Part shown: one piece after another, positions 1-64,000 of the stretch | How positions within the stretch are numbered: the first letter of the stretch is position 1 | Layout: each line of letters starts with the position of its first letter | NCBI GenBank assembly: GCA_029263415.1 | Contig: JAJCXN010000046.1 | Span: 62,001-126,000, forward strand | Origin: Acidobacteriota bacterium | GTDB lineage: Bacteria; Acidobacteriota; Thermoanaerobaculia; Multivoradales; Multivoraceae | Length of the DNA stretch: 64,000 nt | Direction: 5' to 3' | Position numbers and translations under genes: made by a program | The notes under the pieces: model-generated | What the model saw: only the letters and a program-made list of their open reading frames with translations | Database searches by the model: none | Told to the model about the DNA's origin: nothing

Positions 1-869
1 CGCTGGATCACCGATCAGGCCCTGCGCTTAACGGTCTGGCCGTGGTTCTGGACGCAGGCAACGGCGCAGCCAGCGCTTTAGCTAAGCCCATCTTCGAGAG
101 CGCAGGCGCCACCACACATCTGCTGTTCGCAGCCCCCAATGGACGCAACATCAACGACAACTGTGGCTCCACCGCCCCAGAGCTCACAGCGTCAGAGACG
201 CAGGAGCGCAGCGCCAACGTCGGCTTCGCCTTCGATGGTGACGCTGACCGAGTGATCGTGATCGACGAACGTGGCGCGGTTCGAGACGGCGACGAAATCT
301 TGTACCTCTGGGCCAGCTGGCTCAAAGATCAAGCTGCGCTAGAGCCATCAGCCATCGTTGCCACCAGCATGAGTAATCTCGGTCTCGAGCACGCCCTGCG
401 CGCTCGCGGAGTATCGGTGGAGCGTTGCGACGTAGGCGACAGAGCAGTGGTCAGCATGCTGCGCGAAAAGGGGCTAAGGCTCGGCGGTGAACAATCCGGC
501 CACATCGTCGATCTAGCCCGCTCCACCACCGGTGATGGCATGCTCACGGCGCTCGCCGTCGCCTCGATCGTGCAAGCGAGTGCCGTTCCGCTGTCCGAGC
601 TGCTCGCTGGCTTCAAGCCCTACCCTCAACGTCTTGTGAACGTCACGGTGAAGTCCAAACCCGAGTTCGACACAGTTCCCGAGATCGCTGCCGCCGCCCG
701 AGTGATCCAAGGGGAACTGGGCTCGACGGGCCGACTGGTTCTGCGCTATAGCGGGACCGAACCATTGGCCCGAGTCATGATCGAAGCTGCCGACACCGCA
801 ACAGTCGACCGCCTTTGCGAACAGCTCGCAGCAGTGCTCCAAGAGCACATTGGAGACTCCAGCAGATAA
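1..869 (+). CDS. glmM: Phosphoglucosamine mutase GlmM, 3' part (5' end outside window)
   Basis: Converts glucosamine-6-phosphate to glucosamine-1-phosphate in the cytosol, the step that leads to UDP-GlcNAc for peptidoglycan and LPS. About 289 codons are present, against roughly 450 in the family. The reading frame is open to the window edge, and the GlmM-like stretch NGLAVVLDAGNGAAS starts upstream of the GTG at 42, so that GTG is not the start. Visible motifs are the metal-binding DGDADR loop (from 234), the sugar-binding loop GGEQSGHI (from about 483) and the C-terminal phosphate-binding RYSGTEPLARVMIEA (from about 744). The catalytic phosphoserine region would lie upstream and is not seen. 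The related PGM/PMM enzymes share these motifs; GGEQSGH favours GlmM. Confidence 0.94.
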   Translation, partial: LDHRSGPALNGLAVVLDAGNGAASALAKPIFESAGATTHLLFAAPNGRNINDNCGSTAPELTASETQERSANVGFAFDGDADRVIVIDERGAVRDGDEILYLWASWLKDQAALEPSAIVATSMSNLGLEHALRARGVSVERCDVGDRAVVSMLREKGLRLGGEQSGHIVDLARSTTGDGMLTALAVASIVQASAVPLSELLAGFKPYPQRLVNVTVKSKPEFDTVPEIAAAARVIQGELGSTGRLVLRYSGTEPLARVMIEAADTATVDRLCEQLAAVLQEHIGDSSR

Positions 870-939
870 GGGCCTCCAGCACTCCGGGCCTCCAGCAGAT
901 CGGGGGCCCGTCAAGGCCCTCATGAAGTAGGACGCACCG

Positions 940-1194
940 TTGGAAACCAGAACGGCTTACCGAGATAAGCTTGCTCGCATGGAAACTCCCGCACCGGTCC
1001 TCGTTCACAGTGCCGCTCTCAATCTAAAGGGCACCTCGGCTGAATTGATCCGCATTGCCGAAGACGGCTACTACGAACTCAATCTCAGCTTTGGCGAGAA
1101 CCTGCATCGGGTGCTGTTGCCGATCGCAGAGACGGTCATCATCGCGCGCGACGCCGAGATTAGCTTCGCGGCCGACGGCGAAATCGAACGCTAG
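940..1194 (+). CDS. Small hypothetical protein, 84 aa
   Basis: I do not recognise this family. It is a soluble acidic protein with no signal peptide or membrane segment, and its alternating hydrophobic pattern in the second half (ELNLSFGENLHRVLLPI) suggests beta structure. It starts 70 nt after glmM on the same strand and may be co-transcribed with it. The TTG at 940 has an AGGA about 8 nt upstream; an ATG at 979 (METPAPVLVH) has weaker ribosome-binding sequence and would give 71 aa, so the start is open. The gene ends 24 nt before the convergent end of the NtrC-type regulator. Confidence 0.55.
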   Translation: METRTAYRDKLARMETPAPVLVHSAALNLKGTSAELIRIAEDGYYELNLSFGENLHRVLLPIAETVIIARDAEISFAADGEIER

Positions 1195-1218
1195 AGGTTC
1201 GACCGACCCCAACTGGCC

Positions 1219-2619
1219 TTAGCTATCGCCATCCCGATCGCCTGAGTCGCGATACTCCTTGAGCTTACGCTGCAGCGTTCGCAGCCCAATGCCCAACAGC
1301 TTGGCTGTCTCCGCGCGCTTGCCGCCGGTGCGTTCAAGCGTCTCCAGAATCGCCTGCCGTTCAATCTCAGCCATGCTCTTGGTCTCACCGAAGACAGGCT
1401 GCACCGGCACACCGGTTCCTTGGATGCGTGGCTCCGCGTCGCGCATATCCGCAGGCAGCGCCTCGGGCTCGATCAAGCCGCCTTCATGGAAAACCGCGAC
1501 CGACTCGAGCACATTGCGTAGCTCGCGAACATTGCCTGGCCAAGTGTGCGAGGAGAGTGCAGTCAGACTCAAAGAGCTGAGTTCCATGCTCGGTTTGCCT
1601 TCGCGATCGCAGATCTCCGAAAGGAAATGCTCGGCCAGCAACGGCAAGTCGGAGAGGCGCTCGCGCAGCGGCGGGATCGCCAAGGTCACGACCTTCATCC
1701 GGTAGTAGAGATCCTCACGGAAGCTCCCATCATCTACGGCCTTTTCAAGATCACGGTTGGTCGCAGCGACCAACCGGAAGTCGAGATCGATCAACGACTC
1801 GCCGCCCACCCGCATGACCTGGCGCTCTTCGAGAACCCTCAGCAATTTGACCTGTAGTTCGTAGGGCAGCTCACTGATCTCGTCGAGAAACAGAGTTCCG
1901 CCGTTGGCCAATTCGAACTTGCCGATCTTGCGGTTAACGGCGCCGGTGAAGGCACCCTTTTCGTGACCAAAAAGTTCGCTCTCGAGAATGTCCGAGGGGA
2001 TCGCGCCGCAGTTGATCGCGAGAAAGCGCTCCTCCTTGCGTGGGCTCGCTTGATGCAGCGCCTTCGCCACTAGCTCCTTGCCCGTACCGCTCTCGCCAAT
2101 GATCAACACGCTCGACTGCGTAGGCGCCACCTGGCGCATGCGCTCGTACAGCGTCTCCATCGACGGCGCTCGACCTATCAGACTGTCAAACCCGTATTTC
2201 TTGTCGATCAGTTGTCTAAGGTTCGAGACCTCTTCTTTGAGCTCGCGGTTCTCGAGCAGATTGCGCACCCGGCGCCGCAGCTCATAGAGGTCGACAGGCT
2301 TGGTGAGGTAGTCGTCGGCACCGACTTGCATTGCTTGCACTGCAGATTCAATCGAGCCGAAGCCGGTGACCAAGATGATCGAAAGATCAAGCTCCGGTCT
2401 GTTGCGCACCGCTTCTAGAAATCCGATGCCGTCCATGCCCGGCATGCGCAAGTCGCACACCGCCAACCGAACACTCGGTTCGATCGTCAGGAAGTCGACC
2501 GCCTTCTCCGCCTCGTCGAAAGTGCGCACGCGCAGTCCGGCCTTCTCGATGGCGATAGCCATTGATTCGCGCGAGCCCATCTCATCGTCAATGACGATTA
2601 CTTCTGGAATGGTGGACAT
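1219..2619 (-). CDS. Sigma-54-dependent NtrC-family response regulator
   Basis: A cytosolic transcription activator of 466 aa in the usual three-part layout. The receiver domain (about 1-120) has the phospho-acceptor Asp56 in [10 protein letters not shown] and the conserved Lys107 in LTKP. The AAA+ domain (about 145-380) has Walker A GESGTGKE at 175-182 and the sigma-54-contacting GAFTGA loop at 222-227. A Fis-type helix-turn-helix ends the protein ([19 protein letters not shown]). Together these say that it drives RpoN promoters after phosphorylation. No partner histidine kinase is adjacent, and its targets cannot be read from the window. It lies downstream of ligA on the same strand, 99 nt away. 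Confidence 0.95.
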
Positions 2620-2671
2620 ATGAGGCGGTGATTGTACCGTTGGAACGAGAGTCGATGGTGCGTCCGCGAGC

Positions 2672-2718
2672 CGATTCTCGGTTCTCGGTTGTCGGTTCTG
2701 GGTCTGGTTCTTTGGTTC
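2672..2718. repeat. Degenerate GGTTCTC-type short tandem repeat
   Basis: A run of imperfect copies of a 7-8 nt unit, seen as GAGAACC/GAACCGA on the minus strand, directly after the ligA stop codon and before the NtrC-type regulator. It makes the intergenic space low in complexity. It has no T-run, so it is not a standard terminator. Function unknown. Confidence 0.5.
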
Positions 2719-6253
<3,535 letters not shown>

Positions 6254-7832
6254 CGCGAATATTCTCCACCGCGGCCATCGCGGTCAGCATTGAGTGATCC
6301 TGATTGTTGTACTTGTGCATGCCGTTGCGGCCGACCAGGAACAGATTCTCGAAACCATCGAGGTAACTCCTCAGCTCCGGAAACCGATCATATGTACCGA
6401 AGTACGCAGGGTACGTCTTGGGCACTCTCAAGACGAAGGTGTCGCGCACATCTTGCTCGTTGACGATACCGATCGCTGCCAGTTCCTTAGCACCAAAAGC
6501 GCCCAGCGCTGCGTCTTCCATCGACCACAACTCGTCGCCCTCTTCGCAGAAGTACTCCAGACCGACCCACACCTTGTTCGGATCCGCTACTAACCACGGA
6601 CTCCAATTGTTGAAGATTTGCAGCCGCCCGATCTTGACCTCAGGCTCTTGGATGTAGATCCAGTTGTCGCGCAGCAGTTGGTCTTTGCCGTTGTACCGCT
6701 CGGTGACCGCCAGCCGATCGCAGAGCAGGCCAACGGTAAGGAAGTCGCGGTAGACCAAGCCCTCGCTGATCTCCTTTACCGCTTCGGGAACCTCGCAATC
6801 GAGAGCGCGGACTAAGTGCTGGATCGGCATCGTCGAGAAGAAGTAGTCGCCGACTTCCTCGGTCACCTGGTCAGTGTCGAGGTCTCGGACCAACACGGAC
6901 TTGATCCTGGGCTGTTCCTGATCCGGATCAACCAAGAATTTCTCGACCCGCTTGCGCAGACGCACTTCGCCGCCAGCCTCAGTCACGCGACGCTGAACCT
7001 CCTGCCACAGCTGACCAGGGCCGAGCTTCGGGTACATGAACCGTTCGATCAGCGACGTCTCGGTCCCCTTCTGCGCGATGCCGCCAGACTCTCGCTTGGG
7101 GATCAACTGCCTCAACGAGTGCAAAATCGCGCCCGTGATCGACAAGCCTTTGATGCGCTGGGCTCCCCACTCAGCACTGATCTCTTTGCACTCAGTACCC
7201 CACACCTTTTCGGTGTAGTCCTTGAAGAAGGTGCCATACAAGACCCGCCCAAACCGGCTAATGAAGAACTCTTCGAGATTCTTGGGTGCTCGGATGGGTT
7301 TGATCCGGACCGCCATATAGCTGAGTCCGATCTTGATCGATCGCAACAAGCCAAGATTCGACAACGTCTTCACGCTCAGGCTGATCGGATAGTCGAAGAA
7401 CTTACGCAGAAAATAGATTCGCGACTGGCGTGATCGCACCAACATCACCGTGTCTTCCAGCTCTGGATCGACGCGCTTAGAGGGCGCGTCAAGGTCGGTT
7501 CGTTTGCCTTGATAGGCCAGCTCAATGCTCTCGTCAGCCGATGTTTCAAGCGGCATCATCTCGAGCCACCAGCGCATCACGCGGTCTGACTTCGAGAAGA
7601 ACCGATGGCCGCCGATATCGATTCGGTTGCCCTTGTACTCAACCGTGCGCGAGATGCCGCCCACGATCTCCTCCATCTCGAACATGACCGGTACCACTTC
7701 GGTCTCGCGCTGCAGTTGATAGGCCGCGGTGAGCCCCGCGGGGCCGGCGCCGGTAATGACTGCGCGGCCCTGGGCAGTCGCCTTAGCGGACTGTGACTCG
7801 TCGTCGTTCGGAGCGGATTCTATGGAGGTCAA

Positions 7833-8152
7833 GGTACACCCTACTTCCGAGACGGGAACTTGTGGGCTTAAGGACTATCGAGACAAAAGGCTTCATCAGA
7901 AGAAGGCCGTCGAAAAGTGGGCCTCGAATCGGGGATAGCTAAGTCAGGTCGTAGCTATGTCAGGTCGTAGCTAAGCCAGGTCGGAGTCTAGCCGCTCCAA
8001 CGACTCCCACGGGAGCTTCGCACAGCGTGCCAAACCGCCAGCAAGCTAGGACGTCGGGCCCACATTCGATAGGTTGGCCGTTGCCTGCACTCGCTGTATG
8101 GGTGCCAAGCGCAACTCCTTCTGCTCTTTAACTAGCAAACTCCACTCAACTC
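7833..8152. other. Divergent intergenic region between flavoenzyme and msbA-like gene
   Basis: This holds no convincing gene. It must carry the promoters for both divergent neighbours, but I see no clear -35/-10 pair. It contains the 16-nt triple repeat listed separately. Confidence 0.6.
7936..7983. repeat. Three tandem copies of a 16-nt unit
   Basis: Units at 7936-7951, 7952-7967 and 7968-7983 read TAGCTAAGTCAGGTCG, TAGCTATGTCAGGTCG and TAGCTAAGCCAGGTCG, so each variant differs from the first at one position. The repeat sits in the divergent promoter region. It could be a cluster of protein-binding sites or a plain slippage repeat. Confidence 0.85.
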
Positions 8153-10156
8153 ATGAGCATCTCCAAGTTCCTGCTCAGCTACCTCGGCCGCTACCAGCTG
8201 TGGATCGGCTTGAGCTTCGCTGCAATCGGCGCGTTCTTCATCAGCTCCGTGCTCATGGTCGCGCTGATCGTACCGGTGTTCAAGCAGGTCATGCCTACCG
8301 AGAAGATGTCCCAGGAAGACCTAGGGAAGATGGGGGCCTTCTTGGACGTCGAAGGCGGCACCTCACCGTGCGACGACCTAGATCTCGACGTGGCTGCCAC
8401 GGATCGAACCGAAAGCGACGTGTCCTCGATAGCGAACGACGGAGATCCAGAGCAGGCGGAAGACCCGAGCCTCCTTGATCGTCTCGGCAGCTACCAAAAG
8501 CGTACTCAAAAGCGCATTCACTGCCGCTTCGCTCAGCTATACGCAGATGTTCAGGTGGACCTTGGGGTATCCCCGGACAACCGGTTGTGGAAGCCGCAGT
8601 ACTTTGCTCCCATCCTGTTTGTGCTGGTGTTCGCGCTCCGTAGTGCCAGTTCGTTCTTCAGCGCATACACCTTCCAACGGATCGGGTACGGGATCACCAC
8701 CGACATCCGCAACGATCTCTACGATTTCCTCTTAGGGCAAAGCTCTGTGTTCCACAGTGAGAACCCCAGCGGCAAGCTGTTTAGTCGCGTCATCAACGAT
8801 GTTGGTCGAATGCAGAACGCTTTCACCAACCGACTGGTGGACCTCTTTCAGCAGTCGGTAATGCTGGTCGTGTGCTTGGTTGGGCTGTTCATGATTCATG
8901 CGCAGATGGCCTTCGTTAGCCTCGTCGCAATGCCATTGATCATCTACCCTGTTGTGCGTTTCGGACGCGGCATGTTCAAGACCAGCCACCGCAGCCAAGA
9001 ACGCATGGAAGACCTGGCTGAGCTCTTGACCGAGGGCATTCGGGGAAACCGAGTGGTCAAAGCCTTTGGCATGGAGGAGTTCGAGTCCCGCAGGTTCAAG
9101 GCTGCGACTCGTCGCCACCTGAACATCAACCTGCGCGCCCAGGTTCTAGCGAGCGCTTCGAGCCCAGTGGTCGAGACCCTCTCAGCGATCGGTGGATGCA
9201 CACTCTTGGTGGTGGCCGGAGACATGATCCGTCGTGAGAGCCTGACCCCCTCAGTGTTTATGGCGTTCCTGGCACTACTGTTCATGCTCTACGACCCCAT
9301 TCGAAAGCTGAACAAGGTCAACATCATCGTTCAAGAAGCGTTGGCGGCGACCGATCGCGTCAACCAGATGCTGTCGACGCCTGTTGCGATCCGCGATGAA
9401 CCCAAACATGCTCCGATCGAAACCATCACCCAAGGCATCTCGTTCGAGAACGTGTCCTTCGCCTACGGCGAGAAGAAGGTGCTCCGCGACTTCAACCTCA
9501 CGGTTAAGGCCGGCGAGGTGGTCGCATTGGTGGGCTCCTCTGGAGCTGGCAAGTCGACGGTGGTCAACCTTCTGCCCCGCTTCTTCGACCCAGCCTCAGG
9601 CACTGTGCGTATTGACGGCGTCGACATCCGCGACCTGCCGCTCCAGAATCTGCGCTCATTGATCGGGTTGGTCACTCAAGACACCATGTTGTTCAACGAC
9701 AGCGTGCGCAACAACATCGCCTACGGGCGTAGCGACTTGCCTTTCGATGAAGTGCGCAAAGCGGGCGTCGCTGCTTACGCCGATGAGTTCATCAACGAAC
9801 AAGAGTCGGGCTACGAGACAGTCATCGGAGAATCCGGGCATCAACTCTCGGGCGGTCAGCGGCAGCGCCTAGCGATTGCCCGTGCGCTGCTCAAGAATGC
9901 ACCGATCCTGATCCTCGACGAGGCCACTTCGCACTTGGACTCAGAGTCTGAACAACTCGTCCAGCGCGCTGTCTACAACCTGATGGAAGGACGTACCGCA
10001 CTGGTCATCGCGCACCGACTCTCCACCGTCACTCGCGCTGATCGCATCCTGGTCATGCAAGATGGAGTGATCGTCGAGGAAGGCGATCACGAAACGCTGA
10101 TCGCCAACGGAGGCACGTATCAGAACCTGTACGAAATGCAGTTCCAAACGACATGA
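8153..10156 (+). CDS. msbA: MsbA-like ABC exporter (lipid A/lipid flippase family), fused permease-ATPase
   Basis: An inner-membrane half-transporter of 667 aa expected to work as a homodimer moving lipid A-core or a similar lipid. Six transmembrane helices come first (TM1 about 20-43, TM2 about 152-174). The nucleotide-binding domain has Walker A GSSGAGKST (461-469), signature LSGGQ (from 565), Walker B ILILDEATSHLD (about 584-595) and the H-loop histidine in VIAHRLSTV. It is about 85 residues longer than typical MsbA because the first periplasmic loop carries an acidic insertion (about 44-150, rich in D/E). The exact lipid substrate is inferred from family resemblance. Confidence 0.88.
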   Translation: MSISKFLLSYLGRYQLWIGLSFAAIGAFFISSVLMVALIVPVFKQVMPTEKMSQEDLGKMGAFLDVEGGTSPCDDLDLDVAATDRTESDVSSIANDGDPEQAEDPSLLDRLGSYQKRTQKRIHCRFAQLYADVQVDLGVSPDNRLWKPQYFAPILFVLVFALRSASSFFSAYTFQRIGYGITTDIRNDLYDFLLGQSSVFHSENPSGKLFSRVINDVGRMQNAFTNRLVDLFQQSVMLVVCLVGLFMIHAQMAFVSLVAMPLIIYPVVRFGRGMFKTSHRSQERMEDLAELLTEGIRGNRVVKAFGMEEFESRRFKAATRRHLNINLRAQVLASASSPVVETLSAIGGCTLLVVAGDMIRRESLTPSVFMAFLALLFMLYDPIRKLNKVNIIVQEALAATDRVNQMLSTPVAIRDEPKHAPIETITQGISFENVSFAYGEKKVLRDFNLTVKAGEVVALVGSSGAGKSTVVNLLPRFFDPASGTVRIDGVDIRDLPLQNLRSLIGLVTQDTMLFNDSVRNNIAYGRSDLPFDEVRKAGVAAYADEFINEQESGYETVIGESGHQLSGGQRQRLAIARALLKNAPILILDEATSHLDSESEQLVQRAVYNLMEGRTALVIAHRLSTVTRADRILVMQDGVIVEEGDHETLIANGGTYQNLYEMQFQTT

Positions 10157-10397
10157 TGCGGTGTTAGTGCGCCTACGGAATATGCTAGAGTGACATACCG
10201 TTCTCGTGCTCTAAGAATGCCTTAGAACGCCCAAGCTAGTCGTCGCCTGAGGCCCTCCGCCCTCCCACCGATCACCCATCGCGCGTCAGCGCAATCACCC
10301 CTCGCAGCCCGTTGCCCGCTCGCTCATCCGTCGCCGTAGTGGCAGTTTGGTGGGCGACAACCGGTGACCTGCACTAAGCCAGTAGGTATTCCAAAAC

Positions 10398-12395
10398 GTG
10401 CAAGTTCAGAACCTGGGATCAACCAGCCCGCGACCGATCAGAGTAGCTCGAAAGGCGATCTCTCTCGGCATCCTGGGTCTAGCAACGCTAGTCGCCAACG
10501 TTTCGGCAACCACTTACATCATGCCCACGGACCGCGAACTCCTCAGCAAGTCGCAGTTGGTCGTGGTTGGCACCGTGGTCGCCAGCGAACCTGCCACCGG
10601 GTCTGAGCCCGCCACCGATTGGAGTTTCGAGGTGTCGAGCTCCCTCAAGGGTTCGTTGCCCGGCTCCACCATCGTGGTTCGACAACTCGGAGGCCTTTCG
10701 CCTGACGGCGGCAGCCATTTGGTTGTACTCGGTGCTGCACCCTTGACCGTCGGCGACGAGTTCATCCTGTTCCTTGAGGAACACACCTCTGGCACTTACC
10801 GGGTCATGGACTTCGCACTCGGTGCCTTCTGGCGCGTAACTGGGCAAGATATCGCCATGCGCTCGCTGGCGGGATCGACCGAGACCACTCGGCCTGACGA
10901 CCCCGACGCTCAAGACCGGATACGCAGCCACCTGCCGCGCCGCTTCAGCGAGTTCGCTCAATGGCTCTCTGCACAGGCAACCGCTGACGCTTTACCGGCC
11001 GACCAAGCCGCTCAACGGCAGACGGTTCCAGCGAACTACTTCATCGAAGCCAGCGATCAGATCGTGGGCGTGACGGCTGGCTTTAATCTGACCCGTAGCC
11101 CGGCCGGCAATCCACCCATCGGCTGCCCCCAGAACGCCGGAAGCCCCATCCGTTGGCAGCAGTTCGACAATGGCCAACAGGTCCTCATCTTTGCCAATCA
11201 AGCGGGTCAGCTCGGCGTACCCGGCGGGGGCTTCACCGAGATTCAGCAAGCGATCGCAACGTGGGCCGCTGTCGGCAACACCACGACCAACTTGGTCTAC
11301 GGCGGCACCACTCCGACCACCACCGCGATCGCAGGACAAGACGGTCTCAACTCGATCTCGTTTGAGGACCCCAACAACCAAATCCCAGGAACCTTCACTA
11401 ACAACCCAAACGGCACGGTCATGCTCGCATTGCTTTGGTTTGATTGCGGCATCCTGCACCCTTTCCTCGGTGGAATCGCTCATACCCTGCTCGAAGCCGG
11501 CATCGTAAGCCAAGACGGTTCGGGCAGCTTCTTCTTCAATGCCATCAATTTCCTCGAGGTCGCGGCCCACGAGATCGGCCATGCCTTGGGCATCGGTCAC
11601 TCCTGCGGCGACTTCGCCACTAATCCGTGCGAAGGCAACGAAGCTCAAGCGCTCATGAACGCCATCGTGCATGACGATGGACGCGGAGCCCAGCTCAACA
11701 GTGACGATCGAGCTGCTCTTCGTGCCCTCTACGGTTCAGCGAGCGCGGGCGGACCGCAAGCACCAACCAGCCTCACTGCGACTGCCACCTCGATCAGCGT
11801 CGTCGATCTCGTGTGGGTCGACAATGCCAACAACGAGGACGGCTTCTCGATCGAGCACCGGATTCCTCCCGCAACCACCTGGAGTTTCCTCGGCAACCTA
11901 GCCGCCAACCTGACAACGGTCGAGATCACCGGCCTGCCCCCAGCAACGGCATCCGAGTTCAGAGTTAGAGCTTTCAACGACAACAGCTTCTCGGACTACT
12001 CAAACATCGCGACCGCCACCACCTTCGCGATCCCTGCACCTTGCGTGGAAGATGCCACCACTCTGTGCCTGCTCGATGATCGCTTCAAAGTCACCATCAA
12101 CTGGGAGACACTGTTCAACACCAGTGGGTCTGGGATGGCGGTCGAAGTCACCTCAGACACCGGCTACTTCTGGTTCTTCTCTGAGGAAAATGTTGAAGTT
12201 GTGGTCAAGACGCTGGACGCCTGCATTCCGCCCTTCAACCGTTTCTGGGTCTTCGCAGGTGGCCTGACCGACGTTGCAACCACCACCACGGTGGTAGACA
12301 CCGTCACTGGCGCAACGCGGACCTACACCAACCTCCAAAGCACGCCATTTCAACCCATCCAGGACACTGACGCTTTCGACACCTGTCCTCAGTAG
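10398..12395 (+). CDS. Secreted matrixin-like zinc metalloprotease with Fn3 and C-terminal TGYFWFF domain (copy 1)
   Basis: A secreted 665 aa protein. After a signal peptide ending near VSATT comes an N-terminal module (MPTDRELLSKSQLVVVGTVV ... LKG) also found in its neighbour. The zinc protease domain has HEIGHALGIGH at 391-401, the metzincin/matrixin HExxHxxGxxH signature, with the catalytic Glu392. A fibronectin type III domain follows (about 452-545). A C-terminal domain (549-665) contains DTGYFWFF, FWVFAGGLTDV and DTVTGATRTY and starts and ends with cysteines. The GTG at 10398 is the best start I see before the signal peptide. Its paralogue follows 172 nt downstream. Confidence 0.85.
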   Translation: MQVQNLGSTSPRPIRVARKAISLGILGLATLVANVSATTYIMPTDRELLSKSQLVVVGTVVASEPATGSEPATDWSFEVSSSLKGSLPGSTIVVRQLGGLSPDGGSHLVVLGAAPLTVGDEFILFLEEHTSGTYRVMDFALGAFWRVTGQDIAMRSLAGSTETTRPDDPDAQDRIRSHLPRRFSEFAQWLSAQATADALPADQAAQRQTVPANYFIEASDQIVGVTAGFNLTRSPAGNPPIGCPQNAGSPIRWQQFDNGQQVLIFANQAGQLGVPGGGFTEIQQAIATWAAVGNTTTNLVYGGTTPTTTAIAGQDGLNSISFEDPNNQIPGTFTNNPNGTVMLALLWFDCGILHPFLGGIAHTLLEAGIVSQDGSGSFFFNAINFLEVAAHEIGHALGIGHSCGDFATNPCEGNEAQALMNAIVHDDGRGAQLNSDDRAALRALYGSASAGGPQAPTSLTATATSISVVDLVWVDNANNEDGFSIEHRIPPATTWSFLGNLAANLTTVEITGLPPATASEFRVRAFNDNSFSDYSNIATATTFAIPAPCVEDATTLCLLDDRFKVTINWETLFNTSGSGMAVEVTSDTGYFWFFSEENVEVVVKTLDACIPPFNRFWVFAGGLTDVATTTTVVDTVTGATRTYTNLQSTPFQPIQDTDAFDTCPQ

Positions 12396-12567
12396 TCTGA
12401 GAGCTTCGGCTCAATCGGTGACGCCGAGGACCCCAGCTCCGTACTAACGTCAGGCTCACTTCCGCATTCAATAGCGACTTCTCGATTAGAATCAACGACT
12501 TGGCGACCGCTCGTGCGGGTGGTACTCAGCATCGGCTCATCATCGTCTTCTTAGGGGCAAACATTCC

Positions 12568-14616
12568 ATGATCACTTCACAACTGAATACGGCCGCCAGA
12601 CCGACTCCATCTGAGTTCGCCAATCGCAACCTGCCCGTCGACTCAACATACGCAACCCGAGCATCGAACGTCATTGTCTTCGTGCTCTTGGTCTTGCTCG
12701 CAGCTGGCACCATGGCAACTTCGTTTGTTATGCCAACCGACCAGAACTTGCTCGACAAGTCCGCACTCGTTGTTGTTGGAACAATTGAAGCAGTTGGTGC
12801 AGCCCCCGGTGACGGAACCCCAGCCACCGACTACCAGGTCCGCGTTGAACAGGTCCTCAAAGGATTCCTGCTCGCAACAGATGTGGTGGTCCGAGTGCCA
12901 GGTGGCGTCAACGAAGATGGCATGGCCTACAAGGTGTACGGAACACCCCGACTCCAAGTCGGAGCTCGAACCATCTTGTTTCTCAACGAGAGCGACGGAG
13001 CCTTCCGAGTCTCCGACATGGAATTGGGAGCCTTTCTAGAAGGCGGCATCGGCGCTGGCCGCTATGCCTACCGTAAGGTCGCGGCAACCGAAGTCGCCAC
13101 GAGTGGAGACCCGCTGGCAGCCGAGCGCCTGCGCAGCCATCTCGCTCGCGACTTTGACCGGTTCACTCGATGGATCGCTGAGCACGCCGCCGGCAGCACC
13201 CGCCCCGCTGACTACTTCCTGGAATCCTCGCGCGAGATCGTTGGCACTCAGCAGGAGTTCGCCAGCATCGTCTTCCCTTGCCAGGGCGGTGACGCGATCG
13301 GTCGATGGCGAGAATTGGACAGAGGCGAGAGCATTGCGTACCGAATGCACAGCAGTGGACAGGCAAATGTACCTGGCGGTGGATTTCAACAGATTCGCAA
13401 CGGAATCTCGGCTTGGAACAGTGTTTCGAACAGCACCGCTAAGCTCAACTACGCTGGCACCACCGGGAACCCTGCCGGAGGCACGCTGAACACCCTCGAT
13501 TTCCTAAACCGCGTCATTCCCGAAGACCTCAACAACGTCATTCAGGGTTCATTTCAGGCGAACCAGGGCGGCACCTTGGCTATCACGGCTTTGTTCGCGG
13601 ACTGCGGAGACATCCAAACCTTCTCTGACCAGCTCTCGATCGACGACGCCGGCGGAGACATCCAACCCTTCTCTGGTCCTCTCTGGATTCCGATCGCGGA
13701 CGCCGACATCATCGGCCAAGACGGCCTTGGCGCAAACTTTTTGACCCTTGTGATGGACGCAGCGCTTGCTTTCGAAAGGATCTTCACTCACGAGTTAGGT
13801 CATGGTCTAGGCATGGGGCATTCTTGTGGCAACGGCGTTCCCTGCACCAACGCTCGCGGAGCTGCGATCATGCGCCCCGACTACATCGACAGTCTGCTCG
13901 GCAGCACGCTGGGCGCGGATGACAAAGCTGGGATTCGGTTTCTCTATCCCGCCGGACAAAGCGGTGGAAACCCACCGGCAGCGCCGACCGACCTCACAGC
14001 AATCGCGAGCTCAACTGCAGAGATCGAACTCGCCTGGGACGACAACGCGACCAACGAGACCGGCTATCTTGCGCAGGAGCGCGCACTCGGCTCGACCGTC
14101 TGGAGCGATCTCGGCACCTTTCCCGCCAACACGACCACTTTGACCGTCGAAGGCATCCCCGAGCGCACCGCCCGTGTCTACCGCGTGGCCGCGTTCAACA
14201 CCAGCGGAACCGTATTCTCGAACGAAGCTCAGGCAACGACCCACGCGACCATCGGGCCGTGCACACCGGACCAGACCACGCTCTGCCTCAACGACGAACG
14301 GTTCGAGTTCACCGCTAAGTTCCTGACTCCGTTCGAAACTGGTGGTGACGGCAACCGCGTCACCATCACCGAAGACACCGGCTACTTCACGTTCTTCAAT
14401 CCCGAAAATGTGGAGTTGGTGGTAAAGATTGTCAACGCGTGTGTGGCCCCCTTCGATCGATTCTGGGTGTTCGCAGGCGGGCTTACAGATGTGCAGGTGG
14501 TACTGACCGTCACCGACACCGTGACCGGTGACACCAGGACCTACTTCAACCCCCTAGGCACCGCCTACGCTCCGGTTCAAGACACCCAAGCATTCGACAC
14601 CTGCGACGCTCCGTAG
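12568..14616 (+). CDS. Secreted matrixin-like zinc metalloprotease with Fn3 and C-terminal TGYFTFF domain (copy 2)
   Basis: A 682 aa paralogue of the gene directly upstream, with the same order of parts. The signal segment is VIVFVLLVLLAAGTMATS. The N-terminal module has MPTDQNLLDKSALVVVGTIE. The zinc site HELGHGLGMGH starts at residue 408. The Fn3 domain covers about 470-562, and the C-terminal cysteine-bounded domain (from 565) has DTGYFTFF, FWVFAGGLTDVQ and DTVTGDTRTY. The two copies are clearly diverged, so this is an old tandem duplication or a recruited pair. Likely extracellular proteolysis; substrate unknown. Confidence 0.85.
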   Translation: MITSQLNTAARPTPSEFANRNLPVDSTYATRASNVIVFVLLVLLAAGTMATSFVMPTDQNLLDKSALVVVGTIEAVGAAPGDGTPATDYQVRVEQVLKGFLLATDVVVRVPGGVNEDGMAYKVYGTPRLQVGARTILFLNESDGAFRVSDMELGAFLEGGIGAGRYAYRKVAATEVATSGDPLAAERLRSHLARDFDRFTRWIAEHAAGSTRPADYFLESSREIVGTQQEFASIVFPCQGGDAIGRWRELDRGESIAYRMHSSGQANVPGGGFQQIRNGISAWNSVSNSTAKLNYAGTTGNPAGGTLNTLDFLNRVIPEDLNNVIQGSFQANQGGTLAITALFADCGDIQTFSDQLSIDDAGGDIQPFSGPLWIPIADADIIGQDGLGANFLTLVMDAALAFERIFTHELGHGLGMGHSCGNGVPCTNARGAAIMRPDYIDSLLGSTLGADDKAGIRFLYPAGQSGGNPPAAPTDLTAIASSTAEIELAWDDNATNETGYLAQERALGSTVWSDLGTFPANTTTLTVEGIPERTARVYRVAAFNTSGTVFSNEAQATTHATIGPCTPDQTTLCLNDERFEFTAKFLTPFETGGDGNRVTITEDTGYFTFFNPENVELVVKIVNACVAPFDRFWVFAGGLTDVQVVLTVTDTVTGDTRTYFNPLGTAYAPVQDTQAFDTCDAP

Positions 14617-14748
14617 CCCTCTCTAGAGTTCTTGGCACTCTGCCGCAAGAAGCCGATTGTGCGACGCTAACGACCAGAGAGGTAGCCGCGTGCGCGCCCG
14701 GCGTCCCGCACTGATCCGCGTGCCTCCCTGCGCCGTAGGGTATGAGGT

Positions 14749-15519
14749 ATGAGCGCGCAACTTCAGTTCTTGATCGTAAGCCTTCTCTTGGGCGGCACCA
14801 TCGGAGCGGCTCCGTCACAGGGCCCAGATCCGGCGTCTCGAAGTGAGGCGCTTTTGATCGAGCTGTTCACCTCTCAAGGCTGCTACAGCTGCCCGCCAGC
14901 AGACGCGTTACTTCGGGACCTCAGCAACCGCGACGAGCTGATCCCGCTGACGTTCCACGTCGACTACTGGAATCACCTCGGGTGGAAGGATCCGTTCTCC
15001 AGCAAGGCCTGGAGCGATCGGCAACGAGCCTATGCTCGGCTGCTACGGAGTGACACCGTCTACACCCCACAGCTGGTGATCGGCGGCACCGTGGACGAGG
15101 TCGGCTCCGATCGAACCCAGATCCTGGAAAAGATCGCTCAGGCGTTGGAGGCAGGTCCTAGTCGGCGCGCGCGCAAGGTATCACTCGTTGCAGGGCTCGA
15201 CGTCACCAACCACAACGCGACCTTCGCCACAGCGACCGCGACCATCGAACCCGCGCCGTCGAGAGGCTCGATCCTGCTGGTCGCTCTGTATGAACGGAAT
15301 CTAACCACCGAGATTCCCAGCGGGGAGAACCACAACAAGACGCTGCAAAACGACTTCGTGGTGCGCGCACTCGAAACCGCCCGCAGCAGCGAACCAGTGC
15401 GGTTCGCTATCGCCCCCGACTGGAAGGTAAGAGACCTAGGCGTTGTGGCTTTCGTCCAAGATACGCGGAGCGGAGCGATCCTTGGGATCGATCGCGTCCG
15501 TGAACCGCTAGGAAGATAG
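14749..15519 (+). CDS. DUF1223 thioredoxin-fold secreted protein
   Basis: A 256 aa protein with an N-terminal signal segment (FLIVSLLLGGTIGA) and the hallmark of DUF1223, LLIELFTSQGCYSCPPADALL, which carries a CxxC (CYSC) in a thioredoxin-like fold. HVDYWNHLGWKDPF and QRAYARLL...YTPQLVIGG are further family blocks. The molecular role of DUF1223 proteins is not established; a periplasmic redox or copper-related role is only a guess. It stands alone between the metalloprotease pair and the convergent YceI-domain gene. Confidence 0.9.
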   Translation: MSAQLQFLIVSLLLGGTIGAAPSQGPDPASRSEALLIELFTSQGCYSCPPADALLRDLSNRDELIPLTFHVDYWNHLGWKDPFSSKAWSDRQRAYARLLRSDTVYTPQLVIGGTVDEVGSDRTQILEKIAQALEAGPSRRARKVSLVAGLDVTNHNATFATATATIEPAPSRGSILLVALYERNLTTEIPSGENHNKTLQNDFVVRALETARSSEPVRFAIAPDWKVRDLGVVAFVQDTRSGAILGIDRVREPLGR

Positions 15520-15574
15520 TTGCGACCGGTCTAGGCTGCAAACCTAAGACCGGACGCGCACAAGCCGCCGCAGC

Positions 15575-16804
15575 CTAGCGTTCCTCGCTCGCTTTGCGTT
15601 CAGCAAGCATGTATTCGTAGAGCGCTAAGTCGCGCTGCATGATCGGCTTCGCCCGAGCCGCCCGCCCGTGGGTGGCGAGTTCGATCGCCTTGGTTTGCAA
15701 GTCGATCGCCTGCTGAACCTCGCCCGCCGTGCCAGCGATCCGCGCCAACACATTGAGCGCCATTGGGTCTGGACTGTCACCGCCAAGCACCAACACGCGC
15801 TCTGCGGCACGCTTCGCTTGACCCAAGAAGCGACGGCTCAATCCCGTGTCGGCTGCAGCGCTCGTGGCGAAGGCCACCAGCGCTCCTGGATCATCCCAAG
15901 CGGCCTTGAGCAACTGCTCCCCCGCAGCAAAGGCGGTCGCAGCGTCCGCTCGATCTCTCAGGCTCACCCGATAGCGCGTCTGCAACGAAACCGCTGCTGG
16001 CGTCGAGGGCGGAATAATCGGACGCTCCGGATCGGGAGTGCTGAACATCAAAAAGAATCGAACCTGGGCGGTTTCCCCGAGGAACGCCGCGACCCTCGGT
16101 ACCAACCCTAGCTGTTCAACGGTGACCTCGAACTCACCGGTCAGGCGAGCCACGTCGCCCACAAATCCGCTACCGAACGTTGTTTCATTGCTAAGCATGA
16201 GCGTCAGTTCGGCCTCGACCGTGAGGGGAACGGACTTCCCTTTGAAGATCAGAGAACCTTGGAGTTCGAGATCAAATAGCGTCGAGTCAGCGAGAGTCCC
16301 TGGCTTTCGTCCAAGAGTCTTCGCGGACTCAAACACGAACGCAATGTCGGTGTGGTTTGCGACGTCGAGCGCCATCCCAGAGTGCAAGGTGCGATCCTGT
16401 CCGGTCCCGGTGGTCAAAGATGCGGCCGGTATCCGAATCGATCCCGCAACCAACGGGCTTTCGTCAGCACCGACCTCGTCCGCGTCGAACGGCCCGATGA
16501 GGACTCCACCGGCCCGCGAACTGGTCGCAATCAGCCTGGTCAGCGGCCCATTGATCTCGATAGCGACCTGAGCGTGCTGGTCCCTAATCAGGTAGTACGC
16601 AAGCCCCTCGTTGAACAACTCATCGTCGATCTGAAGCGTTTGCAGACCTTGCGTCCACTCAGGAACCGCGGGCAAGACCGCGGCCTCGCTGTCGGGGCCT
16701 GCTGCTTCTTGAGCCGTCACCACAGTGGCGCCCAGCCCAAACATTCCGACCAAGACCAAGCTCGATCCAAGTGCCGCATTCAACCGGCATCGTTGCCAGA
16801 ACAT
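15575..16804 (-). CDS. Secreted YceI-like domain protein
   Basis: A 409 aa exported protein: a signal peptide (LNAALGSSLVLVGMFGLGATVVTA), then a YceI-type lipocalin-like region (about 60-230) with the typical middle strands (VFESAKTLGRKPG ... LELQGSLIFKGKSVPLTVEAEL), then an alpha-helical region rich in Ala and Leu (about 255-400) that resembles TPR-like helices. YceI proteins bind isoprenoids or other amphiphiles in the periplasm; the helical tail is unusual for the family. I chose the ATG at 16804, with GGAGGT about 10 nt upstream. It begins 1 nt after the stop of the upstream PQQ-propeller gene, so the pair is translationally coupled. Confidence 0.78.
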   Translation of the reverse strand: MFWQRCRLNAALGSSLVLVGMFGLGATVVTAQEAAGPDSEAAVLPAVPEWTQGLQTLQIDDELFNEGLAYYLIRDQHAQVAIEINGPLTRLIATSSRAGGVLIGPFDADEVGADESPLVAGSIRIPAASLTTGTGQDRTLHSGMALDVANHTDIAFVFESAKTLGRKPGTLADSTLFDLELQGSLIFKGKSVPLTVEAELTLMLSNETTFGSGFVGDVARLTGEFEVTVEQLGLVPRVAAFLGETAQVRFFLMFSTPDPERPIIPPSTPAAVSLQTRYRVSLRDRADAATAFAAGEQLLKAAWDDPGALVAFATSAAADTGLSRRFLGQAKRAAERVLVLGGDSPDPMALNVLARIAGTAGEVQQAIDLQTKAIELATHGRAARAKPIMQRDLALYEYMLAERKASEER

Positions 16805-16805
16805 C

Positions 16806-18080
16806 CTAGTGACCTCCAGCCGAGCCTTGAGCATCGGCGCCCAGGTCCAGCACAACGATCTGGGTCCTGCTGCGCAAGTACGCTCGACTACCAACGACGG
16901 CAGGAGCACTCCAGGTGACCCCTGAAAGAATCCCTTCCGTTTCGGCGAGCACGTCAACTCCGTCCGCCCGGACAGACAGCAGGGCCAGTTTTCCATCCTC
17001 ATCCAGCAAGAGAATCTTGTCGCCGATCTTCACCACGTTCGCCTTAGCAAAACCGCGGGCGCGAAACGCTAGATCGCCTGATTCGATGTCCACCGCCGTC
17101 AAAAACGCCGGTCCAAAGTCGCCGCTTGAAGCGAGCACGAGATTGCCCGAACGCACGGCAGTGCCGTGCATCAACCGCATCTTTCGGGTGTACCAAAGCA
17201 CCTCAGCCTGCCACTCGCCGTCTTTCTTGCGCACGTCGAGGATGCGGCTGCCGTCCGAGTATGCCGAAGAGCTAAACAACAGATGATCATCGGCGACCAG
17301 CTGGGTGCCGAAGGTGGTTGAAGCGGTCTCTGGCAGGTCAATTTTCCAAAGAACGGCTCCCGTGTCCGGATCAAGGCCTGCCCGCACCGGGCCGAGCGCT
17401 GCGATTACTTGTGGCACTCCATCGATCTCGGTGATCAATGGAGACGAGTAACCGCCCCCACTGAGCGCCTTCCAAACCACTTCCCCGGTCTCCTGCTTGA
17501 GCGCAACCACGCCCTGGTCATCACCACCGCCGACTACGATGATGGTGTCCTTCCAAGCGACCGGGCTCGCGCCATAGCCGCGGCCCATCTGCCGAACGCC
17601 TAGAGCATCTTTCAGCGGCAGACTCCACAGCAATTTGCCATCGGCCTTGTCGAAGGCTCGGTAAACGTGGGTGGCGCTGATCGTAAAGATGCGGTTGCCA
17701 ACAATGAGTGGCGTCGCGTGAGGACCCGGACCAAACTGGTTGTTGTAGCCCTCAGGCACTGGCGAGGCAACTGCCGCTTCCCACACCTTGTTGCCTGAAC
17801 CAGCATCAAACGCAGCCAGAACGTCATCGTCACCGCGTCGCACAAGCGCGTAAACCCGCTCGCCCTCCACCAGCAGCGTGGAGTGGCCGTGCTCCCCGAA
17901 CTCCACTCGCCAAAGTTCCTTTGGGCCGCCTTCGCCCCAGCTCGTGGCAAGATCCGCGGCAGCCACTGTGAAATTGCCATCGGGCCCACCAAACCTAGTC
18001 CAATCAGCAGCCCCCACCATCGAGGCTCCAGCCACCAGCCAGGCGGCCGCCCCTCCCAAGAATAAGCGTTGTTTCAGCAT
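16806..18080 (-). CDS. Secreted PQQ-like beta-propeller repeat protein
   Basis: A 424 aa protein with an N-terminal signal peptide (FLGGAAAWLVAGASMVGA) and repeated propeller blades of the PQQ/BamB-like type (VEGERVYALVRRGDDDVLAAFDAGSGNKVWEA, VYRAFDKADGKLLWSLP, VVALKQETGEVVWKAL, RAGLDPDTGAVLWKIDL; each quoted in part). No lipobox, cytochrome or dehydrogenase active-site motif is visible, so it is more likely a structural or binding propeller than a quinoprotein enzyme. It is coupled to the YceI-domain gene, with a 1-nt gap between this stop and that start, which suggests a shared periplasmic function. Confidence 0.84.
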   Translation of the reverse strand: MLKQRLFLGGAAAWLVAGASMVGAADWTRFGGPDGNFTVAAADLATSWGEGGPKELWRVEFGEHGHSTLLVEGERVYALVRRGDDDVLAAFDAGSGNKVWEAAVASPVPEGYNNQFGPGPHATPLIVGNRIFTISATHVYRAFDKADGKLLWSLPLKDALGVRQMGRGYGASPVAWKDTIIVVGGGDDQGVVALKQETGEVVWKALSGGGYSSPLITEIDGVPQVIAALGPVRAGLDPDTGAVLWKIDLPETASTTFGTQLVADDHLLFSSSAYSDGSRILDVRKKDGEWQAEVLWYTRKMRLMHGTAVRSGNLVLASSGDFGPAFLTAVDIESGDLAFRARGFAKANVVKIGDKILLLDEDGKLALLSVRADGVDVLAETEGILSGVTWSAPAVVGSRAYLRSRTQIVVLDLGADAQGSAGGH

Positions 18081-18240
18081 CTAAAGTTGATTCCTTCCGT
18101 TGCCCTTTCGGCAGCTGACAGAGTTTTCCGCCAGAAAGCTGGCGACTATCGAATCGGACCACTAGGGATCGCCGCCTGAGTCTAAGTTGCAGGAGCTATC
18201 TCATGGGACTCTTCGAGTTGGTAGTTGTTTCGCAATCCGC

Positions 18241-18300
18241 TGGTACGCCGCTCGCGGCGCTAGGTTCCTAGGACCCCAACCCCCCGGGGCTAGTCGTCGA
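18241..18300. other. GC-rich inverted repeats between HD gene and PQQ-propeller gene
   Basis: CGCCG-CTCG-CGGCG (about 18246-18259) can form a 5-bp hairpin, followed by the palindromes CCTAGG and CCCCGGGG. A transcription-attenuating structure after the minus-strand HD gene is possible, but there is no T-run, so a terminator call is weak. Confidence 0.35.
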
Positions 18301-18308
18301 TTGCTTGA

Positions 18309-19001
18309 CTAGACTGGTGACCTCGTTGCACGGTCGTTTGAAGGACCAAACCAACCTTCCCGTTCGGCCTCATCGAGAAACCCGCTGGCAAACTCCCAGA
18401 GTGTCTCAGAGCCATCGCCGATCGCTCTATTTCTCGCCTCAACCTGCTCGCGTTTGATGCCGTGCACGCGCCAGGAGTGCCCCTCGGTCAGGAAGTTGTG
18501 CAGCATCGGCTGAAGTCGATCAACCCCATTGGCAAAACGCGCATCCATCGTTTCGCGCGCCTCAAACTCTTCCCATAGCGCGCGGAACTCGCGCTCTTGA
18601 TCCTCTGGCAACAACCCGAAAATCCGATCGGCCGCGCGTTGCTCGCGTTCCGCCTTGTCCAGATTGCCGCCCTCGTCGTAGCAGAAGGTGTCTCCCGCAT
18701 CGACCTCGACAATGTCGTGCAACAGCAGCATCTTGACCACCCGCGACGCATCAATCGGTTGGTTTGCCCACTCTGCCAAAGTCAATACCATCACCGCGAT
18801 GTGCCAGCTGTGCTCCGCAGTGTTCTCCGCGCGCGAGCCATCGGTCAGAACCGTGCGCCGTAACACCGTCTTCAGTCGATCGATCTCAATGATGAACTCG
18901 ATCTGTTGACCAAGCCGGCCAACCGCTAGATCCTTGAGTCGAGCACGCGCCGAGGTCGCTGATGAGGACTCGGTATTCGATTGTTCGTTTGATTCGACCA
19001 T
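18309..19001 (-). CDS. HD-domain phosphohydrolase (YfbR-like, 5'-nucleotidase family)
   Basis: A cytosolic 230 aa protein. The metal-binding set is seen in order: His in NTAEHSWHIAVM, the HD pair in LLLHDIVEVDAGD, and a later Asp in the helical C-terminal part. The layout and ENTAEHSWH match the HD_3/YfbR-like group, which dephosphorylates 5'-deoxynucleotides or related nucleotides; the actual substrate is not shown. I chose the ATG at 19001, preceded by GAGAAGGAAC, because an upstream in-frame start at 19121 would run through the divergent kinase-like gene. The two divergent starts are 58 nt apart and must share a promoter region. Confidence 0.84.
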   Translation of the reverse strand: MVESNEQSNTESSSATSARARLKDLAVGRLGQQIEFIIEIDRLKTVLRRTVLTDGSRAENTAEHSWHIAVMVLTLAEWANQPIDASRVVKMLLLHDIVEVDAGDTFCYDEGGNLDKAEREQRAADRIFGLLPEDQEREFRALWEEFEARETMDARFANGVDRLQPMLHNFLTEGHSWRVHGIKREQVEARNRAIGDGSETLWEFASGFLDEAEREGWFGPSNDRATRSPV

Positions 19002-19059
19002 CGCGTTTTGTTCCTTCTCTTCTGAGAGTGGGCTGTTGCCTGCAAGAATCAGAGACACC

Positions 19060-20217
19060 ATGACGTCTGCAACCGAACCGAACCTTGAGCCAACCGATTC
19101 TCCCTCAAGCGATGAGGGCATTCGGCCTCCTGAGGAGCTGGTTGCATTGTGGGCCGACGAGTTCCAGGAACTGCATGTCCTTCCAGGGCTCAGCGCGGAG
19201 GCGCCGCTTTCGATGTGGGTGGCGAAGCAGGCGGCCTCTCACAACCCGGCCATCCTAGTGGACCTGGCACAAGGAGCCGAGGACAGAATCCAGCAAAGCA
19301 AGCGTTACAACCAAGCCACCGGCATCCAAGTAGAGCACTTCGGCGTTCCCGAAATCGTCGACTCGCGCAGCCCCGAAGCGCAGTATCCCTACCTCGCATG
19401 GTCTGTCGAAGGTGGCCAGACACTGCGCTCTAGCCTGATCGCCAAAGACTCGATCAGCCACCGCAAGGCGCTCGAGATCGCTCGATCGCTTGCCGAAACT
19501 CTTGCCGAGCTCCATCGCCTCGACCACGCGGTGTGCGGCCTGACACCCGCCACCGTCTGGCTAGGGCCTGCGGGTATGACCCAGATCCTGGCATTGGGAC
19601 TGTCCAGCTTCGATGCCTCCGACCTACACGGGGAGGGCCTACGCTATCGCGCCCCAGAACAGTTGCGGGCCGAGCCGCGTTCGATGTCGGAACGCCTCAT
19701 AGCCAGCGGCCTCCAAGAACGCGCCGACATCTGGGCTCTCGGGATGATCACGCTCGAACTGCTCGATCGCCGGATAAGGCTGCGTTGCCAGGATCCCATC
19801 GAGCTGCTCGAAGAGATCGCTGATAGCAACTTGGTGCCCAGCTCGCAAACCGTCGCCAGGGAACTCAAGACCCTGATTCAGCAAATGCTGACGCAAGACG
19901 TCGAGCAACGTGACATCACCGCAGAGGAGGTCTCAGCGGAACTCGATGGCCTCCTCATGGCCACCTCAGAACGGTCAATCGCCAGAGACGAGACCACGTC
20001 TACTCGGCCCGCCCCTACCGCCCCAAATCCACCTCAAGCGGAACTCGGTCAGCAAGAGTGGAACTGGCGCTCGGCGGCCAAGGAACTCAATGCCCGCCGC
20101 CAGGCGTTCGATGAAGCACCGGCCCCTTCCGCTTGGAACCTCTGGATCCTGCCGATGTTCGCCCTAGCAGCGCTAGCGGCGTTGATCTGGGGTCTAATAG
20201 CGATCATCGGTCGCTAG
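19060..20217 (+). CDS. Kinase-fold membrane protein lacking catalytic residues (probable pseudokinase)
   Basis: A 385 aa protein with the C-lobe landmarks of a Hanks-type Ser/Thr kinase: the helix before the catalytic loop (LAETLAELHRLDH), RYRAPEQLR in place of the APE motif, and ADIWALGMITLELLD for subdomain IX. The catalytic loop reads HAVCGLTPATVWL instead of HRDLKPxN, and the DFG position reads ALGLSSF, so both the catalytic and metal-binding aspartates are missing. I see no glycine loop or clear beta3 lysine. One C-terminal transmembrane helix (about 358-383) anchors it with the kinase-like domain in the cytosol. It begins a same-strand group with the VWFA, small membrane and ECF sigma genes. 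Confidence 0.75.
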   Translation: MTSATEPNLEPTDSPSSDEGIRPPEELVALWADEFQELHVLPGLSAEAPLSMWVAKQAASHNPAILVDLAQGAEDRIQQSKRYNQATGIQVEHFGVPEIVDSRSPEAQYPYLAWSVEGGQTLRSSLIAKDSISHRKALEIARSLAETLAELHRLDHAVCGLTPATVWLGPAGMTQILALGLSSFDASDLHGEGLRYRAPEQLRAEPRSMSERLIASGLQERADIWALGMITLELLDRRIRLRCQDPIELLEEIADSNLVPSSQTVARELKTLIQQMLTQDVEQRDITAEEVSAELDGLLMATSERSIARDETTSTRPAPTAPNPPQAELGQQEWNWRSAAKELNARRQAFDEAPAPSAWNLWILPMFALAALAALIWGLIAIIGR

Positions 20218-20275
20218 GAATCGGTCACCAGCAAACACTGTTGGCTAGAGCACACCTCAACTTGAGAACCTCATC

Positions 20276-22018
20276 ATGCTCAAAACTCAACGCAGCGCAA
20301 CCCACAACGCCATCGGGCTCTGTGCACTGATCCTCAGCCTGTCGGCAATTCTCAGTCTCGCAGCGGGGGTCTCTGCTCAGCCCAGCCAGGCCCTGCCTGG
20401 ATTCTCCGAAGTACTCGACGTGCGGGTGGTGAATCTAGAGGTGGTCGTAACCGATCGTGCAGGCAACCGCGTCACCGACCTCAAAGCGACAGACTTCGAG
20501 CTCATCGTCGACGGCCAAGCGACCGGCATCGAGTTCTTCTCCGAGATACGTGACGGTCTCCCTGAGGCGGGAGACGGCAATCTTCAAGGTGTCTCGAGTC
20601 TCGAGGTGGGCCAAGCGGTGCGCACCAACTACGTGCTATTTGTCGACGAATACTTCTCCAAAGCCCAAGATCGCGACCGTGTGATCGACCGCTTTGTGGG
20701 TCAACTCGACGACCTCGGTGTGGGCGATCGCGTCGCCGCTGTCGCATTTGACGGCAAGAATCTCGACCTCTTGACCAACTGGACGAGCGACCGTGAGGTG
20801 ATCAAAGACGTACTACTTCGAGCAAAGCGCCGGCCGACCCAGGGGTTACAACGGTTGGCAGAGGTCCGCGGCAACGACAATGACCGCGCCACCTCCGCCG
20901 ACCTCAAGCTGTTGACCATCGAACGCATGCAGGCGGCGGGCGGCGACATCCCGGATGAACCGTTCGGCCGAGTCGATCTCGAACCCGAAGAGCGCAACTA
21001 CGCTTACCGTTTGACCGCGCAACTGGAACGGTCGATCACTGCCGCCACCTCCACCCTTCGCAGTTTCGCCGGAGTACCCGGGCGCAAGGTGATGATGTTG
21101 ATGGTCGGAGGTTGGCCGTTCGCGCCCGCTGAATACACCGTTGGCAGTTTCTCGTCGATTGTAGAGCAAGCTTCCGAAGGCACGATTCAAACCTTCTTCT
21201 CTGTCGACCTGTTTAGTCCGTTGGTCGACAGCGCGAACCTCACCGGTTTTACGCTTTACCCAGTCGATGTACCAGGCCAAGGAACAACGATCGGACCCGA
21301 TGCCTCTGACGACGTTAGCGACTTCGGCCGCCAGGGTCCCGACGGCAGTATCCGAAGTTCCGGCACTCCTCGAGAACAGCAGATTCACGCCACCCTCGAC
21401 TACCTCGCAGATCGTACCGGCGGCCGCTCGCTGCGCAACTCCCAGCGCGACCACGCCTTTGCGACGGTTGCCGCTGACACCCGCAGTTACTACTGGTTTG
21501 GCTTCTCTCCCAACCGCGCAGCGGACGATTCACGCCACTCGATCGAGATCAAAGTGCGCGGTCGAAGCGACCTGACTGTGCGGTCTCGCGACGGCTTTGT
21601 CGACCAATCAAGCCGAGCGGAGGTCACCATGATCGTCGAGAGCGCGCTGCTGTTCGGTGATCCGCCCAGCGTCAAGCCGCTCCGCTTGAACTTTGGCAAA
21701 CCCAGCAAATCGTTCCGCAAGCTGCGCATCCCACTCGAGGTCGGCATCAACATGGACGACGTCACCTTGATCCCAAACCAAGGCCGCTATCAGAACCAAC
21801 TCGAGATCCGGATCTCAGCCATGACCGACACCGGCGAGCGCTCCGGTACGACCTTGGACGTGATCAAGATCGACGGCGCCGTCCCGCCTAAGCCCGGCCA
21901 GTACTACTGGTACGAAACTGTGGTGGTCCTGCGCAAGCAACCCCATCGCATCGTGGTCGCAGTCCACGATCCGTTGACCGGCGAGCTGCTCTCGAGTTCC
22001 GGCGAAATCAATGGCTGA
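20276..22018 (+). CDS. VWFA-related acidobacterial secreted protein
   Basis: A 580 aa exported protein with a signal peptide (LCALILSLSAILSLAAGVSAQ). DVRVVNLEVVVTDRAGNRV ... TDFELIVDG is the opening block of the VWFA-related domain family that is expanded in Acidobacteriota. The VWA core follows (YVLFVDEYFSKAQDRD ... DRVAAVAFDG). YVLFVDEYFS lacks a clean DxSxS metal-binding motif, so ion-dependent ligand binding is doubtful. The C-terminal third is beta-rich and unassigned. The next gene overlaps its end by 8 nt. Function in the family is unknown; adhesion or matrix binding is inferred. Confidence 0.88.
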   Translation: MLKTQRSATHNAIGLCALILSLSAILSLAAGVSAQPSQALPGFSEVLDVRVVNLEVVVTDRAGNRVTDLKATDFELIVDGQATGIEFFSEIRDGLPEAGDGNLQGVSSLEVGQAVRTNYVLFVDEYFSKAQDRDRVIDRFVGQLDDLGVGDRVAAVAFDGKNLDLLTNWTSDREVIKDVLLRAKRRPTQGLQRLAEVRGNDNDRATSADLKLLTIERMQAAGGDIPDEPFGRVDLEPEERNYAYRLTAQLERSITAATSTLRSFAGVPGRKVMMLMVGGWPFAPAEYTVGSFSSIVEQASEGTIQTFFSVDLFSPLVDSANLTGFTLYPVDVPGQGTTIGPDASDDVSDFGRQGPDGSIRSSGTPREQQIHATLDYLADRTGGRSLRNSQRDHAFATVAADTRSYYWFGFSPNRAADDSRHSIEIKVRGRSDLTVRSRDGFVDQSSRAEVTMIVESALLFGDPPSVKPLRLNFGKPSKSFRKLRIPLEVGINMDDVTLIPNQGRYQNQLEIRISAMTDTGERSGTTLDVIKIDGAVPPKPGQYYWYETVVVLRKQPHRIVVAVHDPLTGELLSSSGEING

Positions 22019-22238
22019 TAGTCCAGCGCAAACGGAGCCGATTCCGTCGATCCGTGACCAACAGGCCCAACGGTTCAAGCGTCTGTTCGGCTGGAGCTTC
22101 TTGGGCTCGCTGATGGTGGTGGTCGCCTTCTATTGGACGCTGCCCAACATCAGGCTGGCGCTCAGCTTCCTTGGCCTGATGACCGTCATGTCCGGCTTCC
22201 TAGCCGCCTACTACGCCATGCTGCGGGTGGAACGCTAG
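22011..22238 (+). CDS. Small two-helix membrane protein, 75 aa
   Basis: The ATG at 22011 overlaps the end of the VWFA gene by 8 nt, which implies coupled translation. After a polar N-terminus rich in Gln and Arg come two hydrophobic helices (about 27-44 and 48-68; GSLMVVVAFYWTLPNIRLAL and LSFLGLMTVMSGFLAAYYAM) and a short charged tail (RVER). No family recognised. An accessory or anchoring role for the VWFA or kinase-like neighbour is inferred from position only. Confidence 0.7.
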   Translation: MADSPAQTEPIPSIRDQQAQRFKRLFGWSFLGSLMVVVAFYWTLPNIRLALSFLGLMTVMSGFLAAYYAMLRVER

Positions 22239-22324
22239 GCTTTCACCGCGCCTATCGCTTCGAGTCGTCTTCTAGTTCCGCGGGTAACAACCAGCACAAG
22301 CGATATCCTTGTGCTCGAAAGCTC

Positions 22325-22927
22325 ATGTCTGACACCAACGAGATCACACGCCTGCTCTCCGCTCATGCCGGAGGCGACAAGGAAGCCATGCCGCTCCTGT
22401 TCGGAATGGTGTATGCCGATCTCAAGCGGCTCGCTCACAACCGGCGCGCGAGCGGACCTCGGTACGAAACTCTCGACACCACCGGCCTTGTGCATGAGGC
22501 ATACCTCAAGCTCGTCGGAGGCGAGGGAGCGGCCGGCGCCAACCGAGGCCATTTCTTCAACGTGGCGTCACAAACGATGCGCCAGGTGCTGGTGGACTAC
22601 GCGCGTGCACAGCTACGCGAGAAGCGCGGCGGCGGGGTCAAGGCCCAGCCGCTCGATGACGCTCAGGTCGCAACCAACCGTGAGGCCGAGACCATCGTCG
22701 CTATCGACCGCGCTCTCGAACGACTCGCAGTCGAATCCCCGCGCATGGCTAGGGTGTTCGAAGCCCGGTACTTCGCGGGGTTGAGCACCGAAGAGACTGG
22801 GCTCGCAGTCGGCGCCTCACAGAGAACGACCGAGCGCGACTGGTCAAACGCACGCAAATGGCTACGCAATGAGCTGGCTCAGGGCGGCCAGCCCGGCTCC
22901 ACGGAGCCCGCTGCTAGCCCACCCTGA
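22325..22927 (+). CDS. ECF-subfamily RNA polymerase sigma factor
   Basis: A 200 aa sigma-70 family regulator. Region 2 is visible in LFGMVYADLKRLAHNRRA ... LDTTGLVHEAYLKLVG, with HFFNVASQTMRQVLVDYAR as the region 2.3/2.4 segment, a combination typical of the ECF/Sig-70 subgroup common in Acidobacteriota and Planctomycetes. Region 4 includes the helix-turn-helix FAGLSTEETGLAVGASQRTTERDW. I chose the ATG at 22325; longer starts have no sigma-like sequence. No classical anti-sigma gene is adjacent. In other genomes this class is often found near kinases, which makes the kinase-like protein at 19060-20217 a candidate partner. The gene converges on the M1-like peptidase, with 4 nt between the stops. 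Confidence 0.9.
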   Translation: MSDTNEITRLLSAHAGGDKEAMPLLFGMVYADLKRLAHNRRASGPRYETLDTTGLVHEAYLKLVGGEGAAGANRGHFFNVASQTMRQVLVDYARAQLREKRGGGVKAQPLDDAQVATNREAETIVAIDRALERLAVESPRMARVFEARYFAGLSTEETGLAVGASQRTTERDWSNARKWLRNELAQGGQPGSTEPAASPP

Positions 22928-22931
22928 GTCT

Positions 22932-25322
22932 CTACTCAACGTTGGCTAGGACCGCTCGGCCCGGATTGAGTTCGACCTTGGTCGGCTTGGATGGCATGTT
23001 GAGTTCAAAGTGTTTGGTTGGCGCGTCAAGCATCAACAGCATGTCGCCTTGCTGGCCCCGGCCGAACTCGGCACGCAGCGGCACCGCCGTGCGAAAACCG
23101 TCTGGTACCTCCTGCTGCTCGACGTCGACAATCAGCACCCATTGATCGCCGTTCTGCTTGGTCGAGTGGCTCCACTTGAGCGTCGGGATGTCGTTGCTGT
23201 AGACAAACTGATCGATGAAGAACGGCCAATAGGACGAACCGGCGTGTTTCTGAATGACCGCGAGGAAATCTTCGGTGCGCACTTCCCCACCATGATGCGT
23301 TGCGACGAAGTCGCGCATGATCCTACGGAACAGATCGTCGTTCTTGGTCATGGTGCGCAGGATGCTGCGCAGTGAATGCATGACCAGAGCACCCTTGGTG
23401 TACGCCATGCTTTGATAGGCGGCAGGGTTCTCGGCGGTGCCGGATCGGTAGCCGTGCCCGATCGGTCCGATGCGCTCCCTACCTGCTTTGTTGAGCAATG
23501 CGAGGCCTGGCCGCGCGAAGGCGCCGAACAGCGATTTGATCGAACCGTTGATCTCGTCGTGGTAAGCCTGGACCATGTCTGCGACGATCTTGGGTCCCTT
23601 CTCTAGCGAGGCTTCAACGAACATCATGGCGGAGTACTGAGCGATCCCCTCAGAGAGCCACTGATCGCGATAGCTGGCCCAGGTTAGTTGGTGGCCCCAC
23701 CATTCGTGCGCGATCTCGTGAGCCAAGAAGGCCTCGGTGGCACCTGCCGAGGCTCCACCTCGATACTGGGCAATGCCGTCTGAGATGTGAATGAACCCCT
23801 CGCCAGCTTGGCCATGGCCTGAGGCGATGAAGGTCATGGTCAACTCATCGGCGCCGACTTTGGTGCCGAAGAGATTCTGGAAGAAGTTGACCGCGTTGAT
23901 CACATCCGGGGCCCACTGCGCGATCTTCTCTTTCGACATCGAACCGGCTTGGGTGCCAAACATGTGGATTTTCGGCAATCCCTCGTGCTCGAAGGTCTCC
24001 TGATGCGGCAGGCGGGCAATGGTGAAGGCCGCGGAGTCAACTGGCTGGTCGGTCTCCCAAACACTGACCACAGTTCGACCTTCCTTGCGCTGCTCGACCA
24101 ACTTTCCCATGGCACGGACATCGTAGTCCTTGCGATGGGTCACTTCGAGCCGGGTGGCATGGCTGTCTTGAAACCCGGAACCCACCGGGTTGGGGTACCA
24201 CGATCGCAACGAGGCGAAGTTGGCCATCTCGAGTTGGTAGTCAAAGCGCAGACTGATCTCTTCGTCTGCCGCCAACGACTCGTCGAGAACCACCGTCAGT
24301 GCGCTGTCGTACAACTCGTTCGGAACGGAGCGTGACAGCCCGCCAACATGAAAGCGCATGAACTCGACCGGCGAACCGCTAGCGTCCGTCACCGAGATCA
24401 CCTCGGCCCACGGCGTTAGGTTGAGCCTCAGCACGGAAACACCATTCGCCTTTGAACGAAATCTGCCGGTTGCCGAATACACGGCCTTGACCGGGTTCAC
24501 CTGACCCACGCCGCGAGCTCTACCTTTGCCAGGCTCAGTGACATCGACCTTGGCGTCGAGCGCGACCAGGCTCAAGAGATCGTCGGTCCATCTTGAGTTA
24601 GGGCTGCCGTCATCATTCCGCTGGTCGGGGCGATCAAGGCTCAACCAGCTTTCCGCCTGTCCTTCCTTGAGCTTGAACACGGTGATCTCTTCCGGCTCAC
24701 CTTCGTCGTACTGGAAGATCACCCTGCCGTACTCTTCAGTTTCGAACTCCGCTTGAACAAATCGATCGCCCGGGTTACGGAGGGCAGCAATCACTCGTGC
24801 ATCTGCGTCGGTTCTAGAATGCCGCAGCCAACCCTCCATCTCATCGGAGAATCTCGAGGTTTGCTTGAATGGTCCAGCTGCCGTCACCTCCGGCTCGACG
24901 CTAGCCAGCGCTTCGATGCCCACTCCGCGAAGAGTCATCGCCTTGAAATCGAAGCTCAGCCCTTCGATACCGGGATCCTCTGCAAACCGCCGGAGTTGGC
25001 GGAGCTCGGCCACGTGCTGAACGCCCAGCTGGAAGCGGCCAGAGCCGGAGAACAAGAGGCCCGTGCTTTGACCTGAGACCGGCTCCATCCAGCGCACCGT
25101 GCCGTCATCGAGAAAGAACCGCGCGTCGGCGACCTGCCATTGCATCCCTTCAGAGCCCAGGCTCTTTTCAGGACCAAGCAGCGACTCTTGCATGCGCAGG
25201 TACTCCCGCTTGCCCGGCCCTTGGGCCTCGGCCGACTGTGGCGTGAGCACCACAGCAACACACGCGAAGGCGATCGCCACCCCAGCGCCACTTAGATCCC
25301 GACTGGCTTTTCTCGACCGCAT
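22932..25322 (-). CDS. Secreted M1-like metallopeptidase
   Basis: A 796 aa exported protein with a signal peptide (GAGVAIAFACVAVVLTPQSAEA). The gluzincin zinc site is HEIAHEWWGH with the third ligand Glu in QWLSEGIAQYSAMM. The region where classical M1 aminopeptidases carry GxMEN reads GHGQAGEGFIHIS, so the exopeptidase recognition loop is changed, as in other M1-like proteins of this lineage. The first 330 residues are unassigned beta-rich sequence. It probably works in the periplasm or outside the cell; whether it is an aminopeptidase or endopeptidase cannot be decided from sequence. It is divergent from the GAF gene across 463 nt. Confidence 0.88.
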   Translation of the reverse strand: MRSRKASRDLSGAGVAIAFACVAVVLTPQSAEAQGPGKREYLRMQESLLGPEKSLGSEGMQWQVADARFFLDDGTVRWMEPVSGQSTGLLFSGSGRFQLGVQHVAELRQLRRFAEDPGIEGLSFDFKAMTLRGVGIEALASVEPEVTAAGPFKQTSRFSDEMEGWLRHSRTDADARVIAALRNPGDRFVQAEFETEEYGRVIFQYDEGEPEEITVFKLKEGQAESWLSLDRPDQRNDDGSPNSRWTDDLLSLVALDAKVDVTEPGKGRARGVGQVNPVKAVYSATGRFRSKANGVSVLRLNLTPWAEVISVTDASGSPVEFMRFHVGGLSRSVPNELYDSALTVVLDESLAADEEISLRFDYQLEMANFASLRSWYPNPVGSGFQDSHATRLEVTHRKDYDVRAMGKLVEQRKEGRTVVSVWETDQPVDSAAFTIARLPHQETFEHEGLPKIHMFGTQAGSMSKEKIAQWAPDVINAVNFFQNLFGTKVGADELTMTFIASGHGQAGEGFIHISDGIAQYRGGASAGATEAFLAHEIAHEWWGHQLTWASYRDQWLSEGIAQYSAMMFVEASLEKGPKIVADMVQAYHDEINGSIKSLFGAFARPGLALLNKAGRERIGPIGHGYRSGTAENPAAYQSMAYTKGALVMHSLRSILRTMTKNDDLFRRIMRDFVATHHGGEVRTEDFLAVIQKHAGSSYWPFFIDQFVYSNDIPTLKWSHSTKQNGDQWVLIVDVEQQEVPDGFRTAVPLRAEFGRGQQGDMLLMLDAPTKHFELNMPSKPTKVELNPGRAVLANVE

Positions 25323-25785
25323 TTTTATTGTGCCTCTATTTGATGGTCCGCTAGCTGGGCCTTAGGTCATCTTCGCATCAGTACTGAATCTATCCGTCTA
25401 TTGCAATAGCCCTTGAGACACATCCAAAAGTGGTCAGTTTTGGTTATGGCTCTTTGACACTGAGTGACAACTATTGGAAGCTCCGTGCCTCAGGAGTGTA
25501 CAAACTGCGAACCAACGGGACCAGAAGCCTTGGAACGGACCTTGCAAACCACGAAACACCACCGTCTTAGCAAACCTCGCGTTGGGCCTGCGGTCCAACC
25601 TCGACTCGGAGCGACTGTTCGAGTGCCCGATCGCCTGCTGAAACCGGAGAGGCTTCATTCATTCTTGCCCGGTTGACCTTTGACCGTGAAGCACCTTAGC
25701 CTCATTTGCAATTGAGAGCTGGTCGCGGCTCTGCTTTGTTTGGGGTCCAGCCACGAACTGCTTGAGTCAAACCTAGGATTCAAAC
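25323..25785. other. Divergent intergenic region, 463 nt
   Basis: No gene, RNA or repeat recognised. It is slightly AT-richer than the surroundings near 25325-25460 and must hold the promoters of the M1-like peptidase (minus) and the GAF protein (plus). TTTGACA at 25451-25457 resembles a -35 box but has no good -10 partner. Confidence 0.5.
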
Positions 25786-26607
25786 ATGGACTTACAAAGC
25801 GTAGAACGCCGGCAGACCGGCTTGGTGCAGTTCTTGATCATTGTGATCATGCTGACCCTGGCTGCCATCATGGTCTTGGCGTACCAAGTTCAAACCAGCC
25901 GCTACATCCCGATGCTGGCTCTGGTGGCGCTCTCGGCCTGTCTCTATGCTGCGGTGCAGGAACGCAAACTCCGAGCGCTCCACGATGCCACCGAGCAAAC
26001 ACTCGATACAAAGGTGCGAGTGATGGATCGCATGGGCGATCGACTGCGGGAAGAAAGCGCGAAAACCCAGAAACTCGGCACTAAGCTCGACGAGCTGACC
26101 AAGCTGTACCGCGCGATCAGCGCGGTCAACGCAGTGGACGACCCCGAAGCGACCTACGAGGTGGTGGTCCGCGCCGCCATCCAACTAGTCAACGCAGATA
26201 CCGGATCTCTTATGCTGCTGGATCGCACGGGTCAACAGTTGTATATCCGTAGCGCCACTGGCCGACCCGAAGCCGCGGTCGCTAGCCTTCGGCCGCGCAA
26301 GCTCGGCGAAGGAGTTTCCGGTTGGGTTGCCGAGAATGGACAATCAGTACTGCTCACCGGAGAGGCGGAGGACGACGACCGCTTCACCAATACGATCTCG
26401 GACACCGGGATCGAGGTGTCCTTATCGGTGCCACTGACACACGCACATCAGGTGCTGGGTGTCCTGAATCTCGGGGTCGCCGAAGCTGATGGCGGCGACG
26501 ATAGTCGGAGCCTGGGCGAGGCGGACATGAGCTTGGCAAACATCTTCGCCCAGCACGCCGCGGTGACGGTACTACGAGCACAGTTGTTGGAGGAGAGAGA
26601 CGGCTAG
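25786..26607 (+). CDS. Membrane-anchored GAF-domain protein
   Basis: A 273 aa protein with two N-terminal transmembrane helices (about 12-33 and 37-56), a charged helical linker likely to form a coiled coil (about 57-105), and one cytosolic GAF domain (about 110-270) with the usual features (DTGSLMLLDRTGQQLYIRSATG, GEGVSGWVAENGQ, VLGVLNLG). No kinase, cyclase or output domain follows, so it may act through protein contacts or as a ligand sensor. The ligand is unknown. ilvD follows on the same strand after 75 nt, probably with its own control. Confidence 0.85.
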   Translation: MDLQSVERRQTGLVQFLIIVIMLTLAAIMVLAYQVQTSRYIPMLALVALSACLYAAVQERKLRALHDATEQTLDTKVRVMDRMGDRLREESAKTQKLGTKLDELTKLYRAISAVNAVDDPEATYEVVVRAAIQLVNADTGSLMLLDRTGQQLYIRSATGRPEAAVASLRPRKLGEGVSGWVAENGQSVLLTGEAEDDDRFTNTISDTGIEVSLSVPLTHAHQVLGVLNLGVAEADGGDDSRSLGEADMSLANIFAQHAAVTVLRAQLLEERDG

Positions 26608-26682
26608 GCGGTGCTCTCATCAGCGCCGAAAAGGTGAATACAATCACGTCCTCCTTTGACCCGATACCTTTGCGAGACTGTG

Positions 26683-28392
26683 ATGTCTGATTCTTCCTCC
26701 GTCCAACTCAACCGCTACTCCTCTCGGATCACTCAAGTCCGCTCGCAAGGCGCGTCGCAAGCGATGCTGCATGCAACCGGCCTTGACCAGGACGATCTCG
26801 CGAAGGCGCAGGTCGGGATTGCGTCGGTCTGGTACGAGGGCAATCCGTGCAACATGCACTTGCTGGACCTAGCAGCGGAGGTGAAGGCCGGTGTCGAGGG
26901 GGCCGGACTAGTCGGATATCGGTTCAATACCGTCGGTGTCTCCGACGGAATCTCCATGGGCACCGACGGGATGAGCTACTCGCTCCAGTCTCGCGACCTG
27001 ATCGCCGATTCAATCGAGACCGTGATGGGTGCGCAGTGGTACGACGCCAACGTGTCAATCCCCGGCTGTGACAAGAACATGCCCGGTTGCATCATGGCGA
27101 TGGCGCGCCTAGATCGGCCCGCGCTGATGGTCTACGGCGGCACCATCAAGCCAGGCTATCGTGGTGGCGAAGCACGCGAGGGCGCTGAAAAGCTCGATGT
27201 TATCTCCGCTTTCCAAAGCTACGGCGAAGCGCTGGCAGGAACCATCACCGAGGAAGAGCGGCAAGAGGTCGTTCGCTTTGCATGTCCCGGTGCCGGTGCT
27301 TGCGGCGGCATGTACACCGCCAACACCATGGCGTCTGCGATCGAAGCGATGGGCATGACCCTGCCTCATTCATCATCACTTCCGGCGACCGATCCTGGCA
27401 AGGCCCTTGAGTGCAGGCGCGCAGGAGCGGCGATCAAGCACCTGCTTGAGATCGACCTGCGACCATCGCAAATCATGACTCGAGCGGCCTTCGAGAATGC
27501 GATGGTGGTGGTCACGGTACTCGGCGGCTCCACCAACGCTGTGCTTCACCTCTTAGCGATGGCGCGGGCGGTCGGAGTCGAGCTTGAGATGGACGACTTT
27601 CAAGCGGTGTCCGATCGAACCCCGTTCCTCGCCGACCTCAAACCATCGGGACAGTTTGTGATGGAGGACCTGCACAAGGTGGGCGGCACACCGGCGGTAC
27701 TCAAATACTTGCTGGAGCATGGACTGATCGACGGCAGCTGCCTGACCGTCACCGGCAAGACGTTGGCCCAGAACCTGGAGACAGAGGCGCCGCTCACTCA
27801 GGGCCAGACCGTCATCCACTCGCTCGAGAACCCGATCAAGGAGAGCGGGCACATTCGGATCTTGCGTGGCAACCTTGCCCCGGAAGGCTCCGTCGCTAAG
27901 ATCACCGGCAAGGAAGGCCTCCACTTCGAGGGGCCGGCCAGAGTCTTCGACAGCGAGGAAGACATGCTTTCTGCACTCGAACAAGGGCAGATCGTCGCCG
28001 GCGATGTGCTGGTGATTCGATTCGAGGGTCCCAAGGGTGGCCCCGGCATGCCCGAGATGTTGACCCCAACATCAGCGGTCATGGGTGCTGGACTGGGCGA
28101 CAAGGTCGCGCTACTGACCGATGGACGATTCTCTGGAGGCTCGCACGGGTTCATCATCGGGCACGTAGCACCGGAAGCGCAGGAGGGTGGACCGATCGCG
28201 CTGGTCGAGGACGGCGACGCCATCCGCATCGACGCCGAGTCCAACTCGATCGACGTCCTGCTCGACGAAGAAGAGCTCGAGCGCCGAAGCAGCGCTTGGC
28301 AAGCACCACCACTCAAGGCAACCCGGGGCACTCTGCATCGCTACATCAAGACCGTGAGCAGCGCATCGTTGGGTTGCGTCACGGATGAGTAG
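26683..28392 (+). CDS. ilvD: Dihydroxy-acid dehydratase IlvD
   Basis: Dehydrates 2,3-dihydroxy-isovalerate and -methylvalerate to the 2-keto acids in valine, isoleucine and leucine synthesis; a cytosolic iron-sulfur enzyme. The 569 aa length fits the family. The cluster cysteines are in [17 protein letters not shown] and [14 protein letters not shown], and the C-terminal block [20 protein letters not shown] is the conserved catalytic region. I chose the ATG at 26683 (MSDSSSVQL); a TTG at 26656 would add nine residues without family similarity. The S9 peptidase gene overlaps its end by 8 nt, so the two are probably co-transcribed although functionally unrelated. Confidence 0.96.
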
Positions 28393-30448
28393 CCTCGCGC
28401 CCGCCGAGATTCTGAGCGCACAGGAGGTCGCTCGAACGGGCATCAGGCGTTCCGATGTATCAGTCGCCAACGGCACCGTCTATTGGCTGGAGCGACGGCC
28501 TCGAGAACAAGGACGCAGCGTCATCGTACGCTCGCATCCAACCCTCCATGGCACCAGCCTAGAGTCCAGGCACAAGACCGATGTCGTCTCGACCAAACGC
28601 AACGTCAGATCAGTGGCGCACGAGTACGGCGGTGCCTGCTACGTCGCCCTGCGAAAAACAGATGCTCAACCCGGTGAACGGCTCGTCTTCACCGACTACC
28701 CAACGCGCTCTATCTTTCTAAGCAACGGACCCACAGAAGCTCTCGCAGGGGGCCCGTCACCTGCAGAAGAGACAGAGCTGGTCCTGCTGGAGGACATGCA
28801 CAGCGCCTACGCCGACTTCATCGACGACAGCACGCGCGATCGCGTGATCTGCGTCCGCGAACACTACCCGCCTGACACCGATGGCAAAACGCAAGAACCG
28901 ATCGCTTCGATCGTCGCGATCTCCCTCACGGGCCAACAAAGCGAAGCCGAACTCCTGATCGATAGCCGAGATATCGACCATGACTTTCTCTCGACTCCGC
29001 GCGTCTCGCCCGACGGGCGCAGGCTGGCGTGTTTGGCTTGGCGCCATCCCAACATGCCCTGGAATGAAAGCGAGTTGTGGATCGCCGACCTTGATGCTGC
29101 AGGCCGTTGCTCCAAAGCACGCAAGCTCGCAGGCGGTGATGGAATCTCCATCTTTCAGCCTGGGTTCTCGCCAGACGGGACCTTGCATTACGTCAGCGAC
29201 CAAACTGGCTGGTGGAACATCTATCGCCTCAGCAGCGAGCATGCCGACGCTAAGAACCTGACCCCACTGCAGACCGAGTTCGCCCTTCCGCAATGGGTCT
29301 TCGGCATGTCGACCTATGCAATCCCCCGCGACGACTTGCTGGTTGCGATCGGCACCAGTGGTGGCACCTGGAAACACGGCTGGCTCGATCCAACGCTCGC
29401 GAATCCCGAGTGGCACGCAGCGAACGGCGACCACGAAGGACCAACCCTCACCTGGTTCGACTCGGTCGCCGCGGACAGCGAGTGCATCGCGATGCTGGCC
29501 GCAGGTCCGCACACTCTTCCAGGCGTGCTGGCCTGGTCAACCGAAGCGTTCGCAACTCGCTCAGCGATCACTTCTCCGCTCGACGTCGACGCGCCAAGGT
29601 TCGAGGGGCTTGAATACGTATCGATTGCAGTCGGCACCCCGATCGAGTTCGATAGCCCCCACGCTCTAGGCCCCAGCCTTGGTTCTCCTCGAGCGTCGCG
29701 CAGATGTCACGCCTTCTACTATCCGCCAGCACAAGGCACTGCTGCAGAGGGCCACATCGCTCCCCCACTGATCGTCAGATCACACGGCGGCCCCACCGGC
29801 GCGACCGACAACGCACTTGATCCAGCGATTCAATTCTGGACCTCGAGAGGCTTCGCGATCGCCGACGTGAACTACGGCGGCAGCACCGGTTACGGCACCG
29901 ACTATCGGCGTTCGCTTGACGGAAAATGGGGTGTCGTTGACGTTGAGGATTGCGCAGCAGCCGCCCTCTTTCTAGTGGATCAGGGCCTCGCCGATCGCGA
30001 CCGTCTGATCATTCGCGGCGGCAGCGCTGGCGGCTACACCACGCTTGCTGCTCTCACCTTCACCGACACCTTCTGCGCTGGTGCCAGCCTCTATGGCATC
30101 GGCGATCTCGAGACCCTCGCACGCGACACTCACAAGTTCGAATCGCTCTACCTCGATCGACTGATCGGTCCTTACCCAGATGAGCGCGAACTCTACCGTA
30201 GTCGATCACCGATCCACTCGGCGCAGCATCTGTCGTGTCCCGTGATCTTCTTTCAGGGCTCAGAAGACAAGGTCGTTCCACCCAACCAGAGCGAAACGAT
30301 GTACCAGGCACTCAAGTCCAAAGGGCTTGCGACCGAGTACGTGCTCTTCGAAGGAGAGGGCCACGGGTTCAGACGCGCCGAAAACATCATCACCGCTTTA
30401 GAACGCGAGCTCGCGTTCTACCAGCAGAACCTCAGTGAGGAACCGTGA
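28385..30448 (+). CDS. S9 family serine peptidase (acylaminoacyl-peptidase/prolyl-oligopeptidase type)
   Basis: A 687 aa enzyme: an N-terminal seven-blade propeller with TolB/WD-like repeats ([35 protein letters not shown]; partial) and a C-terminal alpha/beta-hydrolase domain. The catalytic triad is visible: Ser547 in RGGSAGGYT, Asp628 in GSEDKVVPP and His660 in GEGHGFR. There is no signal peptide, so it is probably cytosolic, clearing short or acylated peptides. It starts 8 nt inside the end of ilvD. A dipeptidyl-peptidase specificity is possible; the sequence does not decide. Confidence 0.92.
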
Positions 30449-30547
30449 CACCTCCGGGATCACGTTGAACAAATCAAGAGTGGTAGCTTCGCCGATGCAG
30501 GCGGTGCACGCCTCGACATCCCAACAACTCAAGAGTGAGAAACACCT

Positions 30548-30877
30548 ATGAGCGATACCGCAAGTCAAGTCGGTGAGATCTTCGAGCACATGCCGTCAAA
30601 ACTGAACGCCAGCACGGCCGCGGGTATGAACAGCGTCATCCAGTACGACCTGGGTGGTGACGGTGGCGGCGTCTATCACTGCAAGATCAGCGACGGAGCC
30701 TGTGAAGTCGGAGAAGGCGCGCACGACGCCCCCGACATGACCGTCAGCATGGAGGCCGCAGACTTCGTCTCGATGATCGGTGGCGATCTTGACGGCATGG
30801 CCGCTTTCATGAGTGGCAAACTGCGTGTCAGCGGTGACATGGGCCTAGCTATGAAAATGCAGAGCCTGTTCACCTAG
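30548..30877 (+). CDS. SCP2 sterol-transfer-family protein
   Basis: A 109 aa single-domain protein of the SCP-2 fold: IFEHMPSKLNASTAAGMNSVIQYDL (quoted in part) opens the domain, DAPDMTVSMEAADFVSMIGG is the typical central block, and MAAFMSGKLRVSGDMGLAMKMQ is the C-terminal helix and strand. It probably binds a fatty acyl chain or other lipid in the cytosol. Its stop codon is part of the first of three tandem 25-nt hairpin repeats. Confidence 0.86.
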   Translation: MSDTASQVGEIFEHMPSKLNASTAAGMNSVIQYDLGGDGGGVYHCKISDGACEVGEGAHDAPDMTVSMEAADFVSMIGGDLDGMAAFMSGKLRVSGDMGLAMKMQSLFT

Positions 30878-30947
30878 GGGGCTTACAGCCCCTCTGACCT
30901 AGGGGGCCTACAGCCCCTCTGACCTAGGGGGCTTACAGCCCCTCTGA
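30873..30947. repeat. Three tandem 25-nt repeats, each able to form a hairpin
   Basis: Units at 30873-30897, 30898-30922 and 30923-30947 contain CCTAGGGGGCTTACAGCCCC; the middle unit has one T-to-C change. In each, AGGGG(G)C and GCCCCT can pair around TTACA with one bulged G. The array separates two convergent genes, and the first unit supplies the TAG stop of the SCP2 gene. A bidirectional terminator role is plausible but lacks T-runs. Confidence 0.85.
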
Positions 30948-30967
30948 CCTAAGCTCCACTTGAGGCG

Positions 30968-31777
30968 CTAGCCAAGCAGCGGCTTACCTGCCATGGCCTG
31001 CAGGTACGCCGCAACGGTAACCAGCCCCCAAGCTAGAGCGAACATCGAGATCGCGAACTGCGCCTTTCCGCCGCGTAGCCCGGTCGCCGTGAGCAGAAAG
31101 AACGCAAAGAGCGGCACCCCTTGCATCGCGTGCAATCCCAACGCGTGCGCCACCCGCAGATCGCCAGCCTCGCTGGAAAAATTGACCAGCGGTAGCCCCG
31201 GCCCCCCGTCTGCCGCTCCCACCGTGTGCCCTTGATTGGACACCAGGGCGCCGCCCACGGCGCTACCGACCAAGAACAGCACCATGCCGAGGCGCACCCC
31301 AAGCAGGTACTCCTTGGACAACTTGGCCTGTGCCTTCCATAGCAACGCACCGGCGAGCACCACGGCACATACCGTGTTGATCGCAATGAAGGTCCCCATT
31401 AGGCTGAACATTGCGATGCCCAACGCATCCTCGACGTTGTAGTGCGACAGGGTTCCACGCAGCGACTGCAGCGTGATCGGAATGATCTCCACGGCCATGC
31501 TGATCGTGACAAGCCAAGCCAGCACCCTCGCCATCTTCGAACTCTGGATGTAGGCGAGAAACCAAGCAAACGTCCACGAGTAGATCCCGATCGACACGGC
31601 GAACTTGAAGGGTTTGATCAAGCGATCAATCCCCAGCACCACGCCATCGTCAAACGGCATCGCGATCAGCAACAGGCCGCCGAGGATCAGATGCGCGAGG
31701 CCGGTCCAATAAAGAACCGTCGAGCGCCGCCGAACCTCTGCCGCCAAACCGCTGAGCGAGAGCGTCGACTCGCTCAC
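30968..31777 (-). CDS. Six-TM integral membrane protein of unknown function
   Basis: A 269 aa polytopic membrane protein with about six to seven hydrophobic helices (for example LAHLILGGLLLIAMPF, YSWTFAWFLAYI, IAINTVCAVVLAGALLW, VPLFAFFLLTATGLRG). No catalytic motif is obvious, though a few conserved-looking polar residues sit in helices (NQGHTVG, RVAHALGLHAMQGVP). The GTG start at 31777 overlaps the TGA of the ABA4-like gene by the 4-nt GTGA, so the two are translated together. I do not recognise the family. Histidines in HALGLHAMQG could bind a cofactor, which is speculation. Confidence 0.72.
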   Translation of the reverse strand: MSESTLSLSGLAAEVRRRSTVLYWTGLAHLILGGLLLIAMPFDDGVVLGIDRLIKPFKFAVSIGIYSWTFAWFLAYIQSSKMARVLAWLVTISMAVEIIPITLQSLRGTLSHYNVEDALGIAMFSLMGTFIAINTVCAVVLAGALLWKAQAKLSKEYLLGVRLGMVLFLVGSAVGGALVSNQGHTVGAADGGPGLPLVNFSSEAGDLRVAHALGLHAMQGVPLFAFFLLTATGLRGGKAQFAISMFALAWGLVTVAAYLQAMAGKPLLG

Positions 31778-32247
31778 GACGCAGTGACTGGCTCTTGCGC
31801 AGCTGCAGTCGTCTCGTCCGCCGACCAGCGCTTCTCCCACGTCCCGCGGATCAGGAGATAGACCGCTAACCCGGCCGGCCCCAGCATAAAGGTCATCAAC
31901 AGGCACGGAATCACCAGCAGGTGAGGAACCCCGACGCGCTGCGAGTCGCGCACTTCCCAAGCGCCGATGAACAAATCAAAGGCGAGGTAATGAATCCAGC
32001 CAACCAGAAGAGACCACTCACTCTGGAAGAGAATCGACACGCCCTCGAGCGATCCGAAGCTGCCGCCCTCGGCCCCTTCGCCAAACTTGGCGACAAGGAT
32101 CCCGAAGTAGAGCAGGCCAAGCAGCAAGGGAATGACCATCCCAGCGATAACGTCTCTGCCCATCCGAAAACGCGGCAGAAAGACCAGTAGAAACCATCCA
32201 GGCAGCACTGAAGCGTTGGCGATCGAGAAGACTTGAGAAGCGTCCAT
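31774..32247 (-). CDS. ABA4-like membrane protein (DUF4281)
   Basis: A 157 aa protein with four membrane helices. The blocks FSIANASVLPGWFLLVFLP, HYLAFDLFIGAWEVRD and PCLLMTFMLGPAGLAVYLL match the ABA DEFICIENT 4-like family, whose plant members take part in neoxanthin formation. The bacterial role is not established. It is the first gene of a tightly coupled pair with the six-TM protein. No carotenoid genes are in the window. Confidence 0.82.
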   Translation of the reverse strand: MDASQVFSIANASVLPGWFLLVFLPRFRMGRDVIAGMVIPLLLGLLYFGILVAKFGEGAEGGSFGSLEGVSILFQSEWSLLVGWIHYLAFDLFIGAWEVRDSQRVGVPHLLVIPCLLMTFMLGPAGLAVYLLIRGTWEKRWSADETTAAAQEPVTAS

Positions 32248-32467
32248 ATGGTCTCCGCTGGAGCGTGTAAAGGAGCACCGTCGACGAGAGCCTCAAGTCC
32301 ACTTGGGTCCCGTTGTCGATAGCCACGTTGGTGACGCTCATATGTTGAGGTGGGTGTGTGGTCTATCCTACCCGGCACTGCTACATTCGTTTCCTCCCAC
32401 CCTCCTCGGTCGGCCGCGAGCCAACCCCCTCCTCCCCACAGTTCAGTTCCCAATCTTAGGAGTTGCC

Positions 32468-33994
32468 ATGAATGTAGGCCGCCTATCCATCGATAACGTC
32501 GTGAACTTCGGCGAGTACAAGAGCCTGCACTACCTCGGCCAGGACTTCACCAACACCGAACGCATGGAGTACGCCTCTGCTCTGGCTCAGGCATTGCGCG
32601 ATCGTGGCATCGGGGTCAACGATCGGGTGATGGTGATGATGCTCAACTCGCCAGAGGTTTTGGGCGCATTTCAAGCGGTGTGGAAGCTCGGCGCTGTGAT
32701 CATTCCGGTAACTCCCCAGCTCGGACCTGCCGAAGTCGAGTTCATGCTGCGCGACTCAGAAGCCAAGGTGATCCTGACCGGTGGCCCGCTCGCGCCGATG
32801 TTGGGTCAAGCGGTGGGCAATCAAGAGGGCACGCCCGAAGTCTTGGTGCTCGGACCGGTCGAAGCGGAAGGCACGACCAATATCGCCGCAGAGGTCGAGG
32901 CTGCAAGGGGCAAGTTGCCCTGGGACTACCTCACCGATCGTGACGACGACGACCTGGCGCTGCTGCTCTATACCTCGGGCACCACTGGCAACCCCAAGGG
33001 GGTCATGCTCACCCACAAAAACATGGACTCGAACGCTCGCGCGGTCGAGGAGATGAGCACCGGCGGCGTTGAGCCGTTTGAGCGCTTCTTGCACGTCTTG
33101 CCGCTCTCGCACTCGTACGGCGTGCTGATGATGAACCTCGGCTACTTGATGGGCACGGTGAGCGTGATGCTGCCGATGTTCGACCTGGCCACGGTCTTCA
33201 AAACTCTTGAGGCACACAAGGTTCAGAACTTCTCGGTGGTGCCCACCATCTTGACCTACATGCTCAACTTCCCGCCGCGCAGTGAATTCGATCTCTCGAC
33301 GCTCAAGAAGGTGAACTCAGGCGGAGCGGCGCTCCCCAACGAGGTCCGGCTCGCCTTCGAGAAGGAGTTCGGTTGCGTGGTCAAGGAAGGCTACGGGATG
33401 TCCGAATGCGCGCCGTCCGCTACCGGCTACAACGACGATGAGGACTATCGACCCGGCTCGATCGGCCGCGCGATTCCGGGTGTGACGATCAGTATTCGCG
33501 ATGCTTCGAACGACGAGTTGCCGCGCGGCGAAACCGGTGAGATCTGTATCCAAGGTCCCAACGTCATGCTCGGCTACTGGAATCTCCCAGATGTCACCGA
33601 GAAGACGCTCGCGGGTGGTTGGCTGCACTCAGGCGATGTTGGACACATGGACGATGAGAGTTATGTCTTCATCACTGACCGAATGAAAGATCTGATCATC
33701 AAGGGCGGCGAGAACATCTCTCCCCGAGAGATCGAGGAGGCGATCTATCAGATGGACTCGATCGCTGAGGTGGCTGTCTTTGGCATCCCCAGCAACACCT
33801 TTGGCGAGGAAATCTGCGCGGCGATCGTCGCACGCGAAGGCGCCGAAGTAACCCTCGAGGGCGTGCGCGCGCACTGTGCCGGAGTGATCACAAAGTTCAA
33901 GCTACCGAGCAAAGTGGTGTTGATGGCGGATTTGCCCAAGAGCGCGAACGGCAAGGTCTTGAAGCGGGCACTGCGGGAGCAGATCTCGGAGTAA
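32468..33994 (+). CDS. AMP-dependent acyl-CoA ligase (fatty-acid/carboxylic-acid CoA ligase)
   Basis: A 508 aa adenylate-forming enzyme that activates a carboxylic acid with ATP and transfers it to CoA. Motifs in order are the P-loop LLYTSGTTGNPKGVMLTH, the A5 block GYGMSECAP, the A7/A8 hinge HSGDVGHMDDE ... ITDRMKDLIIKGGENISP, and the C-terminal lysine block KSANGKVLKR. The ATG at 32468 has AGGAG 7 nt upstream; longer in-frame starts run through non-conserved sequence. Chain-length preference is unknown. A stand-alone gene, divergent from the ABA4-like pair. Confidence 0.93.
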   Translation: MNVGRLSIDNVVNFGEYKSLHYLGQDFTNTERMEYASALAQALRDRGIGVNDRVMVMMLNSPEVLGAFQAVWKLGAVIIPVTPQLGPAEVEFMLRDSEAKVILTGGPLAPMLGQAVGNQEGTPEVLVLGPVEAEGTTNIAAEVEAARGKLPWDYLTDRDDDDLALLLYTSGTTGNPKGVMLTHKNMDSNARAVEEMSTGGVEPFERFLHVLPLSHSYGVLMMNLGYLMGTVSVMLPMFDLATVFKTLEAHKVQNFSVVPTILTYMLNFPPRSEFDLSTLKKVNSGGAALPNEVRLAFEKEFGCVVKEGYGMSECAPSATGYNDDEDYRPGSIGRAIPGVTISIRDASNDELPRGETGEICIQGPNVMLGYWNLPDVTEKTLAGGWLHSGDVGHMDDESYVFITDRMKDLIIKGGENISPREIEEAIYQMDSIAEVAVFGIPSNTFGEEICAAIVAREGAEVTLEGVRAHCAGVITKFKLPSKVVLMADLPKSANGKVLKRALREQISE

Positions 33995-34204
33995 GGAGTT
34001 TGATCCAGCAGCAGCACAGGCCGCTCGAACGGAGTTGATGCACGCCACTCTCTGCCGCTGCCCGCCGGAAGGCGCGGGCGGAGGCCACGCGCCTCGCGGG
34101 GATTTCCCGATCGTGCGGAGGCACTGTTCTCCAATCCACGCTACGCTCTTTTGCCCCAACTCGAACCCGGCTCAGCAACGGCCCCAGTAACACCCAAAGG
34201 ATCA

Positions 34205-34801
34205 ATGCGCTCAACCACCCTTGCAATCGCAGCCACCCTAGCGCTTGTCGCTCTGCTAGCGTCCGCCCTGGAGTCTCAGGACCGAAGGAAGAGTCCGCGC
34301 GGACAAGCAGCAACGGAAGTCGCAGGCAAGTGGATTTCGGTGGAATACGGACGCCCGATCCTGCGCGGACGACGTGGGGTCTTTGGCGAAGGTGAGGAGT
34401 ACGGCAAGAAGGTCGGGGCGGGCGCGCCTGTGTGGCGCGTTGGCGCTGATAAGAGCACCCGCCTCACCACCCACCATGCGCTGACAATCGGCGGCAAGAC
34501 AGTGCCCGCAGGCGAGTACAGCCTGTTCATCAACCTCAAGAGTGCTGCAGAGTGGGAGTTGATCTTGTCCGAATGGGGCGCCATGGAGATCTTCAGTCGA
34601 GATGATAAAGACAACCTCTGGGGAGCCTATGGCTACACCCCTGACAAGGATGTAGTGCGGGCCTCGATGACCGTGTCCACCCTGCCGAGCTCAGTCGATC
34701 AGCTCACCCTCGGCTTCGCCGACGTTACCGAACAAGGTGGCAAGCTCACCGTTTGGTGGGATGACACCACGAGCTCTATCGACTTCAGCGTCATCAAATA
34801 G
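34205..34801 (+). CDS. Secreted DUF2911 protein
   Basis: A 198 aa exported protein with a signal peptide (STTLAIAATLALVALLASA). The DUF2911 blocks are ISVEYGRPILRGRRGVFG, WRVGADKSTRLTTHHALTIGG and PAGEYSLFINL ... WELILSEWGA. The family is common in Bacteroidetes and Acidobacteriota and has no assigned activity; its fold is predicted to be beta-sandwich-like. The ATG at 34205 has AAGGA just upstream. The methyltransferase gene starts 10 nt after its stop. Confidence 0.9.
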   Translation: MRSTTLAIAATLALVALLASALESQDRRKSPRGQAATEVAGKWISVEYGRPILRGRRGVFGEGEEYGKKVGAGAPVWRVGADKSTRLTTHHALTIGGKTVPAGEYSLFINLKSAAEWELILSEWGAMEIFSRDDKDNLWGAYGYTPDKDVVRASMTVSTLPSSVDQLTLGFADVTEQGGKLTVWWDDTTSSIDFSVIK

Positions 34802-34811
34802 GCACTGCGCC

Positions 34812-35417
34812 ATGGTGAGCATTTATTCGACCGATCGCGGCGTCGAAGAGTACGTTGCGATGTGCGAGGGCCAAGACGGTCGCGCACTCATTGATCGGCT
34901 CTGTCAACTGATCCCGGTCGGCTCGAAGGTGCTTGAGCTGGGCTCAGGCCCGGGCATCGATCTATTGATTCTCGCTGAGTTCTTCTCGGTCACTGGCTCG
35001 GATCCGTCGCCCGCATTTAGACGTCGCTTCGCACGGCTCCACGATGACGAAGGCATCGACTACCTCGACCTTGGAGCGCAAGACCTCGGGGTCGCTGACC
35101 CTGCTCATCTCTACGCCGCGATCTACAGCAACAAGGTGTTGCACCACCTAAGCCCCGATGAACACCAAGCGACCCTCGTCGCACAGCGACGCCTTCTCAC
35201 ATCAGGTGGAGTCGTCGTGCACAGCTATTGGTGCGGCCAGAACGTAGAGCAGCACGGCGGCATGCTCTTTCACCAGTACACCGCTGATGCACTCGAACAG
35301 CTGTGGCAGGCCAACGACACGGTGAGCGGCAAACCGGCGTGGACGGTGCTCGACATCACTGCCTATTCGGAACTGGGCTTCGAAGACTCGCTCTGTCTCA
35401 CGGCTCGCGCGACCTAG
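34812..35417 (+). CDS. Class I SAM-dependent methyltransferase
   Basis: A 201 aa cytosolic protein. SAM-binding motif I is VLELGSGPGIDLLILA (about 40-55), then SVTGSDPSPAFRRR (motif II, acidic ribose contact), IYSNKVLHHLSPDE (motif IV) and LLTSGGVVVHSYW (motif VI). The substrate cannot be inferred. The ATG at 34812 starts 10 nt downstream of the DUF2911 gene, so the two are likely co-transcribed. Confidence 0.83.
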   Translation: MVSIYSTDRGVEEYVAMCEGQDGRALIDRLCQLIPVGSKVLELGSGPGIDLLILAEFFSVTGSDPSPAFRRRFARLHDDEGIDYLDLGAQDLGVADPAHLYAAIYSNKVLHHLSPDEHQATLVAQRRLLTSGGVVVHSYWCGQNVEQHGGMLFHQYTADALEQLWQANDTVSGKPAWTVLDITAYSELGFEDSLCLTARAT

Positions 35418-35517
35418 ATCGCCAACCACCCACCCGGCCGCCCCATTGGCACCACGGGCCCAAAGCACGCTACGATGTTGGCTCCCCAACCAACAACCCA
35501 AGGCTCACCAAGCCGTG

Positions 35518-37326
35518 ATGCAAGACCTCCTCTTTGTAGAAGGCGCTCGACGTTTCGTCCTGCGACTGCGATGGCATTCCAGTGCCTTCGGCACCGTTGC
35601 GGTCGTGGTGTGTATCGTTCTGGTGTCGTGCCGATCGGACGAAGCGTCCACTAACGACACAACAGCGGCCAGGCCTAGCCTGTTCGAAGACGTCACCGCC
35701 ACGACCGGTCTGAACTTCGTTCATGAGACCGGTACGCGCGTTTCCCTCGCTATGCCCGGCATCATGGCCGGTGGAGGCGCAGTGTTCGACTACGACAATG
35801 ACGGCGACCTCGACCTCTACTTTGTTCAATCGGGGAACGCCCTGCCCGGCGACATCCAAGAAGCCGATCAGCCGACACCGCCCAACCAGCTGTACCGTCA
35901 AGACAGCGACGGGACCTTCCACAACGCCACGATCGAGTCCGCAAGTGGAGACACCGGCTACGGCATGGGCGCAACGGTCGGCGACATTGACAACGACGGC
36001 GACCTCGATCTGTTCGTCAGCAACTTCGGCGAAGACGTGCTCCTGCGCAACAACGCCGATGGCACATTCACCGACACCACGCACGCTGCCGGAATCGCAA
36101 ACCCCGGCTGGTCGATGTCGTCAGCGTTCCTCGACTACAACCGAGATGGTTTTCTCGATCTCTACGTGACCCGCTATGTGCGCTACGACCCGGCAATCGT
36201 GTGCACCTTGGAGAACGGGCGCCAGGAATACTGCGGACCAACCGCCTTTGCCGGTGAGCACGATCTGCTCTACCGCAACCAAGGCAACGGCACGTTCACC
36301 GATGTCAGCGTCCAAGCCGGTCTGCAGACCGTTCGCGATGCGGGGCTCGGCGTGGTGGCGGCGGATCTTGATGCAGACGGCTGGATCGATCTCTATGTCG
36401 CCAACGACGCAGATCCCAACAACCTCTGGATCAATCAAGGCGACGGTACCTTCGTCGACCGAGCCGTCATGCTCGGAGTTGCCTATAACCGCTACGGCGC
36501 GAGCGAAGCCGGCATGGGCGTCGCAATCGCTGATGTCGATGCGAACGGCCACCTTGATCTATTTGTCACGCATCTCATTGAGGAGTCCAACACGCTTTAC
36601 ACAAGCCTCGGCACCGGCGGATTCACTGACGGCACGGCGGCCGCAGGCCTTGGAATCGCAAGCCTGGATCTCACTGGCTTTGGCACAGCATTCTTTGATT
36701 ACGACAACGACGGCACACTCGACTCTGCGGTTGTCAACGGCGCGGTCAAGCGACGACCGCGACCCCACAACAACGCAACAGCAGAGCAATCCGCCGGTTT
36801 CTGGGGCGCCTACGCCGAGCCCAACCTCCTCTTTCGGGGCCAAAGCGACGGTTCCTTCGCTGCCATCCAGAACGACTGCGGAAGCTATTGCAGTGAGGCC
36901 CTGGTCTCCAGAGCGCTGATGCCAGCAGACCTCGACCAAGATGGAGGCCTCGATCTGGTGGTGACCGGGATTGAGCAGCGCCCAAGGGTTTACCGCAACC
37001 GTGCCCAACGAGGCAACTGGATCGGCGTCCGAGTGCTCCTTCCTGAGTTCAACCGCGAAGCACTCGGCGCCACGCTCGCGGCTTGGACCGGCAACACCTG
37101 CGCCGTGCGCGCAGTCTCACCAATCGGCGGTTACCTCACCGGCGGCCACGCCACCGTGCATCTAGGCCTCGGAACAAACGCCACCGTTGAACGCTTCGAG
37201 GTACTTTGGCCGAACGGGGAAACAGAACGTTTTGTAGGAGCAGCCGCGGGGACCATCGTTGACCTCGCCAAGGGCGACGGGCAACACACGCCAGGACCAT
37301 CTTGGACGGAGCCGTGCATCCGATGA
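35518..37326 (+). CDS. FG-GAP/VCBS repeat lipoprotein with ASPIC/UnbV C-terminal domain (CRTAC1-like), copy 1
   Basis: A 602 aa envelope lipoprotein. A lipobox-type signal (VVVCIVLVSC) is followed by FG-GAP-like calcium-binding repeats (DYDNDGDLDLYF, DIDNDGDLDLFV, DYNRDGFLDLYV, DLDADGWIDLYV, DVDANGHLDLFV, DLDQDGGLDLVV) that form an integrin-like propeller. The last 110 residues are an ASPIC/UnbV domain (GNWIGVRVLL ... GGYLTGGHATVHLGLG ... VLWPNGE). Calcium-dependent surface binding is the likely role. The ATG of the TPR lipoprotein overlaps its TGA (ATGA), so the two are coupled. Confidence 0.9.
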   Translation: MQDLLFVEGARRFVLRLRWHSSAFGTVAVVVCIVLVSCRSDEASTNDTTAARPSLFEDVTATTGLNFVHETGTRVSLAMPGIMAGGGAVFDYDNDGDLDLYFVQSGNALPGDIQEADQPTPPNQLYRQDSDGTFHNATIESASGDTGYGMGATVGDIDNDGDLDLFVSNFGEDVLLRNNADGTFTDTTHAAGIANPGWSMSSAFLDYNRDGFLDLYVTRYVRYDPAIVCTLENGRQEYCGPTAFAGEHDLLYRNQGNGTFTDVSVQAGLQTVRDAGLGVVAADLDADGWIDLYVANDADPNNLWINQGDGTFVDRAVMLGVAYNRYGASEAGMGVAIADVDANGHLDLFVTHLIEESNTLYTSLGTGGFTDGTAAAGLGIASLDLTGFGTAFFDYDNDGTLDSAVVNGAVKRRPRPHNNATAEQSAGFWGAYAEPNLLFRGQSDGSFAAIQNDCGSYCSEALVSRALMPADLDQDGGLDLVVTGIEQRPRVYRNRAQRGNWIGVRVLLPEFNREALGATLAAWTGNTCAVRAVSPIGGYLTGGHATVHLGLGTNATVERFEVLWPNGETERFVGAAAGTIVDLAKGDGQHTPGPSWTEPCIR

Positions 37327-39014
37327 CCACAAGGCGCCTTCATACGATTCTCCTGGCCCTCTTCGTGATCCCCTTGTGCGGGTGCCAGCAAGCTGCCGAC
37401 CCACCATCACCCGACCTTGAGGGCGCGGAGGCAGCTGTCCAGCAGGAGCTAGAAAAGCGGCGCACCCAAGTTCTGTCTGAGCCCGAAGATGGCGGCAAAT
37501 GGGGTCGCTACGGCATGGCCCTCGATGTGCACGGCTACCGGGCGGAGGCTGAGATCGCCTACCGTCGCGCTATCCAACTCAGTCCCACCCAGGCCAAATG
37601 GCCCTACTTTCTCGGGACAATCCTCGAGGTCACCGAACCGCATGAGGCTGTCCTCTGGTATCGAAGGACGGTTGATCTACGCCCCGGCTACGCGCCGTCT
37701 CGTCTCACGCTAGCCAAGGCTCTCGAACGCTTGAACCAAAACGAGGAAGCCGCCCAGCACTACCGCCGGGCGGTTGAACTCGAACCCAAGAATCCCTTCG
37801 GTCATCTCGGCCTCGGCCAGATGGCGCTCGACAAAGGCGATCTTGTAGCAGCGATCCGCCACATGGAAACAGCCGTCACGATCAATCCGAAGGTGCACGC
37901 GACGCTCTCCGCTCTGGCCCAAGCACGACTGCGCAACGGTGAAGGAGCCGAGGCCGAGCGACTAGCAGCTGCGGCGCAGGATCTCCCCAGAAAGACCTAT
38001 CGGCCGGACGCGCTCAAAGCGGAGCTCGCAGAAGAGTCTGTCGATCGCGCCGGTCGCATGAGTCGAGCGGTCACCTACCGAGACGTGGGCCAGCTCGAAC
38101 GTGCTTTGGGGCTGGCTCAAAGCGCTGCAGCGGCTTCGCCACAGCACGCTGGGGCAGCTCTCCTGGTGGCTGACATCAACGAGAGACTGGGCAACCACGC
38201 AGTAGCCCTGGCTGAAGCGAAGCGGGCGGCGGCGATCTCACCCGACCTGCAAGGACTTAGAGAATTGCAAGCGCGTGTGCTGTTTGAGACTGACAACTTC
38301 GACGACGCCTCGAAGGCAGCCAGAGCAGCGCTCGAACAGAACGCACTGAGCGCTGACGCGCATCTGGTCTTAGGCCGTGTCGCTCAAGCGCGAGGCGATG
38401 AAGCCGCTGCGGTGCGACACCTACGCCGTGCCCTCACATCGCAACCCCAAGAGCTAGAGTGGCGTCTCGCGCTCGCTCAGGCTCTGTCGGGTCTCGGCCG
38501 CCTACAAGAGGCCGAGAACGAGTTGGTGACAATCGTCGAGACCGACTCCACCAATGCCGATGCATGGACCGGACTAGGGCACACTCGACTGGCACTCAAG
38601 CGTGACCGCGAGGCGATCGAGGCCTTCGATAGGGCGCTTGCCGCTGGCGGCGGGGATTCCGCACTGGCGGGACTCGTTCAGGCCATGTTCTCGAACGCAG
38701 GACCGCTGGCAACGAAGCGGCGGCTCGAATTGCATTTGGCCCAGAATCCGGACGATGTCGTTGCGTCACTTCTCTTCAGTGACTTTCTCGCTGCGGAGGG
38801 GAAGCATCAAGAAGCTAGGGCGATGCTTCAACGACTGTCGGACCAGCACCCGCGGCGGGCGGACCTGTGGCTTCAACTTGGGCACCTAGAACTTGCCACT
38901 GGTGACCGACAAGCGGCCACCGCTGCGTTCGAGCAGGCACTCGCACACAGCGACGGCATGGAGCTGCGCGGTTTAGCGCAGCACGGAATGCAACTCGCGG
39001 GCGGCCAGTTCTAG
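37323..39014 (+). CDS. TPR-repeat lipoprotein
   Basis: A 563 aa exported protein with a lipobox (LLALFVIPLCGC) and at least ten tetratricopeptide-like helix pairs through the rest of its length (for example HGYRAEAEIAYRRAIQLSP, NEEAAQHYRRAVELEPKNP, DRQAATAAFEQALAHS). Its ATG lies in the 4-nt ATGA overlap with the upstream FG-GAP/UnbV gene. TPR scaffolds bind partner proteins, so a complex with one or both FG-GAP lipoproteins is a reasonable inference. No enzyme motif is visible. Confidence 0.9.
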   Translation: MTTRRLHTILLALFVIPLCGCQQAADPPSPDLEGAEAAVQQELEKRRTQVLSEPEDGGKWGRYGMALDVHGYRAEAEIAYRRAIQLSPTQAKWPYFLGTILEVTEPHEAVLWYRRTVDLRPGYAPSRLTLAKALERLNQNEEAAQHYRRAVELEPKNPFGHLGLGQMALDKGDLVAAIRHMETAVTINPKVHATLSALAQARLRNGEGAEAERLAAAAQDLPRKTYRPDALKAELAEESVDRAGRMSRAVTYRDVGQLERALGLAQSAAAASPQHAGAALLVADINERLGNHAVALAEAKRAAAISPDLQGLRELQARVLFETDNFDDASKAARAALEQNALSADAHLVLGRVAQARGDEAAAVRHLRRALTSQPQELEWRLALAQALSGLGRLQEAENELVTIVETDSTNADAWTGLGHTRLALKRDREAIEAFDRALAAGGGDSALAGLVQAMFSNAGPLATKRRLELHLAQNPDDVVASLLFSDFLAAEGKHQEARAMLQRLSDQHPRRADLWLQLGHLELATGDRQAATAAFEQALAHSDGMELRGLAQHGMQLAGGQF

Positions 39015-39024
39015 GGAACCAGCT

Positions 39025-41307
39025 CTATCCGTTGGGCGTTTGCTCGACAAGACTCAGTGCGTCGCCACCCTCGATGATCCGATAGTGCTGGTCGAGGACG
39101 GCGCTCGAGAACGACTGAGTGAGGTCGCTGGTCGGCCAGTAGATCTCGAGTTGATCGATGCGACTGGCATTCCCTAGCCCGAGGATCTGCCGCAAAGGGT
39201 TGGAGCCAAAACTACCGCCGCTGTTGACGTGTTTATAGATCGAGCGCCGCTTGCCTTCCTCGGTGACATCTACCCGAATACGCACCCCGATCGCCGAGCG
39301 GTTGGATTTGACTCCAACGAGATCCAGCGTCAGCCATCGATTGCCAAAACCTGGATTCTCATAGAGCGCATCGCTAGCCCGATCGCCAGGGTAAGCGCCG
39401 CCCATCTGAGCGAATAGGTCTTGATCACCATCGTTGTCGAAGTCGGCAAAGGCGATCGAATGGCCCTTCTGCAGGTGACCGAAACCGCCTTCCAAGGTGA
39501 CGTCGGAGAACAGGCTCCCGGCGAGGTTGCGATACATAACGTTGGGAGTCACGGCTTCATAGTCGGGATAGCCGGTGCCGAGGTAAAAATCGAGATACCC
39601 GTCGTTGTCGATGTCACCGAAGTTCGCACCCATCGGTAGCAAGAAGAGATCGAGCCCCACCTTTGAGGCAACATTCTCGAAGCCACCGTTGCCAATCCCT
39701 CGGTACAAGTGCGGCATCTCGAATGGGATCTCCGCTCCAAAATAGCTGGCCGCCACCGCGGCCAAGGCGTCGGTCTCACCCTTGTAGCTCGGAACGTAAA
39801 GATCGAGCTGGCCGTCGTTGTCGTAGTCCCAGAACCACACCGGAAAGCTATCCACCGGCCCGGCGACGCCAAGCTCGGCTGCGACGTCGGTGAAGGTGCC
39901 ATCCCGGTTGTTGCGATAGAGGAGGTTTTTGCCTTGCATGGTCGAAACATACAGATCCGCGAAGCGATCGCCATTGGTATCGCCCCAGATCACACCTTTG
40001 ACGAAACCGCGGTGGTCCACTCCGGCGCTTGCCGCAACATCAGTGAACGTGCCGTCGCCGTTGTTCCTAAACAGCTGACACGGTCCGTCGAAATGCTGCT
40101 CGCCGTCTTCGTTGCCGATGTAGAGATCAACATCGCCGTCGTTGTCATAGTCAGCCCAGGCCGCGGTCTGCGTCGGGTAGTGAGCATCGCCTAGGCCCGC
40201 ATCGAAGGTGACGTCGGTGAAGTGGCCCTCGCCGTCGTTACTGAGCAACGAATTCGGATGACGGCCGCCGCCTGAAAGCCAGGCACCACGCAGAATGAAG
40301 GCGTCGAGATCGCCGTCGTTGTCGTAGTCAGCTTGCACCACATTGAGACCTCCGTAGAGACCGTCGATACCAGCGGATGCGGTTTGGTTCGAGAAGTCAA
40401 GGCCGCCCTCGTTGCGGAAGAACTGGGCTTGGCCTGCTGCGTCAAAAGTGGTGGTCAGAATGTCGAGGTAGCCATCGCCGGTGAAGTCATCAACCACCAC
40501 TCCGCCGAACAGATTCTGAGTAGCCACGCCTAGATCCGGAGCTCGATTGATGAACCGCGGAAAATCCTCGCCCGAGCCGAAGACCTCTTCTGGAATCCGG
40601 TATGGCTCAGGCACCCCGCGTGGGTACTGGCCAAGAGTCATGTAGGCCACGTTGAGCAACCACACCGCCTTCAAACTCACTGGATGATCGTTTGGGGATG
40701 CCGCAAGAACCTGCTCGAAGTAGAGGATCGCGTTTCTTGAACCTTCCTGATCGGTGTGCACGCCCGCGCCTCGAATCGGCAGGATGCAGCTCTCGGCGTT
40801 GTGTTGCACCGCACAGTTCTGGGTCTCTCCGAAGCGCAGCCAAGCGATCCCGGTGCGGAAAATCGCCCTCACCGCCTCCTCTGAAGAGACCGACTCCGCG
40901 AGCTCGGGCATCAGCGCGTAGGCGGCCTCGAAGTGGTCGATCGCCGCGCGCTCTAGGCCTTGCTTGATCTCCTCATTGGCCAGACCCGTGAGCGCGCGCC
41001 AACGCTCGGGCGGTTCTGCTCCTTGCGGTAGTTGGTCGAGCACCTGGCGGGCGAAGCGCAGACCTCGGTCGCCCTGGAACATGTTCTCGTCGGGCGTTCG
41101 TTGACGGATCAGCTCAAGCTCGTGGAGCATGCGCTGGTGACCAGCGGGGCGCTCCTTCGGAACCGCCGCAAGAGACGCCGCAGAAGACGCCGCTGGTTCC
41201 CGGCTCTGCTGGGCCGTGTCTAGCTTCTCGCCCGGCGCACACGCGACAACCAACGCCGCGAGTAGCACTGAACCAAGAACCCGGATGCGGGACCGTTCTA
41301 GCGTCAA
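39025..41307 (-). CDS. FG-GAP/VCBS repeat lipoprotein with ASPIC/UnbV C-terminal domain, copy 2
   Basis: A 760 aa lipoprotein (lipobox VLLAALVVAC). About 220 helical, TPR-like residues come first (LTGLANEEIKQGLERAAIDHFEAAYALMP, partial), then FG-GAP repeats (DFTGDGYLDILT, DYDNDGDLDAFI, DYDNDGDVDLYI, DTNGDRFADLYV, DYDNDGQLDLYV, DIDNDGYLDFYL, DFDNDGDQDLFA) and a C-terminal ASPIC/UnbV domain (NRWLTLDLVGVKSNRSAIGV ... LEIYWPTS). I prefer the TTG at 41307, which has GGAGG 8 nt upstream; a GTG at 41322 would put that ribosome-binding site inside the gene. It converges on the TPR lipoprotein gene. Its TPR-like plus FG-GAP fusion mirrors the two separate genes next door. Confidence 0.88.
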   Translation of the reverse strand: MTLERSRIRVLGSVLLAALVVACAPGEKLDTAQQSREPAASSAASLAAVPKERPAGHQRMLHELELIRQRTPDENMFQGDRGLRFARQVLDQLPQGAEPPERWRALTGLANEEIKQGLERAAIDHFEAAYALMPELAESVSSEEAVRAIFRTGIAWLRFGETQNCAVQHNAESCILPIRGAGVHTDQEGSRNAILYFEQVLAASPNDHPVSLKAVWLLNVAYMTLGQYPRGVPEPYRIPEEVFGSGEDFPRFINRAPDLGVATQNLFGGVVVDDFTGDGYLDILTTTFDAAGQAQFFRNEGGLDFSNQTASAGIDGLYGGLNVVQADYDNDGDLDAFILRGAWLSGGGRHPNSLLSNDGEGHFTDVTFDAGLGDAHYPTQTAAWADYDNDGDVDLYIGNEDGEQHFDGPCQLFRNNGDGTFTDVAASAGVDHRGFVKGVIWGDTNGDRFADLYVSTMQGKNLLYRNNRDGTFTDVAAELGVAGPVDSFPVWFWDYDNDGQLDLYVPSYKGETDALAAVAASYFGAEIPFEMPHLYRGIGNGGFENVASKVGLDLFLLPMGANFGDIDNDGYLDFYLGTGYPDYEAVTPNVMYRNLAGSLFSDVTLEGGFGHLQKGHSIAFADFDNDGDQDLFAQMGGAYPGDRASDALYENPGFGNRWLTLDLVGVKSNRSAIGVRIRVDVTEEGKRRSIYKHVNSGGSFGSNPLRQILGLGNASRIDQLEIYWPTSDLTQSFSSAVLDQHYRIIEGGDALSLVEQTPNG

Positions 41308-41349
41308 CTCTTCAACCTCCACAGCGCGAAGCGCTCTTCGTCCGTGCGA

Positions 41350-42120
41350 CTAGCTCACCGCTACGATACCGCCGTCAACCGCGATGGTGACGCCATTGAC
41401 GTAAGCGCTCGCACGAGATGAAAGATAGATCGCGGTACCCGCCATGTCTTCGGGTGTACCAATCCGACCCCGCGGATTGTGCTTGGCGATGCGCTCACCT
41501 TGTGTCGCCAGCGTGTGGGCCATCATCTTGCTCTCAAACGGTCCAGGAGCAATGGCGTTGACAGTGATGTGTTCTTGCGAGAGCCGTGCGGTCAACGCCC
41601 GGGTCAAATGGATGAGACCGGACTTACTCGCGGCATATGGATAGGTCTCCATCGGATTGACGTGCAGGCCGTCGATCGAAGCAACCATGATCACCCGTGC
41701 CGGATCCTCAGGCGTCGCCGACTTGCGCAAGAGCGGCAGGCACTTCTGGGTCAAGAAGAAAGGCGCCTTGATGTTGATGTTCATCACCTTGTCCCACGCG
41801 TGCTCAGGGAACTCGTCAATCGGCGCCGACCAAACCGCACCGGCGTTGTTGACCAAGACATCAAGCTTCTGTTCGCGCTCGCTCAGCTCTTGCACGAACT
41901 GATTGATGCCCTCTAGCCCTGACAAGTCATGCGGGAACGAGATGCATTCGCCGTGCTCAGAGAGCTCCGCAGCCATTGCATCGCATGCCTCGGCGTTGCG
42001 CGAGGAGATGTACACGCGCATTCCGTTCTCGACGAACCCTCGCGCGATCATGGCGCCAATGCCGCGCGAACCACCGGTAACCACTGCGACTTTTCCTGCC
42101 ACATCAAAGAGACTTTTCAT
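41350..42120 (-). CDS. Short-chain dehydrogenase/reductase (SDR)
   Basis: A 256 aa cytosolic NAD(P)-dependent oxidoreductase of the classical SDR type. The cofactor motif is TGGSRGIG (about 15-22), the NNAG motif is VNNAGAVW, and the catalytic Tyr-x3-Lys is YAASK, with the catalytic Ser in VASIDG. Arg in SSRNAEA after beta2 favours NADP(H). The C-terminus (YVNGVTIAVDGGI) is standard. The ATG at 42120 has GGAG 9 nt upstream. The substrate is unknown; 3-oxoacyl reductase-like or polyol dehydrogenase activity are both possible. Confidence 0.93.
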   Translation of the reverse strand: MKSLFDVAGKVAVVTGGSRGIGAMIARGFVENGMRVYISSRNAEACDAMAAELSEHGECISFPHDLSGLEGINQFVQELSEREQKLDVLVNNAGAVWSAPIDEFPEHAWDKVMNINIKAPFFLTQKCLPLLRKSATPEDPARVIMVASIDGLHVNPMETYPYAASKSGLIHLTRALTARLSQEHITVNAIAPGPFESKMMAHTLATQGERIAKHNPRGRIGTPEDMAGTAIYLSSRASAYVNGVTIAVDGGIVAVS

Positions 42121-42256
42121 CACTGCACGCTCCATTCTCGATTGTCTTCGTTGGAAGGCGCAATGTACCAGGCGTGGTTCGTAGCCGAGCACTGGTCATC
42201 AATTGCAGGCGCAAGGGATCCCCTCGCGCATCGCACAAAGCAATACCATTGCCCAA

Positions 42257-45019
42257 ATGCGTTGTCCTCTCCAACATCTCGCCGCGATCAGCGTGCTCCT
42301 CGCTGTCCTCTTCCCGATCGGGCTAGGAGCCTCTGAGTTGCCCTTGCGAGACATTCACGTCAGAACGCTCTCTGGCACTTCTCCTGCGGACAACGTTCAG
42401 TGGCAGTTCGCACGCGGCGTCTTCGTCACCGCTGCCGAGCAAGCGACCAACATCGAGTGGTCGACCATCACCGTCCCCAGCACCTGGGAACTCGAGGGGC
42501 AAGGCTCCTACAGCTATGGGCGGGGCGCGGATCGCAAGGACCGGGATCGCCTGCGTGAATTGTCCGATGTTGGCACCTATCGGCACGAGTTTGCCCTCAT
42601 CGAGCCGTTCAGGACGCAGCTGGCGCAAAGGGGGCCCGACAGTCGCCGCTTCTTTCTCCGCTTCGACGGTGTTCTAACCGACACTCGTGTCTTCCTCAAC
42701 GGGGAGCTGCTCAAGACTACGAAGGGGCTCAAGGAGCACCGAGGAGGCTTCGTGCCATTCTCCTTCGACGTAACAGACGAGCTCGTCCTCACTGGCCGGA
42801 ACGAGTTGATCGTGTCAGTGCGCGAAGAGTCGTCGGACAAGTCAGTCAATCGAGCAGAGCGGGACGCTGACTACTGGCTCTTCGGTGGGATCTTTAGGCC
42901 GGTTCATCTGTTGTCCGTCCCATCGGTCCACATCGAGAGTGTCGCGGTGGACGCCGCCGCAGATGGACGCTTGAAAGTTGTTGTCTCAATCGATGGTCTA
43001 CCAACCCGCAATGACGTGCCCCACACCGTCTGGCTCAACGTGCACAACCGCAGGGTACCCCGCAGTCTTCTCCGCGCCTCCGCGTCCGTAGATCAGAGCG
43101 GCCAAGCGCGGTTCGATGTTCTAGTTCCGAATCCGCGCCAATGGTCTGCTGCACGACCCAATCTGTATGACCTCGTGATCGCAGTCTTGCGTGACGACGA
43201 CTGGCCAGCACTTCATACCACGGCAGTTCCCATCGGCTTCCGCACTTTGCAAGTGCGCACCGCCCCCACCCACCAAACCGCCCGGGACGCCACCGCGACC
43301 GGCCTGTTGGTCAACGGTGAACGCGTGATCTTGCGCGGCGTCAACCGTCACTCATTCCGGCCCGAGACCGGCCGCGCCCTGTCGCCCGAACAGAATCGGC
43401 GCGACGTGGAACTGATCAAGAGTCTCGGCTTCAACGCAGTGCGCAGTTCACACTACCCACCTGATGAAGCGTTTCTCGACGCCTGCGACGAACTCGGCCT
43501 CTACGTCATCGACGAACTGCCCGGGTGGCACGACGCCTACGACACCATTGTGGGTGAAAGCATCCTACGTTCAATGCTTGAGCGCGATCGCAACCACCCT
43601 TCGATCCTGATGTGGGCCAATGGCAACGAAGGCGGTTGGAACCGTGCTCTAGAACCGATCTACAAAGAACTCGACCTTCAACAACGCCCAGTGCTGCGTC
43701 CGGACAGCATTCACGGTGGTTTTGACACTCGGCATTACCCCACCTGGGCTGAGATCGAGACCATGCTCGATCCCAAGAGCCCGCGATATCGCTTCCAGAC
43801 TCCGTTGACGCCGGCGCCGCTCATCCTGCCCACCGAAATGCTGCACGCTCTGTATGACGGCGGTGGCGCCGCTGGGCTCGAGCAGTACTGGCGACGACTG
43901 TCTGAATCGCCTCGGTTCGCTGGCGGATTTCTCTGGGCCTTGCTCGACGAAGGTGTGGTTCGCGTTGATCAACCGAAGGTCACTCAAGCGGACGGTAGCC
44001 TTCGACACCCGATCGATACTGCCGGCAACTACGCTCCCGACGGCATCGTTGGTCCCTACCGCGAGCCAAGCGCAAGCTCCCGCGGAGTCCGGCAGCTCTT
44101 CGGACCCCAGAGCACCACCCGCGCGACCAGAAGCCTTGAGCGTGAGCCATGGTTCCCTGACCGAGTGAACCTGCCAGGGGAGATCGGCCTAGCAACGACC
44201 GGAACGATCGACGACGGCACCGTAACTCTCACCCGCGGAGGGGAAGCCAACCTTGCGATCACCTTCGCTAGAAATGCCGCCGGAGTGATCAGGCTCCATG
44301 CGGGCGAACGACAGCTGCCGCTCACCGGAGGGCGATGGCTGTCCTCCGATGCCAACCGCGACCGCCCTCCGCGATTGGCCGGCGAAGAACTCGGCGAAGT
44401 CCACGACCCAGATCTTTCCGGCGAAACTGCGACCTACACTCAACACTTTGAAAACCCGAAGCACACCATCCGCTGGACACTCAGTCAGCAGGGCCTCGAA
44501 ATCGAGGTTTCAGCCGAACTTCTCCCACATCAAGCGTGGGCTGGCCTCCAGTTCGATCTGGACCCGCAACAGGTCGATGCCTTCGAGTGGTCGGGGCTCG
44601 GTCCCGACCGCATCTGGCGCAACAGAACAACCGGCCAAGAGGGCCTGTGGCAGGCTACCTTTCCAAAATCCGAGTCTGCCCGCGGCGCCGTGCGCTCCCT
44701 TACCTCAAGCACGCTCTTCAACGGACTCGACACACGAGGTCTCTACAAGACCCACCAAAGCCGGATCCAACTAGCCAGCAACCAGGCGAAGGTGAGCCAC
44801 ACGATCGAGCTCGGACCCGGAATGGTCGGACTGTTTCGACCTGTATTCCCAGTAGACGCAGGACTCGCCAGTGCAGCGCTACCACCGGGACTGACCATCT
44901 ATCTACGCGCACCTGGCATCGGCACCAAATTCTCCACCGCAGAGGAGCTTGAACCCACGCTCTCGAACGTAGAAGGAACCCTGAAGACTACTCTGCAGTT
45001 TCGAACCCACGAGCCATAA
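42257..45019 (+). CDS. Secreted glycoside hydrolase family 2 (beta-galactosidase-like)
   Basis: A 920 aa exported glycosidase. After a signal peptide (HLAAISVLLAVLFPIGLGA) come a jelly-roll sugar-binding domain (about 30-210: VPSTWELEGQGSYSY, LRFDGVLTDTRVFLNGE), an Ig-like domain, and a TIM barrel (about 330-590) with the GH2 block LRGVNRHSFRPETG ... GFNAVRSSHYPPDEAFLDACDELGLYVIDE. The acid/base Glu is in MWANGNEGGW, and the nucleophile is probably the Glu in LPTEMLHAL. The C-terminal 300 residues are beta-sandwich-like. The 42257 ATG begins at the signal peptide. The selenoprotein gene follows after 56 nt on the same strand. Confidence 0.92.
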   Translation: MRCPLQHLAAISVLLAVLFPIGLGASELPLRDIHVRTLSGTSPADNVQWQFARGVFVTAAEQATNIEWSTITVPSTWELEGQGSYSYGRGADRKDRDRLRELSDVGTYRHEFALIEPFRTQLAQRGPDSRRFFLRFDGVLTDTRVFLNGELLKTTKGLKEHRGGFVPFSFDVTDELVLTGRNELIVSVREESSDKSVNRAERDADYWLFGGIFRPVHLLSVPSVHIESVAVDAAADGRLKVVVSIDGLPTRNDVPHTVWLNVHNRRVPRSLLRASASVDQSGQARFDVLVPNPRQWSAARPNLYDLVIAVLRDDDWPALHTTAVPIGFRTLQVRTAPTHQTARDATATGLLVNGERVILRGVNRHSFRPETGRALSPEQNRRDVELIKSLGFNAVRSSHYPPDEAFLDACDELGLYVIDELPGWHDAYDTIVGESILRSMLERDRNHPSILMWANGNEGGWNRALEPIYKELDLQQRPVLRPDSIHGGFDTRHYPTWAEIETMLDPKSPRYRFQTPLTPAPLILPTEMLHALYDGGGAAGLEQYWRRLSESPRFAGGFLWALLDEGVVRVDQPKVTQADGSLRHPIDTAGNYAPDGIVGPYREPSASSRGVRQLFGPQSTTRATRSLEREPWFPDRVNLPGEIGLATTGTIDDGTVTLTRGGEANLAITFARNAAGVIRLHAGERQLPLTGGRWLSSDANRDRPPRLAGEELGEVHDPDLSGETATYTQHFENPKHTIRWTLSQQGLEIEVSAELLPHQAWAGLQFDLDPQQVDAFEWSGLGPDRIWRNRTTGQEGLWQATFPKSESARGAVRSLTSSTLFNGLDTRGLYKTHQSRIQLASNQAKVSHTIELGPGMVGLFRPVFPVDAGLASAALPPGLTIYLRAPGIGTKFSTAEELEPTLSNVEGTLKTTLQFRTHEP

Positions 45020-45075
45020 ACTGAGGCATTCCAAGTTGACCCGGCAAAGGCTGCCGGTGGAGTATCGTTGACCCC

Positions 45076-46503
45076 ATGATCCACGACCGAAGCTCGAACC
45101 AATCCTTAGTCGCCGTGGTTCTGTGCCTCGTCAGCATTCTCTTGTGCGCCTCCACTGGTAGCGCTCTGCGCCTGGAGCAACGACCGATGGAACTCAAAGT
45201 CGGCCAGCCGTTCCCCACGCTACGCCTGCCCACCCTCGACGGCGGCTTCAAATCGATCGCAGATTTCCGCGGCAAGAAGGTGATCCTCCACGTCTTCGCC
45301 TCATGGTGAGCAGGCTGCCGAGTTCACGTGCCCGGGTGGCATGCAGCAACCAAGGAGCTTCAAGACTCCGGCAAGCTCGAGATGATCGGCATCATCCAAG
45401 AGCAGAATCCGGAGCGCGCACGTCTGTTCATGCAATGGCAGCAGATGGAGTGGCCAATCATGGTCGACACTTTCGATCTGCTCGAAGTCAGCGTGGTGCC
45501 GCTCACCTACGCGATCGACGAGCGCGGCATCGTGCGCTTTGCAGGCTTGCGCACCAACGCCGCAGCCACCATTGAGCACGACTTCGTCTCGGCGCATTGG
45601 CCCGCTCCAAACGCCCCCACAGTTGGTCCCAGTCAAACGTCCGAAGCGGCACTTGCAACCGCCGCACTCGGTGATCGCTCAGCCTTAGAGCGCGCAATGA
45701 CCACCTACACCGAACGGATCAATACCGAGAGCGACGACGGCTGGGCTCACTTCCGGCTTGCTGCCGCTCACCGCCTACGCTACGACTCAGACGATCGCCA
45801 GCCGGGCGACTTCCAAGAAGCCATCAACCACTGGCGGCGCGCACTCGAGATCGATCCGAACAACTACATCTGGCGACGTCGCATTCAGCAGTACGGTCCG
45901 CGGCTCGCGAAGCCCTATCCCTTCTACGATTGGATCGAGAAAGCGCAAGCAGAGATCCGCGTTCGCGGCGAAGAGCCAGTCCCTCTCACGGTGGAGCCGA
46001 CCGAGGCGGAGATCGCTCAGCCTGAGGGCCAAGGTAACGACAGCACCGCGACCGACAAGCCGCATGAACGGCCGATGCCCTCTTCGCGAATCATCGCGGA
46101 CGGCCTCGGCGAGGCGACGGGTCGCCTCATTCAGATCGAGCAAACCGCCGTTCCCAGACGGCTAGGCGTCGGCGAGACCTCCCGCGTCCATCTTGTATTC
46201 AGGCCCAATCAAGACAAGCTGGCTCATTGGAACAATGAGTCAGAACCTCTGAGACTTTGGATCGAACTCCCTGAAGGATGGCGAGCATCCAGTCTCTTTC
46301 TCGAGACCCCAAATCCGGCAGACACGGCGGTCAGCACTGAGACTCGCGCTGTGGAGTTCGAAATCCAGGCTCCAGACTCGATGATCCCGGGTGAGTCGCG
46401 GCCGAAGGTAATCGCGCTGTACTACGTCTGCGAAGACGAGAACGGCACCTGCTTGTTCCGGCGCCAAGACATCCACTTAGACTTCGAACTCCGACAAGAC
46501 TGA
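45076..46503 (+). CDS. Selenocysteine-containing thioredoxin-fold (TlpA/redoxin-like) secreted protein
   Basis: A 475 aa protein if the in-frame TGA at 45307-45309 is read as selenocysteine (Sec78). Residues 1-30 are a signal peptide (SLVAVVLCLVSILLCASTGSA). Residues 38-160 form a redoxin domain: LKVGQPFPTLRLPTLDGG, then KVILHVFASW-U-AGCR, where Sec78 and Cys81 make a UxxC in place of the CxxC of TlpA-like proteins, then GIIQEQNPERARLFMQW and VSVVPLTYAIDERGIVRF, which carries the cis-Pro block. Helical TPR-like sequence (about 195-285) and a beta-rich C-terminal domain with Cys452 and Cys459 follow. The same frame runs on both sides of the TGA with family-like sequence, so neither a pseudogene nor two separate genes is likely. 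Probable periplasmic thiol:disulfide oxidoreductase. It lies 56 nt after the GH2 gene. Confidence 0.87.
45307..45309 (+). other. In-frame TGA predicted to encode selenocysteine (Sec78)
   Basis: The codon string around it reads GCC TCA TGG TGA GCA GGC, i.e. A-S-W-U-A-G, followed by TGC CGA (C-R). The TGA takes the place of the first, nucleophilic cysteine of a thioredoxin-type WCxxC motif. Confidence 0.87.
45310..45344 (+). promoter_or_regulatory. Candidate bacterial SECIS hairpin after the TGA codon
   Basis: By hand pairing, 45316-45320 (TGCCG) pairs with 45337-45341 (TGGCA), and 45323-45325 (TTC) pairs with 45334-45336 (GGG) using two G-U pairs. This leaves an eight-base loop ACGTGCCC at 45326-45333. 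Further outer pairs form with 45343-45344. The loop begins 16 nt after the TGA and has GU near its 5' side, as expected for a SelB-binding SECIS. This is unfolded by software, so the structure is tentative. Confidence 0.5.
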
Positions 46504-46881
46504 CCCGCGTCGACGCGCAACCTCTCGCCAATCCGCCGGCTGTCGAGGCGGAAGGAACGGCTGGCCCCCGGCTTCAGCCAAGCACAGCCGTTCGATTGGG
46601 CGCAGCGTTACTAGTCGACGGGTTGGGTAGGTGGCAACACCTCCGCGCAAACCTTCGACCAGCCCATGACGTCCGGTGAAGGTGACTGGCAACGCCTGAT
46701 TATTGGGACGGCAGCTCGTGGCAGGCTCTTGAGCGAAGGTGATGTCGTCGTCGGGATATCGCAATAGCGTGTCGAATCCACGGGTTGCGAAACGACATAC
46801 GGTCGAGACAGCCGGATATGTTCGGAACCGGCCCTCGTTTCACACCCTCCGACGCAACAACCCCATATAGGAGAACAATCA
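46504..46881. other. Intergenic region, 378 nt
   Basis: No gene, RNA or repeat recognised. It probably contains the promoter for the YCII/ECF42 pair. A clear AGGAGA ribosome-binding site precedes the YCII start at its right end. Confidence 0.55.
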
Positions 46882-47211
46882 ATGCGGTACATGGCACTCA
46901 TCTACAACACTGAAGACGGAGAGCCGAACCCTGAGGTCTTTGAGGCCTACGGCGCTTTCACCCAGGAGATGGTGGCAAAGGGCATCTTCGTGTCCGGCGA
47001 CGCGCTCCAGGACTCTCACACCGCGACATGTGTCTCGGTGCGCAACGGCAAAACTAACCTCAAGGATGGGCCGTTCGCTGAGACAAAGGAACAGCTTGGC
47101 GGCTACTACATCCTCGAGTGCGCCAACCTCGATGAGGCGATCGAGTGCGCCGCCAAGATCCCTGGTGCGGCCAACGGCACGATCGAGGTTCGTCCGGTTC
47201 TTGCGCTCTAG
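46882..47211 (+). CDS. YCII-related (DGPF) protein
   Basis: A 109 aa cytosolic protein with the DGPF motif at 62-65 (LKDGPFAETKEQLGGYYILE) and the typical start MRYMALIYNTED. It belongs to the YCII/DGPF family, which regularly sits beside ECF42 sigma factors, as here: the sigma gene starts 3 nt after its stop. The ATG has AGGAGA 8 nt upstream. The biochemical role is unknown; a link to the sigma factor's regulation or target response is inferred from gene pairing. Confidence 0.92.
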   Translation: MRYMALIYNTEDGEPNPEVFEAYGAFTQEMVAKGIFVSGDALQDSHTATCVSVRNGKTNLKDGPFAETKEQLGGYYILECANLDEAIECAAKIPGAANGTIEVRPVLAL

Positions 47212-47214
47212 CAG

Positions 47215-48462
47215 ATGACGCGGTTCGGCGCTCCTGACGAGGTCCTCGCTCACATCTATCGTAAAGATGCGAGCGGGGTCTTGTCGGTGTTGATCTCGCA
47301 ACTGCGAGATTTTGATCTGGCTGAAGACGCTCTTCATGATGCGATCGCGCAAGCGGTGGTCGCTTGGCGACGCACCGGCCCTCCGCGCAACGGCGCAGCC
47401 TGGCTGCTCACAGCGGCTAGGCGTAGGGCGATCGACCGCATTCGCAAATCGTCACGAGCGCGCGACGACGCTACACAACGCTTGCTGCTCGCTCAGCTTG
47501 AGAACCAGTCGCAGGCGAACGAAGAGGATCAGCCGATCCCTGACGAGCGATTGCGCTTGATCTTCACTTGCTGTCATCCCGCCTTGAGCCAGGAAGCGCG
47601 AGTGGCGCTGACCCTGCGCACCTTGTGTGGCCTCTCGACCCAGGAGATCGCCAGGGCCTATCTGGTCTCAGACGCCACCATGAGCCAACGGATTGTGCGC
47701 GCTAAAGCCAAAATCCGGGATGCAGCGATCCCGTACGAGGTCCCGGAGGGGCCAGCGCAGGCTGAACGTCTGAGTTCGGTGCTCGATGTGATCTACCTGA
47801 TCTTCAATGAGGGCTTCGCGGCCACCGAAGGCGAAAGCCCCACACGTGCCGACCTTTGCATCGAGGCCATTCGTCTGGGTCGACTGCTCTACCAACTCAA
47901 GCCGCATCCTGAGTCGGGTGGGCTACTGGCTCTGATGATGTTGCACGATGCCCGCCGTGGCGCCCGGACCGATTCGTTCAACGAGTACATTCCTATCAGT
48001 GAGCAAGATCGATCTCTGTGGAACCAGGAACTGATCGCCCAAGGTACCCAGCTGCTCCATTTCTGCCTTGGTCAAAAACGCCCGGCGCCCTTTCAGATAC
48101 AAGCAGCGATCAGCGCCGTGCACTCAGAAGCCGCACACGCTGAAGACACTGATTGGCCTCAAATCGCTGGCCTCTATCGAGCTCTCGAGGAGGCAACACC
48201 TTCGCCTGTAGTCACGCTTAACCGCGCCGTAGCGGTAGCTCACGCGCACGGCACTGCAAAGGGCCTCGCGCTGCTTGAGACTGTCGCTCAAGATCTTGAT
48301 GGATACCAGCCGTTCTACGCGGCGCAAGCTGAGCTACTGCGACGATCAGGCCAGTTGTCAGAAGCGGCGACGGCCTACACGCGTGCGATCGATCTCTCCA
48401 CCAACACCGCCGAGCGCACCTTCTTGATCAAGAAACGCTCCGAGATCACCGCGCAAGCTTAG
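47215..48462 (+). CDS. ECF42-type RNA polymerase sigma factor with C-terminal helical extension
   Basis: A 415 aa regulator, about twice the size of an ordinary ECF sigma factor. Region 2 (DFDLAEDALHDAIAQAVVAW, TAARRRAIDRIRKSS) and region 4 (LRTLCGLSTQEIARAYLVSDATMSQRIVRAKAKI, quoted in two parts) fill the first 185 residues. The rest is the long extension of this class (EGFAATEGESPTRADLCIEAIRLGR, TPSPVVTLNRAVAVAHAHG), which ends in TPR-like helices and replaces a separate anti-sigma factor. It lies 3 nt after the YCII gene. Its last 17 nt overlap the convergent ankyrin gene. Confidence 0.93.
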   Translation: MTRFGAPDEVLAHIYRKDASGVLSVLISQLRDFDLAEDALHDAIAQAVVAWRRTGPPRNGAAWLLTAARRRAIDRIRKSSRARDDATQRLLLAQLENQSQANEEDQPIPDERLRLIFTCCHPALSQEARVALTLRTLCGLSTQEIARAYLVSDATMSQRIVRAKAKIRDAAIPYEVPEGPAQAERLSSVLDVIYLIFNEGFAATEGESPTRADLCIEAIRLGRLLYQLKPHPESGGLLALMMLHDARRGARTDSFNEYIPISEQDRSLWNQELIAQGTQLLHFCLGQKRPAPFQIQAAISAVHSEAAHAEDTDWPQIAGLYRALEEATPSPVVTLNRAVAVAHAHGTAKGLALLETVAQDLDGYQPFYAAQAELLRRSGQLSEAATAYTRAIDLSTNTAERTFLIKKRSEITAQA

Positions 48463-49195
48463 TCTGGCTCTCCGGCAAGTAACTACCCAAGAGGCTTCGT
48501 TCCATCCCATTTCCCCAGCCTGATCCGTGATCGCTGGTATTGGCGAGCACATGACCATCGCTAACGTGGTGGGAGCCGAAGGCCAAGAGCTGGAGGATCG
48601 ATCCAGGCCGTAAGTGTTCGCTCGCCCAACTCAACGGCGAGTCACCATTGGCATCTCGCGCCTCGCGATCAGCGCCGTATTCCAAGAGCAAAGCGACCAT
48701 GTCTGCGTCTGCATAGGCCGCCGCGCGATGCAGCGGCGTCTCTCCCTTGGTGCGAACGTCGCGCATGAAGGCGCCCGTTTCTTGGCCCGGGATCGTTGCT
48801 GCATTCACATCGGCGCCGTGCTCGAGCAGCAGCCGAACCACGTAGCCATAGTAGGGCCGACCAGCCTTCGCCAGAGCACCGTGCAGCGGCCGTTCGCCGG
48901 TCTCTTTGACTGAAGCGTTGACGTCGGCTCCGTGTTGTAGGAGAAAGTCGCAGACCTTCCAGTGTCCAAAGAACGCCGCGTGCCCGAGTTCGAGGCCCAG
49001 GTCAAGACTGCTTAGATCACCGCCGGCTTCGAGAACCGCCTTCAGAGCCGTCACGTCGTCGTAGTAGACCAGCCACTGCAGCGGTTTGACCTGGCCTCGG
49101 TGCAGAGTCGCCTGCCAGTCCTTTAGTCGCAGTAGTTCGAAGACAAGGTCGGTGCGCCCTTGGCTGATCCGGTTAAGAAGGTCTTCTTGGTTCAT
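48446..49195 (-). CDS. Ankyrin-repeat protein
   Basis: A 249 aa soluble protein with about five ankyrin repeats (LGHAAFFGHWKVCDFLLQHGADVNA, ERPLHGALAKAGRPYYGYVVRLLLEHGADVNA, ETPLHRAAAYADADMVALLLEYGADREA; each quoted in part below family length) and no signal peptide. It is probably a protein-binding scaffold in the cytosol; the partner is unknown. The ATG at 49195 has AGGA 10 nt upstream and is preferred to a TTG at 49204. The 3' end overlaps the ECF42 gene by 17 nt (convergent). Its upstream region is one copy of an imperfect duplication also found at the 3' end of the zinc-ribbon gene. Confidence 0.85.
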   Translation of the reverse strand: MNQEDLLNRISQGRTDLVFELLRLKDWQATLHRGQVKPLQWLVYYDDVTALKAVLEAGGDLSSLDLGLELGHAAFFGHWKVCDFLLQHGADVNASVKETGERPLHGALAKAGRPYYGYVVRLLLEHGADVNAATIPGQETGAFMRDVRTKGETPLHRAAAYADADMVALLLEYGADREARDANGDSPLSWASEHLRPGSILQLLAFGSHHVSDGHVLANTSDHGSGWGNGMERSLLGSYLPESQTKLAR

Positions 49196-49342
49196 CGGAC
49201 GCAATCCTCGTATGTTGAGCTAGGACCCATAGATCGTTACATGATGACGGCCAAGGTCTGCTGCTGTCTTCCTGGGTCCTCGGACGCAACCTTGTGAGAT
49301 GAGCTAGAACCCGCACATCGTTACACGTGAAAACCGCCAAGG
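49196..49342. repeat. Imperfect direct duplication of about 61 nt
   Basis: 49196-49256 and 49280-49342 align along their length, sharing TCGGACGCAA at the left, GAGCTAG in the middle, ATCGTTACA further on and CCAAGG at the right. Copy 1 is the upstream region of the ankyrin gene; copy 2 runs into the last codons of the zinc-ribbon gene. Confidence 0.75.
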
Positions 49343-49722
49343 AGCTCCAGCGCTCCGCTCAGCAAGTCGAAGGCTGCGCTCCCGGCGTCCCCGACAAGCC
49401 AGAGCCTTGACCGCTCTCCAGGCACGCGACCGGATGGCACCAATTCTCGATACTGAGAGCGTGTTACCAAAGAACCGTTGCAACTCGAACACCATCGAAA
49501 CCCATAGGGAGCAAGCTCGCTGCCCGCCTCAAGTAGCGTCTTCTCCTGACAGCGCGGACACGCTCTGGGTCCGCCGTGGGACGACTCTCGGAGCCGGTTC
49601 CCCATCAATTGAGCGAGTTCGCCTCGATCGAACCACACCGCCCCGCAAGACGTGCACGCATCCAGCTCAATGTAATCGACGAAGAGCGTCTCGAAACTTC
49701 CGCAACATTCAGGACAGATCAT
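49321..49722 (-). CDS. Zinc-ribbon (TFIIB-type) protein
   Basis: A 133 aa protein with two zinc-ribbon-like cysteine sets: CPEC with CTSC (residues about 3-39; ACTSCGAVWFDRGEL is the zf-TFIIB hallmark) and CPRC with CSSC (about 55-80). The C-terminal 50 residues are hydrophobic at the end (SAAFDLLSGALELLGG) and may be truncated or altered where the gene meets the 61-nt duplication. Function unknown; nucleic-acid or protein binding is usual for such ribbons. It sits upstream of the ankyrin gene on the same strand, 125 nt away. Confidence 0.75.
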   Translation of the reverse strand: MICPECCGSFETLFVDYIELDACTSCGAVWFDRGELAQLMGNRLRESSHGGPRACPRCQEKTLLEAGSELAPYGFRWCSSCNGSLVTRSQYRELVPSGRVPGERSRLWLVGDAGSAAFDLLSGALELLGGFHV

Positions 49723-49786
49723 TGCCCAGTGTTACGGCAAGGCACCTTTCGCGATTCCTTGCTCGACTCCAACCCAAAGAACCAAG

Positions 49787-50464
49787 TCAGATCAGGCCCT
49801 CTTTGAGCGCCTTGGCGACCGCCTTTGCCCTACTGCGCACATGCAGCTTGGCGTAGACGTTGCGCACGTGGTTCGAGACCGTGTGGTAGCTGAGATTGAG
49901 CTCATCGGCGATCTGCTGAAGGGTCAGCCCTGCTACTAGATGCTGCAGAATCTCGACCTCTCTAGTGGTCAGTCCGTAGCTTTCCGTGTCACCGTCGCGA
50001 GGGCCACCGAAACGACTGAACAGCTTGAGCATCTTGCGCGCGATGTACGGATTGATCGGTGAGGCCCCGCGCTCGACTTCGATCAACGCTTGAATCAGAG
50101 CAGCAGGATCGGAGGGTTTGAGCAGGTAGCCACTGGCGCCGGCACACATAGCGTCAAACACCTTCTCGTCCTCTTCGTGGATCGTGTGAATGATGGCTCG
50201 CGACGTCGGGCTCAGCGACTGCAACCGCTTGACCCCTTCGATTCCACTCATGCCCGGAAGCCCGATGTCCATCAGAACAAGGTCGGGCACCTCGCCCAAA
50301 TCTAAGGCCTCAACAAAACCCTCGCAGGTAGAAAAGGCGAACGGGCAATGGAGCTCTGAGGAGCTGTTGATCACCTCCACTAACGATTCACGGAGGATCG
50401 TCTGGTCCTCGACCACCCATACGGTAGTGCTCCGGATCGGAACCGGTGGAGTCGCTGCATTCAC
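49787..50464 (-). CDS. NarL/LuxR-family response regulator
   Basis: A 225 aa regulator: a receiver domain (about 13-130) with phospho-acceptor Asp in LVLMDIGLPGMSG and Lys in YLLKPSD, then a LuxR-type helix-turn-helix (LTTREVEILQHLVAGLTLQ ... SYHTVSNHVRNVYAKL). It follows the propeller histidine kinase gene by 64 nt on the same strand, so it is almost certainly that kinase's partner. Target genes are not identifiable here. Confidence 0.95.
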   Translation of the reverse strand: MNAATPPVPIRSTTVWVVEDQTILRESLVEVINSSSELHCPFAFSTCEGFVEALDLGEVPDLVLMDIGLPGMSGIEGVKRLQSLSPTSRAIIHTIHEEDEKVFDAMCAGASGYLLKPSDPAALIQALIEVERGASPINPYIARKMLKLFSRFGGPRDGDTESYGLTTREVEILQHLVAGLTLQQIADELNLSYHTVSNHVRNVYAKLHVRSRAKAVAKALKEGLI

Positions 50465-50528
50465 GGTCTAAGTCTCCATATGCTTCTGAATACGCCAATT
50501 GCAGGGTAGCGCTACTCCGGACCGCTGC

Positions 50529-53500
50529 CTATGACACGTTCTTGTCATTGGCGCGTGACCCACCGCGGCGCAGCGGCACGGTTAGAACAAACCGCGTTCC
50601 ACCTTCGGCTCTCTCACGCACGTCGATCGCAGCTCCAATCTCTAGGGCACGACGATGAACGCTTCTGAGTCCGGTTCCGTCACGCGAACGTTCACCGAAA
50701 CCAACGCCGTCGTCGCAGACCTCCAAGCCAAGACTGGTGTCCTCGAGCACAATCCGAACCACAAGGTTCTTGCCGCCTGAGTGCTTCGCCGCGTTGGTGA
50801 CGAGTTCTTTGAAGATGAGGTGAACCTGGCGCCGCTGATTCATGTCCAACGGCAGCGGCCGTCCCTCTTGACCTGTCGCTGCAGCAAAGTCGAGCCGCAG
50901 GTCAGGCGCAAGACGCCGCGCAGTCGAACGCATTCGATCAACCAGCGAGTTCACTTCATCGTGCTCTGGATTGACGTACCAGACAATGTCACGCAGCCCC
51001 TCCATGACGCCCCGCGCGGTCTCCGCGATCTCAGCAAGACGTTTGCGCTCTAGCTCACCCACACCGCTGCTGCGGCCTACGACCGAGCTAGCAAAGGCGA
51101 TTCCCGACAGCTCCGATCCCAACTCATCGTGAAGATCAGTCGCAATGCGCAACCGCATGCGCTCCAGTTCCAGAAGGCGGGCAATCCGTCGCTGGTAGAA
51201 CACAGCAGCCAGCCCCAGTAGCGCAAGAACACACGCCAGCCGAAACCACCAGGTGACCCAGAACGGCGGCACCACTCGAACCGAGAGGCGGGCTGGAGAA
51301 TCGCTCCAAGAACCGCTGCCGTTTGCGGCCATCACCTCGAAGGTGTACTCGCCCGGCAACAGCCCAACATAGCGGCTGCTACGGCGCGATCTTGTTTCGA
51401 TCCAGTCTTCGTCCACGTCAAGAAATCGATAACGAAAGCGATTCTGAGAAGCGCGCGTGTACGACGCTGCAGTGAAACCGAATGTCACCACCCGATCGAA
51501 ACGATTCATCACCAGCCTAGTCGGGTGCTCATCGATGCGTGCACCGCTGTCGCCGTCAACGGTGGACCTCAGGATTATCGGACTGGGCTGGAGAGCTTGC
51601 CCATCCACCTCGGCTGGGTTGAACAGCGCGACGCCAGTCATCCCACCCACAGCCAGCCGTCGCGCTGAACCGCCCGTGGCAAACAGATGCTGAGCGCGAC
51701 GGTTGAATTCCACCGACGCCACACCCTCCGCGGTGCCGAACGCATCCATTTCGAAGACCTGAGTTTGATCATGACGGATTCTCACGAGTCCGCGGTTGGT
51801 CCCCAACCACAGCTCGCCATCGGTAGGCTCACTGATGCTAAACACAGCCGTGATCGCTAGCCCGTCGTAGGTGGGCAGCTGGACTTCCTCCACAGTGCCC
51901 AGTTCTTGATCAAGCAGCAGGAGCCCCGAGCCGGCACCTAACCACAAGCGCACACCCTCGGCGTCAGCTAGGGCCACATCGTAAATGACCAAGCCCTCTG
52001 GTAACTCGATCGCCGAAACTGCTCCCGACTCCGTGTCAAGCACATGCAGAGCACTGGTATTGGCAAGGATGTCGGTCGCGGGCACCACCAGCAGCTTCTC
52101 GGAAGACAGCTGCAGCAGCTTGCCACTGCGGATTGAAGCGACCAAGCGAGCCTCATCGCTCTCGACCCGGAACACGCCTGACACCGCACCGACCCATAGC
52201 CGTCCGCGCTCGTCGACCAGCAGAGACCGAGCGTTCGGTGGCTCATCGAAGGCCAACGACACCAGCCCAGCTTCAGTCACCAAACAAACACCGCCTGAAG
52301 TTCCGACGACCACACCGCCTCCTGGATGTACGGCCAGGCTCCACACATAGTCCGAACACTGTTCATCGGAGCCCGCCTCGATCGAGACTCGACGGCGGAG
52401 TTCGCTCGACTCAGCATCAAAGGCGAACACGCCTGCCCCAAATGTTCCCACCCAAAGAACACCGTCCTGCTCCACCAGGCTCGACACCTGCGCATCAAAA
52501 GGCCGTCCAACTTCATCGTACAGAGTGTCGAATGGGTATCGACGCGGATCGATCTTGAGCAACCCGCCGTAAGTGCCCACCCAGACCGCTCCATCCCGAT
52601 CTTGCATCAGCGAGAGCACCTCCTGTTCGAGGCCGAAAGGCGCTTCTTCGACAGGCACTCCTTCCGCGCTCGCACGCCTGGTGAGAACGCGGCGCTCCAC
52701 GCCCCCATGCTCTCGATCCCGATAGAACAATCCACCAATTGTGCCAATCCAAGTGCCCGGGTGAACAGCACCACTACTCTCCACCAACTGCGAGGTCATA
52801 ACGTGGTGGATCGCATCACGCACTGGAAGCTCACTACCGCTGAAGACGTGCGGCTCAAACTGGCGATCGATCACTCCGCCTGCTCTGGTGAACGTTTCCA
52901 CCATCGGTGACTGGACTTGGCGACGCTCAACGATCGAGCCATCGTTGTCCAACAAGAAGAGTGAATCCGGAGCAAACACCAGGATCCCCTCGGCGACTCG
53001 CCGGTGCAAGAATCTCTCTCCCTCTAGTTCGCGTGGACCAAAAGGGTCCAGTGCCCAGCCCGAACTCGCCTTCCTCGCACGCAAAAGTCCCTGTCGATTC
53101 GACCCCACCAGGAGTCCGTGCTCCAACGAGAAGCTCATCTGCAGCACCGTCACTTGGCCGCCGGTTGGACCGAGCACCTCCCGAACAGAGCCGCGCTGTG
53201 CGTCAATCACATCCAAGCCAGCTGCGGTACCCACCCACAGGCTGCCATCCTTGGAGAGCGCCAACGCTTGTACACGCGAGTCGGCGAGCCGCAGCCTGGA
53301 GTCAGGGGACGCAGTAAAGCTCTCGAACACCGAACCGTCATAGCGCTGGAGACCTCCTTCAGTCCCCAGCCAAACCAGGCCATATTGGTCTTGAACGATC
53401 GCTCGAACCGCGCCGTGCGCCAGACCATCAGCGGGATCTATGAACTCTGCTGGTTGATAGCGGAGCGAGGTCTGAGCCAACGTCACTCCCAACCGCGTAG

Positions 53501-53627
53501 TCTGAGTCGCCGCCGTCACTGGCATGGCGAGCGCACTCAACATCAACGCAGCGCCCGCTCGAAACAACAGCCCCTGCTTCGGCACGAGATTCACGAGTAA
53601 GACCAGCGCTTGCCGCTCAACTCGCAT
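50529..53627 (-). CDS. Two-component-propeller sensor histidine kinase (HisKA_3 type)
   Basis: A 1032 aa membrane sensor. After a signal segment (GAALMLSALAMPVTA) it has a large periplasmic sensor made of repeated Reg_prop strands (VQDQYGLVWLGTEGGLQRYDG, partial; MQDRDGAVWVGTYGGLLKID, partial; LWLGTNRGLVRI) in two seven-bladed propellers, a Y_Y_Y domain (about 700-780: FRYRFLDVDEDWIETR), one membrane helix (about 790-812), the HisKA_3 dimer helix with phospho-His in IATDLHDELGSELSG, and a HATPase domain (ELVTNAAKHSGG, CDDGVGFGERSRDGTGL). The ligand is likely a glycan or other polymer product by analogy with hybrid propeller sensors, but it is not shown. It transmits to the NarL-type regulator downstream. 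Confidence 0.95.
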   Translation of the reverse strand: MRVERQALVLLVNLVPKQGLLFRAGAALMLSALAMPVTAATQTTRLGVTLAQTSLRYQPAEFIDPADGLAHGAVRAIVQDQYGLVWLGTEGGLQRYDGSVFESFTASPDSRLRLADSRVQALALSKDGSLWVGTAAGLDVIDAQRGSVREVLGPTGGQVTVLQMSFSLEHGLLVGSNRQGLLRARKASSGWALDPFGPRELEGERFLHRRVAEGILVFAPDSLFLLDNDGSIVERRQVQSPMVETFTRAGGVIDRQFEPHVFSGSELPVRDAIHHVMTSQLVESSGAVHPGTWIGTIGGLFYRDREHGGVERRVLTRRASAEGVPVEEAPFGLEQEVLSLMQDRDGAVWVGTYGGLLKIDPRRYPFDTLYDEVGRPFDAQVSSLVEQDGVLWVGTFGAGVFAFDAESSELRRRVSIEAGSDEQCSDYVWSLAVHPGGGVVVGTSGGVCLVTEAGLVSLAFDEPPNARSLLVDERGRLWVGAVSGVFRVESDEARLVASIRSGKLLQLSSEKLLVVPATDILANTSALHVLDTESGAVSAIELPEGLVIYDVALADAEGVRLWLGAGSGLLLLDQELGTVEEVQLPTYDGLAITAVFSISEPTDGELWLGTNRGLVRIRHDQTQVFEMDAFGTAEGVASVEFNRRAQHLFATGGSARRLAVGGMTGVALFNPAEVDGQALQPSPIILRSTVDGDSGARIDEHPTRLVMNRFDRVVTFGFTAASYTRASQNRFRYRFLDVDEDWIETRSRRSSRYVGLLPGEYTFEVMAANGSGSWSDSPARLSVRVVPPFWVTWWFRLACVLALLGLAAVFYQRRIARLLELERMRLRIATDLHDELGSELSGIAFASSVVGRSSGVGELERKRLAEIAETARGVMEGLRDIVWYVNPEHDEVNSLVDRMRSTARRLAPDLRLDFAAATGQEGRPLPLDMNQRRQVHLIFKELVTNAAKHSGGKNLVVRIVLEDTSLGLEVCDDGVGFGERSRDGTGLRSVHRRALEIGAAIDVRERAEGGTRFVLTVPLRRGGSRANDKNVS

Positions 53628-53646
53628 ACACGCACAGACGGCTCTG

Positions 53647-54708
53647 CTACCTGCCGCGCAGCAATCGCACAGGAGCAGTGAGCGCTCGACCTAGCCGGTA
53701 AGACCGTGAACCGAGCACTCCCTCCAGAATCTTCTTGTGGTCGCGACTATGAGTGTGATCGCTAGCCTGCACAAATTCACGATCCCCCTCTACGGTGACG
53801 CTCAACTTGTACATGCCGTTGCCCTCAACCCCTTCCACATCAAGGCCACCGTAGCGATGCTGCACCGGCTCACCCGTCACGATATTGGTCACCCCCTTTA
53901 AGTAGAGATCCCCCGAAAAGTGGTTGGTGTAGATGGGCGTGTAGTAGAGGCAGTCTGAGAAGAAGTAGTGGGTAACCTGTGAGTAGCGGGTGCGACCCGG
54001 TTCGCCAATGGGACTTCCACCATGGGCCAGTCCCGCGGCCCAAATCAAGGCCGTTCCCTTCTTCGCCTCAAGCACTTCCTTGCCAAAACCACCGTCCTTG
54101 AGCAGGCGATCAAGCATCGTCTCAGCTTCTTCACGGGCACGGTTCGGATCTTGATCTCCCTCCCTTGCCAGGTTGACCGGCGCCACTCCAAGAGTGTCCG
54201 GCCACAACTCTGCGAGTCGTTGGGATCCCGGATGGTAAAAGAGGGTCCCGTTGGTCAGGCTCACATCCTCGAGCGCGACCCACACTCCGCACATGAAGTC
54301 CGACGGCAGTGAGCTAAAGAACATGCGGTCCTGATGCGCGTGCTGTTCGGTTCCATACTGGAAGTTCAGCGTTTGAAAGGGAATGGGCTCTCGCCCGTAA
54401 AGCTGGCGCAAGGCGCTCATGATGCGCTCATCACAAGCCAGCGACCGCACGTGCGGACACTCACCCCACACATCTAGAACGCGAATCCGCGATCGCGGCC
54501 CATCCGGCACATCATTGTCGTAAAGGTCGCGTGTCTCTTCAACAATGCAGTCCAGCTCGGACACATCGAAGAGATCCTCGAGCACCAGGTAGCCCTGCTC
54601 TTTGAAATCCCGCAGTTGGGCCGTCGACAGTGGCCCTTGGCTTTGCTCAGCATCAAAGAACGGACTATCGACTGCTGGTTGCATTGGCAAGCTGCGTTCA
54701 AACGTCAT
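53647..54708 (-). CDS. Phytanoyl-CoA dioxygenase (PhyH)-like Fe(II)/2-oxoglutarate oxygenase
   Basis: A 353 aa cytosolic protein. FKEQGYLVLEDLFDVSELD opens the PhyH domain. The facial iron site is His125-x-Asp127 in EQHAHQDRMF, and the distal His and 2-oxoglutarate Arg are likely within HGGSPIGEPGRTRYSQVTHYF. The length is near the family norm. The substrate is unknown; these enzymes hydroxylate diverse small molecules. It stands 19 nt from the start of the kinase gene on the same strand, and could be co-transcribed with it by position. Confidence 0.86.
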   Translation of the reverse strand: MTFERSLPMQPAVDSPFFDAEQSQGPLSTAQLRDFKEQGYLVLEDLFDVSELDCIVEETRDLYDNDVPDGPRSRIRVLDVWGECPHVRSLACDERIMSALRQLYGREPIPFQTLNFQYGTEQHAHQDRMFFSSLPSDFMCGVWVALEDVSLTNGTLFYHPGSQRLAELWPDTLGVAPVNLAREGDQDPNRAREEAETMLDRLLKDGGFGKEVLEAKKGTALIWAAGLAHGGSPIGEPGRTRYSQVTHYFFSDCLYYTPIYTNHFSGDLYLKGVTNIVTGEPVQHRYGGLDVEGVEGNGMYKLSVTVEGDREFVQASDHTHSRDHKKILEGVLGSRSYRLGRALTAPVRLLRGR

Positions 54709-54913
54709 GGGTTGCGGCCTTTCGCCAGCTCGAAGATGGATCTATCCGACACCGTCTCTATTGTGCCCCAACCCCCCCTCGGCCAGCAAAGCAACCCGGT
54801 CATTGACCAACGCTAATCGAGAGTTCAATCAAAGCTCGACTCACCGCCCCAGCAGTCGGCGATCCTCGTGAGCTTTCGACACGACAACTCGGTCAAGTCC
54901 GATACAATCGATC

Positions 54914-56209
54914 ATGGCAAACCAAAACGACTCGCACAATCCGTCCAGCCCTCAGTCCGAGCAAACTCCCATTACCCGGGACCTGCTCCTAGCGCTGCCC
55001 AAAACCGATCTCCATCTACACCTGGATGGGTCCTTAAGGCTCGAAACTCTGATCGACCTCGCGCAACAGCGCGGGATCGAATTGCCGTCCTACACTTGTG
55101 ACGGCCTACTGGAGCTGGTGTTCAAAGAGAAGTACAACGACCTTCCCGAGTACCTGCACGGCTTCGCCTACACCTGCGCGGTGATGAAGGATGCTGAAGC
55201 ACTCGAACAGATCGCTTACGAGCTAGCGCAGGACAATCTGGCAGAAGGCGTCTACTACATCGAAGTCCGCTTCGCACCTCAGCTGCACAGCCGCCCTGGA
55301 TTCGACATTGCGGACGTGCTCAGTGCGGTCTCAGCTGGGCTTGACCGGGCTCGCAAGGAACACGAGGCTACGTCTGACGTACAAAGCGGTGCGGTGCCAC
55401 CGTTTCGCTACGGCATCATTACCTGCGCCATGCGCATGTTCACCGGCGGCTTCTCGCCCTATTTCGCCAAACTCTGGGACGCGCTCGACTCGTGGCCGTC
55501 GAAACAGGTGCACAGTGCAGCCTCGATGTCGCTGGTGCGATCAGTGATCGACGCTCGTGACCGACTCGGTCTACCAATCGTCGGCTTTGACCTTGCGGGT
55601 GCCGAGCACGGCCATCCCGCCTCCGATCACGAGCGGGCCTTCCAATACGCCCACCGCAACTTCTTGAGGAAGACCGTGCACGCCGGCGAGGCCTATGGCC
55701 CCGAATCGATCTTTCAAGCGCTAACCAAACTCCACGCCGATCGCATCGGTCACGGCACTCAGATCTACTCGGTCGACCGGGTCGACACCGAGGCTCCCGA
55801 ACGCTCCAATCCGCAGCGTTACGTTGACCAGCTGGTGCAGTTCGTTTCGGATCGGCGTATTACGCTTGAGGTCTGCATCACATCCAACCTACAGACCATG
55901 CCCGAGATGAAGAGCGTCGCCGACCATCCCTTCGGCCGCATGGTGCAAGACCGCATCTCGGTTTCCATTTGCACCGACAACCGCCTGATCTCGCGCACCA
56001 CCGTCACCGACGAGCTCCTGCTCGCGGTCAACGGCTTCGACCTCAAAGCGAAGGAGTTGCGCAACGTCATCGTCTACGGCTTCAAGCGCAGTTTCTTCCC
56101 TGGCTCGTACGCGGAGAAACGTCAGTATGTGCGGCTAGTGCTCGACCACTACGACCGTATCGCGGACCAGCACGGGTTGCCGCGCCCGGTGAGTTCGCGG
56201 ATTCACTAG
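54914..56209 (+). CDS. add: Adenosine deaminase
   Basis: Deaminates adenosine or deoxyadenosine to inosine in purine salvage; a zinc enzyme in the cytosol, 431 aa. The metal His pair is HLHLDGS (His34, His36), the third His and catalytic Glu are in VHAGEAYGPESI, and the later His is in DRIGHGTQ. The C-terminal site reads ICTDNRLISRTTVTDE, so the second aspartate of the classical DD pair is Asn, as in the bacterial subfamily with TDNRL. A related activity such as adenine or aminofutalosine deamination is possible. Its TAG stop overlaps the convergent M1 gene's stop in the palindrome CTAG. Confidence 0.9.
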   Translation: MANQNDSHNPSSPQSEQTPITRDLLLALPKTDLHLHLDGSLRLETLIDLAQQRGIELPSYTCDGLLELVFKEKYNDLPEYLHGFAYTCAVMKDAEALEQIAYELAQDNLAEGVYYIEVRFAPQLHSRPGFDIADVLSAVSAGLDRARKEHEATSDVQSGAVPPFRYGIITCAMRMFTGGFSPYFAKLWDALDSWPSKQVHSAASMSLVRSVIDARDRLGLPIVGFDLAGAEHGHPASDHERAFQYAHRNFLRKTVHAGEAYGPESIFQALTKLHADRIGHGTQIYSVDRVDTEAPERSNPQRYVDQLVQFVSDRRITLEVCITSNLQTMPEMKSVADHPFGRMVQDRISVSICTDNRLISRTTVTDELLLAVNGFDLKAKELRNVIVYGFKRSFFPGSYAEKRQYVRLVLDHYDRIADQHGLPRPVSSRIH

Positions 56210-57909
56210 TCCTCAGTCAGGCTCTGATCCTCAAATAGAAGCCAAGCGTCCGGATCCAGAACCAGAGCAATCGGCACAAGTTCGGTGTCGAGCACTGTCT
56301 CCGCCCGCCAACGATCGAACTCAAGCGTAGTGGTTTGGGTGGCACCATCGGCCGCGATCAGCTCGACTTCGAGCGAGAACTTGAACGGTTTGGCGGCTGG
56401 GGCAAAGGGAGCTTGAACACCCTGAAGCCTGACCCGGTTCTTGCCCGCCGGCTCAACTTGGACCGTGACCGCAGGCTGACCGGGGCGCTCAAGCCATTGT
56501 TCAAAGAACCAGCCCAGGTCAAGTGCAACCTCGGGGTCTGGTTGGCTGGCTTGCAGTGTCTCCTCCACCACTTCGCGAAACTGATCGGTTGTGGCGTTGC
56601 TGTCGCGGTGCCTTGCGTAGTAGCTGCGAATGCTTTGCCAGAAGACGTCATTACCCACTCTGCGCCGCAGCATATGCAGCACCCACGCCCCCTTCTGATA
56701 GCTGTTCGCCGACAGAAGCTTCATCAAATCGTCGATTTGCTCAGGGATCACCGAAGCCGGCGCAGTCTTGGACAACTGCACTACTCGTCTTCGGGCGGTG
56801 CGCATCCCTTCTTCGATTCGCTCGCTGCCATAGCGCCACTCCAGATAGAGCTGCGTCATGTAGGTGGCGAAGCCCTCACTGAGCCAGACATGCGACCAGT
56901 CGGCCTCGGTGACGGAGTCGCCGAACCATTGATGAGCGATCTCGTGAGCTACTAGACCTTCAGAAGCTCCGCGAGAGACTGCGGCCTCGGAGTAGAAGAT
57001 CGCGCTCGCGTTCTCCATTCCACCGAACATCGTCTTCGACTGCACATTGGCGAGCTTCGCGTAGGGGAACTCACCAATGCGATCGACAAAAAACTCGACA
57101 ACGCTCTTCGTCTCATCAAAAGCACCATTGGCCTCGGGGTAGTCACCAGCGAAGATCCAACTTTCGATCGGCACTCCGCGCACCGCCTGGGTCCGCTCGA
57201 TGGCGAATCGAGCTGCGCCAATTACCATGACCTTGGTCGGCACCGGATGCCTGCTCGCCCACGTGGTCACTCGGCGCTCTTGATCGACGTCGCGCTCTGA
57301 TACCAGCTCTCCAACGCCGATCACTTGGTAGGTAGTGGGCGCCGTGACCTCGAAAGTCACCAGCGCCTTGTCCGACGGATGATCGATCACCGGCAGCCAG
57401 TGACGGGCCCGGTCTGGCCAATTGTCGCCGAAGAACGTCCGTTGACCGTGACGGTCCTCGCTGATCACGAGACCGTTCGCAGGCACACCATGGTAGGCCA
57501 CCTGCACCGTGATTCGCGAGCCCGACTCTGGCAAGCGATCAGCATCGAAGTTCAAGCTCAGCCGATCATTGAGGTGCGACCAACTAAAGCCACTTGTGGA
57601 TGGAGCGCTGCCCTCCGAGGCAACCGTGACGCTCGTTGCTTCCATGCCTCCCTGCTCAGATGCACTGACCAAATCCAGCTGCAGCTCAGCCTGTTCAGCG
57701 GAGGTACCGAGCCATGTGAGCGAAAGATCCGCTAAACCAAAGATGACATTGCTCGCGTCACTCAACTCCAACTGGAACCGGTATCGCTGCACGTCGACCG
57801 GCGCAAACGCTTTCGACTCGGAGCTGGCAGCAGGCGACGCGCCAATCAGCGCCAGCCCTACCAGCACCGGCGTTGTCCAATGCAGCAGCATCTTGTTCCT
57901 TGTACCCAT
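56206..57909 (-). CDS. Secreted M1 family aminopeptidase
   Basis: A 567 aa exported zinc peptidase. A signal peptide (TTPVLVGLALIGASPAAS) precedes the M1 N-terminal beta domain. The exopeptidase motif is GGMENASAIFY, and the zinc site is HEIAHQWFGD with the third ligand Glu in LSEGFATYM. The C-terminal part has the usual helical region (SYQKGAWVLHMLRRRVG). The length is short for M1, without a large C-terminal helical domain. ATG 57909 gives a basic signal n-region; ATG 57894 (AAGGA close upstream) is an alternative five residues shorter. It overlaps the adenosine deaminase stop by 4 nt. Confidence 0.92.
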   Translation of the reverse strand: MGTRNKMLLHWTTPVLVGLALIGASPAASSESKAFAPVDVQRYRFQLELSDASNVIFGLADLSLTWLGTSAEQAELQLDLVSASEQGGMEATSVTVASEGSAPSTSGFSWSHLNDRLSLNFDADRLPESGSRITVQVAYHGVPANGLVISEDRHGQRTFFGDNWPDRARHWLPVIDHPSDKALVTFEVTAPTTYQVIGVGELVSERDVDQERRVTTWASRHPVPTKVMVIGAARFAIERTQAVRGVPIESWIFAGDYPEANGAFDETKSVVEFFVDRIGEFPYAKLANVQSKTMFGGMENASAIFYSEAAVSRGASEGLVAHEIAHQWFGDSVTEADWSHVWLSEGFATYMTQLYLEWRYGSERIEEGMRTARRRVVQLSKTAPASVIPEQIDDLMKLLSANSYQKGAWVLHMLRRRVGNDVFWQSIRSYYARHRDSNATTDQFREVVEETLQASQPDPEVALDLGWFFEQWLERPGQPAVTVQVEPAGKNRVRLQGVQAPFAPAAKPFKFSLEVELIAADGATQTTTLEFDRWRAETVLDTELVPIALVLDPDAWLLFEDQSLTED

Positions 57910-57996
57910 TGGTGAAACCGCCTCAAAGAAATCAATATCGAGTGGAGCGAGTCGTATTCGACATCCAGTTGACCACTCGTCGAACACCAGCTGCAA

Positions 57997-58040
57997 ACTG
58001 GCCGTAGGCTGCAGCCAGCAGACTGGCCGTAGGCTGCAGC
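57997..58040. repeat. Direct repeat of 19 nt, two copies
   Basis: ACTGGCCGTAGGCTGCAGC occurs at 57997-58015 and again at 58022-58040, in the divergent promoter region between the M1 aminopeptidase and the quinoprotein dehydrogenase. It could be a regulatory dyad or a recent slippage product. Confidence 0.85.
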
Positions 58041-58136
58041 GATCTGAGAGACTAACCCAAGCCCACTTCTGTCTATGATCCCCCTGCTAGTTGGGACCCC
58101 CAACTCCACTAACGCAGCCAAGCGCGAGTTCCAAAC

Positions 58137-60260
58137 ATGACACAACCCGATATACGGAAATCGATTGCTCGATTCCTCCTTTCTGCGCTGGTCACGTTGG
58201 CGGTCGGAGCAGGGTTCCCGACACCTTCGCCTGCTCAGGAGGCGCGCCGCACCGAGGCAAGCTATGGAATCGATACCGCGACTTTGGTGGCCGCTGAGTC
58301 CAGTCCCAATGACTGGCTGAGTTACGGCCGGACCTACAAAGAACAGCGCTTCTCGCCGCTGGCTCAGATCAACAAGCAGACGGTCGCCGATCTCGGCATC
58401 GCCTGGATGCACACCATCGGTTCCAAACGAGGGGTACAGACCACCCCGCTGATCGTCGACGGGGTGATGTACGCAACCGGCGCTTGGTCGACTGTCTTTG
58501 CACTCGACGTATCCACTGGCGAGCCGCTCTGGGACTACGACCCCCAAGTGCCCCGGCAAACAGCGATCAAGCTCTGTTGCGGCATCTCCAACCGTGGAGC
58601 AGCTCTCTATCAGGGCAGGATCTTTTCAGGCACCCTCGACGGCAGGTTGATCGCACTGGACGCCGATACCGGCGAGCAACTTTGGCAAACCCAAACTGTC
58701 GACCCCGAGCAGCCCTACAGCATCACCGGAGCCCCGCGCATCGTCAAAGGCAACGTGGTGATTGGCAACGGCGGCGCTGAATTCGGCGTGCGCGGCTATA
58801 TCTCTGCGTACTCGAGTGAAACTGGCGAGTTGGTGTGGCGCTTCTACACTGTGCCAGGCAACCCGGCAGATGGCTTCGAGAACGACGTTTTGAAGCTGGC
58901 GGCGGAGACTTGGACCGGTTCATGGTGGGAGTTGGGTGGCGGCGGTACCGTCTGGGACTCGTTCGTCTACGACCCGGAACTCGACCTGCTCTATATCGGC
59001 GTCGGCAATGGCTCACCGTGGAACCGAGAACACAGAAGCCCCGGCGGCGGCGACAACCTGTTCCTCTCCTCCATCGTCGCGCTACGCCCCGACACTGGCG
59101 AGTACGTTTGGCACTACCAGACGACACCCGGCGACACCTGGGACTTCACCGCCACTCAACACATCATGCTGGCCGAACTCGCGATCGGCGGTCGCGTGCG
59201 CAAGGTGCTCATGCAAGCGCCCAAGAATGGCTTCTTCTACCTGCTGGATCGAGCCACGGGAGAACTCCTTTCTGCTGAGAAGTTCGTACCGACCACATGG
59301 GCATCTCACGTCGACATGGCCACCGGCCGGCCAGTCGAGCTGCCCGGCGTTCGCTACGAAGAGAAGCCTTCCGTCATCACTCCCACCGCGGGTGGCGCTC
59401 ACAACTGGCATCCAATGTCGTTCTCGCCCGAGCACGGTTTGGTCTACATCCCTACACGTGAAGCCACCACCATCTACGCGCAAGCCGATGTCTACGAGCG
59501 CGAGACCGGAGTGTGGCGGACCGGCACTGGCAGCTCGGCGATCTCGCCTATTGCCTTTCTGTCCCTGCCCGAGCCCACAGGCTACCTCCTCGCTTGGGAT
59601 CCCGTGCGTCAAGAGGAACGCTGGCGCTCAGATCACGAAGGCGCTGACAGCGGTGGCACTCTCGCGACCGCTGGCGACCTGGTGTTTCAAGGCACCCCGG
59701 CCGGTTTCCTCAACGCCTTCGACGCGGGCACCGGAGCCCAGCTCTGGCAGCACTACGTTGGTGCCATGGTGGCGCCGCCGATCACCTTCGCCGTCGGCGG
59801 CAAGCAGTACCTCACCGTAGTCTCAGGACTGGGCGGCCTCGCTAGCAATCGCTCCCGGCCTCCAGGATCACCCGAGAGCCGATCACGCGTGATCGCGTTC
59901 TCGCTGGGTGCTAAGGGCAAGGCGCTCGAGCAGGCGCCGTCGCGAATGCCGCGCGTCTCCGCCATCGATTCGAGCGCAACCGCAGATCAGATCAACGCAG
60001 GCGCGCGCACCTTCAATCAGTACTGCGGTTCGTGTCATCGCGGCGAGTCCGACGGCAACATCATCGCCGACCTGCGTATCTCAAGCGCACAAGTGTTTGA
60101 TCGCTACCAAGACATCGTGCTCGGCGGGGCGCGCCTCGACCGAGGCATGCCCAGCTTCAAGGACTACTTGAGCCCACAAGACGTCGCCAACATCCGCGCC
60201 TACATCCTGCAGGCCCGCCGTCTGTTGGTGTCCATGCAGGGCGCGGCGGATGGCCTCTGA
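58137..60260 (+). CDS. PQQ-dependent alcohol dehydrogenase with fused cytochrome c (quinohemoprotein)
   Basis: A periplasmic 707 aa enzyme that oxidises an alcohol and passes electrons to heme. A signal peptide (FLLSALVTLAVGAGFPTPSPA) is followed by the eight-bladed quinoprotein domain: NDWLSYGRTYKEQRFSPL, the vicinal cysteine pair LCCG that lies against PQQ, TAGGAHNWHPMSFSPEHGL, and the catalytic Asp region YQTTPGDTWDFTATQH. The C-terminal cytochrome c has the heme motif CGSCH at 630-634, with a likely Met axial ligand in RGMPSF. This is the type II quinohemoprotein layout. No separate PQQ genes are in the window. Confidence 0.94.
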   Translation: MTQPDIRKSIARFLLSALVTLAVGAGFPTPSPAQEARRTEASYGIDTATLVAAESSPNDWLSYGRTYKEQRFSPLAQINKQTVADLGIAWMHTIGSKRGVQTTPLIVDGVMYATGAWSTVFALDVSTGEPLWDYDPQVPRQTAIKLCCGISNRGAALYQGRIFSGTLDGRLIALDADTGEQLWQTQTVDPEQPYSITGAPRIVKGNVVIGNGGAEFGVRGYISAYSSETGELVWRFYTVPGNPADGFENDVLKLAAETWTGSWWELGGGGTVWDSFVYDPELDLLYIGVGNGSPWNREHRSPGGGDNLFLSSIVALRPDTGEYVWHYQTTPGDTWDFTATQHIMLAELAIGGRVRKVLMQAPKNGFFYLLDRATGELLSAEKFVPTTWASHVDMATGRPVELPGVRYEEKPSVITPTAGGAHNWHPMSFSPEHGLVYIPTREATTIYAQADVYERETGVWRTGTGSSAISPIAFLSLPEPTGYLLAWDPVRQEERWRSDHEGADSGGTLATAGDLVFQGTPAGFLNAFDAGTGAQLWQHYVGAMVAPPITFAVGGKQYLTVVSGLGGLASNRSRPPGSPESRSRVIAFSLGAKGKALEQAPSRMPRVSAIDSSATADQINAGARTFNQYCGSCHRGESDGNIIADLRISSAQVFDRYQDIVLGGARLDRGMPSFKDYLSPQDVANIRAYILQARRLLVSMQGAADGL

Positions 60261-60283
60261 GAACTGATCAAGCGCCCGTCGCG

Positions 60284-61039
60284 GTGTTGCTCGGCGCCAG
60301 CAATCTTCGCCGAGGCTTGGTGTTTGCCGTCGAAGAGGCACGACGGCGCTTGGGGCCACGAGTAGAGATACTCGCCGCTCTAGGGAACGGACGCTCCTAC
60401 GCCCAGCCTTCCACATTTATCGCGCGCACCATGCCCGGAATACTCGACAGCGGCTTATGGCCCGCTCTCGCAGCAACTCCTGTCGCAACGCCGGTGAGAG
60501 TGTTGTTGACCGACGTTGGTAACGATCTGGCGTACGGCACGTCCTGCGAAGTAGTTGCCGGTTGGGTTGAGGAGTGCTTGGAACGATTGCCGGTGCACTC
60601 CAACATCACGCTCACCTTGCTGCCAATGTCGTCTCTTCGTCGGCTGAGCGAGCGACGTTTCAAGCTCTTTCGGAATCTATTCTTTCCGGGACGACCGCTC
60701 GCTCTGGGCCACCTCCTGAAGCAAGCGGAACGGCTCTGCGAACGACTGCAGAAACTCAGTCAGGACACCCGTGTATCTGTCATAGAGCCCTCCGGCAATT
60801 GGTACGACCTGGACCCTATTCACATCCGCAACCTCTCGCAGGCTGCGGCTTGGCATGCGCTCCTGAGCCCTTGGGGATCCGAAAACGCCGACCCCGACTG
60901 GGACCCGCGTCTGCCTGCGGTCGATCGGCTACGCTTGGCTTGGGCTCGGCCTGAAGAGGCGTCGCTTTTCGGATTCAGCTTCGGCACTCAGCAGCCGGCG
61001 CTGTGCTTGCACGATGGCACAGTGATCGGCCTCTACTAG
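60284..61039 (+). CDS. Putative SGNH/GDSL-like hydrolase
   Basis: A protein of 251 aa or slightly more. It shows possible SGNH landmarks: GASN near the N-terminus for the nucleophile block, GNDLAYG for the Asn block and WYDLDPIHIR with a D-x-x-H near the end. These are in the right order and spacing for the fold, but the overall family is not one I recognise. The GTG at 60284 would cut the first beta-strand; a CTG at 60257 (overlapping the previous TGA) would give MRTDQAPVAVLLGASN, so the start is open. It is coupled to or closely follows the quinoprotein gene and precedes the P1 peptidase by 15 nt. Confidence 0.6.
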   Translation: MLLGASNLRRGLVFAVEEARRRLGPRVEILAALGNGRSYAQPSTFIARTMPGILDSGLWPALAATPVATPVRVLLTDVGNDLAYGTSCEVVAGWVEECLERLPVHSNITLTLLPMSSLRRLSERRFKLFRNLFFPGRPLALGHLLKQAERLCERLQKLSQDTRVSVIEPSGNWYDLDPIHIRNLSQAAAWHALLSPWGSENADPDWDPRLPAVDRLRLAWARPEEASLFGFSFGTQQPALCLHDGTVIGLY

Positions 61040-61054
61040 AGAAAGGTTGTTTGA

Positions 61055-62287
61055 ATGAAAAGCTCGCCACTCAAGACCGAGAGGATTGCCGCAGGATTGA
61101 GACGATGCGCTCTTGGTGCCGTTGTCAGTGTGTTGCTCGTCTTGTCAGCCGCCGCTGTCTGCGCTCAGACCGCAACTCCACCAGCCAACGTCAGGGTCCG
61201 CGACCTCGGTATCGAGCCCGGCGTATTGACACCAGGGCCACTCAACGCGATCACCGATGTCGCAGGTGTTGCAGTTGGCCATGTCACTCTGATCGAGGGC
61301 GACGGTGTACGAACCGGCGTGACCGCAGTCGTGCCGCACTCAAGCAACATTTTTCAAGAGAAGGTACCGGCAGCTGTCCACGCGGCGAACGCCTTTGGCA
61401 AAGCCGCTGGTTTTCTACAAGTGGCAGAACTCGGAACCTTAGAGACGCCAATCGTCCTCACCAACACCTTGAGTGTGGGTACCGCTGTCGAAGCGGTGGT
61501 CCGCTGGACGCTCAAGCAACCGGGCAACGAAACGGTGCGCTCGGTGAACGCCGTTGTCGGTGAGACCAACGACGGTTGGCTCAACGAGATCCGCAAAGCA
61601 TCGGTGACTGCGGCTCACATCGAGCGTGCGATCGAAACGGCAACGACTGGAGCGGTGGCAGAGGGCAATGTGGGTGCTGGCACAGGCACGGTGGCTTTTG
61701 GTTGGAAGGGTGGAATCGGCACGTCGTCACGACTGCTACCGGAGGCTCTCGGTGGCTATGTCGTGGGTGTATTGGTGCAAGCAAACTACGGCGGCGTACT
61801 CACGGTCGATGGCAGGAAGGTCGGCGAGGAACTCGGCCAGTTTTCGTTTCGAAGAACACTTGAGGAGTCTGCTGCCGCGGAACGGTCTGCAGATGGATCT
61901 GCAGACGGATCTGCAGACGGATCGGCAGACGGATCGGCAGACGGATCGTGCATGATCGTGGTAGCGACTGACGCTCCCCTTGATGCTCGCAACCTTGAAC
62001 GTTTGGCTCGTCGAGCGGTCTTAGGGCTCGCACGAACGGGGTCCTTCATTTCGAACGGCTCAGGCGATTTCGTCGTCGCGTTCTCAACAGCCTCTCGGGT
62101 GTCTCACGCAAGCAAGACCACCGTGAACTCCGTGCCCGTCTTAGGCAACCACGCCATGAGTCCCTTGTTCTTGGCAGTCGTCGAGGCTACCGAGGAGGCC
62201 GTACTCAACGCGCTCATCGCCGCAGAGACCATAAGCGGCGCTAGAGGATCCGTGGTGCACGCGTTGCCGCACGACGCCGTGCAGTAA
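61055..62287 (+). CDS. P1 family peptidase (DmpA/L-aminopeptidase-like), exported
   Basis: A 410 aa N-terminal-nucleophile hydrolase. A signal peptide (LGAVVSVLLVLSAAAVCA) precedes VRDLGIEPGVLTPGPLNAIT, the P1 opening block. The self-cleavage and nucleophile site is FGWKGGIGTSSR, with the nucleophile most likely the first Ser of TSS. NGSGDFVVAFST is a C-terminal family block. Between the halves a tandem SADG repeat (five copies, 61884-61943) inserts low-complexity sequence into a surface loop before CMIVVATDAPLD. AAAGG precedes the ATG at 61055. Family members cleave N-terminal residues of D- or L-amino-acid peptides. Confidence 0.91.
   Translation: MKSSPLKTERIAAGLRRCALGAVVSVLLVLSAAAVCAQTATPPANVRVRDLGIEPGVLTPGPLNAITDVAGVAVGHVTLIEGDGVRTGVTAVVPHSSNIFQEKVPAAVHAANAFGKAAGFLQVAELGTLETPIVLTNTLSVGTAVEAVVRWTLKQPGNETVRSVNAVVGETNDGWLNEIRKASVTAAHIERAIETATTGAVAEGNVGAGTGTVAFGWKGGIGTSSRLLPEALGGYVVGVLVQANYGGVLTVDGRKVGEELGQFSFRRTLEESAAAERSADGSADGSADGSADGSADGSCMIVVATDAPLDARNLERLARRAVLGLARTGSFISNGSGDFVVAFSTASRVSHASKTTVNSVPVLGNHAMSPLFLAVVEATEEAVLNALIAAETISGARGSVVHALPHDAVQ
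61884..61943 (+). repeat. Five tandem 12-nt repeats inside the P1 peptidase gene
   Basis: Units of GATCTGCAGACG or GATCGGCAGACG start at 61884, 61896, 61908, 61920 and 61932 (the first varies at three positions) and encode the repeated S-A-D-G. Being a multiple of three, copy-number change by slippage keeps the frame. Confidence 0.92.
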
Positions 62288-62333
62288 CGCGCGGGCCTCG
62301 AGCCGCCAAAACGCCCTCCCTCGGCATTCCCCC

Positions 62334-63575
62334 TTAAGCCAAGTGGCGCTGAGGTGCACGAATGGTGAGCGCGATCACCGCACCCGCCACACTTACCGCT
62401 GCCACGGCGAGGAAGGCCAGCGTGTAGCTGCCGCGTGTGTCAAACCACCAACCGACCAATGCAGGCACGGATGAAGTGAACAGCGCTCCCACCATGAAAC
62501 GAATGCCCGTGGTGGTGGCAAAGGCCTGGCGACCAAAGAACAGGGCGAAGGTCGCGGCCTGAGTGATGTAGGCCATGCCAAAGCCAAGGCCGACAAAGAT
62601 GACGGCCACGTATGCCTGAGTGGAGGTGGAGGCATAGGTGAAGAGCGCAAGGCCCAGACCTTCAAGCAGGAGCGCGAGTCCGAGCAGCCGCGGCGGAGAG
62701 ATGAAGTCGCCCAATGCGCCACTGAGTCGACCCAACGTGCTCACCAGCGCCATCGATCCCAGGATCGCGGCGATGACTTCGACCTCGAGACCGGTGTCCT
62801 GCAGGTGCAACCGGCTGTGGTTGTTCAGCACGTACCACGGCACTGCGTAACCCAAACCACAGATCAGCATCAGAAGAAACTGCGGCGTTCGGATCGCCTC
62901 TCGGGCGGTCCAAAGATCAACATCTTTCGCTTGTCCCTTTGGCCTCGACGACTCGATCTCTGCTTGATCCTTAGCTCCGTCCGGCAACTGCCCCACCGAC
63001 TCTGGCGCGTCGCGAATGACGGCGTAGGCCACCATACCCAAGACCACACACAACACAGCCACCACCACCCAACCTATGCGCCACGTGGCGTTCACTACCA
63101 GCCACGCGTTCAGTCGATAGATCAGTGGCGCCATGACCCCACCGGCGGTCAACAGTCCAGCCAACACTCGAGCGCGGTATTTGACAAACCAGGTTGAGGC
63201 TAGCGTCTGCGTCGGCAAGACGACGGCGAACGAATTCACCATCATCGCGAACACGCCATAGACCAACACTAGCGACCACAATCCTTGGGCTTGGCTGGTC
63301 AGGTAGTAACCGATCGCGCTCGCTAAGTATCCGGCGGTCATGGTTCGTCTGGCACCGAATCGCGTCAACGCCACGCCGACCAGCGGCGAAGCGAGTCCGC
63401 CAGCTAACAGGCCAACACCAAACGCCAACCCGCCTTGAGCGCGAGAGAGACCCAACTCTTCGAGCATTTCGGGTAGCAAGAAGCCCCAGGTGTAGAACGG
63501 CATCACCCCGAGGCCATACAAGAGCCACGCCACAGCTGACATCGGCCAGCCGTAGAAAATTCGTCGCTCGCTCAA
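62334..63575 (-). CDS. MFS transporter (monocarboxylate/oxalate-formate antiporter-like)
   Basis: A 413 aa inner-membrane carrier with twelve predicted helices in two six-helix halves, joined by a charged cytosolic loop (about 195-225). GVALTRFGARRTMTAGYLAS is the MFS loop 2-3 signature, and the first half resembles the OFA/monocarboxylate group (FYGWPMSAVAWLLYGLGVMPFYTWGFLLP; quoted in part as FYGWPM ... MPFYTWGF). The substrate is unknown. I chose the TTG at 63575, with AAAGGA 8 nt upstream; sequence further upstream is not MFS-like. Confidence 0.88.
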   Translation of the reverse strand: MSERRIFYGWPMSAVAWLLYGLGVMPFYTWGFLLPEMLEELGLSRAQGGLAFGVGLLAGGLASPLVGVALTRFGARRTMTAGYLASAIGYYLTSQAQGLWSLVLVYGVFAMMVNSFAVVLPTQTLASTWFVKYRARVLAGLLTAGGVMAPLIYRLNAWLVVNATWRIGWVVVAVLCVVLGMVAYAVIRDAPESVGQLPDGAKDQAEIESSRPKGQAKDVDLWTAREAIRTPQFLLMLICGLGYAVPWYVLNNHSRLHLQDTGLEVEVIAAILGSMALVSTLGRLSGALGDFISPPRLLGLALLLEGLGLALFTYASTSTQAYVAVIFVGLGFGMAYITQAATFALFFGRQAFATTTGIRFMVGALFTSSVPALVGWWFDTRGSYTLAFLAVAAVSVAGAVIALTIRAPQRHLA

Positions 63576-64000
63576 AGGCACCGTCCTTTCGTTCTTCGGT
63601 TGGATCGCGTTCTTGCTCGCCGTTCCGGATAGCTCTTTCACGAAGGGTTCAACTCGATACCGAAAGCTGTGAGTTCTTCGGCAACAAGGTATCAATAGAC
63701 GGCAGGATCCTCTAGCCGCATCCAGCCACATCGAGTTTCCAACACGAAGGGTCCGAACAGGACGATACCCGCGCGACCATCGGGTGGTCACCCAGAACCG
63801 CCTCCTGGCATTGAGGAACGTGGCTCGATCTGGAACTCGCAAAGAACACCCACAGTCCACCTTCCGACCGGGCAAGATCACAAACGCGTACAGTTGCAGG
63901 GGCACTCGGTTCGGGGCTTAGCGGCAGCCTTCGAGGCCCTTCACTTGGCTGACTGAACTCACGACCCTGCTAACCTGCGCCTCTCGAAAGAACAGCTACA
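63576..64000. other. Region upstream of MFS transporter, no gene recognised
   Basis: 425 nt to the window edge with no credible coding sequence, RNA or repeat. It should hold the transporter's promoter. The last bases may belong to the leader of a gene outside the window. Confidence 0.5.

Follow-up and report, generated by a model that had tools for sequence, protein, structure and literature searches.

The locus described here raises the question of whether an in-frame TGA in an acidobacterial redoxin gene stops translation or specifies selenocysteine (Sec). The gene lies on the forward strand of a window of 64,000 nucleotides (the whole stretch of DNA that was analysed) from a member of the Thermoanaerobaculia. 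Its frame ends at a TGA (46501-46503) and contains a single internal one, which corresponds to residue 78 in the context HVFASW-U-AGCRVHVPGWH (Table 1). Standard ORF calling returned two ORFs, 45076-45309 (77 aa) and 45328-46503 (391 aa, with a GTG start located 7 codons 3' of the TGA), which is the split into a 77-aa stub and a remainder that the initial annotation of this DNA had predicted. That annotation had also placed the single TGA at the first-Cys position of a redoxin domain (ASW-U-A-G-C-R), and Pfam agreed, since its AhpC-TSA match covers residues 42-155 and spans the codon. When the whole window was scanned mechanically for in-frame TGA codons that have long flanking stretches and lie close to redox-like letters, 26 places were obtained; homology across the codon was examined at 45307-45309 only, and was found there.

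Table 1. Features of the predicted selenoprotein gene (positions in the window).
Feature	Position	Strand	Remarks
Predicted selenoprotein gene, whole	45076..46503	+	475 codons + stop, internal UGA read as Sec; 8 further genomes have full-length orthologues (42-58% identity)
Hydrophobic N-terminus, probable signal peptide	45076..45168	+	Maximum Kyte-Doolittle value 3.2 over 15 residues; export inferred
TlpA/ResA-like redoxin domain, residues 39-172	45190..45591	+	AhpC-TSA, E 2e-12; fold match
Predicted Sec codon U78, motif W-U-A-G-C-R	45307..45309	+	TGA in 24/24 orthologues; Cys in distant TlpA relatives
Cys81, second residue of the UxxC active site	45316..45318	+	Invariant
Predicted SECIS hairpin	45327..45343	+	Loop CGGGU between the paired segments 45327-45332 and 45338-45343 (6 bp); distance from UGA 23 nt
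Probable cis-proline P142 (VVPLT)	45499..45501	+	Invariant; cis geometry inferred from position
Helical TPR-like region, residues 189-296	45640..45963	+	TPR_11, E 1e-6; helices in model
C-terminal Ig-like beta-sandwich, residues 343-475	46102..46500	+	pLDDT 91.3; generic Ig-like matches, Z about 8-10
Cys452 and Cys459, C-X6-C pair (YYVCEDENGTC)	46429..46452	+	Facing ends of two adjacent strands (model)

Conservation of the in-frame TGA

In a search of 99 genomes, a full-length homologue (51-59% identity over the matched part) was present in six apart from the source genome, and each of these homologues carried exactly one TGA. The gene was present in 7 of 149 genomes of the class, and a match was obtained in 19 of 396 genomes drawn from the phylum, the source genome being included in both counts. 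Scanning genome contigs added homologues from one Anaerolineae MAG and one Verrucomicrobiia MAG, which are the only hosts of orthologues outside Acidobacteriota. Wherever an orthologue spans the codon, TGA stands at the same place (24 of 24 distinct sequences, from three phyla). The two matches without TGA fall short of it, one (L096) ending with its locus and the other (L097) being aligned from residue 283. When the codons of the orthologues were compared, amino acids were kept and synonymous change was abundant on both flanks of the TGA. The alignment of homologues proposed in the initial annotation separated close homologues, with TGA, from distant TlpA-like proteins (about 26-37% identity), with Cys in the same column. 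No Cys orthologue was found in this sample of a few hundred genomes, and plasmids and viral contigs yielded no relatives at the thresholds used. One orthologue (L095 / L098, G453:C63:1151-2433) has a frame change near residue 363, which could be due to a sequencing error or to a decaying copy.

This distribution bears directly on the simplest explanation of the interrupted frame, namely that a Cys or Trp codon has been turned into a stop, either in a pseudogene or through a sequencing or assembly error. Decay would indeed look like a split ORF, and the assemblies are draft-level (60 contigs for the source genome). Against this, the TGA recurs in the 24 orthologues, which come from different genomes, and the protein is conserved on both sides; this rules out a nonsense mutation, and the codons of the hairpin described below are kept beyond the needs of the protein. 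We thus give this explanation practically no chance. The earlier argument that a random stop would hardly fall on this very codon can be put more strongly, the pattern seen in the orthologues being far beyond chance.

Hairpin downstream of the UGA and Sec machinery

A search for a SECIS element, also suggested in the initial annotation, brought up a hairpin with a 5-nt loop that covers positions 21-37, the T of the TGA being number 1. The bSECIS model has a loop of 3-9 nt with a G among its first two nucleotides, a stem of 4-16 bp, a distance of 16-37 nt from the UGA and an energy of -7.5 kcal/mol or lower (PMC13188914). The hairpin agrees with this published model (6 bp, G second in CGGGU, 23 nt, -7.8 kcal/mol). 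Across the orthologues its pairing is kept in 99.3% of cells, and the loop variants (CGUUU, CGUGU, AGUCU, AGGUU) all retain G as the second base and have G or U as the third.

Covariation among the orthologues alone amounted to one double change, in the Anaerolineae sequence (L053), and two pairs had double changes once three WAxxUGC-type sequences were added. None of 500 shuffles reached the covariation score of the hairpin, a result that is not a probability because the sequences are related. Conservation at the codon level is the stronger evidence. For identical residues, the synonymous difference was 0.164 in codons +6 to +11 vs 0.539 gene-wide, and the lowest two of the 360 codon windows were those starting at +7 and +6. 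The Pro codon at +8 is CCC in 22 of the 24 orthologues and CCA in the other two; elsewhere in these genes, Pro is encoded by CCG (340), CCC (299), CCT (92) and CCA (67). These comparisons indicate that the SECIS-like hairpin is under selection at the RNA level. The signal emerges in comparison only: in the single sequence, the folding energy of the UGA region and hairpin (-7.8 kcal/mol) was no different from that of shuffles.

The source genome contains all four genes in which the initial annotation had proposed to seek the Sec machinery, selA (458 bits), selB (329 bits), selC (a tRNA-Sec of 71 bits, anticodon TCA according to ARAGORN) and selD (249 bits, joined match). The selD match (G000:C23:163515-164576) lies in an open frame of 833 codons, the selD model having 311 positions, and this length suggests a fusion with another domain. 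In the genomes carrying homologues, SelB was above the cut-off in 8 of the 8 tested first and then in 15 of 17 further ones, and ARAGORN confirmed tRNA-Sec in 9 of 10 tested. One incomplete genome (G222, 75% complete) had a tRNA-Sec, only fragmentary selA matches and no selB above the cut-off. In another (G249, 95% complete, 260 contigs), selA was found with 523 bits on the contig carrying the orthologue; neither selB above the cut-off nor a true tRNA-Sec was found, the best tRNA-Sec hit being a tRNA-Ser. We read the missing components as assembly gaps, less firmly in the case of G249. On the contig of the latter (G249:C22), selA (182-1612) lies about 3 kb from the orthologue L087 (4661-6013).

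UGA read-through occurs in bacteria, and a GTG follows 7 codons on. The codon might accordingly be read through or reassigned without Sec (as Trp under table 4, or by near-cognate decoding), or the locus might make two products, the 77-aa stub and a protein starting at GTG 45328. Reassignment is contradicted by the window gene and several orthologues, which terminate with TGA, so that TGA is a stop in the host genomes; reassignment to Trp in particular sits badly with a column that is Cys, not Trp, in the relatives. Read-through without Sec is hard to reconcile with the full Sec machinery, and the protein starting at 45328 would be without the motif and half of the fold. TGA used as a stop, together with the Sec machinery, rules out code reassignment, and we attribute very little probability to this group of explanations as a whole.

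The shared TGA, the Sec machinery, the SECIS-like hairpin and the paralogues presented below strongly support the selenoprotein reading of the initial annotation. It appears almost certain from these sequence comparisons that the gene would encode a selenoprotein, and very likely that this selenoprotein would have the redox role of a TlpA/ResA-like domain. A ribosome reaching the UGA would meet the hairpin bound to SelB with Sec-tRNA, and Sec would be inserted.

Domain organization and predicted activity

The helical and C-terminal domains announced in the initial annotation were recovered and could be refined into a TPR-like region and an Ig-like beta-sandwich with a CX6C pair. TPR models of Pfam matched around residues 242-263, and the stretch IWRRRIQQYGPRL, in the TPR-like region, is nearly invariant. 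No Pfam model was above the cut-off for the C-terminal domain; modelled alone, it had its best Ig-like match with a Z of 10.4 (108 aligned, rmsd 2.6). The C452/C459 pair is kept in every orthologue whose frame extends that far. The full-length AlphaFold2 model was of moderate quality (pLDDT 66.6), with values below 50 at residues 75-88, which include the active site. Most orthologues have a hydrophobic N-terminus according to Kyte-Doolittle values only, and the product would probably be exported to the periplasm. The Anaerolineae orthologue (L053:3959-5326) is without a hydrophobic N-terminus, being perhaps not exported or having a misjudged start.

The predicted fold of the N-terminal domain matched ResA/TlpA-type thiol-disulfide oxidoreductases with Z up to 13.0 (131 aligned, rmsd 2.5), and the protein also matched PF08534 Redoxin (E 2e-8). 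The AhpC-TSA/Redoxin fold, the [C/U]xxC motif and the probable cis-Pro together place the domain in the TlpA/ResA-like superfamily. It shares with TlpA, ResA and CcmG(DsbE) the thioredoxin-like fold, the active site after a Trp, the probable cis-Pro and probable export, and differs from them by UxxC in place of CxxC and by the added TPR-like and Ig-like domains.

A selenoprotein of this type could also be a peroxidase, similar to peroxiredoxins. AhpC-TSA is the best Pfam family, the peroxiredoxins AhpE and Bcp are among the structural matches (Z about 11), and the UxxC selenoproteins of PF00578 are named "Prx-like thiol:disulfide oxidoreductase" in Table 1 of PMC13188914. We nevertheless consider a peroxidase rather unlikely: the UxxC after W, with a probable cis-Pro, is TlpA/ResA-like, the protein is without a TxxU peroxidatic motif, and the top structural matches are thiol-disulfide oxidoreductases, though only about 2 Z units above the peroxiredoxins. 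Among the redox enzymes that could be considered, peroxidases included, the fold and motif make us lean towards a thiol-disulfide oxidoreductase. In such an oxidoreductase, the U78 selenolate would attack the disulfide of a substrate and C81 would resolve the mixed selenenylsulfide. The mature arrangement would follow a signal peptide with the Sec-x-x-Cys thioredoxin-fold domain, the TPR-like region and the Ig-like CX6C domain. More speculatively, the CX6C pair might donate electrons to U78-C81 or accept them from it, either inside one molecule or from one molecule to another, an internal relay that we regard as doubtful.

The N-terminal domain of DsbD (nDsbD) has an Ig-like fold and two paired Cys residues close to a strand turn, features that recur in the C-terminal domain of the window protein and provided a lead. 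No nDsbD-type sequence match for this domain was found in Pfam or PDB. Structural matches were generic Ig-like ones only, and nDsbD was absent among the matches listed, which does not exclude it.

Relationship to known families and genomic context

UxxC selenoproteins with a thioredoxin-like redoxin fold are well known from the catalogue in Table 1 of PMC13188914 and from PMC2398784. Among curated families, NF041054 (WAxxUGC_long, ResA-like WAxxUGC motif protein) comes closest, and the window protein would be a sister of it. In both, a ResA/TlpA-like domain carries the Sec at an equivalent position, the UGA is followed by the same hairpin on its 3' side, and the TPR-like region is partly in common, but the active site is U-A-G-C here and U-G-C there: the window family, with [FW]ASWUAGC, has one more residue between U and C and does not fit the WAxxUGC motif. 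The window protein scored 75.1 bits against NF041054, far short of the cut-off of 300. In the tree, the UAGC family formed a single clade (98/99), and this family and the UGC proteins were separated from the Cys relatives with moderate support (88/90), the tree having long branches and midpoint rooting. Judging by motif, NF041054 is probably the group of "UGC-containing TlpA/Prx-like" selenoproteins described in PMC13188914 and PMC2398784.

The source genome itself encodes an NF041054 protein with one in-frame TGA (452 bits), to which the window protein is 25% identical through the TPR-like region. This protein is one of two TlpA-like paralogues with an in-frame TGA observed there, L056 (G000:C39:3610-4701, WAPY-U-GC) and L057 (G000:C36:22564-23535, WASW-U-GC), both with a hairpin CCUGCC-CG[GU]GU-GGCAGG after the UGA. 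L057 is divergent from NF041054, which it matches in two pieces (188.6 and 70.7 bits), and may represent a further subfamily. The C-terminal Ig-like CX6C domain of the window protein is missing from the paralogues of its own genome.

The window family might still belong to an already published UxxC family, the candidates being "Redoxin family protein" (PF08534 UxxC, an entry of Table 1 of PMC13188914), "Prx-like 3" and cd02966 "thiol-disulfide isomerase-like". The catalogue entries, including those of PF00578 and PF08534, are alike in fold family and UxxC motif as far as their descriptions go, and the Redoxin match mentioned above points the same way. On the other hand, none of the matching NCBIfam models reached its cut-off with the window family, and the combination of TPR and Ig-like CX6C domains is not described in the accessible parts of the literature on these families. 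Such an identity seems to us possible, if somewhat unlikely. From these models and descriptions, we tentatively read the family as a new TlpA-like UxxC subfamily. A search of the accessible literature found no publication on NF041054/WAxxUGC or on selenocysteine in Thermoanaerobaculia. Since standard annotation splits the gene and drops the catalytic residue, most annotations of acidobacterial genomes probably miss the family.

With its unusual three-part architecture, the subfamily would extend the set of redox proteins that depend on Sec in Thermoanaerobaculia and in other Acidobacteriota. The orthologue alignment could serve to build a curated model. The apparent lack of Cys orthologues, if it holds, would make the family a good case in which to ask why Sec is retained. 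The most far-reaching reading combines an uncatalogued family, Sec without detectable Cys replacement in 24 orthologues, and an Ig-like CX6C domain acting as a built-in partner of UxxC in a one-protein periplasmic relay; as a whole, we judge it improbable.

The genomic context offered no conserved neighbour or operon at the loci inspected, and no neighbour points to a substrate. The genes nearby vary by locus and include a GH2 enzyme, an AAA ATPase, a biotin carboxylase, TonB-C, a sigma-54 regulator, a CHAT protein and Lgt. In the window, an FG-GAP/UnbV_ASPIC protein, a short-chain dehydrogenase and a GH2 glycosidase (39025-45016) lie upstream of the selenoprotein gene, the GH2 gene ending 56 bases before it on the same strand, an arrangement not seen beside the orthologues inspected. 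Further on, a YCII-domain protein adjoins a sigma factor with DUF6596 (46882-48459), a pairing that we take to be typical of ECF42-type regulation.
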